Assembly (NCBI GenBank): GCA_025060595.1
Contig: JANXBX010000005.1
Coordinates: forward strand, 68,718-132,717
Origin: Synergistota bacterium
GTDB taxonomy: Bacteria > Synergistota > GBS-1
Direction of reading: 5' to 3'
Length of the DNA: 64,000 nt
Of this stretch, positions 1-64,000 are shown piece by piece (the first letter of the stretch is position 1; every line of letters begins with the position of its first letter). Both the position numbers and the translations under genes were made by a program. The notes beneath the pieces were generated by a model. The model was not told the DNA's origin. It did not search any database and was given only the letters and a program-made list of their open reading frames with translations.

Positions 1-978
1 TTTGGTATTGAAGATGTAGTAATTGAATCTGCTGAGTTAGAGGAAGGGATTCCATCAATAGCTAACATTAGAGAAAAAGCTCTCTCTCTTTTTCCTGTGA
101 TAAGCGAAGAGGCTAGAAGTAGAGCTTTGGATGCTGTTAAGAGGGTTGCTATTCTTGGAAGGATTGATATGAGAGAAATAGAGGAAGCTGTCGATAGAAT
201 AGTGGATGAAGTAGTGGAGAAGAGAGAGGTTGTTTTTAGTCTTTATGCTCTTAGAAATTATGATGATTATACCTTTGTTCACTCAGTTAATGTGGCCATG
301 CTTACTGCCTTATTTGGTTTAGATTTTAACTATAGTAGGGATGAGATCAGGGTTCTTACAAAGGGTGCTATACTTCACGATTTAGGTAAGCTTAAGATAT
401 CCAATAGCATTATTAATAAACCTGGTCCCCTAACTCCTGAGGAGTTTGTAGAAATAAAGAAACATCCTATATACGGTGTAGAGATGACTTTATCTTCAGG
501 TGAGACGAACGAAGATATACTTTCTATAATAGCTCAGCATCATGAGTGGTTTTCAGGAAAGGGTTATCCTCGTGGTTTAACCGGTGAGAAAATAAGTTTT
601 ATGGCTCGTATTGTTTCTGTAATCGATGTATTTGATGCTTTGACTACTGATAGGGCTTACAAACCTAAAATGCTTTCCTATGAAGCTGTGAGCAAGATGC
701 TTCATGAGGGAGCTGCTCACTTTGATCCTAGGATATTAAGTAAATTTATAACAAGGTTCGGGATATATCCTTTAGGAAGTCTCGTTAAGTTAAGTGATGG
801 GAGAATAGGAGTTGTTAGTAAGATTAATCCCATTTCTCCAATTCGCCCCGTAGTAAAGATTTTATATGACGAGTTTGGTTTAGAGAGAAGTGAACCTGAT
901 GAAGTAGATCTCTTTACCTCGGATGTTTTCATAACTGAGGTTCTTGATGACCTTTCCAAAAGCTTACTCTATAAGTAA
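1..978 (+). CDS. HD-GYP domain protein (5' truncated), probable c-di-GMP phosphodiesterase
   Basis: The reading frame is open from the first base of the window, so the gene begins upstream; the GTG at 97 is only an internal codon. The HD signature GAILHDLGK lies near base 370. A later KKHPIYGVEM stretch and HHEWFSGKGYP (near base 538) complete the HD-GYP phosphohydrolase pattern. HD-GYP proteins hydrolyse cyclic di-GMP at a bi- or trinuclear iron site in the cytoplasm. The usual HHExxDGxGYP motif has Ser in place of the Asp here, a small departure. About 95 residues after the GYP motif look like a small accessory domain. The 3' end overlaps the convergent rnr gene by 15 bases. The family is clear; substrate and upstream sensory part cannot be seen. 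Confidence 0.85.
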   Translation, partial: FGIEDVVIESAELEEGIPSIANIREKALSLFPVISEEARSRALDAVKRVAILGRIDMREIEEAVDRIVDEVVEKREVVFSLYALRNYDDYTFVHSVNVAMLTALFGLDFNYSRDEIRVLTKGAILHDLGKLKISNSIINKPGPLTPEEFVEIKKHPIYGVEMTLSSGETNEDILSIIAQHHEWFSGKGYPRGLTGEKISFMARIVSVIDVFDALTTDRAYKPKMLSYEAVSKMLHEGAAHFDPRILSKFITRFGIYPLGSLVKLSDGRIGVVSKINPISPIRPVVKILYDEFGLERSEPDEVDLFTSDVFITEVLDDLSKSLLYK

Positions 979-3042
979 GAAGTCTATCTTTCTTGTTAAT
1001 GGGTCAGATTTAATTACCTGGACCTTTACTTTATCTCCGATCCTATAAACTCTTTTAGCCTTTGCTCCTATTACCATAAAGTTTTCCTCAGATACTATGT
1101 ACCTATCTTTAGGCATAAGTTCCAATGGAACGAATCCTTCAACGCCATTATCAAGTTCTACAAATATTCCTTGTGGGATTACCCCGCTTATTATTCCTTC
1201 GAATATCTCTCCTAGTCTTTCCTTCATGTATAGACATTTTCTAAATTTCTTTTCTTCTTCCTCTACCTCATCAGCTATAAGTTCTCTTCTCGTTGAGTTT
1301 ATAGCTGCTTCTATTAACCAGGCTGATAGTCTTTTTTCTCTTTGAGGTGAAATATATCCCTCTTCAAGAAATTCAGCAAGGACCCTGTGGATTGCTAGAT
1401 CAGGATATCTCCTTATGGGAGATGTGAAGTGGGTGTAACATCTTGATGCTAAGCCAAAGTGTCCAAGGTTTTCCACATCGTATCTTGCTCTAGCTAAGGA
1501 TCTTAAAAGTAGGGTAGAGATTATCTTTTCTTCAGGTTTATCTTTTATTTCCTTTAGAAGGTTTTGAAGATGTTTTGGTTTTATTTCTCCCTTTATTTTT
1601 AAAGAATAGCCGAAAAGTTTGAGAATATCTGATAGTTCCCTTATTTTTTCAGGGTCTGGATTTTCATGGATTCTATATATAAAAGGTAGAGATCTATAAA
1701 AGGCAAACTCAGCTATACATTCGTTTGCTACTATCATAAACTCCTCTATTATTTTTTCGCCTATGCCTCTTTCATAGCTTAAGATATCTTTTACCTTTCC
1801 ATTTTCAGCTAATATAACTTTTGTTTCCTTAAAGTTGAAGTCAAGAGCTCCTCTTGAGATTCTCTTGTTTCTTAGTATAAGGGCAAGCTCTTTCATTAGA
1901 TATAGTTCTTTTTTTAAGCTTTTATAAGGTTCTATCTCCTTTCCATCAAAGAAAGCATTAACTCCCTCGTAGGTTAATCGGGCTTTAGATTTTATTATAC
2001 TCTTTCTGATATCATAGTTAATAACTTCTCCATATCTATCTATCTTTATAATAACGCTGAAGGTTAACCGGTCTTCTCCTTCTACAAGGCTGCAAAGCTG
2101 GTTTGATAGCTTAAATGGGAGCATGGGAATTGCCCTATCAGTTATATATACGCTGCAACCTCTTTTAAAAGCTTCTTTATCGAGTTCGCTACCTTCCTTA
2201 ACGTAATATCCAACGTCTGCTATATGGACACCAAGTATATAGTTTCCGTCATCTCCTATCTCTATAGAAATGGCATCGTCAAAGTCTCTTGCATCTTCCC
2301 CATCTATTGTTACTATTATTTTATCTCTTAGATCAAGCCTTTTTCTTATTTCTTCCTGTGGTATTTTTTCTTTCAGAAGTTTGCTTTCTTCCTCTACCTC
2401 TTCTGGAAACTCAAGCGGAATATCATAGGATAGAAGTATACTTAGTACTTCAGTTTCTGTCTCTCCTACTTTTCCAAGAACTTTGGTTACCTTTCCTATA
2501 ATTCCTTGGCTTCCCATAGGGAATGATACGATTTCTACTATGGCCTTATCCCCGTCTTGAGCTCCTTCTAATAGGTTTTTCTTAGGTATAAGCACAGGAT
2601 CCCTGATGGAAGGATCATCAGGAATAAGTAGGGCAAAAGCTGGATAGATTTGAAGCCTTCCTATGAGTTTTGTTTTTGTACGTTCTATAACCTTAACGAC
2701 TTCTCCGTATTTACCTCTTTTCTTTTCCTGCCTTACTTTTATAAAAACTTTATCTCCGTTCATTGCTCCGTTTAATGCGCTTGGAGGGATAAATATTTCC
2801 TCTCCACTATCTGTCTTAAAAAATGCGAATCCTCTTGGATGAACCTTTATTCTTCCTGCAAGTAGCTTGAGTTTCGAAGCTAAAATAGCCCTTCCTCTTG
2901 AGTCAATAAAAACCTTTCCTTCTTTTTCAAGATCCTCAATTATTTTCTTTATTTCCTTTAAATTAGCTTTACTTTCGGTCAAGTCTTCCGGTCGTAAAGG
3001 TTTAGATGCTTTAATTAACGCATTTAAAATTATGTCACGCAT
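964..3042 (-). CDS. rnr: Ribonuclease R
   Basis: A 692-residue RNase II/R family 3'-5' exoribonuclease that degrades structured RNA in the cytoplasm. Order: short N-terminal winged-helix-like segment (about 1-60), two cold-shock OB domains (about 65-215), the RNB catalytic domain carrying DARDFDDAISI (Asp residues that bind Mg) and the TSPIRRYPDL motif, then a C-terminal S1 domain (about 615-690). It is shorter than Bacillus RNase R (about 780), lacking a long basic tail. It lies 4 bases after the guaA stop codon on the same strand, so the two are probably cotranscribed. ATG start. Confidence 0.95.
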   Translation of the reverse strand: MRDIILNALIKASKPLRPEDLTESKANLKEIKKIIEDLEKEGKVFIDSRGRAILASKLKLLAGRIKVHPRGFAFFKTDSGEEIFIPPSALNGAMNGDKVFIKVRQEKKRGKYGEVVKVIERTKTKLIGRLQIYPAFALLIPDDPSIRDPVLIPKKNLLEGAQDGDKAIVEIVSFPMGSQGIIGKVTKVLGKVGETETEVLSILLSYDIPLEFPEEVEEESKLLKEKIPQEEIRKRLDLRDKIIVTIDGEDARDFDDAISIEIGDDGNYILGVHIADVGYYVKEGSELDKEAFKRGCSVYITDRAIPMLPFKLSNQLCSLVEGEDRLTFSVIIKIDRYGEVINYDIRKSIIKSKARLTYEGVNAFFDGKEIEPYKSLKKELYLMKELALILRNKRISRGALDFNFKETKVILAENGKVKDILSYERGIGEKIIEEFMIVANECIAEFAFYRSLPFIYRIHENPDPEKIRELSDILKLFGYSLKIKGEIKPKHLQNLLKEIKDKPEEKIISTLLLRSLARARYDVENLGHFGLASRCYTHFTSPIRRYPDLAIHRVLAEFLEEGYISPQREKRLSAWLIEAAINSTRRELIADEVEEEEKKFRKCLYMKERLGEIFEGIISGVIPQGIFVELDNGVEGFVPLELMPKDRYIVSEENFMVIGAKAKRVYRIGDKVKVQVIKSDPLTRKIDFLLIE

Positions 3043-3046
3043 AGCT

Positions 3047-4570
3047 TTATTCCCATTCTATAGTGGCAGGTGGCTTTGAGGTTATGTCATAGACAACCCT
3101 GTTTACCCCTTCGACCTCTCTAGTGATTCTATTAGAAATCTTTTCAAGGATTTCGTAAGGAAGTTTAACCCAATCGGCGGTCATACCATCTTCACTACTT
3201 ACAACTCTTAAGGCTATGGTATAACCGTAGCTTCTTTCGTCTCCCATAACTCCGACGCTCTTTATAGGAAGTAAAACAGCAAAAGCCTGCCATACTTTGT
3301 CGTACCAACCGTTTTCTCTAAATTCCTCTTGAACTATTTTATCTGCTTTTCTTAGTATATTAAGCTTTTCTTTTGTTACTTCTCCTAAAACCCTAACAGC
3401 TAGTCCTGGACCTGGGAAAGGATGCCGTTTAAGAATCTTTTCAGGTATATCAAGAAGTTTTCCAAGCTTTCTAACTTCGTCTTTAAAGAGGTCCTTTAGG
3501 GGCTCTAGAAGCTCGAAGTCAAGTTTTTCTGGTAGGCCTCCTACATTGTGATGGCTTTTTATCTTGGCGGCTCCTTTACCTCCACTTCCGCTTTCTATTA
3601 CATCAGGATATAAGGTCCCCTGAAGCAGAAATTTTATTTTGCCCTGTTTAGAGGCCACCTCTTCAAATACTTTTATAAATTCGTGTCCTATTATCCTTCT
3701 TTTTTCCTCAGGATCAGTAACCCCTTTAAGTTTTTCTAAAAAATTTTCGCTTGCATCTATGTATACGAGGTTAAAGTTTCTTTCTTCAAAGAAGCTCCTT
3801 ACTTCTTCTGGTTCCCCTTTTCTCAGCAATCCGTTATTTACAAAAACTGCTATTAGGTTGTCTCCTATGATCTCTTTGACTAAGGTAGCTGCTACTGTAG
3901 AGTCGACCCCACCACTTAGCGCACAGAGCACCCTTTCGTTTCCGACTTTCTCTTTTATTTCTATTATGGCTTTTTTAAGAAAGTTTTCCATGTTCCAATT
4001 TTTCCTGGCTTTGCATATTTCCGTTAAGAAATTGTCAAGGATTTTCATTCCGTAGTCGGTATGGGCTACCTCTGGATGAAATTGAAGACCGTATATCCTT
4101 TTTTGAGAATTTTCCATGGCAGCTATTTTTGTTTTTTCTCCCTCTGCTGTGATTGTAAAACCTGGAGGGGGTAGCGTAACACTATCACCGTGACTCATCC
4201 AAACAAAGCTTCTTTCTGGAATTTCCTTGAATAAAGGGGATTCACTTAAAACCTTTATTTCTGTTTTGCCGTATTCCCTCTCTTTTCCTGAGGATACTGC
4301 ACCTCCAAGCATTTTAGCTATGATTTGCATTCCGTAGCATATACCCAAAATTGGTATTCCAGTTTCTAATATTTCTCTTTCTGGAGCAGGAGCATCAGGG
4401 CTAAGAACGCTTGCTGGTCCTCCAGAAAATATTATCCCTTCTGGTTTTTTATTTAAGAGATCGGGGAGAGTTATATCCCAAGGAAGTATCTCAGAGAAAA
4501 CACCAAGCTCTCTTATTCTTCTTGCAATTAGTTTTGTATATTGGGAACCGAAGTCTAAAATGGCTATCAT
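3047..4570 (-). CDS. guaA: GMP synthase (glutamine-hydrolysing)
   Basis: A 507-residue enzyme that makes GMP from XMP, ATP and glutamine. The N-terminal class I glutamine amidotransferase domain carries the nucleophile motif GICYGMQ and a downstream FHPE. The ATP-pyrophosphatase domain carries the P-loop SGGVDST near residue 215. The C-terminal dimerization domain ends in the family's typical KPPATIEWE. Length is normal (about 510-525). It is first in a two-gene minus-strand unit with rnr and is divergent from the diguanylate cyclase at 4659. Confidence 0.97.
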
Positions 4571-4626
4571 TTTTTTATCTCCTCCACAAGGATTTTAAGT
4601 ATTTTCTTTATTATATCATAGTTAGA

Positions 4627-4635
4627 TGATATAAT
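4627..4635 (+). promoter_or_regulatory. Extended -10 promoter for the diguanylate cyclase gene
   Basis: TGATATAAT (a TGn extension plus a consensus -10) lies 24 bases before the GTG start and just before the SD-like AGAGGGGG. No good -35 box is visible, which extended -10 promoters tolerate. Confidence 0.4.
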
Positions 4636-4658
4636 CTTTCTCTAGAGGGGGTGTACGT

Positions 4659-6995
4659 GTGGATAAACTCAAGCTTTATAGATACCTTTTGATCATAAGT
4701 GTTATTTCTTTAGTTATCTCTATAGCTATTGTACACTATGTAGGGACAAAACAAATAACCGAGCTTTTTTTACAGGAGAATCGTGAGAAGCTGTTATCCT
4801 CGGCAAGAATAGTTAGGGAGTTTTTTGAGGGAAACGTTTCTAGACTAAAGCTATTGGCCAGTGAGATGGAGAGAATGCCAGTTTTAACTAATAATATAAG
4901 AGGCATTCTTAAGGCTTTTTATGAGGGATCTCATGGAACTATTCTTGCTGTTCAATGGATAGACAGAGAAGGGAGCATTAAAGATGGTTTCCCCCCAGAG
5001 CATACTCCTTACGGTTACAGCTTTAAAAGCGCTAGTTCTGCTTGGGATTTTTTTAAAAGGGTTACGGAATCAAAAGATGTTGTTTTTTCAAACTCCGTAA
5101 CGCTTTTAGAAGGAGGTTTTGGTATCACTATAGCTTATCCTGTAAGAAGGGATGGGGAATTTGTAGGTGCTTTATGTCTTGTTGTAAGTTATGCTAAAAA
5201 TCTTGGGCCTCGTCTTGATGGGATTAAAGATCTTTTAATAATTGATAAGAATGACGAAAGAATAGTTTACTCTTCTACGTTTACTAGATTTGTTGGTAAA
5301 GCCTTTAAAGAGCTTTTTGGCAAAGAGTTACCCTTATTTACTGATATAGAAGGTTCTTCTTATTTAAGTGGAGATTTTCAGGGGAAAAAAGTTTTAGTCC
5401 TGTTTGATAAGGTTTCTCTTCTTTCAAGAGATTGGTATGTGATGCTTATTTCGTATAGCCCATTCTTATATTCTCTGGGTTTCATACCAGGAATGAGATT
5501 TTCAGTTTTAATAATCTTTTTATTTAGTATATCTACATTGCTTTTTGCCTTTCTTCTTCTGAGGGAGTTCTGGATATACAAAAATAAGCTTGAGGGGGAA
5601 AGGAAGTTTACGGGTAGAGCCCTTGGTAGTATAAATATGCCACTTCTGATAATGGATAAAGCAGGAAGGGTAAGTTTTGCAAATGAGTTTGCTCGAGAGC
5701 TTCTAGGTAATGATATTGATGGGAAACCATGCCCATTCTTATCCATGTATCTTTCTTCCTGTTTCTATCATGGAGATCTTGAGAAAAAGGGTAGTATAAG
5801 ACAGGAGTTCAAACTTGGTGAAAATAGGACTTTCGAGGTAGGTTGTTTCCTTATTAAGGAGGCAAGCGGAGATGTTGAGGGGGTGATGGTTTTAGCGAGA
5901 GATATAACTGAAAATAAAAAGTCAGAGCACAGGCTATGGGATTTAGCACGAAGATTGGAAAGGAAAATCTGGGAAGAGCATATACTTTTTGAAGTTAGCA
6001 AGGTTGTGGTAGTTCGTAGGGGGAAGGAAGACTTTATTAGAGAGGTTACTGATTTGATTTATGCGTACTTCCCTACAACTTTGGCTTTTATAGCATTTCT
6101 TGAGGAAAAGTGGAGAGCTCTTAAGGTTGAAAAAGTTAAGGGTGCTAAGAGGGAAGTTAAGGATCTTCTTATATTAGAGAAGGGCCTTTCTAAGGTGGTA
6201 GATATGGGGGAGATGCTCTATGTGCCAGATACAAGAGGCGCATTTAGTATAGGGAAAAGCTTCGGTGTTGAAACTATGAGCGAGCTTGTTATTCCCTTGA
6301 TGGCAAGGGGTTCGACCTTTGGAATCCTCTTTCTCGGTTCTGATCGAGTTAATGCTTTTCCTGAGGAGGATAGAAACATTTTGAAAGCAGTGGCTGATGT
6401 TATAGCTATTGGCATAGATAATATAAATCTTTATCAAAGGCTTGAGGATCTTGCAATTACTGATGATTTAACCGGACTTTATAACAGGAGATTCTTTTAT
6501 CAAAGGCTTTCTGAGGAAATAGCTCGTGCAGTGAGACAGGAGACTAATTTAATACTGATGTTCATTGATATGGATAACTTTAAGGCCTATAATGACGCTT
6601 TTGGGCACCTGGCTGGGGATAAGCTTTTGAAGATGTTTGGTGTTGTTTTAAAGGAGAGCATAAGAAAAGGGATGGATTATGCCTTTAGATACGGAGGAGA
6701 TGAATTTGCTGTTATACTTACTTCTACCTCTTATGATGGAGCTCTTAAGGTGGCTGATCGAATAACCAGGGAATTTGAACGCTATGAGTTTGAAGTCGTA
6801 GGGTTAAGTTTTGGTGTAGCTGAATACGAGAAGGGAATGACGGAAGATAATATTATAGCTGCTGCAGATATAGCGTTGTATGAAGCTAAAAGAAAAGGAG
6901 GAAGAAAAGTAGTTCTTTATAAGAGCTTAACCAGCTCTTCCTCCACCACCACCAAATCCTCTGCCGATTCCACCTATCCCTCCACTTCCTCCTAG
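4659..6995 (+). CDS. Membrane sensor diguanylate cyclase (PAS-GAF-GGDEF)
   Basis: A 778-residue protein predicted to make cyclic di-GMP. TM1 (about 9-29) and TM2 (about 280-302) flank an extracytoplasmic Cache-like sensor. A PAS-like region (about 325-430), a GAF-like region (about 455-595) and a GGDEF domain (about 605-755) follow, with the intact active-site motif RYGGDEF near residue 675. The product-inhibition RxxD site five residues upstream reads KGMD, so that feedback site seems lost. GTG start at 4659 behind AGAGGGGG. After the GGDEF domain about 20 Ser/Thr/Pro-rich residues run antisense to the Gly-rich tail of the convergent DUF2207 gene (69-base overlap). Confidence 0.9.
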   Translation: MDKLKLYRYLLIISVISLVISIAIVHYVGTKQITELFLQENREKLLSSARIVREFFEGNVSRLKLLASEMERMPVLTNNIRGILKAFYEGSHGTILAVQWIDREGSIKDGFPPEHTPYGYSFKSASSAWDFFKRVTESKDVVFSNSVTLLEGGFGITIAYPVRRDGEFVGALCLVVSYAKNLGPRLDGIKDLLIIDKNDERIVYSSTFTRFVGKAFKELFGKELPLFTDIEGSSYLSGDFQGKKVLVLFDKVSLLSRDWYVMLISYSPFLYSLGFIPGMRFSVLIIFLFSISTLLFAFLLLREFWIYKNKLEGERKFTGRALGSINMPLLIMDKAGRVSFANEFARELLGNDIDGKPCPFLSMYLSSCFYHGDLEKKGSIRQEFKLGENRTFEVGCFLIKEASGDVEGVMVLARDITENKKSEHRLWDLARRLERKIWEEHILFEVSKVVVVRRGKEDFIREVTDLIYAYFPTTLAFIAFLEEKWRALKVEKVKGAKREVKDLLILEKGLSKVVDMGEMLYVPDTRGAFSIGKSFGVETMSELVIPLMARGSTFGILFLGSDRVNAFPEEDRNILKAVADVIAIGIDNINLYQRLEDLAITDDLTGLYNRRFFYQRLSEEIARAVRQETNLILMFIDMDNFKAYNDAFGHLAGDKLLKMFGVVLKESIRKGMDYAFRYGGDEFAVILTSTSYDGALKVADRITREFERYEFEVVGLSFGVAEYEKGMTEDNIIAAADIALYEAKRKGGRKVVLYKSLTSSSSTTTKSSADSTYPSTSS

Positions 6996-8705
6996 GAAGT
7001 CGGAGAAAATACTTTTTTCGGTGTAGTCTTGGGTTTTAACTATATAAGCATCCATTAGGGAAGAGCGAAGGTTTCCAATCCAAACCGTTGGAAAGTCCCA
7101 AACGGGGTAGAAAGAGCTTTCACGAATTGTTTCTCTTGGAATAAGGAATTTCATGGCCTTCCAAGTTTCTTCTGCTACTCCCAAGGCTGTAGCATATACG
7201 AGGTATTTATCCCATATAGCTATAGATGTCGGGGGATGCATCTTGAGCAAGCTGAAGTCACTTAGAAACCTTTTGAAAGCCTTCCATCTCATAGAATAAA
7301 CCCTTCCGAAAGGTGTCCATCTTCCACCCACTTGCTCAGGTAGAAAGAAGGAAATTATTCCGCTTATAGTTAACAGTCCCATCGAAAGCATTAGAAGATT
7401 CCATACTTTAGGGTAAAACATTCTTTGAGAGCCTGCTGTTAAAATTGCCATTAATATAATTCCTAAGAAGAAAGCTAAGCTTCCGTAAATTTTAAGAAGT
7501 TTGCTTCCTGTGGCAGTGAAAAACCTTGTTGGGTTTAGCTCCTGTGTTACGATATCTTTCCATAGATCGAAGAAGTCTTTAAACTTCGTACTGTTTTTCC
7601 ATGCTTCTGTTAGCTTTTTCCAGCCCTTTCCTTCGTTTTTTAGCTCTTCCTTAAGAAAATTTAGAATCTCCTTTTCTGGGGGATTTAATTCTTCGTTATT
7701 AGTCTTTTTAATTTTTATTATAATGTCGCTTCCTTTTTCATTTTCTATTTCAAGAAAACCCTTTCTTATAAGCTCAAGTATGCTTGCTATAAAGCCCTCG
7801 AGTGTGGGAATTCCTATTTTACCCATCATTATGGCGTTAACGAAAGATGGTGGATCTGGATAGGGAGGTTCGTGTTCGTAAGGGGCATAGTATGATACCT
7901 TTGGTTCCCTTCCCCACTTTAAGTATATAACTAAAGGTATAAATATTGAAAGAGCTGCTGTTAATAGAGCTAATCCCATGAATAGAGAAGATTTTCTCTC
8001 ATAGGATAGCTCTATTTCCTCTATCTTTCTTAAGGCAGGATAGTTATACTTTTTCGCGAAGATAGCGTTTACAAACCATTCCTTAGGCATCAAAAGTCTT
8101 ATTTCTATAAATTGATGTGATGGTATATTTTCAAAATTTAGAAGAAGTTTATTCCCTTCTAACCTTGTTTCCTTTAGATAGTCTTTAGGATGAATCCAGT
8201 ATTTTACTTCCTTACTTATGGTTTTTGGTAGTTCTATCTCACCTTTAAGTAAGTTAAGAGGCTTGCTCCATCCTTCTCCCCAGAGCTTCGGGAATAACTC
8301 AGCTACGTCTTGAAATAGCTTTAGGGCTCCTTTAATATCGTATGAGATTATCAATGTTATGTCCTTATTTTCTACACCTTTATTTATATTTTGTGGATCT
8401 TCGCTAATGTAAGCAGTAATAATAATACCTTTTCCTTGTTCAACTCTTTTCTGAAACAATGCTGCTGCTCCTTTGACGCTTGCACTAACGTTTTCTATGA
8501 AAATATCCCTCAGAGGTATTATTCTTTCGACAAAGCGGAATCTTCCTGAAAAGCTGTAAGTAATCTTTTCTGTGACTTTTACTAATCCACTTTCAAGGGC
8601 CTTTATTTCTACATTGGCTTCTTTAAGGTAGTAGTTTTTTGCTAGACCTTCTAACGGAAGAAATAAAATTAGAATAGTTAAAATAAGGGGCTTCACAAAG
8701 CTCAT
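6927..8705 (-). CDS. DUF2207 family membrane protein
   Basis: A DUF2207 (YciQ-like) protein of unknown biochemical role. I start it at the ATG at 8705, which gives a normal signal segment (hydrophobic core LILTILILFLPL) and begins 2 bases after the lemA stop; the frame is open further upstream to a TTG at 8789, but that would overlap lemA by 83 bases. A large beta-rich exported region is followed by TM segments near residues 240-260 and a pair around 400-450, a cytoplasmic segment, and a Gly-rich C-terminal tail. Such tails are common in this family. LemA and DUF2207 proteins are often adjacent, supporting a shared envelope role, though none is established. Confidence 0.85.
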   Translation of the reverse strand: MSFVKPLILTILILFLPLEGLAKNYYLKEANVEIKALESGLVKVTEKITYSFSGRFRFVERIIPLRDIFIENVSASVKGAAALFQKRVEQGKGIIITAYISEDPQNINKGVENKDITLIISYDIKGALKLFQDVAELFPKLWGEGWSKPLNLLKGEIELPKTISKEVKYWIHPKDYLKETRLEGNKLLLNFENIPSHQFIEIRLLMPKEWFVNAIFAKKYNYPALRKIEEIELSYERKSSLFMGLALLTAALSIFIPLVIYLKWGREPKVSYYAPYEHEPPYPDPPSFVNAIMMGKIGIPTLEGFIASILELIRKGFLEIENEKGSDIIIKIKKTNNEELNPPEKEILNFLKEELKNEGKGWKKLTEAWKNSTKFKDFFDLWKDIVTQELNPTRFFTATGSKLLKIYGSLAFFLGIILMAILTAGSQRMFYPKVWNLLMLSMGLLTISGIISFFLPEQVGGRWTPFGRVYSMRWKAFKRFLSDFSLLKMHPPTSIAIWDKYLVYATALGVAEETWKAMKFLIPRETIRESSFYPVWDFPTVWIGNLRSSLMDAYIVKTQDYTEKSIFSDFLGGSGGIGGIGRGFGGGGGRAG

Positions 8706-8706
8706 T

Positions 8707-9252
8707 TTAAAAGGATATCTTAGGAGCAATTCTTTCACCCTCTTCAGCTTTAAAAAACTCTCTTTTTGTGAAGTTGAATAATCTTGCAATTATAATCCCC
8801 GGAAAGGTTTCTATAGCATTATTGTACATTAACACCGTATCGTTATAAAACTGGCGAGTGTAGGCTATTTTGTTTTCTGTTTCTGCAAGCTCTTTCTGTA
8901 GTTCCTGGAAGTTTGAGTTTGCTTTAAGTTCAGGATAGGCTTCGGCAATAGCAAATAAAGTTTTAAGGGCAGTTGTAAGCTCTCCTTCTGCTTGAGCGAA
9001 TTCTTTTGGGGTTTTTGCACTTAGAACTGCGCTTCTCGCTTGAGTTACTTTCTCAAAGGTTTCTTTTTCGTGAGAAGCGTAACCTTTCACTGTTTCTACT
9101 AAGTTTGGTATAAGATCCGCTCTTCTTTTAAGTTGGACTTCTATTTGGGCCCATGCGTTATCTACTCTGTTTCTTAAGGTTATAAATCTATTGTAATAGA
9201 TAACTATGATGCCTGCTATTAGTAGTAAAACCACCAATATAATCCATCCCAT
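8707..9252 (-). CDS. lemA: LemA family protein
   Basis: A 181-residue LemA family protein with the N-terminal membrane anchor [17 protein letters not shown], then [21 protein letters not shown] and [17 protein letters not shown], the family's most recognisable block. The rest is helical and probably extracytoplasmic. ATG start at 9252 with an SD of GGGGGTT just upstream. It is the first gene of the lemA-DUF2207 pair. Function of the family is poorly defined. Confidence 0.93.
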
Positions 9253-9305
9253 TTTTTAACCCCCTTCTCTGAAGGATATATCATAGTGTACCATAGTTTC
9301 CGCCT

Positions 9306-9356
9306 TTTATCAAAGGCTCTTGTTTTTTTTCTCCTTAGGTGGTATCCTTTGATAAA
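9306..9356. repeat. 11-bp inverted repeat ahead of the racemase-like gene
   Basis: TTTATCAAAGG at 9306-9316 is matched exactly by its reverse complement CCTTTGATAAA at 9346-9356, separated by 29 bases. The right arm ends just before the SD (GGAGGTGAGG, 9358-9367) of the downstream gene. It could be a paired operator or an mRNA stem that controls access to the SD. No regulator is identified. Confidence 0.45.
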
Positions 9357-9372
9357 TGGAGGTGAGGTCCTT

Positions 9373-10005
9373 TTGAGTAGAAGGAGGGTGCTTCTAATAA
9401 CTCCTGGTGAGGTAAACTTGGATGACATTTTAAAAAGTTATGATACGATTTCAATTGAAGTTAAGCCCCTTTCAGAAGTTCCCTCCGTCGTAGAAGATAC
9501 CTATGGGTTGGCTCAAGTGGTGTCAAATATCCTTGGCGTTCTGAAGAGCATTTCTAAGCTTTATGATGCTATAGTTATAAGCTGTTTTGAAGACCTTGGT
9601 TTGGACTTGCCTAAAAAAGTTGGTGTTCCTGTTATAAGCTTAAGTGATGTTTCTTTAATAAGCGGTTCTCTTCATGGTAGAAGGTTTAGTATTCTTGCTC
9701 CGAATCATTATATTGCTTCTCTTATATATAGGAGGATTCTTGAAAAGGGACTGGCTCCCTCTTTAGCTTCCATAAGGGTTGTTAGATCTGCAAGTAGCGA
9801 TGTCTTTCCTTTTCTTCTTGCTGAAGCGAGAAAGGCTATAGAGGAGGATTGCGCGGAAGCGATAGTATTGGGTTATCCGGCATGGAGGAAATTTTCAGAG
9901 GTTTTGAGCAAAAAGATAAGTGTGCCTATTATAGAACCCTTATCGAAAGCTTTAAGTCTTATAGAGGTAATATTGAGGAAAAAGGAGGTAGAAGATGCTC
10001 ACTAG
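9373..10005 (+). CDS. Asp/Glu/hydantoin racemase-like protein
   Basis: A 210-residue protein resembling the aspartate/glutamate/hydantoin racemase superfamily: two similar alpha/beta halves, with the expected catalytic cysteines in AIVISCFED and near EDCAEAIVLG. I place the start at the TTG at 9373, 5 bases after the strong SD GGAGGTGAGG; the frame is open further upstream, but that extension is hydrophobic and lacks an SD. The 3' end overlaps the M20 peptidase start by 11 bases, so the two are an operon. Substrate is unknown; with a peptidase neighbour, amino-acid or hydantoin stereochemistry is plausible. Confidence 0.65.
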   Translation: MSRRRVLLITPGEVNLDDILKSYDTISIEVKPLSEVPSVVEDTYGLAQVVSNILGVLKSISKLYDAIVISCFEDLGLDLPKKVGVPVISLSDVSLISGSLHGRRFSILAPNHYIASLIYRRILEKGLAPSLASIRVVRSASSDVFPFLLAEARKAIEEDCAEAIVLGYPAWRKFSEVLSKKISVPIIEPLSKALSLIEVILRKKEVEDAH

Positions 10006-11218
10006 GATAAGAACATATCTTGAGGAAAAGCGTGACAGCATGGTTAAGAGTTTATGTGATATAATTTCCGTTCCTGCTCTTGCACCTGAGGCTGGTGGAG
10101 ATGGAGAGATGAAGAAAGCTAAAGTAGTTGTTAGGAAAGCTAAAGAACTTGGTCTTCCACTTCCACGGTGGTATGATTGCTTGGATTGGAGAGTTAGTGA
10201 TGGAGCTCGACCAAATTTTATTATCACTATTGAAGGAGAGGATAAATCTAGAACCTTTTGGTTAATAACGCATTTAGATGTAGTAGCTCCAGGAGATTTA
10301 AGATTGTGGGAAACTGATCCATTCAAACCTGTTGTAAAGGGAGGAAAGGTTTTTGGCAGAGGCGCTGAAGATAACGGTCAAGAAATAGTTGCAGCTCTGT
10401 ATGCTCTTTCTTTTTTAATCAGGGAAGGGATAAAGCCCAAAATTAACGTTTCCCTTGCCTTTGTTTCTGACGAAGAATCTGGAAGCAATTATGGTATGTT
10501 GCATCTTCTTAAGCAAGGTGTATTTAAAAAGGGTGATATTGCATTGGTTCCTGATGCTGGTGAGTCAGACGGTCTTTTCATTGAGGTTGCAGAGAAAAGC
10601 ATGCTTTGGCTTAGGTTTACTTTAGGGGGAAAGCAAGCCCATGCTAGTATGCCTCATGAAGGGCTAAATACAAATTTTATAGCCTCTAAGATAATAGTTG
10701 AGCTTCATGAGGAGCTTTATAGAAAGTTTGATCAGCAAAACGAGCTTTTTATTCCTCCTTTTTCTACTTTCGAGCCTACTATGAGAGAGAAAAACGTAGA
10801 CAATATAAATACCATACCTGCAAAGGATGTTTTTTACTTTGACTGTAGGATAATCCCACAAGTTAACATTGATGAGGTTTTGAGTTATATAAAGGAAAAA
10901 GCAGAGAATATAGCCTCTTCTTATGGAGCTACATTAGAATTAGAGGTAATAAATAGAAGTGAAGCTCCTCCTTATCAAGGAGTCGAGAGTCCAAGCTTAG
11001 AGCTCTTAAAAGCTTGTATAAGAAAAGGAATAGAAGGAGAGCCTCGAATCGGGGGTATAAGTTGGATCACGTTGGCTACCTTTCTTCGAAAAGAAGGTAT
11101 AGATACTCTTGTTTGGAGTAAGCGAGATAATACAGCAAGTCGCCCCAATGAATATTGTCGTGTAGATAACTTGCTTAAAAGTGCTGAAATCTTTATACTT
11201 ATGATGCTTGGTATTTAA
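9995..11218 (+). CDS. M20 family metallopeptidase
   Basis: A 407-residue M20 zinc peptidase or deacylase. Metal-ligand motifs are THLDVVAPGD, GRGAEDNGQ and DEESGSNYG, with the dimerization domain (about 190-300) containing AHASMPHEG. Related enzymes include succinyl-diaminopimelate desuccinylase-like and dipeptidase members; specificity cannot be decided here. The start ATG follows AAAGGAGG and overlaps the upstream racemase-like gene. The stop codon interlocks with that of the convergent gene (4-base overlap). Confidence 0.88.
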   Translation: MLTRIRTYLEEKRDSMVKSLCDIISVPALAPEAGGDGEMKKAKVVVRKAKELGLPLPRWYDCLDWRVSDGARPNFIITIEGEDKSRTFWLITHLDVVAPGDLRLWETDPFKPVVKGGKVFGRGAEDNGQEIVAALYALSFLIREGIKPKINVSLAFVSDEESGSNYGMLHLLKQGVFKKGDIALVPDAGESDGLFIEVAEKSMLWLRFTLGGKQAHASMPHEGLNTNFIASKIIVELHEELYRKFDQQNELFIPPFSTFEPTMREKNVDNINTIPAKDVFYFDCRIIPQVNIDEVLSYIKEKAENIASSYGATLELEVINRSEAPPYQGVESPSLELLKACIRKGIEGEPRIGGISWITLATFLRKEGIDTLVWSKRDNTASRPNEYCRVDNLLKSAEIFILMMLGI

Positions 11219-11685
11219 TTTATTACTTTTCTTCCCTCCCCTTCTTCCTTGGAGAGTAAACTTTTGACGTTTTCCTTAGGAACTCCTGCTTGGTGAAGGA
11301 CCTCTTCATTTACATAAATAGGACTTTTCGTTCTTAGTGCAATAGCTATAGCGTCACTCGGACGAGAATCCATTACTACAAGTTCTCCGGTTTCCTTTTG
11401 TAGATAGAGATTTGCGTAAAATACATTGTTTTCAAGCTTTGTAACTACAATTTTCTGAAGATTGATCTTAAGACTGTCGAGCATGTTTCTAATTAGATCG
11501 TGGGTTAGTGGTCGGAAAAAGAAATTACCGTTTAATGCATCCCATATTGATCTTGCTTCCATTGGTCCTATGCCTATAAGTAAGGCTTTTTCTCCCTCTA
11601 GTTCCTCTAATAGTACGAAAAACCCTCCCTCATTAGGATCCATTAAAACTCCCGAGATGTGTACTACTTTTTCCATTTCTTTCAC
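11215..11685 (-). CDS. Bifunctional nuclease (BFN/DUF151) domain protein
   Basis: A 156-residue DUF151 protein. Typical blocks are LLIGIGPMEARSI in the first half and VMDSRPSDAIAIALRTKSPI in the second. Plant BFN proteins have RNase and DNase activity; bacterial members are mostly uncharacterised. Divergent from the S55 gene across a 74-base gap with room for two promoters. The stop codon TAA interlocks with the stop codon of the convergent M20 gene. Confidence 0.9.
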   Translation of the reverse strand: MKEMEKVVHISGVLMDPNEGGFFVLLEELEGEKALLIGIGPMEARSIWDALNGNFFFRPLTHDLIRNMLDSLKINLQKIVVTKLENNVFYANLYLQKETGELVVMDSRPSDAIAIALRTKSPIYVNEEVLHQAGVPKENVKSLLSKEEGEGRKVIN

Positions 11686-11759
11686 CCCCTTTCTAGAGAG
11701 ATTATATCACACTTGTGATATACTTTTTATAAAGCTAAGAATTAAGGAGGTGCTTTTAA

Positions 11760-13520
11760 GTGTTTTTGAAGAGGGTGTGTATTTTTATTTTTTTGCTTTT
11801 TTTCTTTTCCTGTAGCTATGCTTTGTGCATCGAGATTATGCCTCTTAAAGAAGTTAAACCTGGAATGATTGGAGAGGTCAGAACTGTATTTAAGGGAATC
11901 GAAGTAAGGAGCTTTCCAGTTGAAGTTATAAGTGTAATAAAGTCTTCAAGAGGGGATCGTCACTTTATACTTATTAGAGCGTACGGTCCTCTTATTGAAA
12001 AGCTTGGAGGTATAGCTGCTGGAATGAGTGGAAGCCCTGTTTACATAAAGGGTAAGATTATTGGAGCTATAGGGTATGGGTGGAAGATGAGTGATCATCG
12101 TCTTGGGTTAGTTACTCCTATAGAGGAGATGATAAGAGTTTGGGATAAAAAATACTTACCTGAGAACTTAAATTGGGATGTGATTTTGAGGGAGAGGAGA
12201 TCAGAGGAAAATCCTGAAACTGAGGAGAAGGAGAAAATCGTTATGATAGCCTCTGGTTTGAGCCCAAGGGGATTTTCGATGATAAGTTCTGATTTTGAAA
12301 GGTATGGAGTTAGGTTTGTTAGTGTTCCTATCTCTGGGGAAATAAAGGTTGCAAGAGATGTTAAGCTCGTGCCTGGAGCTGCTGTAGGGGCTCTTCTTTC
12401 CTGTGGTGATATTAACATTGGAGCCATAGGGACCTTAAGTTATCTAGATGGGGATAAATTTCTCGCTTTTGCTCATCCATTTATGTTAAGGGGTAATGTA
12501 AATTATTTTTTGACTACAGCTTATATTCATGAGTGTATATCTAGTATAGAGTTTCCTTTTAAGCTTGGAACTCCTGGAGATATAGTGGGTGTAGTTACAC
12601 AGGATAGAATTGAAGCTATAGGTGGAGTTTTAAGGCGTTATCCCTTAAGTATACCTATAAGCTTCTATGTCAAGAGTTTAGATGAGGGTAAAGAGAGAAA
12701 ATCCTTTGTTAGGGTAGTCTATGATGATGGTATACTAGATAAGTTGCTTAAGGCTATTTTCTTGAGTACATTTGATCTGGGATGGGGCAGAGTTGGAGAT
12801 GGAACCGTTAAGCTAAAGTATAAATTGGAGGGCAGAAACATCCCCTATGTTGTTGAAAGGACTAACTACTTCTACAGTGGTGAAGATGTCTCGAAGGAAG
12901 CTTTTGAGGCCTTTAAGAGGGATTTCTTTTTGATATTATATAACGAATTTGCTGAGGTTTTTCCTTTGGGGGTTACTATAGAAGCGGAATTTACTGCTCA
13001 ACCTAAGGTCTTATGGATAAAGGATGTTAAAGTTGCAAAGAAGGAGATCTCAAGGGGGGAGGAGTTGATAGTTAAGGTAAAGCTCCTTCCTTATAGAGGT
13101 AAAGGCACTGAGAAGGAAGTTAAGCTTAGGATTCCAGAGGATTTTCCGCAAGGAAAAGCTATACTAATGGTTAGAGGTGGAGGTATATATCCTCAGGGCA
13201 AAAATAAGGGGGATAAGAAGGAGGAAAAGGTTTATAAGAATCTTAAAGATCTTTTGGATGATCTTAGGAAAGAGGAAAATAATAACGAGGTTATAGTTGA
13301 GATTGTTTCTAGCGGGGATAGAGCGAATGCTCAGGATAAAGAAGGTAAAGGGAAATTGAATAGTAAGGATGAGGAAAACGATGAAAGTGTAGAGAACAAT
13401 GAAGATTTAGAGGAATCTGAAGATGAACAAAATCGTGAGAAGAAACATCAAGTTAAGGTTGTCTTTGATACTGATTTTTATGTTGAGGGATATATAGAAA
13501 AGGAGGTTAATATTAAATAG
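11760..13520 (+). CDS. SpoIVB (S55) peptidase-like exported protein
   Basis: A 586-residue protein with an N-terminal signal segment (IFIFLLFFFSCSYALC). GMSGSPVY near residue 85 is the serine motif of the S55 (SpoIVB) family, and FLAFAHPF near residue 236 supplies a likely catalytic histidine. In classical SpoIVB the His precedes the Ser, so the order is permuted here, as in a known group of longer S55-domain proteins from diderms. The C-terminal 90 residues are highly charged and low complexity (Glu/Asp/Asn/Lys), then VVFDTDFYVEGY. GTG start behind AAGGAGGTG. It is directly upstream of the Mla genes, so an envelope role is plausible. Confidence 0.75.
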   Translation: MFLKRVCIFIFLLFFFSCSYALCIEIMPLKEVKPGMIGEVRTVFKGIEVRSFPVEVISVIKSSRGDRHFILIRAYGPLIEKLGGIAAGMSGSPVYIKGKIIGAIGYGWKMSDHRLGLVTPIEEMIRVWDKKYLPENLNWDVILRERRSEENPETEEKEKIVMIASGLSPRGFSMISSDFERYGVRFVSVPISGEIKVARDVKLVPGAAVGALLSCGDINIGAIGTLSYLDGDKFLAFAHPFMLRGNVNYFLTTAYIHECISSIEFPFKLGTPGDIVGVVTQDRIEAIGGVLRRYPLSIPISFYVKSLDEGKERKSFVRVVYDDGILDKLLKAIFLSTFDLGWGRVGDGTVKLKYKLEGRNIPYVVERTNYFYSGEDVSKEAFEAFKRDFFLILYNEFAEVFPLGVTIEAEFTAQPKVLWIKDVKVAKKEISRGEELIVKVKLLPYRGKGTEKEVKLRIPEDFPQGKAILMVRGGGIYPQGKNKGDKKEEKVYKNLKDLLDDLRKEENNNEVIVEIVSSGDRANAQDKEGKGKLNSKDEENDESVENNEDLEESEDEQNREKKHQVKVVFDTDFYVEGYIEKEVNIK

Positions 13521-13552
13521 TAAATCTTTTAGAACATGTAGGAAAAGCCTCT

Positions 13553-14266
13553 TTGCTTCTATTTAGAATATTTAAATGGGTTTTGAGAGGGAAGTGGGAG
13601 TTTTCCTCATTAAAGGAGCAAATGTCTCGAGTTGGAGTAGACTCCCTTCCACTAATAGTAATTACCTTTGCTTTTGCTGGAATGGTTATAGCAGTTCAAA
13701 TGGTCGATCAGTTTATAAGATTTGGAGCAGAAAGTCTCATTGGTGGTATAATTGGCCTTTCTATTTCAAGGGAGCTAGCCCCTGTTATGACTGCTCTAAT
13801 AGTCACTGGGAGGGTGGGAGCTTCCTTTGCAGCTGAAATAGGTACAATGAAGGTAACTGAGCAGATAGATGCCCTTGAGGTGATGGGGGTTGATCCAGTT
13901 AATTATCTGGTAGTTCCTAGATTTCTTGCATGTACATTCATGCTTCCTGTACTAACTATTTTTAGTGACTTTGTTGGTATAATAGGGGGATACTTTGTGG
14001 TCATGACAAGAGAAGTCAATGTCATGGTTTATAAAACTTCTTTAAGTGAACTTATGGATCCTATTGACGTTATCGGCGGCTTGATTAAGTCAAGTGTTTT
14101 TGGAGGAACGATAGCATTGGTTAGTTGTTACGCTGGTATGAATGCTTCTGGAGGTGCGAGAGGGGTTGGAGTGATGACCACAGCTGCTGTCGTGGTTTCC
14201 AATATGCTTATTTTGGTACTTAACTATTTTCTCTCAGTATTAATATTTTCTTTGAGGGTTATATGA
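13553..14266 (+). CDS. mlaE: MlaE family ABC permease (lipid transport)
   Basis: A 237-residue MlaE permease (from the TTG at 13553), the inner-membrane channel subunit of a lipid/phospholipid transporter. It shows the family block SRELAPVMTALIVTGRVGASFAAEIGTM and several TM helices. The frame is open upstream to 13517 and encodes NLLEHVGKASLL, which fits the N-terminal helix expected of MlaE. The only plausible initiator there is an ATA overlapping the previous stop codon (ATAG), 10 bases after a perfect AGGAGG at 13501-13506. The real start may thus be non-canonical. It overlaps mlaF by 4 bases. Confidence 0.92.
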   Translation: MLLFRIFKWVLRGKWEFSSLKEQMSRVGVDSLPLIVITFAFAGMVIAVQMVDQFIRFGAESLIGGIIGLSISRELAPVMTALIVTGRVGASFAAEIGTMKVTEQIDALEVMGVDPVNYLVVPRFLACTFMLPVLTIFSDFVGIIGGYFVVMTREVNVMVYKTSLSELMDPIDVIGGLIKSSVFGGTIALVSCYAGMNASGGARGVGVMTTAAVVVSNMLILVLNYFLSVLIFSLRVI

Positions 14267-15015
14267 TAGTTGTTGACTCTGTTAAGAAAAGATTGGGAGG
14301 AAAAGAGGTATTAAAAGGTATATCTTTGGAAATTTTTGAAGGAGAAGCTTTTGTTATCATAGGCCCATCTGGTTGTGGTAAATCTGTGCTATTGAAGAAC
14401 ATAATGGGGCTTATAAAACCTGATGAGGGTAGAATAATAATAAACGATGTCGATATTACTAAAGCTTCCCGTGAAAAGCTTATGGAGGTAAGGAGGTCGA
14501 TGGGTGTTGTTTTTCAGGGAGGAGCCCTTTTTGATTCTTTAACTGTTTTTGAGAACGTGGCTTTTCCTTTGAGAAAACTTTTAAATCTTCCTGAAAAAGA
14601 AGTAAGAGAGAGGGTTAAAATTGCTTTGGAGAGAGTTGGCCTTGAGGGAGTTGAAGGTTTTTATCCTGAAGAGCTTTCTGGTGGTATGAGAAAGAGAGTT
14701 GCTTTTGCTAGAGCTGTAGTTTCTATGCCTAGGATACTTCTCCTAGATGAACCTACCACAGGTTTAGATCCGGTTACTTCAGCTACTATAGATGATTTGA
14801 TAATTAATCTTAAAAGAAGCCTATCTCTGACTTTAGTTATGGTTACTCATGACATGAGAAGCGCTTTCAGAATAGCTGATAGGCTTGCTATGCTTTATGA
14901 TGGTTTTATAGTTTTGCAAGGTAATGCTAAAGAATTGAAGAACGGAGAAAATCCGTTCATAAAGCAGTTTCTTGAAGGGAGTCTGGAGGGACCTATATGC
15001 GTGAAGTTAGCTTAG
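14263..15015 (+). CDS. mlaF: MlaF family ABC transporter ATPase
   Basis: A 250-residue ATP-binding subunit that powers the MlaE-D transporter. Walker A GPSGCGKSVLL, signature LSGGMRKRVAFARA, Walker B RILLLDEPTTGLDP, and a switch histidine in VTHD. The ATG start overlaps the mlaE stop as ATGA, and its 3' end overlaps mlaD by 19 bases, so all three are translationally coupled. Confidence 0.96.
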   Translation: MIVVDSVKKRLGGKEVLKGISLEIFEGEAFVIIGPSGCGKSVLLKNIMGLIKPDEGRIIINDVDITKASREKLMEVRRSMGVVFQGGALFDSLTVFENVAFPLRKLLNLPEKEVRERVKIALERVGLEGVEGFYPEELSGGMRKRVAFARAVVSMPRILLLDEPTTGLDPVTSATIDDLIINLKRSLSLTLVMVTHDMRSAFRIADRLAMLYDGFIVLQGNAKELKNGENPFIKQFLEGSLEGPICVKLA

Positions 15016-16295
15016 GCTTAGTCATAGTGCTTTCTCTTTTAGCTTTGGGAACAATGATATTTTTGACAGGAGAGCTACCCTGGGAAAGAAAGGGGCACAC
15101 TTTGATAACCGCTCGTTTCGATTATGTAGGAGGACTCAAGGAGGGAGATGCAGTTAGAGTTGCTGGGGTAAAGGTTGGAAAGGTTCTTTCTATTTCTATA
15201 GGTGATGACGGAGTATATGTAGTTATGATGCTTTCTCCAGAGGTAAGGCTTAGAAAAGGTAGTTTATTTACCATAGGAACTGCTGGAATAGTGGGCGAAA
15301 AGTATGTGGAGATCATACCTCAATTTGAGGGGGAGCCTTTTAAACCTGGTGAAAAGGTTGAGGGGATCTCACCTTATAGGTTTGAAGAGCTTTTAGGTGA
15401 GCTAAGGTTGTCTATACAGAGATTTGGGAGAGTCATGGATGAGGTTGAGAAGCTTATAGGGGATGAAGCTTTTAGGAGGTCTATAAAGGAGGGGACACAG
15501 AGGTTGAATGAAGTTCTTGAGGAAGCTAAGGAAAGCCTTGAGAAATTCAAAGTAGCCGCAAGCAACATTGATGAAAAGGCTTCTAAGCTTATGGATGAGC
15601 TGAGACTAACGGTTTCGGAAAACAGGAAAGATATCAAGGCTTTGGTTGAAAATCTCCGTTTAACGAGCGAAAGGCTTAGGGACTTCGCTAGTAGGTTTGC
15701 TACACCTGAAAATGTTCAAATGTTGGAGGAGACTTTGCTTTCTATTAAAAAAGCAGCAGAGGAGATTTCTTCCTTAGCTAGAGGGTTTTCGGAAAGTGAT
15801 ATAAATAGGACAGTAGAGGATGTTAAGTTTACCGTAGAGGAGACGAAGAGGGTAGTAGAGAGAATTAAGACCTTAAAAGTTGAAGGAGGGGCAAGATTTA
15901 GGTATGGTAAGTCTTCATTTGTAGCGGAAGAGGAAGGGTTTACTGATGTATGGTTCAGGTTGGAGCTCCCTAATGAGCAAGATAGCTTATTTGTGGCTAT
16001 TGATGATTTAGGAGGAGAGAATGAATTTAGCTTCCTTCTTGAGAAAAAGATAGGGAGGAATTTTTCGCATAAGTTTGGAGTAATAAGGGGGGAGCCTGGC
16101 TATGCTATCTTTCACCAGGCTTCCCCGAGGTTTTCTTGGGAATTCACTTTGCGTAATGTTAAGGAGTTTGAGTTGGACCTCTCTTTGTGGTATAGGCTAT
16201 TTTATAGCAACGAGAGAAAACTCTTCCTTTTTAGCAGGTTTGATTATCAAAGTGGTGAGTTGAGACCTTCTATAGGTATAGAGTATAGGTTTTAA
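14997..16295 (+). CDS. mlaD: MlaD/MCE protein with C-terminal beta-barrel-like region
   Basis: A 432-residue protein. One N-terminal TM helix (about 5-24) is followed by a single MCE domain (about 38-120; GLKEGDAVRVAGVKVGKV), a long helical coiled-coil region (about 125-290), then about 135 residues (296-432) of alternating beta-strands, with alternating aromatic and hydrophobic residues and a terminal EYRF. A final aromatic is typical of outer-membrane barrels. E. coli MlaD is only about 180 residues. The same architecture is described for long MlaD proteins of Veillonella and other early diderms, proposed to bridge both membranes. The stop codon interlocks with that of the convergent M18 gene. 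Confidence 0.88.
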   Translation: MREVSLGLVIVLSLLALGTMIFLTGELPWERKGHTLITARFDYVGGLKEGDAVRVAGVKVGKVLSISIGDDGVYVVMMLSPEVRLRKGSLFTIGTAGIVGEKYVEIIPQFEGEPFKPGEKVEGISPYRFEELLGELRLSIQRFGRVMDEVEKLIGDEAFRRSIKEGTQRLNEVLEEAKESLEKFKVAASNIDEKASKLMDELRLTVSENRKDIKALVENLRLTSERLRDFASRFATPENVQMLEETLLSIKKAAEEISSLARGFSESDINRTVEDVKFTVEETKRVVERIKTLKVEGGARFRYGKSSFVAEEEGFTDVWFRLELPNEQDSLFVAIDDLGGENEFSFLLEKKIGRNFSHKFGVIRGEPGYAIFHQASPRFSWEFTLRNVKEFELDLSLWYRLFYSNERKLFLFSRFDYQSGELRPSIGIEYRF

Positions 16296-17623
16296 CTTTC
16301 AAAGAAAACTTTATACCCCTTTATTGCCGAAAAAAGATCTGCTTTACTCGAAATTTCGAAGGGCGAGTGCATGTTAAGTAAAGGTGGTCCACAGTCCACA
16401 ACTTCTACTCCAAATCTTGCTAGAAACTTGGCTACGGTTCCTCCTCCACCTTCATCAACCTTTCCTAGCTCGGCTGCCTGCCAAGCTATATTATTTTCAT
16501 TGAATAATCTTCTTATCCAGCCCGTGTATTCCGCATCAGCTTCGCTTCCACCGGCTTTTCCTCTTACGCCAGTAAATCTTGATATCGCAATTCCATATCC
16601 AAGTAAAGCTGCGTTTTTTATCTCGTGAACCTCCTCAAAGAGAGGGTTAACCGCAGCATGAACATCTGCTGAGATGGCCTTACTATTCCAAAGGGTTCTC
16701 TCAAGAATGAGATTAGACGAATTCCCTTCCCATTCTTCAAGAAGCTCTATTACCCACTTCCTTAGGATATTTGACTCTAGTCCGCTTATTCCAAAGCTTC
16801 CGATTTCCTCTCTATCAGCTAATATTAGGAGTATAGAGTGTTTGGGTTTTTCTACTTTCAGAAAGGCTTCTATTCCAGCAAATGCGCATATCCTATCATC
16901 TTGGCCATATCCTCCTATCATACTTTTATCAAAGCCTATATCCTGAGCTTTATAAGCTGGGACCGCCTCAATATCGGAGCTAACAAAATCTTCTTCCTCG
17001 ATATCGTATTTTTCCTTTAATATCTTCAAAATTTTAAGTTTAACTTTTTCCTTTTCCTCTTTTTCTTCCTCTATAGGCATGTTTCCAACTACGATGTCAA
17101 GGGTTTCTCCTTCTATGAATTCCGAGGCTTTTTTTTCCATCTGCTTATAAGCTAAGTGAGGTAGCAGATCAGGTATTACGAATACAGGATCTTCGCTTTC
17201 CTCTCCTATTTTCCATTCTATGATTTTGCCGTTTTCCTTTACTATCCTTCCGTGAAGAGATAAAGGTATGTTAAGCCACTGGTATTTTTTGATACCGCCG
17301 TAATAATGAGTTTCAAATAAAGCTATGCCATGCTTTTCATATAAAGGATGTACTTTAAGATCTATTCTTGGTGTATCTACGTGAGCTGCAACTATCCTTA
17401 GACCTTCTTCTAGGGGAAGTTCTCCCTTAAGTGCTACTCCTATTATTTTTTCTTTAAGCTTGAATATCCTATGGGCTTTTTCTTTAAGGGCTTTTTCAGC
17501 ATATCTTATAGCTTCCCATTCTGTCTTAACATTATTTAAAAACTCTTTAAATTTTTCACCAATTTTATAGCTTTCTTCTCTTTCCTCGGGAAGAAGCTTT
17601 TCCCATGCGCTTTTTCTCTTCAT
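16292..17623 (-). CDS. M18 family aminopeptidase
   Basis: A 443-residue M18 zinc aminopeptidase. Metal-ligand motifs are [38 protein letters not shown] and [11 protein letters not shown]18 enzymes remove N-terminal, often acidic, residues from peptides in the cytoplasm. The start overlaps the MCP stop by 4 bases, so it is the last gene of the minus-strand TRAP-transporter/MCP operon and may share the tyrosine-codon attenuator. Confidence 0.93.
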
Positions 17624-19644
17624 GCTTCGACCTCCTTTATTTGGGTTTCTTCTATCTTAAATTTTGAGATGGTTTCCTTCACGAACCTTGATATTTCCCT
17701 GAGTTCTGAAGCTGTGGAGGCTAGCTCTTCGCTAGAGGCGGTTATTTCTTGAACGCTTGCTGAAACATCCTCTATTGCTTGAGCGTTCTTTTCTGCTTTT
17801 ACGCTCACTTCATTTATTATTTTAACTACTTCTTCTGAAGTTTTAACTTCTCTCGAAATTATATCCTCAAGGTCATCGATAAGTTTTTTGGTTTCACTTA
17901 CTGAGGATATTATAGCTTCTACAGCAAGCTTTGATTCTTCTACTAAGCTTGTTCCCTTTTCTACAGCTTTACTGCTTTTGATCATGCTTTGAACTGCTAA
18001 TTCGGTGTCTTTTCTTACCTCCTCGATAAGCTTTGATATCTGCATTGCTGCTTGTCCAGAAGCTTCAGCAAGTTTTCTAACCTCTTCAGCAACTACAGCG
18101 AATCCTCTCCCTGCTTCTCCGGCTCTTGCTGCTTCTATAGCCGCATTTAAAGCTAACAGATTAGTTTGATCAGCTATACTTGTTATTAGATCGACTATTT
18201 GACTTATCTCTCTAGATCTATCTCCAAGTTTTTTTACAGCCTCTGCTGTTGAAAGAACCTCTCTTCTAATTTCGCTCATGTTTTCAATTACGTGTTGAGA
18301 GGCTTCCTTTATTTTGATAGAAGCATCTTCAGCTTTAGCAGATGCATTTCCTGTAGCTTTCACATTTTTGTAAGCTGATTCTACTATATGGGAAAGGTTA
18401 GTTAGCGCTTGAGAGGCTTGCAGTAACTCTTCTGTTTGCTTTTTGGTGTTTTCTGTAACTTCTATGATTTTTTCTGATGTTGTAGAGGTAGCTTTAGCAT
18501 TTTCTTCGCATATGTTTAATAAGATAGAGGAAGATTCGTCAAGCTTGAGGCTTCTTTGTGTTACACTGCTTATTATATCCCTAAGCGAGTTTATCATAGA
18601 GTTTAAGCTTTCACATAGGTCTCCTACTTCATCCTTTGTTAGCTTTGGTATGTAAAAAGAAAGATCTCCCAGTGCTGCTCTTTGAGCTAATCCCATAAGT
18701 CTTCTTATAGGGTTTACGATACTGTTTCCAAGTAAGATACCAATGAGAAGAAAGACAATGGCGATTACGATGCCGGCGAAAATGGACTTCTTTCTGATCG
18801 AAGATAATGGAGAAAGGATTTCTTCAAGATTTACGCCTGTTGCTACAGCTAATTTTATATCTCCGTTCTCAATATAATTTACCGCTACAAATTTTTCCTT
18901 TCCCTGAAATGCGTATCTACTGACCCTTTTTTGATTGGTTAGATCGTCTTCAAGCTTATTTAAGTTAAGCTCGCTTAAGGTTTTCCCAATATTTTCTAGT
19001 TTTGGATGGTGAACCAGCAAGCGTTTTTTAAGATCTACTATATAAGGATAAGCGCTTTCAAAACCTGTTTTGCTCTTAAGGTCTTCTTCTGATTTTTTAG
19101 TTACCTGAGATATGCTTGAAAAACGTAAAATTCCGATAAGTATTCCAAAAGTTTGAACGGGGTGTGAGAGAGCTATTCCAAACTTTTCCTCTTTTAAGTT
19201 TAGATCCAATACATTGCTTATAAAAGCTTTACCCTCTTTTCCTAAGCTTAAAGCCTTTTCTACTACTTCCCTAGGTATCTTTATGCTCTCTTCGTTTGTA
19301 GCTATCATTTTACCATTCATGTTGTAAAGCTGAAAAGCTAGAAATGAGGGATCTTCTTTAACTATCCTCATCATATCTCCTATGGCGGTTTCTGCCATAT
19401 TTATAGATATAGCAGTTAAGAAAGAACCTCTTCCACTATATTCTTTCACACTTCTAAGCTTTTCTTCAATAAATGAAGAAATTTTAGTAGCTATAAAGTC
19501 TCCCATGATGCTAAAGAACCTTATGCTTAAATTTTCCACAGTTTGTCCGCTTGTATTTACGCTTATAAATGTGGAGACTCCTAAGGGGACTAAAACGCTT
19601 ATGAGTACTAAAATTAATATCTTGAGGCGCAAGGAGGTTCTCAT
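17620..19644 (-). CDS. Methyl-accepting chemotaxis protein
   Basis: A 674-residue transmembrane chemoreceptor. TM1 (about 8-30), a periplasmic double-Cache-like sensor (about 32-285), TM2 (about 288-310, [15 protein letters not shown]), HAMP (about 312-365), then the long signalling coiled coil with the hairpin tip [20 protein letters not shown] near residues 495-515. Cache chemoreceptors often sense amino or carboxylic acids. It starts 49 bases after dctM and overlaps the M18 gene by 4 bases, linking sensing with uptake and peptide breakdown. SD GGGGGTGA precedes the ATG. Confidence 0.95.
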
Positions 19645-19692
19645 TATGGTTTCACCCCCTATTAGGTTGTTTTAGTTCTATAAAAGAGTATA

Positions 19693-20976
19693 TCATATAA
19701 GAGTTATCTGAGGAAATAGCATGAGGAGGATTGCACCTAAAATTAATGCTATAAAGAAGGGGGTTACTCCTTTAAATATGGTTTCCATTGGAATTTCAGG
19801 GAAAATTCCTTTTATAACATAAGCGTTTATGCCCACAGGAGGGGTTATAACTCCTATCTGGGTTACAAGTACTACCATTACTCCGAACCATATTGGATCA
19901 AAGCCAAGTTTTATTACTACCGGATAAAATATTGGAATAGTTAAAAGTATCAACGCCAGAGCATCTATAAAACATCCGGATATTACATAAATCAATATTA
20001 TGAATGCCATTGCAAGATAAGGGTAATTTTCAAATTGAAGAAGCCAGCTTTGAAGAGCTTGAGGTAGTCTTGTTATGGCCAGAAAGTGACCAAATACGGC
20101 TGCTCCTGCAACTACAAAGATTATCATACATGATATCCTGACACTCTCTTGAAGTGAGCGTTTTATTCCTTCCCAGGATATCCTTTTTCTTAGAAGAGAG
20201 ATGATCCCTATTAATCCAGTTCCTACTGCTCCTGCTTCAATAGGAGTGAAGATTCCCTTTAGTAAACCTCCGACAACTAAAAGGAATATGAGCAAAACCT
20301 CAGAAGCGCTTAAAAGAGAAAAGAGCCTTTCTTTCCATGAACTTTTAGGGCTTTTAGAGGCTATCTGAGGGTCTATTTTAGCCCATACATATATAGCTAT
20401 GGAGAAGAGAATTGAAAGCATTATTCCTGGGAGTATCCCGGCTATAAATAGTTTTCCAATGGATTGTTGAGTTAGTATACCGTATATTACGAATATTACG
20501 CTAGGGGGGATCATTATTCCTAGACTTCCCCCAGCAGCTACACATCCAGCAGCTAGAGATTCGGAGTATCCATATCTTTTCATTTCGGGTAATGCTACCA
20601 TAGCCATTGTAGCGGTAGAAGCGTTTGTTGACCCACATATAGCTGCAAATCCTGCGCTCGCCCATATAGTAGCTATAGCTAGCCCACCAGGTAAGTGTCC
20701 TATGAGTTTATTAGATGCCTCATATAGCCTTTTACTCATTCCAGAATTGTGAGCTAGTTGTCCCATAAGCACGAATAGGGGAATTACTCCCAATGTGTAA
20801 GAGTTAAATGAGGAGAAAAAGTCAACTGCAAGCAGCTTCATTGCTGCGGGAAATGAAACTAGTAATCCAAATCCAATAAATCCAACGAGAGCCATAGCTA
20901 TAGCTACTGGTATCTTTAGTAAAAAAAGTAGTATTAGGGTGAATGTGCCGATTGCCCCTAAAAATAAGGGGGTCAA
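19693..20976 (-). CDS. dctM: TRAP transporter large permease
   Basis: A 427-residue DctM-family subunit with about 12 hydrophobic segments. It is the sodium-coupled transport channel of a tripartite ATP-independent periplasmic transporter. Characteristic blocks are AGFAAICGSTNASTATMA, LAAGCVAAGGSLGIMIPPS and GVITPPVGINAYVIKG. Overlaps dctQ by 4 bases. Confidence 0.96.
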   Translation of the reverse strand: MTPLFLGAIGTFTLILLFLLKIPVAIAMALVGFIGFGLLVSFPAAMKLLAVDFFSSFNSYTLGVIPLFVLMGQLAHNSGMSKRLYEASNKLIGHLPGGLAIATIWASAGFAAICGSTNASTATMAMVALPEMKRYGYSESLAAGCVAAGGSLGIMIPPSVIFVIYGILTQQSIGKLFIAGILPGIMLSILFSIAIYVWAKIDPQIASKSPKSSWKERLFSLLSASEVLLIFLLVVGGLLKGIFTPIEAGAVGTGLIGIISLLRKRISWEGIKRSLQESVRISCMIIFVVAGAAVFGHFLAITRLPQALQSWLLQFENYPYLAMAFIILIYVISGCFIDALALILLTIPIFYPVVIKLGFDPIWFGVMVVLVTQIGVITPPVGINAYVIKGIFPEIPMETIFKGVTPFFIALILGAILLMLFPQITLI

Positions 20977-21473
20977 GCTTTTTCCCTCCCTAGTTTTCTC
21001 ATTTCTATTTGGATTTTTTCAGTTAGTTTTATCTTTTCTAAGAGAGGGGAAACTCCATTTATGAGGGCGAAGCCTACACATATTCCGATAATTGCGTAAC
21101 TTAAATACAAAGGTATCCCAAGAGTCATTGAAACTTCACCTGAAGCTTTAGAATTTAGGCTTGAAAAGACCATACTTATAGAGAGTACAGCTAAAAATAA
21201 GGTTGTAATTGTGTGCGATAGGCGTTCTACAAGCTTCAACTTATGTTTTGACAAGATTTTGTCTATTAGGTCTATTTTTATCTGTGTTTCACTTTGAAAA
21301 CTTTTGAGGATAGCCAGTGATAGCATTAAAGAGGTGAGAAACTCCGCTATGTCATAGCTACCAGGTATGGGATACCTAAATAATCTAAGTATAACATCAA
21401 TGCATATTAAAGCAGTTAAGAATCCTAAGACAAGGGCAGAAAGCAAGTTTAGCTTACTTCCAAGCCATTTCAT
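20973..21473 (-). CDS. dctQ: TRAP transporter small permease
   Basis: A 166-residue DctQ-family subunit with four predicted TM helices (first at about 12-30). It pairs with DctM and is needed for transport. Overlaps of 4 bases with dctP and with dctM show a tightly coupled operon. Sequence is weakly conserved, as is usual for this subunit; context makes the call. Confidence 0.9.
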   Translation of the reverse strand: MKWLGSKLNLLSALVLGFLTALICIDVILRLFRYPIPGSYDIAEFLTSLMLSLAILKSFQSETQIKIDLIDKILSKHKLKLVERLSHTITTLFLAVLSISMVFSSLNSKASGEVSMTLGIPLYLSYAIIGICVGFALINGVSPLLEKIKLTEKIQIEMRKLGREKA

Positions 21474-22486
21474 TTTTTAGTTTCCTCCTTTATAAGTTTT
21501 TTAAGGGTTTCTATTGCTTCTTTTCCGGGAACTCCTTTTTTCTGGATCTCATTCATGTACTCATCTATTACAGGTTCTACCGCTTTTCTCCATCTTTCAT
21601 GTTCATCGTCAGGAAGGGATATTATTTCGTTTCCCAAGCTTAGCGTAAACTCCTTACCCTCTAAATCGCTTTCATCCCATGCTTTTCCGTGTTTTTCTAC
21701 CCAATCTATGCTTATCTCTTCTAAAATCTTCTTCACATCTTCTGGAAGATTTTCCCATTTCTTTTGATTCATGACTACATACATCCCAGTTGTATAGCCT
21801 ATCTTTGTACACATTATGGTGTGTTTTATCACTTCAGCTTGTTTCCAACCTTTCAAGGTTTCCATCGGGGCGAAAGTAGCTTCAACGATTCCTTTTTGAA
21901 GAGCCTCATATGCCATGCCCTGACTCATGGCTACTGGGACACCTCCTAAGGCTTTAGCAACTTTTGCACTAAATCCGGTAGTTCTTATCTTAAGTCCCTT
22001 TAGATCTTCAAGCTTATTTATTTTTATTTTAGAGTGAAGTATGCCAGGGCCATGGGCGTGTAAATATAGTACTTTGACTCCAGATAATTCTTTTGGATTT
22101 ATCATGTTAAAGTATCTGTTAATCACTTTGGTTGCTGTTGTACCATCTGGGTAACCTAGAGGGAGATCGACGGCTTCCATAAGAGGGAATCTCCCACTTG
22201 TGTAGGCGAAACAAGACATACCTATATCTGCTATTCCATTCAATACGCCTTCAAAGATGTTAGGTCCTTGAAGTAGAGCACCTCCGGGAAAGTAAGATAT
22301 TTCGACTTTTCCGTTGCTTCTTTTACCTACTTCCTTTATCCAGCTTTCAGCTAGGATAGATTGTATGTGAGATGGGGGAAAGAAATTTGCGTAAGATAAT
22401 TTTATAACTCCCTCTGCTGAATTTAAAGGATTACCCAATCCTATTATTAAGCCTAGAAATACGCTTATTAATAATAGTTTCTTCAC
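21470..22486 (-). CDS. dctP: TRAP transporter substrate-binding protein
   Basis: A 338-residue DctP-family periplasmic binding protein with a signal peptide (LLLISVFLGLIIGLG). SYANFFPPSHIQS follows, and the substrate-carboxylate region includes KGLKIRTTGFSAKVAKALGG with the conserved Arg. The ligand cannot be read from sequence. GTG start at 22486 with SD GGGGGT 7 bases upstream (an ATG at 22493 is out of frame). The upstream tyrosine-codon leader suggests the ligand may be tyrosine, a related aromatic acid, or another amino-acid derivative; that is inference. Confidence 0.94.
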   Translation of the reverse strand: MKKLLLISVFLGLIIGLGNPLNSAEGVIKLSYANFFPPSHIQSILAESWIKEVGKRSNGKVEISYFPGGALLQGPNIFEGVLNGIADIGMSCFAYTSGRFPLMEAVDLPLGYPDGTTATKVINRYFNMINPKELSGVKVLYLHAHGPGILHSKIKINKLEDLKGLKIRTTGFSAKVAKALGGVPVAMSQGMAYEALQKGIVEATFAPMETLKGWKQAEVIKHTIMCTKIGYTTGMYVVMNQKKWENLPEDVKKILEEISIDWVEKHGKAWDESDLEGKEFTLSLGNEIISLPDDEHERWRKAVEPVIDEYMNEIQKKGVPGKEAIETLKKLIKEETKK

Positions 22487-22516
22487 TTTTCATACCCCCT
22501 TTAGGTTATTTTTGTA

Positions 22517-22560
22517 AAATAAAAAAAACCGCCACCCGGGAAAGGTGGCGGTTTTTTTTA
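22517..22560 (-). terminator. Intrinsic terminator/attenuator hairpin before dctP
   Basis: Perfect 9-bp GC-rich stem: ACCGCCACC (22528-22536) and GGTGGCGGT (22544-22552) around a 7-base loop, with A/T runs of 8 or more on both sides, so it can act in both directions. On the minus strand it sits between the leader-peptide stop codon and the dctP SD, exactly where an attenuator belongs. Confidence 0.93.
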
Positions 22561-22582
22561 TCAGAATTGCCGAGGAAGGAGC

Positions 22583-22699
22583 TTACCTCAGCAATAACGC
22601 AGCCAGCCTTTCCCGCAACTTGGCGGGCTTAAGATAATAGTAATAATAATAGTAAACGCAATAAGACTTATCCTTGAGGCTGACTGCGTTTATTATCAT
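22583..22699 (-). CDS. Leader peptide with seven consecutive tyrosines
   Basis: A 38-residue ORF starting ATG at 22699, 8 bases after AAAGGGG, and ending TAA at 22583-22585. Residues 16-22 are all Tyr (codons TAC TAT TAT TAT TAC TAT TAT at 22654-22634), with another Tyr at residue 13. The peptide starts MIINAVSLKDKSYCV and ends in a Leu/Arg/Ala-rich stretch. Seven codons for one amino acid before a terminator recalls the His and Phe operon leaders of enteric bacteria. The ORF is below usual gene-calling length. Stalling when charged tRNA-Tyr is scarce would be predicted to allow readthrough into dctP. Confidence 0.8.
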   Translation of the reverse strand: MIINAVSLKDKSYCVYYYYYYYLKPAKLRERLAALLLR

Positions 22700-22722
22700 G
22701 CTTATATCCCCTTTCGCTTAAG

Positions 22723-22751
22723 TTTATATCACAGTGAAGAGACCGTGTCAA
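22723..22751 (-). promoter_or_regulatory. Sigma-70-type promoter for the leader-dctPQM operon
   Basis: On the minus strand: -35 TTGACA (22746-22751), a 17-base spacer, then -10 TATAAA (22723-22728) with a TGn extension. The predicted start near 22717 lies just upstream of the leader peptide's SD, giving an 18-base 5' untranslated region. Confidence 0.85.
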
Positions 22752-22839
22752 GGTTTTAGGAAAGAATTATTTTTAAATTTTTGGGAAGTTGCTTTTAGTG
22801 AATATCAGGGGCTGATTAATAGCATGTTTTGAGTTTAGC

Positions 22840-22868
22840 TTGACATATTGAAGTTTTTGAAGTATTCT
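22840..22868 (+). promoter_or_regulatory. Promoter for tRNA-Arg
   Basis: -35 TTGACA (22840-22845), 17-base spacer, -10 TATTCT (22863-22868). The predicted start near 22875 is 8 bases before the mature tRNA. Confidence 0.75.
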
Positions 22869-22882
22869 TTATCTGTAGAGGC

Positions 22883-22958
22883 GTGCCTGTAGCTCAGTGG
22901 ATAGAGCGTTGGACTCCGGATCCAAAGGTCGCGGGTTCAAATCCCGCCAGGCACGCCA
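22883..22958 (+). tRNA. tRNA-Arg (anticodon CCG)
   Basis: Complete cloverleaf of 76 bases with encoded CCA. Acceptor stem GTGCCTG/CAGGCAC, D-stem GCTC/GAGC, anticodon stem TTGGA/TCCAA with loop CTCCGGA (anticodon CCG at 22916-22918, reads CGG), T-arm GCGGG TTCAAAT CCCGC, discriminator G. It lies upstream of rpoB, with its own promoter. Confidence 0.98.
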
Positions 22959-23088
22959 GTGAGAGGGGACAATGAGATTTTGGAAGCAAGGATGAGTAAT
23001 CTTAAAAAAGAAAAAGAAAATGTTTTAAAACCCCATTTTAATCCTCGAAAAAAGAAAGGGGTAACATTTGTTTTTTTGTTTCTTCTTA

Positions 23089-23120
23089 GGATAATATCAT
23101 GACTTGTCATTTGGTTATCC
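23089..23120 (+). promoter_or_regulatory. Hairpin in the rpoB leader
   Basis: GGATAA (23089-23094) pairs with TTATCC (23115-23120), and inside it ATGAC (23099-23103) pairs with GTCAT (23106-23110). There is no U-tract after it, so it is not a terminator; an RNA leader structure or protein-binding site is possible. The rest of 22959-23156 holds a weak CCCC/GGGG pairing before a T-run (23024-23080) and no clear gene. Confidence 0.4.
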
Positions 23121-23156
23121 CTCCCAAGCCTGTTACCTTGTGAGGTGATCTTTTAT

Positions 23157-26100
23157 ATGGAGAGTTTTGTTAAGGTGGGAAGGGAAAGAGTTTTTTATGG
23201 TAATTCCTCAAAGGTTCTCCCTCTGCCTAATCTTATAGAGGTTCAGAAGAACTCCTTTAAGTGGTTCTTAGAAGAAGGACTTCGTGAGGTTTTTAACGAA
23301 GTTTTCCCCATCGAAGGGTACAAGGGAGATATGGTGTTAGAGTTTGTAGATTATTACTTGGGAGAACCTAAGTGTAGTGAGTTTGAGGCAAAGGAGAAGG
23401 ATCTTTCTTATCAGGCGCCACTTTTTGCTAGGTTAAGGCTGGTTAGTCGTTTAACTGGAGAAATTAAAGAAGAAGATGTATATATGGGAGATCTGCCTAT
23501 AATGACTGAACGGGGTACCTTTATCGTTAATGGAACAGAAAGGGTTATTGTCAATCAGCTTATAAGATCTCCTGGGGTTTATTTTGACAAGGAAGTTGGT
23601 GCGCAGGGTAGGGAGATTTTCACAGCTAGGCTTATTCCTGACAGAGGGGCATGGTTAGAGTTTGAGCTTACACCAGGAGAGGTAATATCTGTAAAGGTCG
23701 ATCGTAGAAAAAAGGTACCTGTTACTTTACTTTTAAAGGTTTTAGGTTTTAGGGATAATCAGGAAATACTAGAATACTTTTCAGAGGGTATTTACGAGGC
23801 GGAGATAATAGAAGAGCTTGTTAGAGGTAAGATTCTTGCTGAACCTGTGTTAGATTTAGAAACAGGTGAGGTTTTGATAAGAAAAGGAGAAAGATTAACT
23901 AAGGAAGATATTGAATTTTTGATCGAGAGGGGAGTTTCTAAAGTTGTTTTATATAAGGTTGATTCTGCCATAGCTAATACCTTGGAGAGAGATCCAACGG
24001 TCACTATGGAGGATGCCTTAATAGACCTTTTTAGAAGGTTGAGACCTAGTGAGCCTGCAAGACTTGAGGGGGCTAGGGAGCTTGCTAGGGCCCTCTTTGG
24101 AGACCCAAGAAGATATAATTTGGGTAAAGTTGGGAGATTCAAGCTTAATAAAAAATTAGGACTTGATATTCCTCTTGATGTGGTTACTCTGCAGAGAGAG
24201 GACATCTGTGGTATTATAGATTATCTTCTTCAGCTAAGAGACGGCAAGGGAGAAGTAGATGATATAGATCATCTTGGAAATAGAAGAGTTAGGGCTGTAG
24301 GAGAGCTCTTGCAGAACCAGTTTAGGATAGGTCTTTTAAGGGTTGAAAGAATGGTCAAGGACAGGATGAGCTTATATCCAAATGTGGGAAGCGCTACTCC
24401 TCAGGTTTTAATGAATATAAGACCTATAGTAGCTGCGGTAAAGGAGTTTTTCGGTTCTAGTCAGTTATCCCAGTTTATGGATCAAACTAATCCTCTGGCA
24501 GAGCTTACTCATAGGAGGAGATTAAGCGCTTTAGGGCCTGGTGGATTAACGAGGGAGAGAGCGGGGTTTGAGGTTAGAGATGTTCACTACACTCATTATG
24601 GAAGGATATGTCCAATAGAGACGCCTGAAGGTCCGAATATTGGACTTGTCACATCTCTGAGTACATATGCTCGTGTAAATGAATTTGGTTTTATTGAAAC
24701 TCCTTATAAAAGAGTTGTGGATGGAAGGGTAACTGATGAGATTGTTTATCTTACGGCTGATGAGGAGGATAAGTATTATATAGCTCAAGCTAATACTCCT
24801 GTTGATGAAAATGGTTACTTCATAGAGGATAAGGTAATAGCTCGCCATCGTAGGGAGATCGTATGGGTTGATCCTAAAATGGTTAATTTTATGGATATAT
24901 CTCCAAAACAGGTGTTTAGTGTTTCTACATCCCTTATTCCCTTTTTGGAACACGATGATGCCAATAGAGCTTTAATGGGTTCCAATATGCAACGTCAGGC
25001 AGTTCCTCTTATTAAACCGCAAGCTCCGGTTATAGGAACTGGAATAGAGAAAAAGGTTGCCTTGGATTCTGGAGCACTGGTTGTGGCAAAAAGAGGTGGC
25101 GTTGTTGAGAAGGTTTGTGCGGATGAGATAGTTATAAGAACTCCTAGTGGGGAGAAGGATGTTTATAAGCTTCTTAAATTTAAGAGGTCAAACCAGGGAA
25201 CGTGTATAAATCAAAGACCTATAGTTAATAAGGGAGATAAAGTTGAAGCAGGAGACGTTATTGCTGATGGTATGTCAACTGATCATGGAGAATTAGCTCT
25301 CGGAAATAATGTTTTGATAGCTTTTATGCCTTGGGAAGGATATAACTTTGAGGATGCGATAGTTATAAGCGAGCGTTTGGTTAAAGAGGATTTATACACC
25401 TCCGTTCATATAGAGGAGTATGAGATAGAGGCTCGTGAAACCAAACTTGGTCCTGAGGAGATAACGAGGGATATCCCTAATGTTGGAGAGGATCAATTGA
25501 AGAATCTTGATGAAAATGGAATTGTTAGAATAGGGGCTGAGGTAAAAGCAGGAGATATCCTTGTAGGAAAGGTAACACCAAAGGGGGAAACGGATCTAAC
25601 GCCTGAGGAAAGACTTCTTAGAGCTATCTTTGGAGAGAAGGCGAGAGAAGTAAGGGATACATCTTTAAGAGTTCCGCATGGTGAAGGTGGAAAAGTTGTT
25701 GACGTTAAGATTTTCTCTCGGGAAAATAATGATGAGCTTCCACCTGGTGTAAACAAGCTCGTTCGTGTTTATGTTGCTCAGATAAGAAAGATTTCTGTGG
25801 GGGATAAGATGGCAGGAAGGCATGGCAATAAGGGGGTTATATCTAGAATATTACCTGTCGAGGATATGCCTTATCTTCCTGATGGTACTCCAGTTGACAT
25901 AGTTCTTAATCCCTTGGGGGTTCCGTCAAGAATGAACTTAGGACAAGTTCTTGAAGCTCATTTAGGCTTGGTGGCTAGAGAGCTAGGTTTTAGGGTTGCT
26001 TCTCCGGTATTTGAGGGGGCAACTGAAAAAGATGTGTTAGAGGGTCTTGAAAAGATATGCAAAATTAAGCCTTGGTTTAAACCTACAGGTAAAACTATTT

Positions 26101-26549
26101 TGTATGATGGTAGAACAGGAGAGCCCTTTGATCAGGAAGTTACTGTTGGTTACATGTATATGATGAAGCTTATTCACATGGTTGATGATAAAATCCATGC
26201 TCGTTCAACAGGTCCTTACTCTCTCATAACTCAGCAACCTCTTGGCGGTAAAGCTCAGTTTGGTGGACAGAGATTTGGGGAAATGGAGGTTTGGGCTCTT
26301 GAGGGATACGGTGCGGCTTATACTCTTCAGGAGATATTGACTATAAAGTCTGATGATATACCTGGAAGAATGAAAACTTACGAGGCTATAGTCAAAGGTG
26401 AGGATATTAGCGAAGCGGGTCTCCCTGAATCCTTTAAGGTTCTTGTTAAAGAGCTTCAAGGGTTGTGCTTAGATATAGAGGTAGAGCTTGAGAAAGAAGA
26501 AAAGGAATTGGAGGAGGAAAAGGGAGGATTAACCGGTGATGGAAATTAA
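23157..26549 (+). CDS. rpoB: RNA polymerase beta subunit
   Basis: About 1130 residues. Start is the ATG at 23157, 7 bases after GAGGTGA; the frame is open to a GTG at 23145 but that overlaps the SD. Landmark blocks include the rifampicin region ([22 protein letters not shown]), the universally conserved GEGGK-type core near residue 845 and [14 protein letters not shown]. An insertion near residues 224-281 carries one copy of a module ([20 protein letters not shown]) that also recurs in RpoC. rplJ/rplL are not upstream as in many genomes; a tRNA gene is. Cotranscribed with rpoC, 14-base overlap. Confidence 0.98.
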
Positions 26550-29500
26550 AGGTATAAAAATAAGGTTAGCTTCTCCAGATCAGATAAGGAAGTGGTCAAG
26601 AGGAGAGGTTAAGAAACCAGAAACTATAAACTATAGAACCCTTAGACCTGAAAGAGATGGGCTTTTCTGCGAGAGAATCTTTGGTCCCACTCGTGACTAT
26701 GAGTGTTATTGCGGTAAGTACAAGCACATAAAATATAAGGGAATAGTTTGTGAAAGATGCGGAGTCGAGGTAACCGAATCTCGTGTTAGAAGAGAAAGAA
26801 TGGGGCATATAGAGTTAGCTGTTCCTGTTGTTCATATATGGTATCTTAAGGGAATCCCAAGTAAGCTAAGCCTTCTTTTAGGTATTCCTTCAAAGGATTT
26901 AGAGAAGGTAGTTTACTTCGCCTCTTTGCGCAGAAAAGAACAGCTTTATAAGGTAATGAGTGAAAGCAGAGGAGTATGTAAAAGAGGTGATATAATAACC
27001 GGCTCTCAGTTTAGAATTCACTCTCATTTTGATAAACAATTTGCAGCGGAGGAAGCCTATAGAGTTACTGATTTAACCGAGATTCCTCTTGAAAAGGGTG
27101 AAGTCATAACTTCTAGGCAGCTTGAGCGTCTTAAGTCTGAATTTGGTAACATGATTGATGGAGAGCCTTGTTATGAGATATTAGAAATAGACTCTACGGT
27201 TACAGGGGTTACTTATAAAGTAGGAGATCTTCTTCCTCTTTCTGAACTCGAGACAATCAAAGCCAAGTTTGGTGCAAGTAAGGTTAAAGCTGAGCCTTTT
27301 CTTATAAAAGGTGAGGAAACTTATATTGTAACAAAGGTTTTGAAGATGCCTTTCAAGAAAGGGGATTTTCTTGGGGCATCTGAGTACGAGCTTTATAGGA
27401 AGAAATATGGGGAAAAGTTTAAGGTTCGCCTAGAAACATCCAATTTAGAGGAGAGCTGTTACATAGTTATAAATCCGGGAAGCTCTCCGTTCAGGCTAGG
27501 CGACATAATTATTGAAAGCGAATATGAGCTTTGCAAGAAATATGATCCTTCCTTTGAAGCTGGTGTAGGAGCTGAGGCTGTGAAAAAGTTGCTCCAAAAT
27601 CTTGACCTTGATCTTCTCGCTGAGGAACTAAGGCTACAGATAAAGGAATCCACAGGACAGAGAAGAAGCAAGCTTATAAAAAGACTTGAGGTTGTTGAAG
27701 CTTTTAAATATTCTGGGAATAAGCCTGAGTGGATGGTCTTGGATGTTCTTCCCGTAATTCCGCCAGAACTTAGACCGATGGTTCAATTAGATGGTGGAAG
27801 GTTTGCCACATCGGATCTTAATGATCTTTATAGAAGGGTTATAAATAGAAATAATCGTTTAAAGAAACTTTTAGCCCTTAAAGCTCCAGAAATAATAGTT
27901 AGAAATGAGAAGAGAATGCTTCAAGAGGCAGTGGATGCTCTTCTTGATAACGGTAGAAGGGCAAGACCAGTGGTTGGTCCTGGCAATAGACCTCTTAAAT
28001 CTCTAACTGATATGCTCAGGGGCAAGAAGGGCAGATTCCGTCAGAATCTTCTTGGTAAGCGTGTTGATTATTCTGGTAGATCAGTTATAGTGGTGGGACC
28101 AGAGCTCAAGCTTTATCAGTGTGGATTGCCGAGGCAGATGGCTATAGAGCTCTTTAAGCCGTTTGTTAAAAGGAGACTTGTTGAGAAAGGTATAGCACCT
28201 AATATAAAGAGTGCTAGAAAAATGATTGAGCGAGGTAGACCAGAGGTATGGGATGTTCTTGAAGAGGTAGTTAAGGAGCACCCTGTTTTGCTAAACAGGG
28301 CCCCAACTCTTCATAGATTGAGTATACAAGCCTTTGAGCCGGTTCTTATGGAAGGTAAGGCTATAAGAATACATCCTCTTGTTTGCACCGCTTACAATGC
28401 TGATTTTGATGGGGACCAAATGGCAGTCCATGTCCCCCTATCTTACGAAGCTCAGGCTGAAAGTAGAATTATAATGTTATCTGCTAATAACCTTCTTTCT
28501 CCTGCAAGTGGTGGGCCTATAGTAACTCCTACTCAAGATATGGTCATAGGCTGTTATTATCTAACCATTGAGAGAAGCGGAGTTAAGGGTGAGGGAAGGA
28601 GATTTGTAACTGTAGAAGAAGCCTTGATAGCTTATGAGCATGGTACAGTGCATTTACATGCACCGGTTTTCTTAAGAGCAAAGGATGGTTATGTGGTTTT
28701 CGAAGATGGGAAGGTTAAGGTTGAGCCTATAGAAGACGGATGGTTTAAGACTACTATGGGTAGAATTTACTTTAATACTTTGCTGCCTAAGGAGCTGCGC
28801 TTTATTAATGAAGTTGTGGATAAAAAGAAACTCGCATCCATAGTTGAGCAATGTTATAGAGAGTGTGGCCAAAGGGTGACGGTGGAACTTCTTGATAGGA
28901 TTAAAGAAACAGGTTTTCATATGGCTACTAAGATGGGGCTTTCAGTATCCATAACTGATGTTCACATCCCATCAAGGAAGCTTGAGATAGTTAAAGATGC
29001 TGAGGAGAAAACCCAGATCGTTGATGAGAGATTTAAGAAAGGGGTTATAACTGAAGAGGAAAGAATAAGAGAGAAGGAGAGAATCTGGAGCGAAGTAGTC
29101 AATAAATTGACTGATATGACTCTTGAGGAGATGGATATAATTAATCCATTTGGAATGATGGTTTCTTCTGGAGCTAGAGGTAGTCGTACTCAGCTTGGAC
29201 AGATGGCTGGTATAAGAGGTCTTATGATGGATCCCTCTGGAAGAGTTATAGAGTTTCCAATAAGGTCTAATTTTAGAGAAGGATTAAGTGTTCTTGAATA
29301 CTTCATCTCTACCCATGGTGCAAGAAAAGGATTAGCAGATACAGCCTTAAGAACAGCTAAATCTGGTTATCTTACGAGGAGACTTGTCGATGTGGCTCAT
29401 GACATAATAATTAATGCAGAAGATTGCGGAACTGATAATGGAATAGAGATTGCCGCATTAGTTAGGGGAGGAAAAGTAATTATACCTCTTGAGGAGAGAA

Positions 29501-31575
29501 TAATCGGCAGGTATGCTGTTGAGGATGTGGCTAATCCTAATACAGGGGGAATTATTGTTCGCAAGGGAGAAGAGATAACAGAGGAAAAAGCTAAAATTAT
29601 CGTAGAAAGCGGGATAAAGAAAGTTAAAGTTAGATCACCTCTGACTTGTGCTCTTCGTTACGGAATTTGTGCTAAGTGTTATGGAAGAAACCTTGCAACT
29701 ATGAGAAAGGTCGATATTGGTGAGGCTGTGGGTATAGTTGCTGCACAGTCAATTGGTGAACCTGGGACTCAGCTTACAATGAGGACTTTCCATACAGGTG
29801 GTATAAGAACCGCAGAAGACATAACGCAAGGTTTACCAAGAGCTGAACAATTGTTTGAGGTTAGAAGACCTAAGAAAGCTGCTTTTATTGCTGAGTTTGA
29901 TGGAGTAGTTATTGAGATTAAGCAACAAGATGGAAGGTATAAACTTACTTTGGAAGCTGAGAATGGGACTAAGAAGGTTTATAGCATTCCAGCTACATTG
30001 CCTCTTCTTGTTGATGAAGGGGATGAAGTTAAAAAGGGAGAGCTTCTCACGGAGGGAGATCTTGATCCTCAAGAGATCCTTGCTGTTCAAGGTATAAATG
30101 CTGTTCAGAGGTATTTAGTTGATCAGATTCAGATGGTTTACAGGTCTCAGGGGGTTTCTATAAATGACAAACATATAGAAACTATAATTAGAAAGATTGT
30201 CCCACCCAACAAAGTGAGAGTTCTTAACGAAGGCGATACCCATCTTCTTCCAGGAGAGATTATATATACTGAGGACTTAGAAGCTATAGAGAAGTTTATA
30301 GATTTGGAAAATAAGAGAATTTTGGAAGACAATATCTCGCTACTTGTGGGTAAAAAGGTAGCTGAGACTGTGAAAGACAAAGAAGAGGGAGGCATTATTC
30401 TTCACAAGGGTGATATATTAGAAGAAGATATCGTTGTTGGATTAAGCTCTTCAGATTGTACTATTAAGGAGATAGCGATAGAGGACGAAGGGGAAGACGA
30501 TGGTTCTTACATACGTATGATATTTGGTGAGCTTGAGTTTTCTCAAAGCGTTCTTAACAAGATTCTTGCGGAACCTGTTGTAGATGCTAATGGAAGTATT
30601 ATAGCTAGAGAGGGAGAGATATTAACTCGTAGTCTCTTGAATAGGATACTCGAAAGTGGCATAAGGCAAGTGTGCATAAGGGATGAGAGCGTATTCAAAG
30701 ATATTATAGGTGAGATAACCGCAGATCCAATAGTTGATTTGGATACAGGTGCCGAGTTGATTCCTGCAAATACGCTTATAACTGGAGAACACATAGATCT
30801 TATTCGTGGGAGGAGAGTAAAGGATATAAGGGTCTGGAGAAGAGTGGAACATCTCTCACTCAAAAGTAAGTTAAAGGAAAGACTCTTAACATCAGTTCTT
30901 GGAGGTACTTTCACGGCTCCATTGATGGATGGAGACAAGGTTATTTTTAAGGAGGGCTTTAGAATAGATAGCCCTGAAATAGTAAGTGCTATTATAGATG
31001 CTAATCCTGGAGCTATAGAAGTGGATGGTAAACTGATAGATATTTTAGAAATGAAAATGAATATACTTACCGATGAAGTATATGGGAAAATCCTCGCGCA
31101 ACCGCTCTTAACTAAAGATGGAAAAGAGGCTTTTCCGGTAGGCCAGGAGCTCAATCAGAAGGTTCTTCAAGAAATAGCTCGTTTACCGGTAGATGAGATC
31201 GTAGTAAGAAGTTTACTTTCTGGGGTTGAAACATACAAAGTAGAGCAGAAGGTTGGATATGCTGGTCGTCAAAAGAGGAAACCTATAGTTAGGCCTCTTA
31301 TGCAAGGTATCACTAAAGCTGCACTTACAACGGAAAGTTTCCTTTCTGCTGCTTCTTTCCAACAGACCGCTCAGGTTCTTACTTCGGCTGCAGTAAGAGG
31401 AGCTTATGATCCTCTGATTGGCCTTAAAGAAAATGTTATTATAGGGCATCTAATACCTGCAGGAACGGGTATAGAGCTTTACAGAAAGGTAAAAGTTAAA
31501 GAAAAGGCGAAATCTCTTAAGGAACTTGAAGCGGAAAGGGTTTTAACGGGAGAAACTATGATCAAGGGGGAGTGA
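26536..31575 (+). CDS. rpoC: RNA polymerase beta' subunit with expanded repeat insertions
   Basis: About 1680 residues, far longer than Bacillus (1199) or E. coli (1407) RpoC. Zinc-site cysteines near residues 56-77 (CYCGKYK...CERCG), catalytic [15 protein letters not shown] and the second zinc region ([15 protein letters not shown]) are intact. Two expansions stand out. Residues about 174-340 carry four tandem copies of a Y-V/I-x...KGD...SEYELxKKxYG module that is usually present once or twice. Residues about 1235-1580 carry five degenerate copies of an ILAEPVVD...GEIL-type module also found once in RpoB and once near the Zn2 site. The GTG at 26536 has 8-base spacing to GGAGG; the ATG at 26539 is the alternative. 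Confidence 0.97.
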
Positions 31576-31582
31576 TATTCGA

Positions 31583-32350
31583 ATGGCTTTTATAGCGCGC
31601 TTTGCTCTTGATGGAAGTGTAAGATGGGGATTTGTAAAGGATAACAGCGTTATGGTTCTAAAAGGAGATCCATGGGGTGAAGTTAAGTATTCTATTGAAA
31701 CAGAAGTTCCTTTGTTTAGAGTAAAGCTTCTTCCTCCTACTTTACCTACTAAGATAGTAGCGCTTGGGCTTAATTATAAGGATCATGCTGAAGAAACAGG
31801 CTTTCCTATACCTAAGGAACCGCTAATGTTTCTTAAACCACCTTCAGCAGTTATAGGTAGTGGTGATACTATTCTCATTCCTAAAGATATTGGAAGAGTT
31901 GATTATGAAGCAGAGCTTGCTATTGTTATTGGGAAAAGGTGTAAAAACGTTGATAGAGACGAGGCTTCCAAGTATATATTAGGTTATACGTGTTTTAATG
32001 ACGTCACTGCTCGAAGTCTTCAAGGGAAAGATGGTCAATGGACTCGTTCTAAATCTTTTGATACTTTTGCACCTATCGGTCCATGGATTTCTACGGAGAT
32101 TGATCCTTTTGATCTGTCTATAAAACTTTATCTTAATGGTGATATTCGCCAGAACAGCAGGACCTCAAAGATGATCTTTAATATTTATGATATTGTCTCT
32201 TTCGTGTCGAAAGTTATGACTCTTGAACCTGGCGATGTTATAGCTACTGGAACCCCATCTGGGATTGGACCCATAAAAGATGGAGATGAGGTTGTGGTTG
32301 AAATAGAAGGCATAGGGAGACTTGTTAATTATGTCAAAGAGGTGGTATGA
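31583..32350 (+). CDS. Fumarylacetoacetate hydrolase (FAH) family protein
   Basis: A 255-residue FAH-domain protein. Key blocks are ALGLNYKDHAEE, DYEAELAIVIGKRC (metal-binding acids), GYTCFNDVTARSLQ and TGTPSGIGPIKDGD. Members act on beta-diketone-like substrates (e.g. acylpyruvases, HpcE-type, oxaloacetate decarboxylases); the precise reaction is not determinable. It begins 7 bases after the rpoC stop and overlaps the next gene by 20 bases. Confidence 0.9.
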   Translation: MAFIARFALDGSVRWGFVKDNSVMVLKGDPWGEVKYSIETEVPLFRVKLLPPTLPTKIVALGLNYKDHAEETGFPIPKEPLMFLKPPSAVIGSGDTILIPKDIGRVDYEAELAIVIGKRCKNVDRDEASKYILGYTCFNDVTARSLQGKDGQWTRSKSFDTFAPIGPWISTEIDPFDLSIKLYLNGDIRQNSRTSKMIFNIYDIVSFVSKVMTLEPGDVIATGTPSGIGPIKDGDEVVVEIEGIGRLVNYVKEVV

Positions 32351-32756
32351 AAAGGGTTTAAGGTTCGAGTGCATTTCCTGTGGAAGATGTTGTAGAGGTG
32401 CCCCAGGATACGTTTGGTGTAGCTTAAAGGAGATTGAGAGGATTTCCGTATTTTTGGGAATTCCTCTCAATCTTTTTATTGAGAAATATATAAGGCATGT
32501 TTGTAAAGGTTGGTCTTTAAAAGAAAAACCTAATGGAGATTGCGTTTTTTATGATGAGAAAAGCGCAAAGTGCCTTATTTATGAGGTGAGGCCAATTCAA
32601 TGTGTTACGTTTCCTTTTTGGCCTTCAAACCTATCTTCGAAAGATAATTGGGATTCTTTAGCGAGAGAGTGCCCAGGTATAAATAGAGGGAAACTCTATA
32701 CTTTGGAAGAGATAGATGAGATAGCCTTTAATCAGGCCAGGTTATATGAGCTGTAA
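32331..32756 (+). CDS. YkgJ-type CxxCxxCC zinc/iron-chelating domain protein
   Basis: A 141-residue protein with the family motif FECISCGRCCRGAPG at the N-terminus and two later cysteines in KCLIYEVRPIQCVTFPFW, together making the putative metal site. Role unknown. I take the ATG at 32331, which overlaps the upstream FAH gene; a TTG three codons earlier is also in frame. A promoter for speD follows closely. Confidence 0.85.
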   Translation: MSKRWYEKGLRFECISCGRCCRGAPGYVWCSLKEIERISVFLGIPLNLFIEKYIRHVCKGWSLKEKPNGDCVFYDEKSAKCLIYEVRPIQCVTFPFWPSNLSSKDNWDSLARECPGINRGKLYTLEEIDEIAFNQARLYEL

Positions 32757-32784
32757 CTTTTTCAAAAAATTTTTATTAAAAGGA

Positions 32785-32812
32785 TTGACAACTGGGTTAA
32801 TGTCGCTATAAT
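32785..32812 (+). promoter_or_regulatory. Promoter for speD
   Basis: Consensus -35 TTGACA (32785-32790), a 16-base spacer, consensus -10 TATAAT (32807-32812). Transcription should start near 32819-32821, giving a leader of about 90 bases before speD. Confidence 0.85.
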
Positions 32813-32818
32813 TATCCT

Positions 32819-32909
32819 TAGCGTGAATAAGGACGGGGGGTTAAGTCCTGTGAGCAGGGCGGCTTCCCGTTTTTAAATTTGCAATTTGAAAGGAAAGGAG
32901 GGGGTTGGA
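32819..32909 (+). promoter_or_regulatory. Structured 5' leader of speD, possible pseudoknot riboswitch
   Basis: GGAC (32831-32834) and GTCC (32845-32848) form a hairpin with the G-rich loop GGGGGGTTAA. The loop's G-run can pair with TTCCC(G) at 32864-32869, creating an H-type pseudoknot, followed by TTTTT. A tiny ORF (GTG at 32823, peptide MNKDGGLSPVSRAASRF, stop 32874-32876) overlaps it. I do not recognise a known SAM riboswitch class. Either a metabolite-binding RNA or a polyamine-responsive upstream ORF would suit a SAM decarboxylase gene. Confidence 0.45.
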
Positions 32910-33311
32910 TTGAGAGTAACCGACAAGGCCTTGGGCAGGCATGTCCTGGTGGAGGTTTATGAATGCAATCCTGAATTACTTGATAATATTCAGTTTCTTC
33001 AGGAAGCAATGGTTGAAGCTGCGACGAGAACAGGAGCTGAGGTAGTAGATGTGGTTTTTAGAAAATTCCAACCTTATGGGGTGAGTGGTGTAGTGGTGAT
33101 ATCAGAATCCCACCTGGCCATCCATACTTGGCCTGAGTACGGTTACGCAGCTATTGATTTGTTTACCTGCGGGGAAACCGCAGACCCCTGGAAAGCTTTT
33201 AGTTATCTTACAGAAGCCTTGGAAAGTAAGAAGGTAACTACTTTAGAAGTGCAACGGGGTAGATATCACGATCTAACCCCCGTGAGATTTATGAAGGAGG
33301 CCACATCCTAA
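32910..33311 (+). CDS. speD: S-adenosylmethionine decarboxylase proenzyme
   Basis: A 133-residue Thermotoga-type SAM decarboxylase, which supplies decarboxylated SAM for spermidine synthesis. The proenzyme self-cleaves to create a pyruvoyl group; the site is Glu66-Ser67 in VVISESHLAIHTWPEYGYAA (by homology to the T. maritima enzyme). Catalytic His68 and a Cys in FTCG are present. I choose the TTG at 32910, 5 bases after GGAGGGGG; an upstream in-frame TTG at 32886 precedes the SD. speE, speB and pdaD lie about 20 kb downstream. Confidence 0.95.
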   Translation: MRVTDKALGRHVLVEVYECNPELLDNIQFLQEAMVEAATRTGAEVVDVVFRKFQPYGVSGVVVISESHLAIHTWPEYGYAAIDLFTCGETADPWKAFSYLTEALESKKVTTLEVQRGRYHDLTPVRFMKEATS

Positions 33312-33365
33312 GCATACTCCCTCCTTTGAAGAGGGTTTAGATGGTAATAGGAAGTGGCAATAATT

Positions 33366-33398
33366 AAAGGGTGTTCTTTCGAAAGAACACCCTTTTTA
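33366..33398. terminator. Bidirectional terminator between speD and cysS
   Basis: Perfect 15-bp palindrome, AAAGGGTGTTCTTTC (33366-33380) with its reverse complement (33381-33395), and T-rich flanks on both strands. It serves both convergent genes; the 3' end of cysS abuts it. This is the only convergent pair in the window with such a separator. Confidence 0.92.
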
Positions 33399-34811
33399 TT
33401 TTAATTTCCACCTTGTGCCTGTTGGAGTGTCTTCTAGTATAATCCCCTTGGATAGTAAGTATTTTCTTATTGAATCAGCTTTCTCCCAATTCCTTTCTTT
33501 TCTTGCTTCTTCTCTTTCTTTAATAAGTCTTTCTATTTCTATTATTTCAAGAGGGAGTTTTTCTTCCGTTCTTATTATTCCGAATATCTCATTGACGTTG
33601 TTTAAGAAGGCAATGGCCTTTTCTAAAAGACCTTTCTTAGGGTTTATTGCTTCCGTAAGATAAGTATTTATAGATTTTACAAGTTCGAATATGCTTGCCA
33701 GAGCCTCTGGCGTATTTAAGTCGTCATCCATACTTTCTTCAAACCTTAACTTGGATTTCTCTATTTCCTCTGAAAACTTAAAGTCTTCTTTAGATGATGG
33801 GTTTAAAAGTTCGCTGCTATTAAAGGCATCTTTTAAGTTAAACATAGCGTTTTGTATTCTCTTTTGCCCACTTTCGGCTTGCTTCAAAGTTTCGTCGCTA
33901 AAGTTTATGGGATGTCTATAGTGAGCTGATAGCATAAATAACCTTAAAACCTCAGGAGCATACTTTTCCCTGAGTTCTCTTGCTGTTAATATATTGCCTA
34001 AAGATTTAGACATTTTCTCTTCGTTTATTAATAAGTATCCGTTGTGGAGCCAAAAGTTGCAAAAGGGCTTTCCTGTTACGCCTTCGGTTTGAGCGATTTC
34101 GTTTTCATGATGAGGAAATATCAGATCTTCTCCACCTGCATGTATATCAATTGTTTCTCCTAAATGTTTCATCGACATTGCTGAGCACTCTATATGCCAA
34201 CCTGGTCTTCCCTTTCCCCAAGGACTATCCCAGTAAGGTTCTCCTTCTTTGGCCCTTTTCCATAAGGCAAAATCCAAAGGATTTTTCTTCTTAGGATCTG
34301 GTTCAATTCTTGCTCCAGCTTCAAGCTCGCTTATAGGTTTTCCTGAGAGCTTTCCGTATTCTGGGAAGCTTAAAACATCGTAATAAACATCTCCATCAGT
34401 AACATAAGCGTGTCCTTTATCTATTAATTTCGACACAAGTTCTATCATTTCTTTAATGTGTTCAGTTGCTTTTGGATAGTAGGAAGCTCTTTTTATCTTT
34501 AAAGCATCAGCATCTTCGAAATAAGCCTCTATATATTTTTCTGCTATCTCCTTCCATGTTTTTCCTTCCTCATGCGCTCTCTTTATAATCTTATCATCTA
34601 TATCAGTAAAATTTTGTACGTATTTAACTACATATCCCTTATACTCCATGTACCTTCTTGCTATATCGAATATAATAAACGGTCTTGCGTTTCCTATGTG
34701 GAAATAGTTATATACGGTTGGCCCGCAAACATACATTCTTACTTTTCCAGACTCTATGGTTCTGAAAGGCTCTTTTCTTTTAGTTAAAGTATTTTGGAAA
34801 ACCAAACTCAT
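33396..34811 (-). CDS. cysS: Cysteinyl-tRNA synthetase
   Basis: A 471-residue class I aminoacyl-tRNA synthetase. HIGH motif as FHIGNARPF, KMSKS as EEKMSKSLGN, and zinc ligands from CGPTVYN (Cys near 29), CSAMSM and the HHENEIAQ block. Length is normal (about 465). ATG start after AAGGAGGAGG. Divergent from the IMPase-like gene across about 80 bases. Confidence 0.97.
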   Translation of the reverse strand: MSLVFQNTLTKRKEPFRTIESGKVRMYVCGPTVYNYFHIGNARPFIIFDIARRYMEYKGYVVKYVQNFTDIDDKIIKRAHEEGKTWKEIAEKYIEAYFEDADALKIKRASYYPKATEHIKEMIELVSKLIDKGHAYVTDGDVYYDVLSFPEYGKLSGKPISELEAGARIEPDPKKKNPLDFALWKRAKEGEPYWDSPWGKGRPGWHIECSAMSMKHLGETIDIHAGGEDLIFPHHENEIAQTEGVTGKPFCNFWLHNGYLLINEEKMSKSLGNILTARELREKYAPEVLRLFMLSAHYRHPINFSDETLKQAESGQKRIQNAMFNLKDAFNSSELLNPSSKEDFKFSEEIEKSKLRFEESMDDDLNTPEALASIFELVKSINTYLTEAINPKKGLLEKAIAFLNNVNEIFGIIRTEEKLPLEIIEIERLIKEREEARKERNWEKADSIRKYLLSKGIILEDTPTGTRWKLK

Positions 34812-34893
34812 GTTTCTGCACCTCCTCCTTGATTAAAAGAATTATACCATATATAATGATGCCGAATGAATAAGGAGGGAGGTGTGTTTAAAG

Positions 34894-35847
34894 TTGGATT
34901 TTAAAGCACTTTTAAGGGAGTTAACAAGTAGTGTTAAATCTGCTGTTAAACCATTTTTAGGAACGAGGCTTGCAAAAAGTATTGAGAGAATGGCTTATAG
35001 TGGTGACGTAACCTATGGTATAGATGTAATTGCTGAAAGGGAGGTCAAAAGGATACTCGAGCCTTTTCTCGCAAGAGGTGAGTTAGCTTATTGTACTGAA
35101 GATGAGGGACTTGTTAAAAAAGGGAACCCTGATTATCTTCTTATAATAGATCCCATAGATGGAACACGCTCGGCAGCTGCAGGGTTGGAAGCCTGCACTG
35201 TGTCTGTAGCAATAAGCGCTTTAAGTGAAGACCCTAAGTATAAAGATGTTTTCTTAGCTTGTATTCTTGAGCTTAAGGATGATAGGTGCTTTTGGGCTGA
35301 GAAGGGTAAAGGAGCATGGATAGAGGAGGAAGGTAATCGTTTTGAACCAAGACCTGTAGATTTAGAAAATCTTGACGGTCTTTTTTGGAGCCTTGGTTTC
35401 ATTGGTAGACCCGCTCGTTGGATTTCCATATGTATGGAGGATTTAATAAACAGATCAGCGATGAGAGGGGGTTTCTTTGTTTTAAATAGCTGTACATATT
35501 CTTTGACAAGGATATTAACAGGTCAGTTTCATGCTTGGATCGATATAGGCAATAGGTTATATAGGGATTTCCCGATGCTTAGGGAGGAGTTTCACAGCAT
35601 AACGCGTGGAAAGCCTGTAGGAATGCTTCCTTATGATCTTGCGGCTGTGAATTTAATACTTAAAGAAGCAGGTGTGCCTTTAACTGATGCCTATGGAATA
35701 CCGTATGATGATAGGAGCTTGCTTGATTGGTCTATAGATGGTTTAGTTTCTGGGGTTTCAGCTTCAACTATAAGTTTGTATGAAAAGATAATGAATGAGG
35801 TTAATAAAGGTATCAGGAGGTTGGAAGAAGAATTAAAGAAAAGCTAA
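34894..35847 (+). CDS. Inositol monophosphatase-like phosphatase
   Basis: About 317 residues of the IMPase/FBPase metal-dependent phosphatase superfamily: LLIIDPIDGTRSAAAG (metal-binding DPIDGT) and an upstream glutamate-containing TEDEG. The final DxSxxD-type motif is not clear; AWIDIGNRLYRDF occupies that place, so the second metal site may differ. I favour the TTG at 34894, 9 bases after GGAGGGAGG; a GTG at 34882 lies within the SD. Substrate unknown. The 3' end overlaps the in-frame upstream extension of uvrC. Confidence 0.78.
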   Translation: MDFKALLRELTSSVKSAVKPFLGTRLAKSIERMAYSGDVTYGIDVIAEREVKRILEPFLARGELAYCTEDEGLVKKGNPDYLLIIDPIDGTRSAAAGLEACTVSVAISALSEDPKYKDVFLACILELKDDRCFWAEKGKGAWIEEEGNRFEPRPVDLENLDGLFWSLGFIGRPARWISICMEDLINRSAMRGGFFVLNSCTYSLTRILTGQFHAWIDIGNRLYRDFPMLREEFHSITRGKPVGMLPYDLAAVNLILKEAGVPLTDAYGIPYDDRSLLDWSIDGLVSGVSASTISLYEKIMNEVNKGIRRLEEELKKS

Positions 35848-35864
35848 AAGAAAAGGCTCTCTCA

Positions 35865-37325
35865 TTGCCTGAGAGTCCTGGGGTATATCTAATGTTAAAT
35901 AAAAAGGGAGAGGTTATATACGTAGGTAAATCACATTGTCTTAAAAAGCGAGTAAGTTCCTACTTTATTCGATCTTTTGATTTTTCTCCAAAGGTTAAAA
36001 GACTTGTAGATGAGATAGCATCCTTTACATATATAACCACTGAAAGCGAAGCCGAAGCATTAATACTAGAAGCTGACCTTATAAAAAAGTATAAGCCCAA
36101 GTATAATACGATGCTTAAGTATGGCGTGAAATATCCGTACCTTTGTTTAACTCTTTCTGAAAGTTTTCCTAGATTGCTTGTTACTCGTGTATTCAAGGAA
36201 GACGATGGGAATCAATATTTTGGTCCCTATACAAGCGTTGGAAAGATGAGAGAGCTCTTAAAGTTTATAGAGAGGTTTTATCCTTTAAGGAGTTGTTCAA
36301 GGTTAGTTAAGCGAGATCGCCCTTGTATAAATTATTACATGGGTAAATGTAAAGCTCCATGTATGGGGTGGGTCGATGAAGAAGAGTATGGAAAGATGGT
36401 GGAATCTCTTTCTCTTTTTCTTGGAGGTAAGCGTGCGGAACTTATGGCTAAGCTCCTGGAAAGTATGGAAAACCTTGCAAAAGAGCTAAAGTTTGAAGAG
36501 GCTGCTAAGGTTAGGGATCAGATAAGATTACTGGAAAAGGTATTTAGGCAACCCAGGATATCTTTAAGCTATTCTGAAGATTATCTTGAGACCTCTTTGC
36601 TCAAGCTGAAAGAAGCTCTAAATCTTGATGTTCTTCCGAATGTTATTGAAGGAATAGATGTATCTAATCTATATGGAAGGGAAGCTGTTGGTGTAGTAGT
36701 TTGCTTTCAGGGAGGTATCCCTTTTAAGAAGAGATATAGAAGATATAAGATAAAGTATGTAGAAGGGATAAATGATCCTGGGATGATAGCTGAAGTTGTG
36801 AGAAGAAGATATGGTAAGCACTCCGATGAGGGTATCCCTGATTTAATACTTATAGATGGTGGTGTAAGCCAAGTTAACTCTGCTAAAAGTGTTTTGGATG
36901 AGCTTGGAGTGAATATCCCTATTATAGGACTTGCTAAAAAGGAAGAGCTTGTGTTTTTCCCGGGTGATTCTATTCCTGTAAAGATTCCTGAGGATTCTCC
37001 AGCACTTCATCTTCTTCAAAGAATTAGAAACGAGGCTCACAGGTTTGCTGTCAGTTATCATAGGAAGCTTAGAGAAAGGGATCTGCTTAAAACTATACTC
37101 GAGGAGATACCGGGTGTAGGTAAAGAAAGAATGAAAAAACTGCTTAGAGCTTTTAAGTCTCTTGAAGGTATAAGGAGAGCATCCCTTCTTGAGATAGCTA
37201 AAATTGATGGTATAGGTGAAAAGTTAGCCTTTACCATAAAGACCTTTCTTGGTCGATATTTCGAGATAAATAGCAATCCCGATGAAGATAATACTAACGA
37301 TTTGAGCGACTCTAACCCCTCCTAA
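35865..37325 (+). CDS. uvrC: Excinuclease ABC subunit C (short form)
   Basis: Nucleotide-excision repair endonuclease. GIY-YIG domain (SPGVYLMLNKKGEVIYVGKS), four clustered Cys (near residues 145-167), UVR motif (FEEAAKVRDQIRLLEKV), RNase H-like domain (EGIDVSNLYG, LILIDGGVSQV, HRFAVSYHRK) and two C-terminal HhH motifs. About 486 residues against about 600 for the family: only about 40 residues link UVR to the RNase H domain, where others have about 130. The TTG at 35865 truncates the conserved N-terminus; upstream in-frame codons encode IKEKLKEKALS, beginning at an ATT (35832) 11 bases after AGGAGG (35815-35820). The 3' end overlaps lgt by 102 bases. Confidence 0.93.
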   Translation: MPESPGVYLMLNKKGEVIYVGKSHCLKKRVSSYFIRSFDFSPKVKRLVDEIASFTYITTESEAEALILEADLIKKYKPKYNTMLKYGVKYPYLCLTLSESFPRLLVTRVFKEDDGNQYFGPYTSVGKMRELLKFIERFYPLRSCSRLVKRDRPCINYYMGKCKAPCMGWVDEEEYGKMVESLSLFLGGKRAELMAKLLESMENLAKELKFEEAAKVRDQIRLLEKVFRQPRISLSYSEDYLETSLLKLKEALNLDVLPNVIEGIDVSNLYGREAVGVVVCFQGGIPFKKRYRRYKIKYVEGINDPGMIAEVVRRRYGKHSDEGIPDLILIDGGVSQVNSAKSVLDELGVNIPIIGLAKKEELVFFPGDSIPVKIPEDSPALHLLQRIRNEAHRFAVSYHRKLRERDLLKTILEEIPGVGKERMKKLLRAFKSLEGIRRASLLEIAKIDGIGEKLAFTIKTFLGRYFEINSNPDEDNTNDLSDSNPS

Positions 37326-38135
37326 GTATAAGCTATCTGTTCTTAGATTTTCTATGAGCAACCTTCCTATGGAATAAAGAAGGATGTATCTGGAAAATAA
37401 AGTCCCTGGAGGAGGATTTTTTTTCTCTAGTTGAAGAAGATAGATGAATATGAAAAGATTCCACATGGACTCATATAGAAACGTTGGGTGGAAGTAAGAA
37501 AAGCTTTTGTAAGCAGCAGGGCGTGCAGCCCGCGGTATAAAGAGTTTCCAGGGAAGATCTGTTGGGGTTCCAAAAGCTTCGTAATTAAAAAAGTTTCCCC
37601 ATCTTCCTATGCTTTGGGCTAAAGGAAAAGCTATAGCGCCTAGGTCAGCGAGTTTAAGAAAGGGGATCTTCTTAATTCCTGAAAATACTATAGCTGTTAA
37701 AAGTGCCCCTATCCATACCCCATGTATAGCTAGTCCTCCGTGCCAAAAGGCAATTATTTCAAAAGGATTTTTAGAGTAGTATTCCCAATTAAAGATAACA
37801 TAATACAATCTTGCTCCTACTAGACCAGCTATGTAACCCGCAATTAGAAGATGATCTAGATCTCTTGCTTTTATTCCATACTTAGGAGCTCGGTTGTAAA
37901 CTATCCGAGCTCCTAAGATGAACCCTGTTACTATGAGGATGGCATACCATCTCAGGTCAAAATTTCCTATTTTAAAGATATAAGGCTTTACTATTACTTC
38001 TCCGCTGAAGACTTTATGGAGTGCTATAGGTGTGACTAAAAATAATATAATTGGAATTAGATAGAAGCTAAGTTTTCTAACGGTAGGTCGCCCTCCATCT
38101 GTGGGTATTTCGATCGTAGAAGAAAATTTTGTCAA
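37224..38135 (-). CDS. lgt: Prolipoprotein diacylglyceryl transferase
   Basis: Integral inner-membrane enzyme that adds diacylglycerol to lipobox Cys residues. Motifs HGGLAIHGVWIG and the Lgt signature GRWGNFFNYEAFG are present, with about seven TM helices. The frame as given (303 residues, TTG at 38135) has an extra N-terminal hydrophobic segment before the usual IGNFDLRWYAILI start and no SD. A family-like start would be near 37994, where only an ATA follows GGAGAAG. Start is therefore uncertain. It lies downstream of the secreted repeat protein, overlapping its end, and overlaps uvrC by 102 bases. Confidence 0.93.
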   Translation of the reverse strand: MTKFSSTIEIPTDGGRPTVRKLSFYLIPIILFLVTPIALHKVFSGEVIVKPYIFKIGNFDLRWYAILIVTGFILGARIVYNRAPKYGIKARDLDHLLIAGYIAGLVGARLYYVIFNWEYYSKNPFEIIAFWHGGLAIHGVWIGALLTAIVFSGIKKIPFLKLADLGAIAFPLAQSIGRWGNFFNYEAFGTPTDLPWKLFIPRAARPAAYKSFSYFHPTFLYESMWNLFIFIYLLQLEKKNPPPGTLFSRYILLYSIGRLLIENLRTDSLYLGGVRVAQIVSIIFIGIAIYLEISTKKGLYGKG

Positions 38136-38781
38136 CAGTATATACCACTACTTGTTGGGGTTCAACCATACCGCTTTGAGGTTTTATCCCTTCAGCTACA
38201 GCCCATTGGTGAAGGGAGAGATCATAAACATAAGCATTTTCAGGATTCCAGACTAAAAGGAAATTCTCGTTCATAGCCCAACCTATCGGATCTATGTCGT
38301 CGAGACCAACCCATTGTCTTAAGAAGGCGTCATAGAGATAGACAGAGGCAACCGTCATTATTACAGCAAAAGCGTCTGTAGCATTTGCCGCTGATATAGG
38401 ATCAATGGTATCCTTTGCTATCCATTGTCTTAAGCTGACATCGTATGCATAAGCTCTGTTTGAGCTCCATACTAGAGCGAGGTTATTTCTGACTACTCCA
38501 TTTACTGGATTACAATCAAGGAGTGGATGCCACTGGTGAATTCTTATATCATATATATAAGCATGGTTTTGATTCCATACAAGAGCAAGGTAATTTCCGC
38601 TTCTCCACCCTGTTGGTCTGAAATCATTAAGAATAGACCAATTTTTGAGTTCTGGATCGTAAACTCTTACTGTGTTTTTATCTACAAAGAGTTTGACTTC
38701 TGCATAAGACAGAGGAGATAATAGAACTAAGAGGAGAAAAACCACTAAACTCAAGGTTGCTTTTTTCAAATACCCCTTCAT
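38077..38781 (-). CDS. Secreted six-repeat (propeller-like) protein, unknown function
   Basis: A 234-residue protein with a clear signal peptide (LSLVVFLLLVLLSPLSYA, cleavage after residue 27; no lipobox). The mature part is six repeats of 36-37 residues, each built around YDxxxxxW: Tyr at 41, 77, 113, 150, 186, 222, with Trp seven residues later. Examples are AYIYDIRIHQWHPL and AYVYDLSLHQWAVA. The period suggests a compact six-bladed beta-propeller or a similar beta solenoid. I recognise no named family. ATG at 38781 behind GGGAGGTGA; the frame extends further upstream, but over the dnaX promoter. Precedes lgt. Confidence 0.8.
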   Translation of the reverse strand: MKGYLKKATLSLVVFLLLVLLSPLSYAEVKLFVDKNTVRVYDPELKNWSILNDFRPTGWRSGNYLALVWNQNHAYIYDIRIHQWHPLLDCNPVNGVVRNNLALVWSSNRAYAYDVSLRQWIAKDTIDPISAANATDAFAVIMTVASVYLYDAFLRQWVGLDDIDPIGWAMNENFLLVWNPENAYVYDLSLHQWAVAEGIKPQSGMVEPQQVVVYTVDKIFFYDRNTHRWRATYR

Positions 38782-38834
38782 TTCTGTCACCTCCCGAATT
38801 TGCTCTAGGGGATAAGATAATGATACCATATATT

Positions 38835-38865
38835 TTGAGAAAATCCAATTACAGTGTAGTATAAT
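38835..38865 (+). promoter_or_regulatory. Possible promoter for the dnaX operon
   Basis: TATAAT at 38860-38865 lies 20 bases before the dnaX ATG. TTGAGA at 38835-38840 is the best -35 match, with a long 19-base spacer. Confidence 0.4.
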
Positions 38866-38885
38866 GGTTAGGGAGGGAAAAGGAT

Positions 38886-40475
38886 ATGGCTTATCTTGCA
38901 CTTTATAGGAAGTGGAGACCTCAAAAGTTTTCAGAAGTAGTAGGGCAAGAGGTGGTTGTGAAGATTTTACAAAATGCCATAAAGACAAATCGTATAGCTC
39001 ATGCTTATCTTTTTGCCGGACCACGTGGTGTTGGCAAAACCTCAGTTGCAAGGATTTTTGCTAAGGCCTTAAATTGTGAAAATGGTCCTGGAATAGAACC
39101 TTGTAATTTATGTTTCTCTTGTAAGAAGATAACAGAAGGAAGTTCTTTCGATGTTCTTGAGATCGATGGGGCTTCCAATAGAGGCGTGGAGGAAGTCAGA
39201 GCTTTAAAAGAAAGGATAAGTTTAGCGCCCATAGAAGGAAGATATAAAGTATATATAATAGATGAGGTTCATATGCTTACAGTAGAGGCTTTTAATGCTC
39301 TTCTTAAGACTCTTGAAGAACCTCCTTCTCGTGTGATTTTTATTCTTGCTACTACAGAACCTCATAAGCTTCCGCTTACTATTAGGTCACGTTGTATCTT
39401 TTTAGCTTTTAAGTCTCTTGATCCTAAGTGTATGGTTGGACGACTTAAAGAGATATTAGATAGCGAGGGGATAAAAGTTCCTTTTGAAGTGTTACTTGAA
39501 ATATCTAGACGAGCAGATGGTTCTATGAGAGATTCTATATCGTTTCTAGAGCAGCTTTTAACACTTGGGGAGGAGATAACCTTTAATTCTCTAGAAAAAA
39601 ACTTCGGAATTCTCTCAAGATCTGAGGTCAGGGAAAAGATCCCCTTATTTAGGGAAGGCAGATGGATGGAAATCTTTGAATGGGTTCGTTCTCTAAAGGA
39701 TAGAGGAGTTATGATCCCCTATTTATTTGAGGATTTTAGTGAGATTTTTAGAAAAGTATGGTTATTTAAAATATTTCCGCAAGCAGATGTAGTATTTGAT
39801 ATTTCTTCAGATGAGAGGGAGTTTTATTTTTTAGAAAGTAGATATTGGGATGAGGAAGTTTTATGGAGTATTTTAAATGTAATAGAGAAAAGGGGAGATA
39901 GGATTCGTATGGGTAGTTCTCCATTTAGGGAGTTCGAGATGTTTCTTTGGGATTTGAGAAGGAAAATTGCTTCTGGGTCAAAAGTAGTTATGGAAAGCTC
40001 TTCTTTTAAGGATGAGGTTAAAAAAGAAGAGCTTAAGAGACCTGTTGAAGCGGAAGTTAAGAGTCAGGCGATAGGTGAAGATAATAAAAAGTGGGAAGAG
40101 TTTTTAAAGAAACTTAAGGAGAAGAAGATTTCTCTTTACGCATTTTTAATGGATGCTAATAATTCTCTTAGTAATGGAAAGCTTAGAGTGGAATATCCTG
40201 CTGATCTTAGGTTTCACTATGAACAGCTTAAAAGGGCAGAAAATATCGTTTTTCTTAAGGAAGCTCTTAAGGAAGTTTTTGGAGAAGAGATTGAATTAGA
40301 AATCGTAATCTCTAACGCTGAGGGAGAAGTTCAAGAGAAAGTCTTAGAATCTATAAGAGAAGAGAAGCCTAGAAGTGTTTTGGAGCATCCGACATTTCAA
40401 ACTATCCTTAAGCTTTTTGGAGGGGACGTAGTAGAAGTAGAAAGGGAATCTGGTGAGGAAGATGAAAGATCTTGA
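38886..40475 (+). CDS. dnaX: DNA polymerase III subunit gamma/tau
   Basis: A 529-residue clamp-loader ATPase. N-terminal LALYRKWRPQKFSEVVGQ, Walker A GPRGVGKTS, four zinc-binding Cys (CENGPGIEPCNLCFSC) and Walker B YIIDEVHML. The C-terminal part ends in a tau-like domain (about 400-480; WEEFLKKLKEKKISLYAFL... EVFGEEIELEIV). No classic slippery sequence in the right phase was found, so a programmed gamma product is not supported. It heads a long operon; the next gene starts inside its end. Confidence 0.96.
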   Translation: MAYLALYRKWRPQKFSEVVGQEVVVKILQNAIKTNRIAHAYLFAGPRGVGKTSVARIFAKALNCENGPGIEPCNLCFSCKKITEGSSFDVLEIDGASNRGVEEVRALKERISLAPIEGRYKVYIIDEVHMLTVEAFNALLKTLEEPPSRVIFILATTEPHKLPLTIRSRCIFLAFKSLDPKCMVGRLKEILDSEGIKVPFEVLLEISRRADGSMRDSISFLEQLLTLGEEITFNSLEKNFGILSRSEVREKIPLFREGRWMEIFEWVRSLKDRGVMIPYLFEDFSEIFRKVWLFKIFPQADVVFDISSDEREFYFLESRYWDEEVLWSILNVIEKRGDRIRMGSSPFREFEMFLWDLRRKIASGSKVVMESSSFKDEVKKEELKRPVEAEVKSQAIGEDNKKWEEFLKKLKEKKISLYAFLMDANNSLSNGKLRVEYPADLRFHYEQLKRAENIVFLKEALKEVFGEEIELEIVISNAEGEVQEKVLESIREEKPRSVLEHPTFQTILKLFGGDVVEVERESGEEDERS

Positions 40476-41454
40476 GAGTTTCTTTGAAGGGAAAAGGATC
40501 CTTGTTAGTGGAGGAACTGGTTCTATAGGTAAGGAGATAGTTTTTCAGCTTCTAAAACTTAATCCTCAGGTTATAAGGATTTTTTCAAGGGATGAGCATA
40601 AGCTGTTTCAGTTAAGAGAGAAAATAGGAGATGATAAAAGGGTTAGATATCTATTAGGTGATATAAGGGATAAAGAAAGATTAAGATGGGCGATTGAAGA
40701 TGTGGATATAGTATTTCATGCAGCTGCGTTAAAGCATGTTACTTTTTGTGAGTATAATCCTTTTGAGAGTGTTAAAACGAATGTTATAGGTACGCAAAAT
40801 TTGCTAGAAGTGTCCTTAGAGAAAGAGGTATCGGTTTTTATAACTATAAGCTCTGATAAAGCGGTTAACCCTACTAATACTCTTGGAGCATCTAAGCTTC
40901 TTGCAGAGAAGCTTACTTTATCTGCGAATCATTACAAGGGGAGGAGAAAGTCTCTCTTTTCCGTTGTTAGATTTGGTAACGTTTTGGGTTCTCGTGGTTC
41001 GGTTATTCCTAAATTTATATCACAAATAAAAAGAGGCGGACCTCTAACTTTAACTCATCCAGCTATGAGACGCTATATGATGACCGTTTCTGAAGCTGTT
41101 AATCTTGTTCTTAAAGCAGCTTTTCTGACAAAAGGGGAGGAAGTGTTTATTCTCAAAATGCCTAAGGTGTGGATGTATGATCTTGCTGAAGTAGTGATAG
41201 AGGTTTTCGCTCCTAAATTTGGTTTCTCTCCTAGAGATATTAAGATAGAGTTTATAGGAGTGCAGGCTGGTGAGAAGATCGACGAGCGACTCTTTTCTGA
41301 GGAAGAGATACAAAGGTTAAAGGACTTCGATGATTTTTATATTATATCAGATAAGCAAGGCAAGCCAGCCGTTTTTACTGAAGAAAGATTTTTAAGTAAA
41401 AATGAAATAAGAGATATTCTTGAGAGTTGGTGGAGGGGACTGGAAGAAGAATGA
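40462..41454 (+). CDS. CapD/PseB-like nucleotide-sugar dehydratase
   Basis: A 330-residue extended SDR of the Polysacc_synt_2 family (UDP-GlcNAc 4,6-dehydratase type). NAD-binding VSGGTGSIGKEIV, then FHAAALKHV, and SSDKAVNPTN, where the usual Tyr of YxxxK is replaced as is typical for this subgroup (SSDKAV...GASKLLAEK). It would make an activated 4-keto-6-deoxy sugar for surface glycans. ATG at 40462 overlaps dnaX by 14 bases; its end overlaps dnaE as ATGA. Its place between two replication genes is odd functionally; no other sugar genes are near. Confidence 0.88.
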   Translation: MKDLESFFEGKRILVSGGTGSIGKEIVFQLLKLNPQVIRIFSRDEHKLFQLREKIGDDKRVRYLLGDIRDKERLRWAIEDVDIVFHAAALKHVTFCEYNPFESVKTNVIGTQNLLEVSLEKEVSVFITISSDKAVNPTNTLGASKLLAEKLTLSANHYKGRRKSLFSVVRFGNVLGSRGSVIPKFISQIKRGGPLTLTHPAMRRYMMTVSEAVNLVLKAAFLTKGEEVFILKMPKVWMYDLAEVVIEVFAPKFGFSPRDIKIEFIGVQAGEKIDERLFSEEEIQRLKDFDDFYIISDKQGKPAVFTEERFLSKNEIRDILESWWRGLEEE

Positions 41455-44400
41455 GGGAGTTTGTTCATCTTCACGTTCATAGTGAATATAGCTTGCTTGA
41501 CGGAGCTTGTAGAATAAAGGATCTCGCTAAAAAGGCGAAGGAGGAAGGCATGCCTGCTGTTGCCATAACTGATCACGGTGTTCTTTATGGGGCTATAGAG
41601 TTTTACGAAGCTTGCGTTTCAGAGGGAGTTAAGCCAATCATAGGATGTGAAGTTTACGTTACGCCTGAAGGGTATACTAAGAAAGGAAACAAAAACAGCG
41701 AGTTGTATCATTTAATTCTTTTAGCAAAAAGTGAAGAGGGCTACAAGAATTTGATGAAGATTGTTACTATATCTCACATAGAGGGTTTTTATTATAAGCC
41801 TCGTGTAGATAAGGAGCTTTTGGCCAGGTACAGTAAAGGTATAGTAGCTTTGAGCGGTTGTATAGCTGGGGAGATACCTTCGATGATACTTACAGGTAAG
41901 TACGAAGAAGCCGAGAGGGCTGCTTTAGAATATAGGGAAATTTTTGGGAGAGAAAATTTCTATCTAGAAATACAAAAGAATGGAATGCCTCAGCAGGATG
42001 TTGCTAATAAGGGATTAATTGCTTTAAGCAAGAGAACTGGAATACCTCTTGTTGCTACAAATGATGTTCATTACCTTAATAAAGAGGATGCTTTTTGGCA
42101 TGACATTCTTCTGTGTGTTCAGACTAATTCAAACCTGACTGATGAGGATAGATTGAAGTTTCCAACGGATGAGTTCTATTTTAAAAGCTGTAGTGAAATG
42201 GAAATGGCTTTCAAGGAGATTCCAGAGAGTATAATTAATAGTGTGAGGATAGCAGATATGTGCGAGCTTCGTCTGGAGTTTGGGAAGTTGCAACTTCCTC
42301 GTTATGATGTTCCGGAAGGATACGATCTTCATGAGTATTTAGTCCATTTATGTTGGGATGGTTTGAGAGAAAAGTTTGGAGAAGCGCCTCCTTCAGAGGT
42401 TATAGATAGAATGAATTACGAACTTAAGGTTATTAAGGAAACTGGTTATTCTGGGTACTTTCTCATTGTTTCTGATTTCATCAAATATGCTAAAAATGTA
42501 GGAATACCTGTTGGTCCTGGAAGAGGATCAGCAGCAGGAAGTTTAGTTGCTTATCTCCTTGGTATTACAAATCTTAATCCCCTTCAGTATGGGCTTTTGT
42601 TTGAAAGATTTTTAAACCCTGAAAGGGTTTCTCCTCCTGATATAGACGTAGACTTCTGTGACAGAAGAAGAGATGATATTATAAATTATGTCAGACGTAA
42701 ATATGGTGAGGATAAGGTTGCTAATATAATAACTTTTGGAACTATGGCTGCAAGAGGAGCAATAAGGGATGTAGGAAGGGTTTTGGGTATGCCTTATAAG
42801 GATGTTGATAGGATAGCTAAACTTGTCCCTTTGGGTCCCAAGGTTAGTATAGAGGAGGCCTTATCTGAGAGCCCTGAGCTGGTAAAGTTAATTAAAGAGG
42901 ACCCTCAGGTGGCAAGATTAATAGATGTTGCTAAAAAGATAGAAGGACTTCCAAGGCATGCCTCTCAACATGCAGCTGGAGTTATAATTGCTCCTGCCCC
43001 ATTAACTGAGTTTACACCTCTTCAAAGAATGTCTGATAATTCTATAGTAACTCAATATTCAATGAAGCCTCTTGAAAAGCTTGGACTTCTTAAGGTTGAT
43101 TTTCTAGGTTTACGAACCTTAACTATGGTAAGTGATGTTATAGAGAGCGTGAGGAAAAGCAAGGGAATAACAATAGATATAGATAAAATACCCCTTGATG
43201 ATGAGAAAACCTATGAGCTTCTTCAAAACGGAGATACTACTGGCGTATTTCAACTTGAAAGCGATGGGATGAGAAGGTTACTTCAAAGGCTTAAACCTAA
43301 TTGTTTTGAAGACTTGATAGCGGTTTTAGCTCTATATAGACCTGGTCCTTTAGGAAGCGGAATGGTGGATGATTATGTTCAAAGAAAACATGGAATTTCT
43401 CCTGTTAATTATCCACATCCTAAACTTGAAGGTATTCTTAAGGAAACATATGGTGTTATTCTTTATCAGGAACAAGTTATGCAGATAGCGTCGGTTTTAG
43501 CTGGTTTTTCTTTAGGAGAAGCTGATCTTCTTAGACGTGCTATGGGTAAAAAGGAACCAGAGATAATGGTTCAAATGAGGAATGATTTTGTGCAAAGGGC
43601 TGTTGATCGAGGTATAAATAAAGATGATGCGGAAAAAATATTTGACCTAATGGAGTACTTTGCAGGTTACGGTTTTAATAAGTCTCATAGTGCTGCATAT
43701 GCTCTTTTATCTTATCAAACAGCCTACCTTAAAGCTCATTATCCGGTTGAGTTTATGGCAGCTCTTCTTTCAAGTAAGATGAGTAGAGTAGATGAGATGG
43801 CCTTTTATATAAGGGAAACGAGGAAAAAGGGAATTAAGATTCTTCCGCCTGATGTAAATGAAAGCGATGTAGATTTTAGGGTTACGGAGGAAGGTATAAG
43901 GTTTGGTCTCGCTGCAGTTAAAAACGTCGGTGAAAGCGCCATATCTGAAATAATAAGAGCTAGAGAGTCAGGAGGGAGGTTTCTTAGTCTTCAGGACTTT
44001 TGTAAGAGGGTTAATTTAAAAGTGGTAAATAGCAGGGTTATTGAAAGTTTGATAAAAGCTGGAGCTTTTGATTCTATGCCAGGTTCAAGGGTTCAAAAGC
44101 TTAAAATGCTTCCAAAGGCTTTATCTATGGCAGAGGAAGAAAATTTGTTTCAAAAGTCTATTTTTGAATTCGACCTTAATGGAGTTCCAGATCCAAGCAT
44201 AGAGGAGATTCTCCTATGGGAAGAAGAGGTTACGGGATTTTATATAACTTGTCATCCCCTTGATTTGTGGGCAAGGGAGTTTTTTAAATATGTTACAATA
44301 ACAAGCAAAAGATTAGCTTCTATAAAGGGGAGCAAAAAAGTCGTTGTTGGGGGGATGATAAGTAAGGTTGCTAAAAGGAAGGGAGCATTAATCTTAACTC

Positions 44401-44816
44401 TTGAGGATTTTGATGGTTTGGTAGAGGTGGTTGTATTTTCTCGTCCTGAAGGGGTGGAAGAAAAGCTTTTTAATAAAGGAAAGGTTATACTTGTTGAAGG
44501 AGATGTAGATAGAGGTGGTGACAGAGTTAGGGTTATAGCTTCAAAGATTGTTCCAATTGAAGAAGCTCCAAAACACTTTGATCCATGTTTTTGGATATCT
44601 GTCGATGTGGCATTAATAGATAAAGAGAAGCTTTTTGAGCTTGAAGAAATCTTAAGGAGGTATAAGGGAAGAAGCAGGACTTTTATGGAGATAAAGGATA
44701 CATCAGGTAGGGTTGTACTTGATTTAAGCTCAAGATATAGAGTTTCTCCTTCAGAAGAATTGAAGGAGGAAATTCAAAGGGTGTTTAGTAAAGGGGAAGT
44801 ACTGGTAAAGTTTTAG
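41451..44816 (+). CDS. dnaE: DNA polymerase III alpha subunit
   Basis: About 1121 residues, the replicative polymerase. PHP domain at the N-terminus (HLHVHSEYSLLDGACR), catalytic PDIDVDFCDRRRDDI, GAGR-type GPGRGSAAGSLVAYLLG, a helix-hairpin-helix region and a C-terminal OB fold. The ATG at 41451 overlaps the upstream stop codon. mtrB follows 15 bases later. Confidence 0.97.
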   Translation: MREFVHLHVHSEYSLLDGACRIKDLAKKAKEEGMPAVAITDHGVLYGAIEFYEACVSEGVKPIIGCEVYVTPEGYTKKGNKNSELYHLILLAKSEEGYKNLMKIVTISHIEGFYYKPRVDKELLARYSKGIVALSGCIAGEIPSMILTGKYEEAERAALEYREIFGRENFYLEIQKNGMPQQDVANKGLIALSKRTGIPLVATNDVHYLNKEDAFWHDILLCVQTNSNLTDEDRLKFPTDEFYFKSCSEMEMAFKEIPESIINSVRIADMCELRLEFGKLQLPRYDVPEGYDLHEYLVHLCWDGLREKFGEAPPSEVIDRMNYELKVIKETGYSGYFLIVSDFIKYAKNVGIPVGPGRGSAAGSLVAYLLGITNLNPLQYGLLFERFLNPERVSPPDIDVDFCDRRRDDIINYVRRKYGEDKVANIITFGTMAARGAIRDVGRVLGMPYKDVDRIAKLVPLGPKVSIEEALSESPELVKLIKEDPQVARLIDVAKKIEGLPRHASQHAAGVIIAPAPLTEFTPLQRMSDNSIVTQYSMKPLEKLGLLKVDFLGLRTLTMVSDVIESVRKSKGITIDIDKIPLDDEKTYELLQNGDTTGVFQLESDGMRRLLQRLKPNCFEDLIAVLALYRPGPLGSGMVDDYVQRKHGISPVNYPHPKLEGILKETYGVILYQEQVMQIASVLAGFSLGEADLLRRAMGKKEPEIMVQMRNDFVQRAVDRGINKDDAEKIFDLMEYFAGYGFNKSHSAAYALLSYQTAYLKAHYPVEFMAALLSSKMSRVDEMAFYIRETRKKGIKILPPDVNESDVDFRVTEEGIRFGLAAVKNVGESAISEIIRARESGGRFLSLQDFCKRVNLKVVNSRVIESLIKAGAFDSMPGSRVQKLKMLPKALSMAEEENLFQKSIFEFDLNGVPDPSIEEILLWEEEVTGFYITCHPLDLWAREFFKYVTITSKRLASIKGSKKVVVGGMISKVAKRKGALILTLEDFDGLVEVVVFSRPEGVEEKLFNKGKVILVEGDVDRGGDRVRVIASKIVPIEEAPKHFDPCFWISVDVALIDKEKLFELEEILRRYKGRSRTFMEIKDTSGRVVLDLSSRYRVSPSEELKEEIQRVFSKGEVLVKF

Positions 44817-44831
44817 AGGAGGTGGATAAAG

Positions 44832-45071
44832 TTGAAGGAAGAAAGCGTTGTTTTAGCAGATTTTATAGTGGTTAAGGCATTGGAGAATGGTGTATCAGTT
44901 ATAGGTCTTACGAGAGGTGAAGAGACGAGATTTCATCACACGGAAAAGCTTGATAAGGGAGAAGTGCTTCTTGCCCAGTTTACCATGCATACTTCTGCTA
45001 TAAAGATAAGGGGGAAAGCTAAGGTAATATGTAAACATGGAACGGTGATAGCTGGTGTTGAAGAAGATTAA
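44832..45071 (+). CDS. mtrB: Tryptophan RNA-binding attenuation protein (TRAP, MtrB)
   Basis: A 79-residue protein closely matching Bacillus [38 protein letters not shown]. The three RNA-contact residues of the Bacillus protein (Lys37, Lys56, Arg58) correspond to Lys39, Lys58 and Arg60, and the tryptophan-pocket threonines (27, 32, 51), Gln49 and His53 are also present. In Bacillus the Trp-loaded 11-mer ring binds about 11 GAG/UAG triplets in the trp leader and causes termination. TTG start 8 bases after GGAGGTGG. It overlaps pfkA and lies in a replication/glycolysis operon. No trp operon, target triplet array or anti-TRAP gene is seen here. Confidence 0.92.
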
Positions 45072-46026
45072 GAGGATAGGTGTCTTAACAAGTGGTGGAG
45101 ATGCTCCTGGGATGAATGCTGCTATAAGGGCTGTGGTTAGAGCTGCTATATTTAATGGACTTGAAGTTGTCGGTGTAAAAAGAGGATTTGTTGGGCTTAT
45201 GGATGGAGATTTCGTTGAGCTCGGGCTTGGTAGCGTTGGTGGTATCCTTCAAAGAGGAGGTACCATACTTCAGACTGCTCGATCTGAGAGATTTAAAACA
45301 GAAGAGGGTTTAAGGGAAGCATTAAATAGGCTTGAAGAGGCAGGAATAGATGCTCTTGTTGTAATAGGTGGGGAGGGGTCATTTAAGGGAGCCTGGGAAC
45401 TTTATAAAAGAGGTATTCCAACTATTGGGATTCCTGGAACTATAGATAACGATATAGCTGGGACTGATTATACTATAGGTTTTGATACCGCTGTTAATAT
45501 CGCTGTTGAAGCTATAAACAGATTAAGAGATACCGCTTCTTCCCACGAGCGCATGTTTATAGTTGAGGTTATGGGTAGAAAATCGGGTTATATAGCCTTA
45601 ATGGCTGGAGTTGCTAGCGGTGCAGAATCTATATTAATTCCTGAGATGCCTTATGATATGGAGAATATATGTATGAAGCTAAGGAGGGGACATCAAAGAG
45701 GAAAAACGCACAGTATTATAGTTGTAGCAGAGGGAGTGGCTTCTGCAGCTCAGATAAGAGATCAGATATTAGATAAAACTGGTTATGAAGTGAGAATTGT
45801 AGTTTTAGGTCATCTTCAGAGAGGAGGCTCTCCTACAGCTTTTGATAGGATTCTTGCAAGTCGTTTAGGGGCTAAATCGGTTGAACTTCTCCTTAATGGA
45901 ATCGAAGGTAAAATGGTTGGATGGGAAAAAGGTAACATTTCCGTCTATGATCTTTCTTATTCTTGGGAAAACGTAAAGGGAATCGATATAGAGCTTTATA
46001 GATTGGCTGATATGCTAAGCATCTAG
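45055..46026 (+). CDS. pfkA: 6-phosphofructokinase (ATP-type)
   Basis: A 323-residue phosphofructokinase, phosphorylating fructose 6-phosphate. [37 protein letters not shown] and [11 protein letters not shown]-like blocks match group A enzymes. In the nucleotide/metal loop GGDGS reads GGEGS, with Glu107 replacing the usually invariant Asp, while the following Gly (ATP type) is kept. Start GTG at 45055 (or TTG at 45058) overlaps mtrB with no strong SD, suggesting coupling. Pyruvate kinase follows 11 bases later. A second PFK lies at 56640. Confidence 0.94.
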
Positions 46027-46037
46027 GGGGTGGGGGC

Positions 46038-47792
46038 ATGGTCAGTCTTAGGCGAACTAAAATAATAGCCACGCTTGGCCCTGCATCAAGTAGTGAGAAC
46101 GTTCTTACAGAGATGGTGAAAGAGGGAATGAATGTAGCTAGGCTTAACTTTTCTCATGGTACTTATGAAACTCATGGAGAGTCTCTTAGGCTAGTTAGGG
46201 AAGTAGAAGAAAAGCTAAAAGTTCCATTGGCAGTAATGCTCGATACTAAAGGTCCGGAAATAAGAACAGGGAAGCTGAAAGATAAGGTTACCTTCTTGAG
46301 AGAGGGAAGCATGCTTGTATTAACTCCAGAAGAATTGGAAGGCGATGAAAAAAGAGTATCGATATCCTTTCCAGATCTTTATAAGGATGTGAAATCTGGG
46401 GATCACATATTGATAGATGATGGGAAGATAGATCTTGAAGTTGTTGAAATAAGGGATTGTGATATTCACTGTAGGGTTATTGTAGGAGGGGAGTTAGGCG
46501 AGAAAAAGGGGGTTAATATCCCAGGGGTTGACATTTCTTTACCAGCCTTGTCAGATAAGGATATAAGTGACATAAGATGGGGTGTTGAGAACGGTGTAGA
46601 TTGGTTCGCTATATCTTTTGTTAGGAAAGCAAGTGATATACTTGAGGTAAGAAAAGTAATAGAGGAGGCGGGAGGAAGTACGAAGATAATAGCTAAGATA
46701 GAAACCCGTCAAGCTGTTCAAAACTTTGACGAAATTCTTAACGTGTCTGATGGGATTATGGTGGCAAGGGGAGACCTCGGGGTTGAGTTACCCACTGAAG
46801 AGGTTCCTTTACTTCAAAAGAGGTTTATAAATAGTTGTAAGAAGGTTGGTAAGCCTGTTATAGTTGCAACGCAGATGCTTGAAAATATGATATATAATCC
46901 AAGACCTACGAGAGCAGAGGCAAACGATGTGGCTAATGCTATATTTGACGGTGCTGATGCAGTTATGCTTTCTGGTGAAACCGCGAAGGGTAGGTATCCT
47001 ATTGAGTCTGTCAGGGTAATGAGAAGGATAATAGAGAAGGCAGAGGAAGAGATTCTTAAAGATGGTGGTAATCCTATGGTTTACATAACTCTTTCCGTGC
47101 CTGATGCTGTAAGCCATGCTTCTTGTACTATAGCTAGAGATCTTGGAGCCTCAGCTATAATAACTGCTACACAATCTGGTTCTACGGCTAGGATGGTGGC
47201 AAAATATAGACCCATCTGTCCTATAATAGCTACAACACCTTCTCTTAGAACTCTGAGGGAGTTGGTATTAACTTGGGGAGTTTATCCCCTAATGATAAGT
47301 GATATAAGAAGTACGGATAAGCTTCTTGAGGCAAGTATTAATAGAGCTCTGGAAGCTGGATATGTTAGAGAGGGTGATGTGGTAGTTCTGACAGCTGGGG
47401 TTCCGGTTGGCGTTCCAGGGACAACCAACCTGATTAAGGTTCATGTTATAGCTAAAATCCTTGTTAAAGGGATCGGTATAGGTAAAGGTAAGGTTGTTGG
47501 TAAAGCGGTGCTTGCTCCTAGCTCTGAAGATGCTCTTTCCAAAGTAGGAAAAAACTCTATTCTTGTGGTTAAAGAAACCGATAAAGATTACGTTCCTGTG
47601 ATGGATAAAGTAGTAGGCATTGTTGCTGAAGAAGGGGGACTATCTTCTCATGCTGCTATTGTTGGTCTCCAATACGGAATTCCTGTTATAGTTGGTGCAG
47701 ATGGTGCTTTAGGAGCTATAAGAGATGGAATGATAATCTCATTAGATGCAGAGAGAGGAGTAGTTTATGAAGGTGAAGTAAAGCTTATATAA
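46038..47792 (+). CDS. pyk: Pyruvate kinase with C-terminal PEP-utilizing domain
   Basis: A 584-residue pyruvate kinase, the last glycolytic step. RTKIIATLGPASS, MLDTKGPEIRTG, catalytic IIAKIETRQAVQNFDEI, MVARGDLGVE and KPVIVATQMLENM are present. An extra C-terminal domain (about 480-584) with GGLSSHAAIVGLQYGIPVIVG is the PEP-utilizer mobile domain, as in Geobacillus enzymes. SD and ATG at 46038; mutM follows 16 bases later. Confidence 0.97.
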   Translation: MVSLRRTKIIATLGPASSSENVLTEMVKEGMNVARLNFSHGTYETHGESLRLVREVEEKLKVPLAVMLDTKGPEIRTGKLKDKVTFLREGSMLVLTPEELEGDEKRVSISFPDLYKDVKSGDHILIDDGKIDLEVVEIRDCDIHCRVIVGGELGEKKGVNIPGVDISLPALSDKDISDIRWGVENGVDWFAISFVRKASDILEVRKVIEEAGGSTKIIAKIETRQAVQNFDEILNVSDGIMVARGDLGVELPTEEVPLLQKRFINSCKKVGKPVIVATQMLENMIYNPRPTRAEANDVANAIFDGADAVMLSGETAKGRYPIESVRVMRRIIEKAEEEILKDGGNPMVYITLSVPDAVSHASCTIARDLGASAIITATQSGSTARMVAKYRPICPIIATTPSLRTLRELVLTWGVYPLMISDIRSTDKLLEASINRALEAGYVREGDVVVLTAGVPVGVPGTTNLIKVHVIAKILVKGIGIGKGKVVGKAVLAPSSEDALSKVGKNSILVVKETDKDYVPVMDKVVGIVAEEGGLSSHAAIVGLQYGIPVIVGADGALGAIRDGMIISLDAERGVVYEGEVKLI

Positions 47793-47808
47793 AGGGAGGC
47801 ATTTTAGG

Positions 47809-48615
47809 TTGCCAGAGCTTCCTGAAGTTGAGGTTTTAAGTAGAAAGCTTAGGGATCTATTAGTTGGGAGCAAGATCATCGGTATTAATGTGTATAATTC
47901 TGCTAAAATTAAAGGAATTAAACCGGAACTTGTTTTAGGAAAAACTATAGTGGATGTTGGAAGAAGAGGGAAACATCTTTATATTGGGCTTTCTTCAGGA
48001 GATAAGCTGGTATTTCATCTGAGGCTTAAAGGTAAGCTCGTTTATGGTTTAGATAGCGGTGAGCTTAATGCCCCATGGATAGAGCTGAAATTTGATACGG
48101 GGAAAAGTTTGTTCTTTGGTGATCCGAGAAAAATGGCAACTTTGGATGTTGTAAGAGATTTAAGGGAAATTAAGGCCATAGCTAATATGGGACCTGAACC
48201 CTTAAGTGACCAATTTACTCTTAATTTCTTAAAGGAGGGGTTGGCTAAAAGCTCTAAAGCTGTAAAGGCTCTTCTTATGGATCAGTCTTTTGTTGCTGGT
48301 ATAGGAAACATATACGCTGATGAGATATTGTTCAGAGCAGGAGTTCATCCTGAAAGAAAAGCTAAAACTGTGTCTTCATCTGAAGCTGAAAAGCTTTATA
48401 TTTCTATAAAAGAGGTTTTGAGGGAAGCTTTAGAGCATCGTGGTGTTGGAGAATACACTTCTCTGTTTTCTAATGATAAGGAGATAGGAGATTTTGAGAA
48501 GCTTTTAAAGGTTCACGGTAAAGAAGGAATGCCATGCCCAAGGTGTAAAGTAGAAATAAAAAGAATAGAAGTATCGGGAAGAGGAACGTACTTCTGTCCC
48601 AAATGTCAAGTATAA
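47809..48615 (+). CDS. mutM: Formamidopyrimidine-DNA glycosylase
   Basis: A 268-residue base-excision repair glycosylase/AP lyase. TTG start gives the processed N-terminus PELPEVEVLSRKL, whose Pro is the catalytic nucleophile. H2TH region (LLMDQSFVAGIGNIYADEILF) and C-terminal zinc finger (CPRCKVEIKRIEVSGRGTYF then CPKC). Last gene of the dnaX-mutM operon; 10-base overlap with the convergent M20 gene. Confidence 0.97.
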   Translation: MPELPEVEVLSRKLRDLLVGSKIIGINVYNSAKIKGIKPELVLGKTIVDVGRRGKHLYIGLSSGDKLVFHLRLKGKLVYGLDSGELNAPWIELKFDTGKSLFFGDPRKMATLDVVRDLREIKAIANMGPEPLSDQFTLNFLKEGLAKSSKAVKALLMDQSFVAGIGNIYADEILFRAGVHPERKAKTVSSSEAEKLYISIKEVLREALEHRGVGEYTSLFSNDKEIGDFEKLLKVHGKEGMPCPRCKVEIKRIEVSGRGTYFCPKCQV

Positions 48616-49652
48616 GCTACATAGAGTATAGCTTTAATTATTTCTTTTAGATTTTCAAGCTCTTTTAAATTTACAAATTCATAAGGGGTGTGAGCAAGTT
48701 CCAATTTGCCTGCGCCTAAAAGAATGCAGGGTATTCCTTTTGCGCTTAGGTTGTGAGCATCACTCCATGAAGGGAAAAAAGTCTTTTCTAGCTTTATCCC
48801 AAGCTTTTTATATGCTAGGCTTACAACTCTAAAAGAGTAGCTTTCTTCATCTATTTTAATCGGCTCATCCAGGTCTTTCAGATTGTAATTCTTACCTTCA
48901 AGAAGCGGTTGCATTTTTTCAAAGATATCGGTAGCTTTATTTCCGGGGAGTATGCTTATTTCAAGAGTAAGCTTGCAATAGTCTGGTACTACGTAACTAT
49001 CTCGGCCACCTTCTATTTTCCCAAGATTTATCCATGGTTTCAAAAAGCCATGTTCATCTTTTTGAGAGAGTGCAATATCTTTTATTCTTTTAAAAAGTTC
49101 GAAGGCTTCTTCAATAGCGTTTCTGCCTGCGCAAGGAGTTGACCCGTGAGCGAACCTTCCTTTTACCTCTATTTCAAGACTTATACCACCCATTTCTCCC
49201 ATAGCTACTTTTAGTTCCGTTGGTTCAAGTACTATTGCACAGTCATATTTTTTAGGTGGGTTGAAGGCTTTTGATCCATTACCTTCTTTTTCTTCATCAA
49301 CAAATATGGCTATCTCGCAAGGATAGTCACATTCGTCTACTGCTTTAAGTAGAGAAGCTATTTGTCCTTTTGTATCTACAGCTCCTCTTCCATAGACTAG
49401 ATCACCCTTTTCTAGGGGAGCAAAGGCATTCGGGTGCTCCCACGCTGGAACTGTATCAGCATGGCTTACAAAGAGTATTCTAGACTCTCCTCTTTGAGCG
49501 TAAAGGTTTGGTCTTTGGGGAAGTACTTCCTCAAGTTTAACTTTGAAGCCTCTCTCCTCCAAATAGTTCTTTATCCATTCCTGAATTTCTCTTTCATTTC
49601 CTGATACGCTATCAATGGATATCAACTTATTGATTATTTCACTTATCCTCAT
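48606..49652 (-). CDS. M20 family ArgE/DapE/LysK-like hydrolase
   Basis: A 348-residue M20 zinc deacylase/peptidase. Metal motifs FVSHADTVPAW, YGRGAVDTKGQ, FVDEEKEGNGS and a C-terminal AHTPYEFV. The overall length and spacing resemble LysK/ArgE-type hydrolases that release lysine or ornithine, but no other lysine or arginine synthesis genes lie near, so a broad deacylase or peptidase is equally possible. The start overlaps the upstream GNAT gene by 14 bases. Confidence 0.85.
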   Translation of the reverse strand: MRISEIINKLISIDSVSGNEREIQEWIKNYLEERGFKVKLEEVLPQRPNLYAQRGESRILFVSHADTVPAWEHPNAFAPLEKGDLVYGRGAVDTKGQIASLLKAVDECDYPCEIAIFVDEEKEGNGSKAFNPPKKYDCAIVLEPTELKVAMGEMGGISLEIEVKGRFAHGSTPCAGRNAIEEAFELFKRIKDIALSQKDEHGFLKPWINLGKIEGGRDSYVVPDYCKLTLEISILPGNKATDIFEKMQPLLEGKNYNLKDLDEPIKIDEESYSFRVVSLAYKKLGIKLEKTFFPSWSDAHNLSAKGIPCILLGAGKLELAHTPYEFVNLKELENLKEIIKAILYVAYT

Positions 49653-50118
49653 ATTTCTTTATCATCCTTCTCCACTTACCCCAGTTTCCTGTGTATTTAA
49701 AATCTCTTTTTTCATAGAATTTGCGCGCTTTTTCGTTGTCTTCTCCTACCCATAATCCTATGATGTCTCTTCCTTTGCTTTTTAGATATTTGATACTTTC
49801 TTCGAAGAGTTTATTACCAATACCCTTTCCTTGATGTGACGGTATGACGGCAAATTCATGGATTTCCCCAACGATTTTTTCTAGTTTGGAATCCCACCAG
49901 TTATTATGGCAAGAAATAAAACCCATTGGTTCAGATTCTTCGAAAGCTACTAGAAACCCTTCAGGGTCTCCCCTATATAGCCATTTAAGATATCTTTTTG
50001 CTTCGCTCTTGTTTTGGTATCCGTATTCTGGCAGTTCTCTGTAAGCTTCTATATAGATAGAACATAACTTCGGAAGAAGACTATTAAATTCTTCTTCTTT
50101 CAGTGTCCTTATTTCCAT
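49639..50118 (-). CDS. GNAT family N-acetyltransferase
   Basis: A 159-residue acetyltransferase. The acetyl-CoA loop is IPSHQGKGIGNKLFEESIKY, and the C-terminal half has ARKFYEKRDFKYTG. Substrate unknown. ATG start after AAAAGGAGG. In a two-gene unit with the M20 hydrolase; an acetylase next to a deacylase may be meaningful but that is speculation. Confidence 0.88.
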   Translation of the reverse strand: MEIRTLKEEEFNSLLPKLCSIYIEAYRELPEYGYQNKSEAKRYLKWLYRGDPEGFLVAFEESEPMGFISCHNNWWDSKLEKIVGEIHEFAVIPSHQGKGIGNKLFEESIKYLKSKGRDIIGLWVGEDNEKARKFYEKRDFKYTGNWGKWRRMIKKYEDK

Positions 50119-50213
50119 AGTTTACGCCTCCTTTTATTCTTGAGGAGAAAATGGTATTATTAGTTATAGCTAAGAAACCATAAGATATTTTACCACTTTT
50201 GGAGGTAGGTTAT

Positions 50214-51188
50214 GTGAATTACATCATAGAATTGGTCAATGTAAAGAAATACTTTCCAGTTCAAAAGGGAATTTTTAGGAGAATTATAGGTTGGGTGAAA
50301 GCTGTTGATGGTGTTAGCTTTGCTGTTAAGAAAGGGGAAGTCTTTGGACTTGTCGGTGAATCTGGTTGTGGGAAAACTACCTTGGGTTTGGTTTCAATAG
50401 GGTTATTCCCTTTTGATGGGGGCGAGGTTTTCATTTACAATGGTTCTGGGAAAAGGTCTCTTTCTCATTTGAGCGATTCGGAAAAAAGGGACCTGAGGAG
50501 GGTTGTACAGGTAATATTTCAAGATCCTTATAGTTCGCTTAACCCAAGGTTTAAAGTAAAGGATATCATTGCTGAGGGGTTGTTGATTCATGGTATTGCA
50601 AAAAGCAAGAAGGAAGCTTATGATATTGTTGCCGAAATATTAGAAAAAGTTGGTTTAGGGAAGGAGTGCTTGGATAGATACCCTCATGAGTTCTCTGGGG
50701 GGCAGAGACAAAGAATAGCGATAGCACGAGCTTTAGCCTTGAGACCGTCTTTTATTCTTTGTGATGAGCCATTATCAGCTCTTGATGTTTCGGTACGTGC
50801 TCAGGTTTTAAATCTTCTAAAAGACTTACAAGAGGAGTTAGGATTATCTTACCTTTTTATCTCTCACGATCTTTCTGTGGTAAAATACATAAGCGATAGG
50901 ATAGGGGTGATGTATCTCGGTAAGCTTCTTGAGGAGGCTCCAAGAGATGAGTTATTTAAGAATCCTTTGCATCCCTATACTAAAGCTCTTTTAGCCTCTA
51001 TTCCTGTACCAAACCCGAGGATGCGAGGGAAAAGAGTAATCCTTAAAGGTGATCCTTCTAACCCCATTAATCCTCCTCCAGGTTGTAGGTTTCATCCACG
51101 CTGTGCTATTGCTGCTGAAATTTGTGTTGAAGTTGAACCGGAACTTAGGGATTTAGGGGGACGTAGGGTTGCTTGTCATAGAGTTTAG
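50214..51188 (+). CDS. Oligopeptide-type ABC transporter ATPase (OppF-like)
   Basis: About 325 residues. Walker A GESGCGKTTLG, Q-loop VIFQDPYSSLNPR, signature FSGGQRQRIAIARAL, Walker B FILCDEPLSALDVS, and the Opp/Dpp C-terminal extension with CRFHPRC...C (Fe-S-type cysteines). I use the GTG at 50214, 4 bases after GGAGGTAGG. No permease, binding protein or OppD partner is adjacent, so it is an orphan here and its partners must be elsewhere. The next gene begins 12 bases later. Confidence 0.9.
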   Translation: MNYIIELVNVKKYFPVQKGIFRRIIGWVKAVDGVSFAVKKGEVFGLVGESGCGKTTLGLVSIGLFPFDGGEVFIYNGSGKRSLSHLSDSEKRDLRRVVQVIFQDPYSSLNPRFKVKDIIAEGLLIHGIAKSKKEAYDIVAEILEKVGLGKECLDRYPHEFSGGQRQRIAIARALALRPSFILCDEPLSALDVSVRAQVLNLLKDLQEELGLSYLFISHDLSVVKYISDRIGVMYLGKLLEEAPRDELFKNPLHPYTKALLASIPVPNPRMRGKRVILKGDPSNPINPPPGCRFHPRCAIAAEICVEVEPELRDLGGRRVACHRV

Positions 51189-51200
51189 GGAGGTGTAGCT

Positions 51201-52256
51201 TTGAAGACAGGGGAAGCTTTTCTTCCTCTTCATGATGGTGTGGCTCCTTCTTGGCTTTTAGAAAAGATGAAAAGGCTTGCCTCTCTTTTGGTAGAGGCTA
51301 TTATAGAGCTTTATGGGACAGAGGAGCTATTAAGAAGGCTTTCTGATCCCTTTTGGTTTCAATCCTTTGGTTGTCTTTTAGGTTTTGATTGGCATTCCAG
51401 CGGTTTGACTACAACGACATGTGCGGCTATAAAGGAGGGATTGCAAGGTAAGGAGAAGGCATTAGGCTTTTTTGCTGCCGGAGGAAAAGGGCAAAGAGCT
51501 TTGAAAACCCCTGAGGAGATAGTTTGTTGGGCAAGTTTAGTAGGGGTAGATGGAGATTCAATAGTTTTAGCGAGTAGGTTGTCTGCAAAAGTGGATAATG
51601 TCGCTTTGCAAGATGGATATTCTCTTTATCAACATATGATATTTTTCAATTCTAAGGGTAATTGGACTGTTATCCAGCAAGGTATGAACTTAGATCTCAT
51701 GTATGCCCGTAGGTATCACTGGCTTTCTTTGGATCTTAAAGATTTTGTGAATGAACCTCACTCAGGTATAGCTTCTCCAATCAAACATGATAAGGTTTTA
51801 AATCTTGTAGCTTCAGAGAGTGCTGGTAACAGAGAGGCAACGTTGGAGGTGGTGAAGGACGCTGGTCTAAGAGAAATTAAAAGGCTTTTTTTAAGTAGGG
51901 ATAATCCTATTTTATCTTTTTGCGATATGGATCCTAAAAGGTTCTTAAAAAAGCTTGAGGAGCTTAAGTGGCTTGAGCCAGGTGACTTTAAAGAGCTTCT
52001 CTTAGTAAAAGGGTTAGGGGCTAAGACCTTAAGAGCTCTTTCCTTAACTGCGGAGCTTTTGACAGGTAAATCGCCAAGTTATAGAGATCCAGTGAGATAT
52101 GCCTATGCTCATGGAGGAAAAGATGGCTATCCCTTTCCTGTCGACAGGGAAACTTATAGCAAGACAATAGATATGCTTGAAAAGATTGTTAGGAGAGCAG
52201 AGCTGAGTTTGGTTGAAAAGGAAAAATTATTTAGAAAATTAAGCTTAATTTTTTAG
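51201..52256 (+). CDS. DUF763 domain protein
   Basis: A 351-residue DUF763 protein, a family frequent in thermophiles and archaea with no assigned function. Typical features: PLHDGVAPSWLLEKMKRL at the N-terminus, QSFGCLLGFDWHSSGLTTT, and a His-rich central part (YARRYHWLS, NEPHSGIAS). KGLGAKTLRALSL near residue 275 resembles a helix-hairpin-helix, hinting at nucleic-acid binding. It ends where the speE leader begins. Confidence 0.85.
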   Translation: MKTGEAFLPLHDGVAPSWLLEKMKRLASLLVEAIIELYGTEELLRRLSDPFWFQSFGCLLGFDWHSSGLTTTTCAAIKEGLQGKEKALGFFAAGGKGQRALKTPEEIVCWASLVGVDGDSIVLASRLSAKVDNVALQDGYSLYQHMIFFNSKGNWTVIQQGMNLDLMYARRYHWLSLDLKDFVNEPHSGIASPIKHDKVLNLVASESAGNREATLEVVKDAGLREIKRLFLSRDNPILSFCDMDPKRFLKKLEELKWLEPGDFKELLLVKGLGAKTLRALSLTAELLTGKSPSYRDPVRYAYAHGGKDGYPFPVDRETYSKTIDMLEKIVRRAELSLVEKEKLFRKLSLIF

Positions 52257-52273
52257 TGAGGGGTGATAGTGAT

Positions 52274-53083
52274 ATGGAGTTGTGGTTACACGACAAGATA
52301 GAGGGGCAGATTTGCTCTGTTAAAGTCAAGGAGATTTTGCATCTTGAAGAAAGCGAGTATCAAGAAATTGCCGTTGTATTGACTGAAAATTATGGTAAGG
52401 CTTTGATATTGAATGGTGCTATTCAAGTTACCGAAGAGGATGAGGCTTTTTATCATGAAATGCTTGTTCATGTTCCTATGTTTACTCATCCTTCTCCTAA
52501 AAGGGTTTTGGTTATAGGGGGAGGAGATGGGGGAACCGTTAGGGAGGTATTGAAGCATCCTGAAGTTGAAAGAGTAGTTATGGTTGAAATAGATAAAAGA
52601 GTTGTTGAGGTTTGTAGAAAATTCTTTCCTAACATTTCCTGTGCTTTGACAGATTCTCGTCTTGAGCTTCTCTTTGAAGATGGGGTTAAGTATGTTAAGG
52701 AAACCAAGGAAAAGTTCGATGTGGTTTTGGTGGATTCAACCGATCCTTACGATTTTGCTGAACAGTTGTTTAGCAAAGATTTCTTCTTGTCAGTTTTCAA
52801 TATACTTAGTGATAATGGCATTTGCTGTTCTCAAACCGAAAATCCGTTTATAATGCGTAAGATAATAAAGAAGGTTCAGGGGTATCTTTCTGAGATCTTC
52901 AAGTATAAAACCCTTTATTGGACTGTAGTTCCAACTTATCCTGGTGGTTTGTGGACCTTTTCTATGGGATCTAAGACGGTGGCTCCTGAGAGCTTTAGAA
53001 GAAATTCCAGTGTGAAAACGAAGATATACTCTCCTGAGCTTCATAAGGCGGTTTTGAACTTTCAGCTTTCCGAGGAGGTGTAA
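52274..53083 (+). CDS. speE: Spermidine synthase
   Basis: About 269 residues. Transfers aminopropyl from decarboxylated SAM to putrescine. VLVIGGGDGGTVREVLKH is the nucleotide-binding motif; EIDKRVVEVC and the catalytic DSTDPYDFAEQLF follow. I take the ATG at 52274, about 8 bases after GAGGGGTG; the GTG at 52256 is in frame upstream. Together with speD, speB and pdaD in the window it completes the pathway. Confidence 0.95.
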   Translation: MELWLHDKIEGQICSVKVKEILHLEESEYQEIAVVLTENYGKALILNGAIQVTEEDEAFYHEMLVHVPMFTHPSPKRVLVIGGGDGGTVREVLKHPEVERVVMVEIDKRVVEVCRKFFPNISCALTDSRLELLFEDGVKYVKETKEKFDVVLVDSTDPYDFAEQLFSKDFFLSVFNILSDNGICCSQTENPFIMRKIIKKVQGYLSEIFKYKTLYWTVVPTYPGGLWTFSMGSKTVAPESFRRNSSVKTKIYSPELHKAVLNFQLSEEV

Positions 53084-53086
53084 TTA

Positions 53087-54541
53087 TTGAAGCTTTTTAA
53101 GGGAAGGGTTTGGACTACAAGGGGATATTGTGAGGCTTTTATTGTGGATTCGGAGAAAATAAGGTGGGTTGGTAGGAATAGGGAAGTTGGAGAGGTAACG
53201 TTTGATGAGGTTTATGATTATGGAGATGATTATATATTTCCCGGGTTTATAGATTCTCACGCTCATTTTACTGCAACGGGTGTAGATTCTATGGCTTTAG
53301 ATTTAAGAAATATACAGAGCAAGGAAGAATTATTAGAGATCCTCAAGGAAGAAGCTTTAAATAAAGGTAAAGGAGAGTGGATTTGGGGAATAGGTTGGGA
53401 TGAAAGTAAGTTTAGGGATAAGGCCATACCTACTAAAGAGGAGCTTGACAAAGTTTTGCCGCATAACCCTGTGATGCTTTTAAGAATAGATCATCATTCT
53501 TGCCTCGTTAATCAAAAAGCTGTAGAACTTTTAAATCTTTCTCTTGATCTTGATGAGATTAAATCGGGCTGGCTTAAAGCAGAGGTTAATGAACTTGCTA
53601 GAGCCAGGTTTTGGGAGAGAATGCCGGAAGAAATTATAGAGGAAGGAATAGGGCGAGCGGTAAAGCTTGCCCTTTCTAAGGGAATTACCTTAGTGAATGC
53701 TCTTGAGGGTGGGGAGTGGTTTAGCAACAGAGCTCTAATTAAACTTATGGAAATGAGAAACTCTCTTCCGATAAAAGTAGTCATATTTCCCCAATTTACT
53801 GATGTTGATGAGGTCTTAAGTATGGGCTTTAGAAGAATTGGAGGTTGTGTAACTATAGATGGCTCTTTTGGATCGAGAACAGCAGCTTTGTTTGAACCTT
53901 ATGAGGATGAACCTTCTACTTGTGGTAGGCTTTACTTTACTGAGAGATCACTTTATGATTTCTTCTTTAAAGCTCATAGAGCTGGTCTCCAAATAGCTGT
54001 TCATGCTATTGGTGATAGAGCTATAGATCTTGCTTTAAAGTGTTACGAGTGGGTTTTGAAAGAGCTTCCCCAGGATGATCATAGGCATAGAATTGAACAT
54101 TTTGAGCTTCCTCCTGAGGATGGAATTGAAAGAGCTCTTGAAATTGGTCTAGTTGTAAGTGTTCAACCTACTTTTGAAACTCTTTGGGGGGGACCTTATG
54201 GCATGTATGCTTCTAGACTTGGGAAGAGATGGAAAAGAACAAATCCCTTGAAAACTATGGTAAAGATGGGGCTTATCTTAGCTGGCGGATCTGATAGTGA
54301 TGTTACACCTATGGATCCTTTACTTGGAATAAGGTCTGCTATGAACCTTCCTAATGAGGACGAAAGGTTAACCCTGGATGAAGCTGTTAAGATGTACACA
54401 TATAATGGGGCTTATGCTGTATTTATGGAGAGGGAGTGGGGAGACATAAAAGAGGGATTCTGGGCTAATTTTGTGGTAGTCTCCCCAAACCTTAGTGAAA
54501 TTAAGGCTACATATGTTAAAGGAGAAAGAGTATTTCCCTAA
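53087..54541 (+). CDS. Amidohydrolase family 3 (YtcJ-like) protein
   Basis: A 484-residue metal-dependent amidohydrolase of the YtcJ/LAF3 type. Metal motif PGFIDSHAHF, then QIAVHAIGDRAID, HRIEHFELPP and LAGGSDSDVTPMDPL. It is 3 bases after speE and likely cotranscribed, but its substrate is unknown. Its 3' end overlaps the convergent agmatinase by 26 bases. Confidence 0.9.
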   Translation: MKLFKGRVWTTRGYCEAFIVDSEKIRWVGRNREVGEVTFDEVYDYGDDYIFPGFIDSHAHFTATGVDSMALDLRNIQSKEELLEILKEEALNKGKGEWIWGIGWDESKFRDKAIPTKEELDKVLPHNPVMLLRIDHHSCLVNQKAVELLNLSLDLDEIKSGWLKAEVNELARARFWERMPEEIIEEGIGRAVKLALSKGITLVNALEGGEWFSNRALIKLMEMRNSLPIKVVIFPQFTDVDEVLSMGFRRIGGCVTIDGSFGSRTAALFEPYEDEPSTCGRLYFTERSLYDFFFKAHRAGLQIAVHAIGDRAIDLALKCYEWVLKELPQDDHRHRIEHFELPPEDGIERALEIGLVVSVQPTFETLWGGPYGMYASRLGKRWKRTNPLKTMVKMGLILAGGSDSDVTPMDPLLGIRSAMNLPNEDERLTLDEAVKMYTYNGAYAVFMEREWGDIKEGFWANFVVVSPNLSEIKATYVKGERVFP

Positions 54542-55349
54542 CTAGTTTTGCTCCTAGAAGAGAAGTAATGTCTGAAAAATCGTTGGGAGGGGATATCTCA
54601 ACTATGTCTACAGCAATGATATTTAATCCTTGAAGCTTATACAGAAAATCGAAAAGCTCCCTTGGGGTTACTCCATTAGGTTCAGGAGTTCCAGTTCCTG
54701 GAGCAAAAGCAGGATCTATTACATCTATATCTATGGATAAATAGATCGGTTCTGAGGAAAGCTTTGTTTTTAAATTTTCTATGCCCTCCAAAGAAAAGGG
54801 AAAGATTTGTGTATTTTTCTTAGCAAACTCGAATTCATCTTTTGACCCCGATCTTATTCCGAACTGATATAAGTTGGAAGGACTTAGAAAATCGCAAACC
54901 CTTTTCATAACACTGGCATGGGATAGCCCATTACCAAAGTATCTTTCTCTTAAGTCAGCATGAGCATCAAGGTGGATTACTTTAAGATTTGGGAAGTTAA
55001 GAAAAGCTGATTTTATAAGCGGTAATGATAAAAGATGTTCTCCTCCTAAAGTTATTAGCTTATAGCCCTGTTTTAAGAATCCATAGGCAAATTTCTCTAT
55101 GTTGTTTAAGCTCTTTTTGAGGTTTCCTCTCGGTAAGAGAATGTTTCCAGCGTCAAAAAATTTGACTTCTGTTAAATCTCTGTCAAAGTTTGGAGAGTAA
55201 GTTTCAATTCCATAAGATACCATTCTTATTCTTTCAGGCCCTAAGCACGTCCCTTTTCTAAAGCTTGTAGTTTCGTCTAATGGAACTCCCCACAAGACCA
55301 CCTTGGAGCCCCTCAGGCTGTGAGAGGCCCCTATGAATTTCAACCCCAT
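54516..55349 (-). CDS. speB: Agmatinase
   Basis: A 277-residue ureohydrolase that converts agmatine to putrescine and urea. Manganese motifs are GGEHLLSLP (usual GGDH has Glu here, as in several bacterial SpeB), IHLDAHADLRE and LSIDIDVIDPAFAPGTGTPE. It starts inside the end of pdaD (10-base overlap), which makes its agmatine, so assignment to agmatinase rather than arginase is well supported. Confidence 0.94.
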   Translation of the reverse strand: MGLKFIGASHSLRGSKVVLWGVPLDETTSFRKGTCLGPERIRMVSYGIETYSPNFDRDLTEVKFFDAGNILLPRGNLKKSLNNIEKFAYGFLKQGYKLITLGGEHLLSLPLIKSAFLNFPNLKVIHLDAHADLRERYFGNGLSHASVMKRVCDFLSPSNLYQFGIRSGSKDEFEFAKKNTQIFPFSLEGIENLKTKLSSEPIYLSIDIDVIDPAFAPGTGTPEPNGVTPRELFDFLYKLQGLNIIAVDIVEISPPNDFSDITSLLGAKLVREILFLL

Positions 55350-55813
55350 AGCACTGTAGCTGCTATCACACAGCCTATTTTTTCAACGGTATGTTCAATA
55401 GCTTTACTTCTTATTTCTTTCAAAGTTTGTCCTCTTATCTCGAAGGATTCTCTTACCATATTTTCAACTATCTCCATTGCTTCCTTCGCGGAGCAGAAAC
55501 CAGTGAATTCCATTATTAATCCTACATCTTCTGGGTTTACTGGAATACCTATTCCTATAGATGCGGCGATTCTTTGGCCAGGTTCTTCGCTTACTAGACT
55601 TCCGTATGCTACTGGTAGAAGAGCTCCTAGCGGTACAGAGAAGCTTTCCGTTATCTCAACATGGGGGGGTAGTATACTGCTGACTTTAAGTAAATTATAG
55701 TTTCCTATTCCTGCTGATAAAAGGGCCTTATCAAAGGCAGTTAGGTGAGTTTTTCCTTCACCTTTTCCGATTACAAGGGTTGCTTTCTTTGGAACAATTA
55801 GCAACTTCACCAC
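55340..55813 (-). CDS. pdaD: Pyruvoyl-dependent arginine decarboxylase
   Basis: A 157-residue PvlArgDC that decarboxylates arginine to agmatine. The self-cleavage site is Ser45-Ser46 in KVSSILPP, creating the pyruvoyl cofactor. The GALLPVAYGS and GLIMEFTGFCS blocks are typical. ATG start behind the SD GGAGG. Operon with speB. This enzyme type is common in archaea and scattered in bacteria. Confidence 0.94.
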   Translation of the reverse strand: MVKLLIVPKKATLVIGKGEGKTHLTAFDKALLSAGIGNYNLLKVSSILPPHVEITESFSVPLGALLPVAYGSLVSEEPGQRIAASIGIGIPVNPEDVGLIMEFTGFCSAKEAMEIVENMVRESFEIRGQTLKEIRSKAIEHTVEKIGCVIAATVLWG

Positions 55814-55875
55814 CTCCGAGGAGTAATTTTACCATAGCTAACGTGGTATAATCCTCTTTAAAGGAGGGATAAACC

Positions 55876-56625
55876 TTGGGTTTAAAAGAGAAACTGAAAA
55901 ATTTGTTGAATGATAGGGTTAAAGACTGGGGAGGCAAAACAAGTTATAGAGAGCCTATATTGAAAGTTGCTTCTGTTTTTGATCCCTTATGGAAAAGGCT
56001 GAAAGAGTTATGTCCTTTTCATTTTATGCCTTGGGAACTTCTTGAGGAAGCAAAAAGCGTGGTTGTATTCTTTCTTCCGTTTTCGGAGGAGGTTATAGAG
56101 AGCAATCAAAAGGGATATTACTCTTCTAGGGAGTGGGCTGTAGCGTATCTAGAGACGAACGCTTTTCTTTATGATATTTCTTTAGAGATGATAAAACTCA
56201 TGGAAGAACATGGTTATAAAGGAGTATCTATTAAGCCTACTCATAATTTTGATAAGGAAAAGCTTGTTAGTTACTGGTCTCACAGGCACGCGGGATTTAT
56301 AGCAGGTATGGGGACATTTGGCCTCAATAACATGCTTATAACAGAAAAGGGTTGTGGTGGCAGATTAGGTTCGTTTGTAACTGATGCCCTTCTTGATCCT
56401 GATGATAGACCTTTAAGGGAATCTTGTTTATTTAAGAGGAATAAGAGTTGTACTCTATGTGTTAAAAGATGTCCTGTTGGGGCTCTCAAGGTTGACGGTT
56501 TTGATAGATTCTTGTGCCATAAACAGTGCCTTGAGGTTGGTTTTTACTTTAGTGACTTAGGCAAAGTTGATATTTGTGGTAAGTGTATAACTCATCCGTG
56601 TGCTCTTGGGATTCCTCAAGGATAA
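55876..56625 (+). CDS. Epoxyqueuosine-reductase-like iron-sulfur protein
   Basis: A 249-residue protein with a C-terminal cysteine set CTLCVKRCPVGAL and CGKCITHPC, expected to bind [4Fe-4S] clusters, and the QueG-like stretch AGMGTFGLNNMLITEKGCGGR. It is shorter than true QueG (about 310-380) and lacks its HEAT repeat tail, so it may be a paralogous reductase rather than the tRNA queuosine enzyme. TTG start behind AAAGGAGGG. Pfk2 follows 14 bases later. Confidence 0.8.
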   Translation: MGLKEKLKNLLNDRVKDWGGKTSYREPILKVASVFDPLWKRLKELCPFHFMPWELLEEAKSVVVFFLPFSEEVIESNQKGYYSSREWAVAYLETNAFLYDISLEMIKLMEEHGYKGVSIKPTHNFDKEKLVSYWSHRHAGFIAGMGTFGLNNMLITEKGCGGRLGSFVTDALLDPDDRPLRESCLFKRNKSCTLCVKRCPVGALKVDGFDRFLCHKQCLEVGFYFSDLGKVDICGKCITHPCALGIPQG

Positions 56626-56639
56626 AGGAGGTGAAAATT

Positions 56640-57728
56640 ATGATTAGCAGGATTGGTATACTTACAGGTGGTGGAGATTGTGCTGGTCTAAATGCTGTTA
56701 TAAGAGCGGTAGTTAAGAGTGCCGTTGGAAGACATGGTTTGGAGGTTTGGGGTATTGAGAATGGTTTTAGAGGATTGGTAAAGAGAGAAATGAGGCCTTT
56801 AACTCCCAGCGATGTTTCAGGGCTACTTCCTCGCGGTGGAACTATTCTTGGAACGACTAATAGAGATAATCCGTTTCATTTCCCGGTTTATGAAGATGGG
56901 AGACTTATATATAAAGATATGTCTGATATAGCTATGGAAAATTTTAGAAGATACAAGCTTGATGCTCTTATTGTTGTTGGGGGAGATGGTAGTCTTAAAA
57001 TAGCCCTTGAGTTTTGGAAAAAGAAGGGAATGCCGGTTATAGGTATACCTAAGACTATAGATAATGATCTTGAGGCTACAGATCTAACTTTTGGTTTTGA
57101 TACCGCTGTATTGACAGCTACGGAAGCTCTTGATAAACTTCACACGACTGCAGAATCTCATCACAGAGTTATGATTCTTGAGGTTATGGGAAGATACGCA
57201 GGTTGGATAGCTCTTATGGCGGGTATAGCTGGTGGAGCTGATATAATTTTGATACCGGAAATACCCTTTGACTTAGAAAAGGTTTGTGAAAAGATAAGAC
57301 AAAGGGAGAAAGAGGGTAAGAGATTTAGCCTAATTATGGTTGCTGAAGGTGCAAGGGAAATTGGTAAAGATATGATTGTACAAAAAGTGGTTGAAGGAAG
57401 CCCGGATCCTATTCGTTTAGGAGGTATAGGAAAATACATAGCTGATAAAATAGAGAAGATGATCGAGCTTGAAACAAGAGTTACTGTTTTAGGTCATCTT
57501 CAAAGAGGGGGTTCTCCTACGCCTATGGATAGGCTTCTTGCAACGCGTTTTGGTGTTAAAGCAGTTGAACTTGCGTTAGAAGGGCGTTTTGGAGAGATGG
57601 TTTGTTTAAGGGGAGGAGAAATATCCTCTGTTCCCATAGAGAAGGCTGTTGAGCGTTTAAAGTTGGTTTCACCTGATTGTGAGTTGGTTAAAGTTGCTCG
57701 AGCCCTTGGCATATCCTTTGGTGATTAG
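56640..57728 (+). CDS. 6-phosphofructokinase, second type
   Basis: A 362-residue phosphofructokinase with GILTGGGDCAGLNAVIR, VVGGDGSLKIA and GIPKTIDNDLEATDLTFGFDTA. The Lys in PKTIDND is typical of PPi-dependent and of the mixed group III enzymes, while GGDGS (Gly rather than Asp after the metal Asp) favours ATP; the phosphoryl donor is therefore uncertain. ATG at 56640 follows AAGGAGGTG. A different PFK (ATP-type) lies at 45055. Confidence 0.92.
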   Translation: MISRIGILTGGGDCAGLNAVIRAVVKSAVGRHGLEVWGIENGFRGLVKREMRPLTPSDVSGLLPRGGTILGTTNRDNPFHFPVYEDGRLIYKDMSDIAMENFRRYKLDALIVVGGDGSLKIALEFWKKKGMPVIGIPKTIDNDLEATDLTFGFDTAVLTATEALDKLHTTAESHHRVMILEVMGRYAGWIALMAGIAGGADIILIPEIPFDLEKVCEKIRQREKEGKRFSLIMVAEGAREIGKDMIVQKVVEGSPDPIRLGGIGKYIADKIEKMIELETRVTVLGHLQRGGSPTPMDRLLATRFGVKAVELALEGRFGEMVCLRGGEISSVPIEKAVERLKLVSPDCELVKVARALGISFGD

Positions 57729-57744
57729 GAAGGAGGTTTAAGAA

Positions 57745-58416
57745 TTGATAATAACGAAGAAAAAACCTATTGAAGAGATACTAAATGAGCTTGATAGCTA
57801 TGAAAAGATTTTTATTGTTGGTTGTACCCTGTGTGCCACAGCAAGTAAAACTGGTGGAGAGGAAGAAGTTAGGGAGATGAAAGAAAAACTTGAATTTTCA
57901 GGCAAAAGAGTTGTTGGGACTGTTGTTCTTGATCCTGTTTGTAATTTACAGAAAAGCAAATTGGATTTGAAAAAGTATGTATCTGGTATTTCAGAAAGCG
58001 AAGCCCTTTTGTGTATGGCTTGTGGGAACGGACTTCAAACTTTGGGAGAGATAGTAGAGGATAAACCTATCTTTCCGGCTAATGATACCCTATTTCTTGG
58101 AGAGGTTAAGAGATTCGGAGTGTTCGAGGAAAGATGTTTGCAATGTGGAAAATGTCTTCTGACTAATGGTTTGGCCATATGTCCTCTTTCAAGATGTCCG
58201 AAGGGAATGCTTAATGGTCCATGTGGAGGAGCTAAAGATGGCTTATGCGAGGTTAATCAAGATTTGAAGTGCGTCTGGATGGAGATATATGAGAGGTTAA
58301 AAAGAATGGGTAGGCTTAGTGATCTTAAAAAGATTAATCTTCCTCTCGACTATTCTATTAAGATAAGACCGGGACAACATTATGTAAGAAGAGGTGTTCT
58401 GAATGAGCAAACTTAA
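57745..58416 (+). CDS. metV: MetV: methylenetetrahydrofolate reductase partner protein
   Basis: A 223-residue protein of the MTHFR C-terminal (MetV) family, with many cysteines: VGCTLCATAS, LLCMACGNG, CLQCGKCLLTNGLAICPLSRCP and NGPCGGA. In acetogens and related anaerobes MetV carries zinc or Fe-S sites and forms a complex with MetF. It overlaps metF by 14 bases, confirming the pair. Confidence 0.9.
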   Translation: MIITKKKPIEEILNELDSYEKIFIVGCTLCATASKTGGEEEVREMKEKLEFSGKRVVGTVVLDPVCNLQKSKLDLKKYVSGISESEALLCMACGNGLQTLGEIVEDKPIFPANDTLFLGEVKRFGVFEERCLQCGKCLLTNGLAICPLSRCPKGMLNGPCGGAKDGLCEVNQDLKCVWMEIYERLKRMGRLSDLKKINLPLDYSIKIRPGQHYVRRGVLNEQT

Positions 58417-59275
58417 GGAGAAACTTGATAGTGGAAAATTTACTATCACTGCTGAAATTGGTCCTCCCAAGGGTTCTGATGTTAGTGAGTTTAGAGAGAT
58501 AGTTAAGTTATTAAAGGGGAAGATAGATGCCTTTAATGTGACTGATGGGCAAGGGGCTTCTATGAAGCTTTCTTCGCTGGCTGGCTGTCTTGTTATATTG
58601 AGCGAGGGTGAAGAACCCGTGATGCAGATGACAGGGAGAGATAGAAACAGAATAGCTATTCAATCAGAACTTTTAGGAGCTTATGCCTTGGGTATAAGGA
58701 ATATTCTCGCTATTACTGGTGACTATCCTACTTTGGGGGACAATCCTGGCGCTAAACCTGTTTACGACCTTGATTCAGTGGGAATACTTTTGGCCGCATC
58801 TTCGTTGATGAAAGGAAGAGATCTTGCTGGAAACCTTCTTAAGGGCGAACCTCCTAATTTTTATCTTGGAGCAACAGCTAATCCTAATTTTTTTCCTATA
58901 GAGGTTGAATTAATAAAAATGGAGAAAAAAATAGAAGCAGGGGCGCGTTTTTTTCAAACTCAGGCAGTTTATGATATAAATGTGGCCGAAAGATTTATGA
59001 AAGAGGTGTCAAACTTCAATATAAAAGTTTTGCTGGGTATAATTCCGTTGCGAAGCTTAAAATCAGCACAGTTTGTTAGCAAGATGATTCCAGGGGTTAA
59101 AATATCAGAAGAAGTTTTACGGCGCATGGAAAACGCTTCTGATCCTAAAATTGAGGGCTTGAAGATAGCTGCTGAGCTTATAAGAAAGGTTAAAGAGCAT
59201 GGGTTGGCTCATGGAGTTCATATAATGGCTATAGGTGCGGAGAAAACCGTTCCTATACTTCTAGATATGCTTTAG
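58403..59275 (+). CDS. metF: 5,10-Methylenetetrahydrofolate reductase
   Basis: A 290-residue flavoprotein TIM barrel that reduces methylene-THF to methyl-THF, feeding methionine synthesis or the methyl branch of C1 metabolism. ITAEIGPPKGSD, NVTDGQGA, ILAITGDYPTLGD and FFQTQAVYD are characteristic. ATG at 58403 within the metV end. The stop interlocks with that of the convergent DUF77 gene. Confidence 0.95.
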   Translation: MSKLKEKLDSGKFTITAEIGPPKGSDVSEFREIVKLLKGKIDAFNVTDGQGASMKLSSLAGCLVILSEGEEPVMQMTGRDRNRIAIQSELLGAYALGIRNILAITGDYPTLGDNPGAKPVYDLDSVGILLAASSLMKGRDLAGNLLKGEPPNFYLGATANPNFFPIEVELIKMEKKIEAGARFFQTQAVYDINVAERFMKEVSNFNIKVLLGIIPLRSLKSAQFVSKMIPGVKISEEVLRRMENASDPKIEGLKIAAELIRKVKEHGLAHGVHIMAIGAEKTVPILLDML

Positions 59276-59520
59276 TCTTTAAATTCTAAGATTCTTAATT
59301 CCCATGCCAAAAAGGTAATTTCTTCCTTTATTAGCTCTTCGTGTATTGCTTTAGCGAGGGATAAGATTTGGGAGAGTTCTCCCCTTATTAAAGTACAAGT
59401 TGGGGTAACTTCATAGGGAAGCCCGGATCTTTCAATTACACTTATAGCTTTGTCTACTAATTTTATAACTTCTTCCTTATTCCTGGTACAAGGTAATACC
59501 CTTAAATCTGCTCTTACCAT
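59272..59520 (-). CDS. Thiamine-binding (MTH1187/DUF77) family protein
   Basis: An 82-residue DUF77 protein, a small ferredoxin-like fold. VRADLRVLPC at the start and GLPYEVTPTCTLIRGEL in the middle match members such as YqgV that bind thiamine pyrimidine precursors. No obvious SD; the ATG follows the terminator-like hairpin of the upstream gene by about 10 bases. Confidence 0.85.
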   Translation of the reverse strand: MVRADLRVLPCTRNKEEVIKLVDKAISVIERSGLPYEVTPTCTLIRGELSQILSLAKAIHEELIKEEITFLAWELRILEFKD

Positions 59521-59530
59521 CTTTAAAATA

Positions 59531-59554
59531 GGGACGGACTTTTAAAGCCGTCCC
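59531..59554 (-). terminator. Terminator-like hairpin at the end of the PEP-mutase-family gene
   Basis: GGGACGG (59531-59537) and CCGTCCC (59548-59554) make a 7-bp stem with a 10-base loop that contains the gene's stop codon, followed on the minus strand by TATTTT. The stem overlaps the last codons (KGRL). Moderate strength; readthrough into the DUF77 gene is likely. Confidence 0.7.
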
Positions 59555-60456
59555 TTATATTTTTCTTCCAAGATGTCTTTAGGTAAATATTTTCTTTCCA
59601 TCTCTTTTATTTTAGGATATCCTATGAACTCGGCAAATTCCGGGAATGGCATCATATTTTCATAAGGAGGAGTTATTCCATGGTCCTTCAGGTAAGTTAA
59701 AGCGTCTTTAACTGCTTTTGCCACAGTATACAGCACGAATACAGAATGAACCACTATTTTATAACCAAGTTCTTCTGCTTCTTTGACAGTTATGAATGGA
59801 GTTTTACCCTTTTCTATAAGATTTAGCATAAGAGGTGTATCCGGTAATAACTTCGGTATCTTTTCAAGCTGTTCCAGAGATGTTGGTGATTCAATAAATA
59901 TAAAGTCAGCACCTGCCTCTCTATAGTATTTTCCTCTTTTTATCGCTTCTTCAAAGCCATAGACAGCTATAGCGTCAGTTCTTGCTCCTATAAGGAAGTT
60001 AGGGTCTTCTTCTTTTTTGGCGTCTACTGCTGCTTTTACTTTCCCCACCATTTCTTCAAGAGATATTAATTGTTTTCCTTCAAGATGTCCACACCTTTTT
60101 GGCCATAGTTGATCTTCGATGAAAAGTCCACCTGCTCCCGCCCAAATATACTCCTTAACAGTTCTATAAACGTTTATGGCATTACCATAACCAGTATCAG
60201 CATCACAGAGCAGGGGTATGTTTATAGCTCTTGCCATATATTTTACTCGCTCGCACATCTCGCTAAAGCATACTAAGCCTACATCAGGTTGTCCTAAAAG
60301 TGAAGCAGCTGTTCCATACCCTGAGTGAAAGATCATTTCGAACCCTACGCTTTCAGCTAATTTGGCTGTAAGTGCATCATAAGTACCAGGTGCTACAATG
60401 ATACCGTTCCTTTCTAAAAGCTCTCTTGCTTTTTTACCTGCGCTTTTTTCTTTCAA
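59542..60456 (-). CDS. Isocitrate lyase/PEP mutase family C-C lyase
   Basis: A 304-residue member of the PEP mutase/isocitrate lyase superfamily, related to methylisocitrate and 2,3-dimethylmalate lyases. The lyase loop motif reads KRCGHLEGK (Cys is the general acid). LCDADTGYGNAINVYRTV supplies metal-binding Asp residues, and IGARTDAIAVYG the conserved Arg. Likely a 2-methylisocitrate- or dimethylmalate-type lyase; exact substrate is open. It follows the GntR gene by about 18 bases and is probably controlled by it. Confidence 0.88.
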   Translation of the reverse strand: MKEKSAGKKARELLERNGIIVAPGTYDALTAKLAESVGFEMIFHSGYGTAASLLGQPDVGLVCFSEMCERVKYMARAINIPLLCDADTGYGNAINVYRTVKEYIWAGAGGLFIEDQLWPKRCGHLEGKQLISLEEMVGKVKAAVDAKKEEDPNFLIGARTDAIAVYGFEEAIKRGKYYREAGADFIFIESPTSLEQLEKIPKLLPDTPLMLNLIEKGKTPFITVKEAEELGYKIVVHSVFVLYTVAKAVKDALTYLKDHGITPPYENMMPFPEFAEFIGYPKIKEMERKYLPKDILEEKYKGRL

Positions 60457-60474
60457 GGTCTCCCCCCTTTTTCA

Positions 60475-61131
60475 TTAAATTATTTCTTCAAGTTCCTTTA
60501 AAACTCTTAAAACTCTTTCTGCTGCTCCCTTTATGTGTTTTTCAGTTAGTTCTGCTGCTTTTTTGGCCTCTCCAGATTTAATAGTTTCGCATATTTCTTT
60601 ATGCTCTTCTAACATAGTATGTATTCTTTCAGGCATTCTGCTTGCTATCTCTCTATAGGGTAATGTTATGGCTAGAACTTCCTGTAAAACCTTTTGTAGG
60701 TAACGATTACCGCAAGCTTCATAAATAGTTTCGTCTAGTTCCCTGTTCAGTAGATCAAGAGCATTGTAATCTTCTTGCTTTACTGCTATTTCCATTCTTT
60801 GAATGATGTCATCGAGTTTCCTTTTACCCTCTTCAGATATTCTTGAAGCAGCCTTTTCAGCAGCCTTAGGTTCAAGAAGTATTCGGACTTCATAGTAATC
60901 CTCAAGCTCTCTTGTGTTTACTCCTCTTACAGTTCTAAGCTTACCTCTTTTGGTTACTAGCCCTTCGTCTTCAAGTTTCTTTAAGGCATCTCTAACAGGC
61001 GTTATGCTTACTTTGAATATTTGAGCTAGATCTCTTTCTACAAGCTTTTCCCCAACCTTTCTCTTACGGGATATAATTTCTTCTTTTAATTTTTCGTAAA
61101 TTTTTTCTCCAAGAGTCTTTTTTCTTCTCAC
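60475..61131 (-). CDS. GntR/FCD family transcriptional regulator
   Basis: A 218-residue FadR-subfamily regulator. N-terminal winged helix (about 5-72) with ISRKRKVGEKLVERDLA and SITPVRDALKKLEDEGLV; C-terminal FCD effector domain with metal-ligand candidates Asp and His (ELDETIYEAC, EEHKEICETI, EKHIKGAAE). GTG start at 61131, after AGAGGTG. It heads a two- to three-gene unit with the PEP-mutase-family lyase and DUF77 gene and likely responds to that lyase's substrate. Confidence 0.9.
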   Translation of the reverse strand: MRRKKTLGEKIYEKLKEEIISRKRKVGEKLVERDLAQIFKVSITPVRDALKKLEDEGLVTKRGKLRTVRGVNTRELEDYYEVRILLEPKAAEKAASRISEEGKRKLDDIIQRMEIAVKQEDYNALDLLNRELDETIYEACGNRYLQKVLQEVLAITLPYREIASRMPERIHTMLEEHKEICETIKSGEAKKAAELTEKHIKGAAERVLRVLKELEEII

Positions 61132-61144
61132 TTCGCATCACCTC

Positions 61145-61196
61145 TGATGTATCAAATTTCCTTAATTATGATAGCGATTTTGCTATAATAAGTCAA
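61145..61196 (-). promoter_or_regulatory. Promoter and candidate operators of the GntR-lyase operon
   Basis: Minus-strand -35 TTGACT (61191-61196), 17-base spacer, -10 TATCAT (61168-61173). Between the two boxes lies a 10-bp-arm inverted repeat, TTATgATAGC (61166-61175) and GCTATaATAA (61182-61191), with a 6-base centre. A second palindrome, TGATGTATCA (61145-61154), sits just before the SD. Both are good candidates for autorepression by the GntR protein. Confidence 0.65.
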
Positions 61197-61225
61197 TATA
61201 TAGCTTTGAAAAAATCGTTGAGTTT

Positions 61226-61253
61226 TTGTTTTCTGCTAACTCCGTGCTATAAT
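61226..61253 (+). promoter_or_regulatory. Promoter for the 72-residue small protein
   Basis: TATAAT at 61248-61253 with TTGTTT (61226-61231) 16 bases upstream; the ORF starts 27 bases downstream, after GAGGGGTG. Confidence 0.55.
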
Positions 61254-61280
61254 TAAAGAGGAAAGAGGGGTGAATCGGAT

Positions 61281-61499
61281 ATGCGTGTGGAGGGAATTAA
61301 TGCGTGGAATAGGATTGAGCAGGCCTATAGGAGTGAAAATCAGATAACTGATCAAGTTCGGGAAAGTAGTAGAAATGAAAATAGAGCGATGGTGTATAGG
61401 GGGGATATAGAGCGTCCTCGGGAAGGGGAAACTTATAACAGGGAAGGGGAAAGAGTAACTTATGTTTCTCCTGGAAAAGTTTTTGAGGCTCAAGGTTAA
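61281..61499 (+). CDS. Small hydrophilic protein, unknown function
   Basis: A 72-residue protein I do not recognise. It is strongly polar (Arg, Glu, Asn, Gly rich), with no hydrophobic segment, begins MRVEGINAWNRIEQAYR and ends in VTYVSPGKVFEAQG. Supported by its own promoter, an SD (AGAGGGGTG) and an ATG. It stands alone between the GntR promoter and tRNA-Gly. Its composition suggests a partly disordered cytoplasmic protein. Confidence 0.65.
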   Translation: MRVEGINAWNRIEQAYRSENQITDQVRESSRNENRAMVYRGDIERPREGETYNREGERVTYVSPGKVFEAQG

Positions 61500-61514
61500 A
61501 TAGAACTATATTTC

Positions 61515-61543
61515 TTGATTTTTTAACATAAGACTGATATAAT
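61515..61543 (+). promoter_or_regulatory. Promoter for tRNA-Gly
   Basis: TTGATT (61515-61520), 17-base spacer, consensus TATAAT (61538-61543) with a TGn extension. The mature tRNA begins 14 bases downstream. Confidence 0.8.
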
Positions 61544-61556
61544 TAAAACTGGTGGT

Positions 61557-61632
61557 GCGGATATAGCTCAGGTGGTAGAGCATCGGCTTCCCAAGCCGAG
61601 GGTCGCGGGTTCAAATCCCGTTATCCGCTCCA
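61557..61632 (+). tRNA. tRNA-Gly (anticodon CCC)
   Basis: 76 bases with encoded CCA. Acceptor GCGGATA/TATCCGC, D-stem GCTC/GAGC, anticodon stem TCGGC/GCCGA with loop TTCCCAA (anticodon CCC, reads GGG), T-arm GCGGG TTCAAAT CCCGT with a terminal G-T pair. Discriminator T. Confidence 0.98.
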
Positions 61633-61666
61633 CTTTTTATTTTTTTATAGAGGAGGTGCTTGTGTA

Positions 61667-62074
61667 ATGGAAGAGCTTGAAAAGAGAGTAGCAGAAGAGT
61701 CCTGGAAAGGGGAGATTTTGAGTCATATCAGGCGTAAAGAGGAAGAAAGAAAAGAAAGGGCAATGTATAGTGAGGAAGAGCTTCTCGAGGAGATAAAGAA
61801 AAAGTGGCTGGAGATACTTAATGAGTTTAAGAAGGAAGACAAGATAGTTTTTGCATACTTTAGAGGAGCTGAGGTTCTAAGGGTCTCTTTTGATGACTCT
61901 TCTGTAAGGGTATTTTTAAGGGGTCTTGATGTTAGCTTCATAGATTATGTTGAAGATCCTAAAGTGAAAAGATTCATAGAAAAGGTTTTTCAGAGAGTTT
62001 TGGGTATAAGACTTTCTGTAATGTGTGCTCTTGAGTCTAAAAGTTGGGAATCCGTTCGTGGAGAGGAGATATAA
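61667..62074 (+). CDS. Stand-alone DnaX C-terminal-domain-like protein
   Basis: A 135-residue protein. The first 40 residues are a charged helix rich in Glu, Lys and Arg. Residues about 45-120 (KKWLEILNEFKKEDKIVFAY ... VFQRVLGIRLSVMCALE) align by eye with the tau-like tail of the window's own DnaX (KWEEFLKKLKEKKISLYAFL ... EVFGEEIELEIV), including the W at the start, the central beta-strands and the final strand. It lacks the ATPase part. Possibly a replisome accessory protein. ATG behind GAGGAGGTG; cotranscribed with the radical SAM gene, which overlaps its end. Confidence 0.6.
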   Translation: MEELEKRVAEESWKGEILSHIRRKEEERKERAMYSEEELLEEIKKKWLEILNEFKKEDKIVFAYFRGAEVLRVSFDDSSVRVFLRGLDVSFIDYVEDPKVKRFIEKVFQRVLGIRLSVMCALESKSWESVRGEEI

Positions 62075-63023
62075 CTCCCTTAATCAGTATTTTAAGGAGA
62101 GGTATGGAAAAAGGGTTCAGAAGATAACATTAGATGCGGGTTTTTTCTGCCCCAATAGAGACGGTCGTTTAAGCAAAGGAGGATGTGTATTTTGTGATGA
62201 GAAAGGTAGTGGTAGGGGCGAGTATGGTATTCTGAGCCTTAGGGAACAGATAGAAAGGGCTTATAAGTTTTTAAGGAAAAGATATGAAACTGATCTTTTT
62301 ATGCTTTATTTTCAAGCTTTTACAAATACTTATGCTCCTATAGAGAAGAGTATAACGCTTTTTAGAGGGTGTTTGAATGAAGCTTCTAAGCTTTTTAAGG
62401 TTATAGGTTTGTCTGTGGGAACGAGACCTGATTGTGTTCCAGACCCTTTTCCTCAAGTTTACTCCTCACTTAAGGCTTATGTGGATGAATTGTGGTTGGA
62501 ATTTGGGTTACAAAGCATAAACTATAAGACTTTAAAGCTTGTAAATAGAGGTCACACTTTTGCAGAGTTTATCGATGCGGTTTTAAGATGTAAAGGTAAA
62601 GGGATAAAGATTTGTGCTCATGTTATACTTGGATTGCCTGGAGAAGATGAGGAAGATGCTATGGAAATGGCGCGTGTTTTGTCAGCTTTGAGAGTAGATG
62701 GAGTTAAGATTCACCCCCTTTATGTAGTTAAAGGAACTCCTCTTGAAGAAATGGTTAGAGAGGGAAAGTATAGACCCCTTGAGCTTGATGAATATGTGAA
62801 AATGTGTGTTTCTTTTTTGGAACACCTCTCACCTGAAGTTATTATTCATAGGCTAACAGGTGAAACTTCCAAAGAGGATCTTTTTGTTCCTGATTGGACT
62901 CTTAATAAGCCGGAAGTAATAAAGAAAATTGAAGAAGAACTTATCAAAAGGGGTTCTTGGCAAGGAAAAAAGCTCAAGCTTGGATTATCTCAGGAGGAAC
63001 TTTGTCCCCTTGTAGAGAGGTAA
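62058..63023 (+). CDS. Radical SAM protein (TIGR01212/YhcC family)
   Basis: About 321 residues of the YhcC radical SAM family. The cluster-binding cysteines are in [20 protein letters not shown] followed by [16 protein letters not shown] and [20 protein letters not shown] are typical of the family. Function unknown. Starts are ambiguous: the GTG at 62058 gives a family-like N-terminus ([17 protein letters not shown]), while a GTG at 62025 adds 11 residues. The 3' end overlaps mnmG by 34 bases. Confidence 0.88.
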
Positions 63024-64000
63024 ATTGTTAGTAAGGATATGTCTGCTGGGCTTACCCCAGAGATTCTAGAAGCCTGTCCTATGGAGATAGGCTTTATTTT
63101 CTTCAGTTTTTCCTTTCCCTCGTTTGAGAGCCCAGGAATAGCATCATAATCCAGATCTGCTGGAATTTTTCTGTTTTCCATCTTCTTGAACTGCTCAACC
63201 AGGGATAACTCTCTCTTAATATACCCTTCGTATTTTATTTCTATTTCTACTTGTTTTCTTTCTTCATAACTCAAATTATTATTGCTGGATGGGTCTATTT
63301 CTAAAAGCCTTTCTATTGTGACTTCTGGTCTTTTAAGAAGCTGTGCTAATGTTACAGGGGTATCTATCGGAGAGCTACCGAGTGATCTTAAAAGTTCGTT
63401 TACCTTATCAGTAGGAGGAACCCTAACTTGGTTTAGTCTTTCTATCTCTTCTTCGACTCTCTTTTTCTTGAGAAGGAATCTCTCATATTCATCTTTTCTT
63501 ATTAAGCCCACGTTATATCCATAGGGCATCAAGCGGAAATCTGCATTATCCTGTCTTAAGAGTAACCTGTATTCTGCTCTAGATGTTAGGATTCTATAAG
63601 GTTCCTCTGTTCCTTTAGTTACGAGATCATCTATAAGTACACCTATATAGGCTTCGGCTCTGCTTAGTATGAGAGGTTCTTCTCCTCTTAGCTTCAAAGC
63701 AGCATTTATACCAGCTATAAGTCCTTGTGCTGCAGCTTCTTCATATCCTGATGTTCCATTTATTTGACCTGCCATAAATAATCCTTCTATATCCTTAGTT
63801 TCAAGTGATGGCTTGAGTTGTGTAGGATAGACAAAATCGTACTCTATTGCGTATCCTGGTCTCATTATCTCGGCTTTTTCAAGGCCAGGTAAAGTTCTTA
63901 CCATCTTTATCTGTACGTCTGTAGGGAGACTTGTAGAGAAGTTCTGGAGATAAAACTCTAATGTTCTTCTGCCCTCTGGTTCTAGAAACACAGTATGGGA
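62990..64000 (-). CDS. mnmG: tRNA uridine 5-carboxymethylaminomethyl modification enzyme MnmG (5' truncated)
   Basis: The C-terminal 337 or so residues of MnmG (GidA); the frame is open through the window edge, so the GTG at 63991 is internal. With MnmE it modifies the wobble uridine of certain tRNAs using FAD and methylene-THF. [59 protein letters not shown] and the C-terminal helical MnmE-binding domain are present; the FAD-binding N-terminus is beyond the edge. Confidence 0.96.

Follow-up and report, generated by a model that had tools for sequence, protein, structure and literature searches.

The leader upstream of a TRAP transporter operon in a Synergistota bacterium very probably acts as a ribosome-mediated attenuator of transcription, which responds to the level of charged tRNA-Tyr and controls the uptake of tyrosine or of an aromatic precursor. 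In four genomes (that of the window, i.e. the entire stretch of 64,000 nucleotides analysed here, and three others, among them GBS-1, together referred to as the family) a leader open reading frame (ORF), whose translation is predicted from the sequence, lies between a promoter and the operon and has a Shine-Dalgarno sequence, and an intrinsic terminator sits between this ORF and the first structural gene (Table 1). A tyrosine-codon attenuator had already been proposed in the initial annotation of this DNA, and this reading is supported by the presence of the leader in all four genomes, by covarying stems, by sibling leaders upstream of aroE-aroD and, under the classical assumption on the stalled ribosome, by masked folding of six out of seven leaders. 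Sequence comparison shows the parts of the leader, their conservation, their mutually exclusive pairings and the kinship with the aroE-aroD leaders, and each of these is considered below.

Table 1. Features of the tyrosine-codon leader and of the operon following it (positions in the window)
Feature	Position	Strand	Details
Promoter	22723..22751	(-)	-35 TTGACA 22751-22746, 17 nt, extended -10 TGA-TATAAA 22728-22723
Shine-Dalgarno sequence of leader peptide	22708..22714	(-)	AAAGGGG; from sequence
Leader peptide ORF	22583..22699	(-)	MIINAVSLKDKSYCVYYYYYYYLKPAKLRERLAALLLR-stop, 38 codons; ATG 22699, TAA 22585-22583
Tyr control codons	22634..22654	(-)	seven consecutive: TAC TAT TAT TAT TAC TAT TAT
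Strand A	22690-22678	(-)	AACGCAGUCAGCC; upstream of Tyr codons; pairs with D
Strand D	22608-22596	(-)	GGCUGGCUGCGUU; partner of A; overlaps 3' part of antiterminator strand
Hairpin P2	22612..22627	(-)	CCCGC/GCGGG, 5 bp; 3' arm overlaps antiterminator strand
Hairpin P3	22567..22594	(-)	UUGCUGAGG/CCUCGGCAA, 9 bp; stop codon in loop
Antiterminator 5' strand	22602..22614	(-)	GGGAAAGG-c-UGGC; complementary to terminator 5' arm and loop in 7/7 leaders
Antiterminator 3' strand	22538..22549	(-)	GCCACCUUUCCC; terminator 5' arm and loop
Intrinsic terminator	22521..22557	(-)	CCGCCACC-UUUCCCG-GGUGGCGG and U run; kept in 7/7 leaders
dctP, TRAP solute-binding protein	21470..22486	(-)	Pfam DctP; GTG start 22486
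dctQ, TRAP small permease subunit	20973..21473	(-)	Pfam
dctM, TRAP large permease subunit	19693..20976	(-)	Pfam
Methyl-accepting chemotaxis protein	17620..19644	(-)	Pfam; same place in GBS-1
M18 aminopeptidase	16292..17623	(-)	Pfam; same place in GBS-1

The anatomy of the leader agrees largely with the initial annotation, which had described on the minus strand a TTGACA-17-TATAAA promoter with a TGn extension, an ATG with a good Shine-Dalgarno sequence opening a 38-codon ORF, seven consecutive tyrosine codons, a stop codon inside a hairpin loop and a strong terminator with dctP 30-odd bases further on. All of these elements were recovered, the position given for the tyrosine codons was exact, and dctP starts 34 nt beyond the terminator; the distance between promoter and ATG, annotated as 18 bases, is 23 nt when counted from the end of the -10 box. 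The promoter motifs TTGACA, TGTG and TATAA are unchanged across the four family genomes, and the leader ORF contains one more tyrosine codon located ahead of the seven-codon run. That the element is not a chance arrangement is indicated by the counts of such runs: two sites in the 1.86-Mb genome have five consecutive TAY codons, and among the 30 loci with such a run in the phylum, a short ORF together with a terminator was found only in the leaders of this family and at two further loci, L112 and L118. A tRNA-Arg(CCG) gene (22883-22958, plus strand) is located immediately past the promoter of the attenuator and on the other strand, followed by rpoB-rpoC.

The RNA of the leader is predicted to fold in alternative ways. 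Strands A and D form a helix of 13 bp, including one G-U pair, around the tyrosine run, so that the 13-bp 1:3 helix annotated earlier is real, while the annotated 8-bp 1:2 pairing was not found and is replaced by two hairpins, P2 of 5 bp and the stop-codon hairpin P3 of 9 bp, the latter being predicted in all four Tyr leaders. For the antiterminator, the position of CGGGAAAGG at 22615-22607 was confirmed and both proposed strands exist, but the pairing is longer than the 9 bp first assigned: GGGAAAGG-c-UGGC pairs with GCCA-CCUUUCCC over 12 bp with one bulge, which is long enough to take most of the G+C-rich 5' arm of the terminator.

These pairings were evaluated in an alignment of seven leaders, comprising the four Tyr leaders of dctP and three leaders of aroE-aroD. 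The terminated fold (A:D, P2 and terminator) pairs in 98% of the alignment cells, and 7 out of 31 pairs show changes on both sides, compared to a mean of 2.2 in shuffled alignments, none of which reached 7 in 500 attempts; sliding the structure by one to three columns left 0 or 1 such pairs. Changes on both sides affect 5 of the 13 pairs of A:D, and in the family genome G001 P2 has the compensatory form CCCAC/GUGGG. Both upstream pairings that exclude the antiterminator as long as no ribosome is stalled thus covary. The antiterminator itself pairs in 100% of the cells and is invariant save one C-G/U-G pair, and because this invariance leaves no room for covariation, the argument for it comes from its conservation and from a shuffle test, in which its complementarity exceeded that of 200 out of 200 shuffled sequences (z of -4.6 and -3.7).

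The very strong conservation of the core, GGGAAAGG...CCUUUCCC, and the covariation of A:D and P2 would also suit a metabolite-binding riboswitch or a protein-binding leader, in which the ORF plays no part in regulation or serves a different purpose. However, the core has to form two alternative pairings, which accounts for its conservation, and every leader includes an ORF with a Shine-Dalgarno sequence, whose aromatic codons always occupy the same position, between A and P2. In addition, at the gathering score Rfam reports for the whole window two tRNAs only and no known RNA family, T-box included. With an E-value of up to 10, the leader obtains only sub-threshold Rfam matches, among them those to Phe_leader (23.1 bits, gathering score 55), Trp_leader (13.9 bits, 41), Leu_leader (21.7 bits, 50) and Thr_leader (26.5 bits, 55). 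A riboswitch or protein-binding leader is therefore a very unlikely explanation.

A further view of the attenuator is provided by masked folding, in which the probability of the antiterminator is taken before the 3' arm of the terminator is made. This probability is 0-0.04 without a ribosome and rises to 0.43-1.0 in six out of seven leaders when a ribosome is placed at the tyrosine or aromatic codons and all RNA 5' of its front is treated as unavailable; the aroE-aroD leader of G001 fails even under this lenient assumption. If only the footprint of the ribosome is masked, strands A and D can still pair around it, so that most leaders do not free the antiterminator. This failure may lie in the limitations of an equilibrium model, or strand A may have to be covered by a queue of ribosomes; with footprint-only masking, the modelled switch would then need queued ribosomes, steric blockage or kinetics.

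From these elements we infer the direction of the response and the positions of the ribosome, as well as the extent of the transcript and the ligand discussed further below. Without a ribosome, or after normal ribosome release, A would pair with D, P2 and P3 would form, the terminator would fold and the operon would be off. When charged tRNA-Tyr is scarce, a ribosome would wait at the tyrosine run, where it, or a ribosome queued behind it, would bar A from pairing and, at the last tyrosine codons, also occupy the 5' arm of P2. The freed GGGAAAGG-c-UGGC strand could then pair with the 5' arm and loop of the terminator as soon as these are made, allowing RNA polymerase to read into dctPQM, the chemoreceptor gene and the M18 aminopeptidase gene. 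The transporter would probably take up an aromatic carboxylate that relieves the tyrosine shortage, either tyrosine or one of its precursors, for example 4-hydroxyphenylpyruvate or 4-hydroxyphenylacetate.

In all four family genomes the dctP ortholog (68-81% identical) is preceded by the leader, and the comparison of related genomes yielded both the ORF with its tyrosine codons in each of them and covarying stems. While no family genome has a dctP locus lacking the leader, such loci do exist among distant homologues outside the phylum (46-57% identical); several of these are located in aromatic-degradation clusters, and a different regulation there is thus unsurprising. The tyrosine runs of the four genomes read VYYYYYYYL, YYAYYYYYYLY, YYYAYYYFYYY and YRYYYYYL. 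Pairwise comparison of the codons at the final six positions of the run gives seven synonymous and three non-synonymous differences, although for a tyrosine codon only one in seven non-stop single-base changes is synonymous; tyrosine codons are thus retained mostly by synonymous change. P2, the antiterminator strands and the terminator are likewise kept in the four genomes. In G001, a 4-nt deletion after the tyrosine run causes the rest of the peptide to be read in another frame, yet the RNA strands are retained and a TGA takes the place of the TAA at the same position. This indicates that the tyrosine codons and the RNA are kept, and not the remaining peptide. Conservation of the ORF in four genomes could in principle reflect a small functional peptide, with the terminator only tuning expression, but the C-terminus out of frame in G001, where the RNA is conserved, and an N-terminus that differs among the genomes make this scarcely conceivable.

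When the four genomes were searched for the conserved core, three proved to contain it twice, the additional copy being located upstream of aroE-aroD, which encode shikimate dehydrogenase and type I 3-dehydroquinase according to Pfam. The RNA core of these leaders is the same as that of the dctP leader, and their peptides (...NVWFVYYYYFYFTWPAK..., ...NVWFSFNYYYFYFTWPAK... and ...NVWFSFYYYFYFTWPAK...) contain a mixture of Trp, Phe and Tyr codons. This is expected, since aroE and aroD feed all three amino acids, and it ties the codons to the regulated pathway. The aroE-aroD sibling is the strongest single argument that the codons name the sensed amino acid, and the dctP leader is part of a wider set of aromatic leaders.

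This observation also bears on the nature of the signal. The anatomy of an attenuator alone names no signal, and a run of bulky residues could conceivably slow any ribosome, so that the ORF might stall whenever translation slows in general, or when a small molecule arrests the nascent Tyr-rich peptide, as in TnaC- or Erm-like systems. We consider this unlikely, as the Trp, Phe and Tyr codons of the siblings match their pathway and the peptide outside the tyrosine run is not conserved, as seen from the frame shift in G001, which argues against a specific arrest peptide. Similarly, UTP-sensing attenuation of the pyrBI type, with the U-rich run pausing RNA polymerase and the tyrosine codons as a by-product, might be suspected from the base composition of the run and from a sub-threshold Rfam match to PyrR (30.8 bits, with 54 needed). 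However, the run is kept as tyrosine codons with C at several third positions, the siblings have UGG and UUU codons at the same place, and the operon is without a pyrimidine gene, which renders this reading extremely improbable. Sensing of charged tRNA-Tyr thus is the interpretation we prefer.

Several other loci with aromatic leaders were noted. The paralogous Trp/Phe/Tyr attenuator upstream of aroE-aroD is located at L050 (G000:C1:177252-177413, minus strand; operon at L169:4950-10776); on the same strand after aroE-aroD, genes resembling a tripartite tricarboxylate-type transporter and an IclR regulator (named by eye) are found, which suggests uptake of shikimate-type acids. At L118 (genome G082) a Tyr/Phe-rich leader with a terminator precedes aroA (EPSP synthase), and at L112 (G071) one precedes a phenylacetate-CoA-ligase-like gene. 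The paaK genes of G000 and GBS-1 are preceded by short aromatic-rich ORFs (MRQHYVVYLFVFYFRCLGSPV-stop and MKVSMNLCVFRFYFSWKGSPA-stop; L047 and L031, reverse complement), which start a few bases past the -10 box, show no clear Shine-Dalgarno sequence and are followed by a strong terminator; judged by their sequence, these might represent possible leaderless attenuators.

The gene order dctP-dctQ-dctM followed by the chemoreceptor and M18 aminopeptidase genes is conserved in GBS-1, and the latter two are probably located on the same transcript as dctPQM. The window's genome contains 22 DctP-like matches, and the leader singles out one of them as tied to tyrosine. More generally, control codons name the shortage to be relieved and thereby give one of the few clues to what uncharacterised transporters carry. 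The AlphaFold model of this DctP (mean pLDDT 87) matches its best group of PDB structures with Z of 34-38, compared to about 31 for the next solute-binding proteins. This group includes proteins titled "specific for aromatic acid ligands" as well as TarP with coumarate, caffeate, ferulate, cinnamate and 4-hydroxyphenylacetate; the top two matches are 4n6d and 4nap. The protein combines a Pfam DctP domain with a closest structural likeness to a group containing aromatic-acid-binding proteins. We know of no TarP-type solute-binding protein under the control of a tyrosine attenuator. Although the model matches TarP-type proteins (7nsw, 7nqg, 5i5p) at these Z values, sequence identity is 25-33%, and the ligands of TarP are aromatic acids, whereas for DctP the ligand is deduced from its relatives. 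TRAP solute-binding proteins possess a selectivity arginine (PMC4646407), which in DctP is plausibly the invariant R168, a position we assigned from the sequence.

The genomic context of the operon and its homologues points in the same direction. The anaerobic aromatic-degradation genes oah and had, which score above the NCBIfam cut-offs, adjoin a distant operon homologue (L034), and a PaaK-like ligase, below the cut-off, adjoins another one (L033). In GBS-1, paaK (best NCBIfam match TIGR02155, under its cut-off) is located divergently next to the Tyr-leader operon and has its own aromatic-rich leader. Taken together, the structural matches, the neighbours of the homologues and the paaK context suggest an aromatic carboxylate as the likely ligand of DctP, as far as can be judged from relatives at this level of identity; tyrosine, 4-hydroxyphenylpyruvate and 4-hydroxyphenylacetate all fit, and none is favoured. 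TyrA was found in three out of four genomes including that of the window, and import thus need not be the sole source of tyrosine there. For GBS-1 (G003), whose genome is 98% complete, no match to PF02153 (TyrA) was obtained; chorismate synthase and the IOR alpha subunit are present.

Leader-peptide attenuators are well known from the his, pheA, trp, thr, leu and ilv operons of enteric bacteria. They share with the dctP leader a promoter, regulatory codons lined up in a short ORF, and an antiterminator and a terminator of which only one can form, as well as an off state, here predicted, when the amino acid is plentiful; here, in contrast, tyrosine alone would regulate, the target is a TRAP transporter operon and the organism belongs to another phylum. 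The his attenuator has been summarised (PMC9413887), and before 2010 leader-peptide attenuators were known only from Proteobacteria and Actinobacteria, with Firmicutes added then (PMC2965389). The AroR leader of Corynebacterium glutamicum aroF (PMC11802643) also exerts attenuation of aromatic genes and has tyrosine among its codons. It differs by a single Phe-Tyr-Phe motif, by responding to Phe and not to Tyr, and by its biosynthetic target. Stav et al. (2019) predicted uORFs with Phe and Tyr codons at shikimate genes (PMC6429828), and the main text, which leaves the organism of the two uORFs unnamed, also covers the genome of Thermovirga lienii, a member of the Synergistetes; uORFC-13-1 at aroF is another predicted uORF attenuator (PMC8632094). 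Like the dctP leader, both are predicted attenuators, and their codons are for Phe and Tyr (or for Phe); their targets, in contrast, are biosynthetic, and the main texts mention neither a Tyr-only run nor a transporter target. The initial annotation knew of no described Tyr-run attenuator for a TRAP transporter, and in the open-access literature searched, which leaves most subscription-journal papers aside, we found no Tyr-run leader of a transporter either. The type of mechanism is thus classical, and its specificity for tyrosine alone, its transporter targets and the phylum appear to be new within the literature searched. Leader-peptide attenuation would thereby gain a case with tyrosine as the sole amino acid, targets among the TRAP and SSS transporters, and a phylum for which no such system was found described.

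Tyrosine leaders are also present elsewhere in the phylum. With a covariance model of the leader, the seven leaders obtain 149-177 bits and no other site in 185 genomes exceeds 36 bits, and phage records gave no match to the leader. The weak matches in other families include several Tyr leaders and many terminators or antisense palindromes, and as the model includes the tyrosine run, they do not represent independent proof of a common origin. Several of them are Tyr-run leaders upstream of a sodium:solute symporter (PF00474), for which we found 26 orthologs in 16 genera (L137-L162); in the family of the window, this symporter was not found at the search threshold. A leader peptide with a Shine-Dalgarno sequence is located about 300-380 nt upstream of the symporter at all 24 loci with readable upstream DNA, nearly all of which have a terminator. 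Among nine codons, at least four encode tyrosine in 20 of these leaders, three in three leaders and two in one. A CCCG..CGGG hairpin is common to many of these leaders, with a 3' arm complementary to the loop of the terminator, in many of them as CCUCGGG versus CCCGAGG when the alignment is inspected by eye; taken singly, the strength of their antiterminators is mostly within the range of shuffled sequences. The symporter and dctP leaders are thus similar in their sequence design, and this likeness is one of design rather than of demonstrated descent. At least sometimes, a small ORF is found between the Tyr leader and the symporter.

With two unrelated transporters preceded by similar leaders in different families, conservation of regulation across transporter replacement becomes directly testable. 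It is possible, although we put this forward tentatively and consider it rather doubtful, that tyrosine attenuators serve the phylum as a transferable control module for aromatic salvage, in which the kind of leader is kept and the transporter exchanged (a sodium symporter in several families, the aromatic-acid TRAP transporter here), while sibling leaders control aroE-aroD and paaK. Under tyrosine shortage, hydroxyaryl acids would be imported and converted back into tyrosine by PaaK, an indolepyruvate-type oxidoreductase and a transaminase. If true, this route could sustain members like GBS-1, in which TyrA was not found.

Some further leaders were noted in the course of the analysis. A second, different SSS transporter (PF00474) with a Tyr leader (MMGKAFINNRYYYCYYAYPRMYNAPGLFAVSLK-stop) is present at L085 and L089. 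A Lys-rich leader (VINLKAHLSKSLLKRNKGYKKPKLRAWEGGFIASALG-stop) precedes a LysX-like ATP-grasp gene at G000:C6:115025-115148 (minus strand), L065 and L171, where GGGAAGGTG is complementary to CACCTTCCC of the following terminator, making it a candidate lysine leader-peptide attenuator. At L091 (G181:C115:3655-3795), proC is preceded by a possible proline attenuator, made up of a terminator and a short ORF in which several codons are for Pro and Cys.
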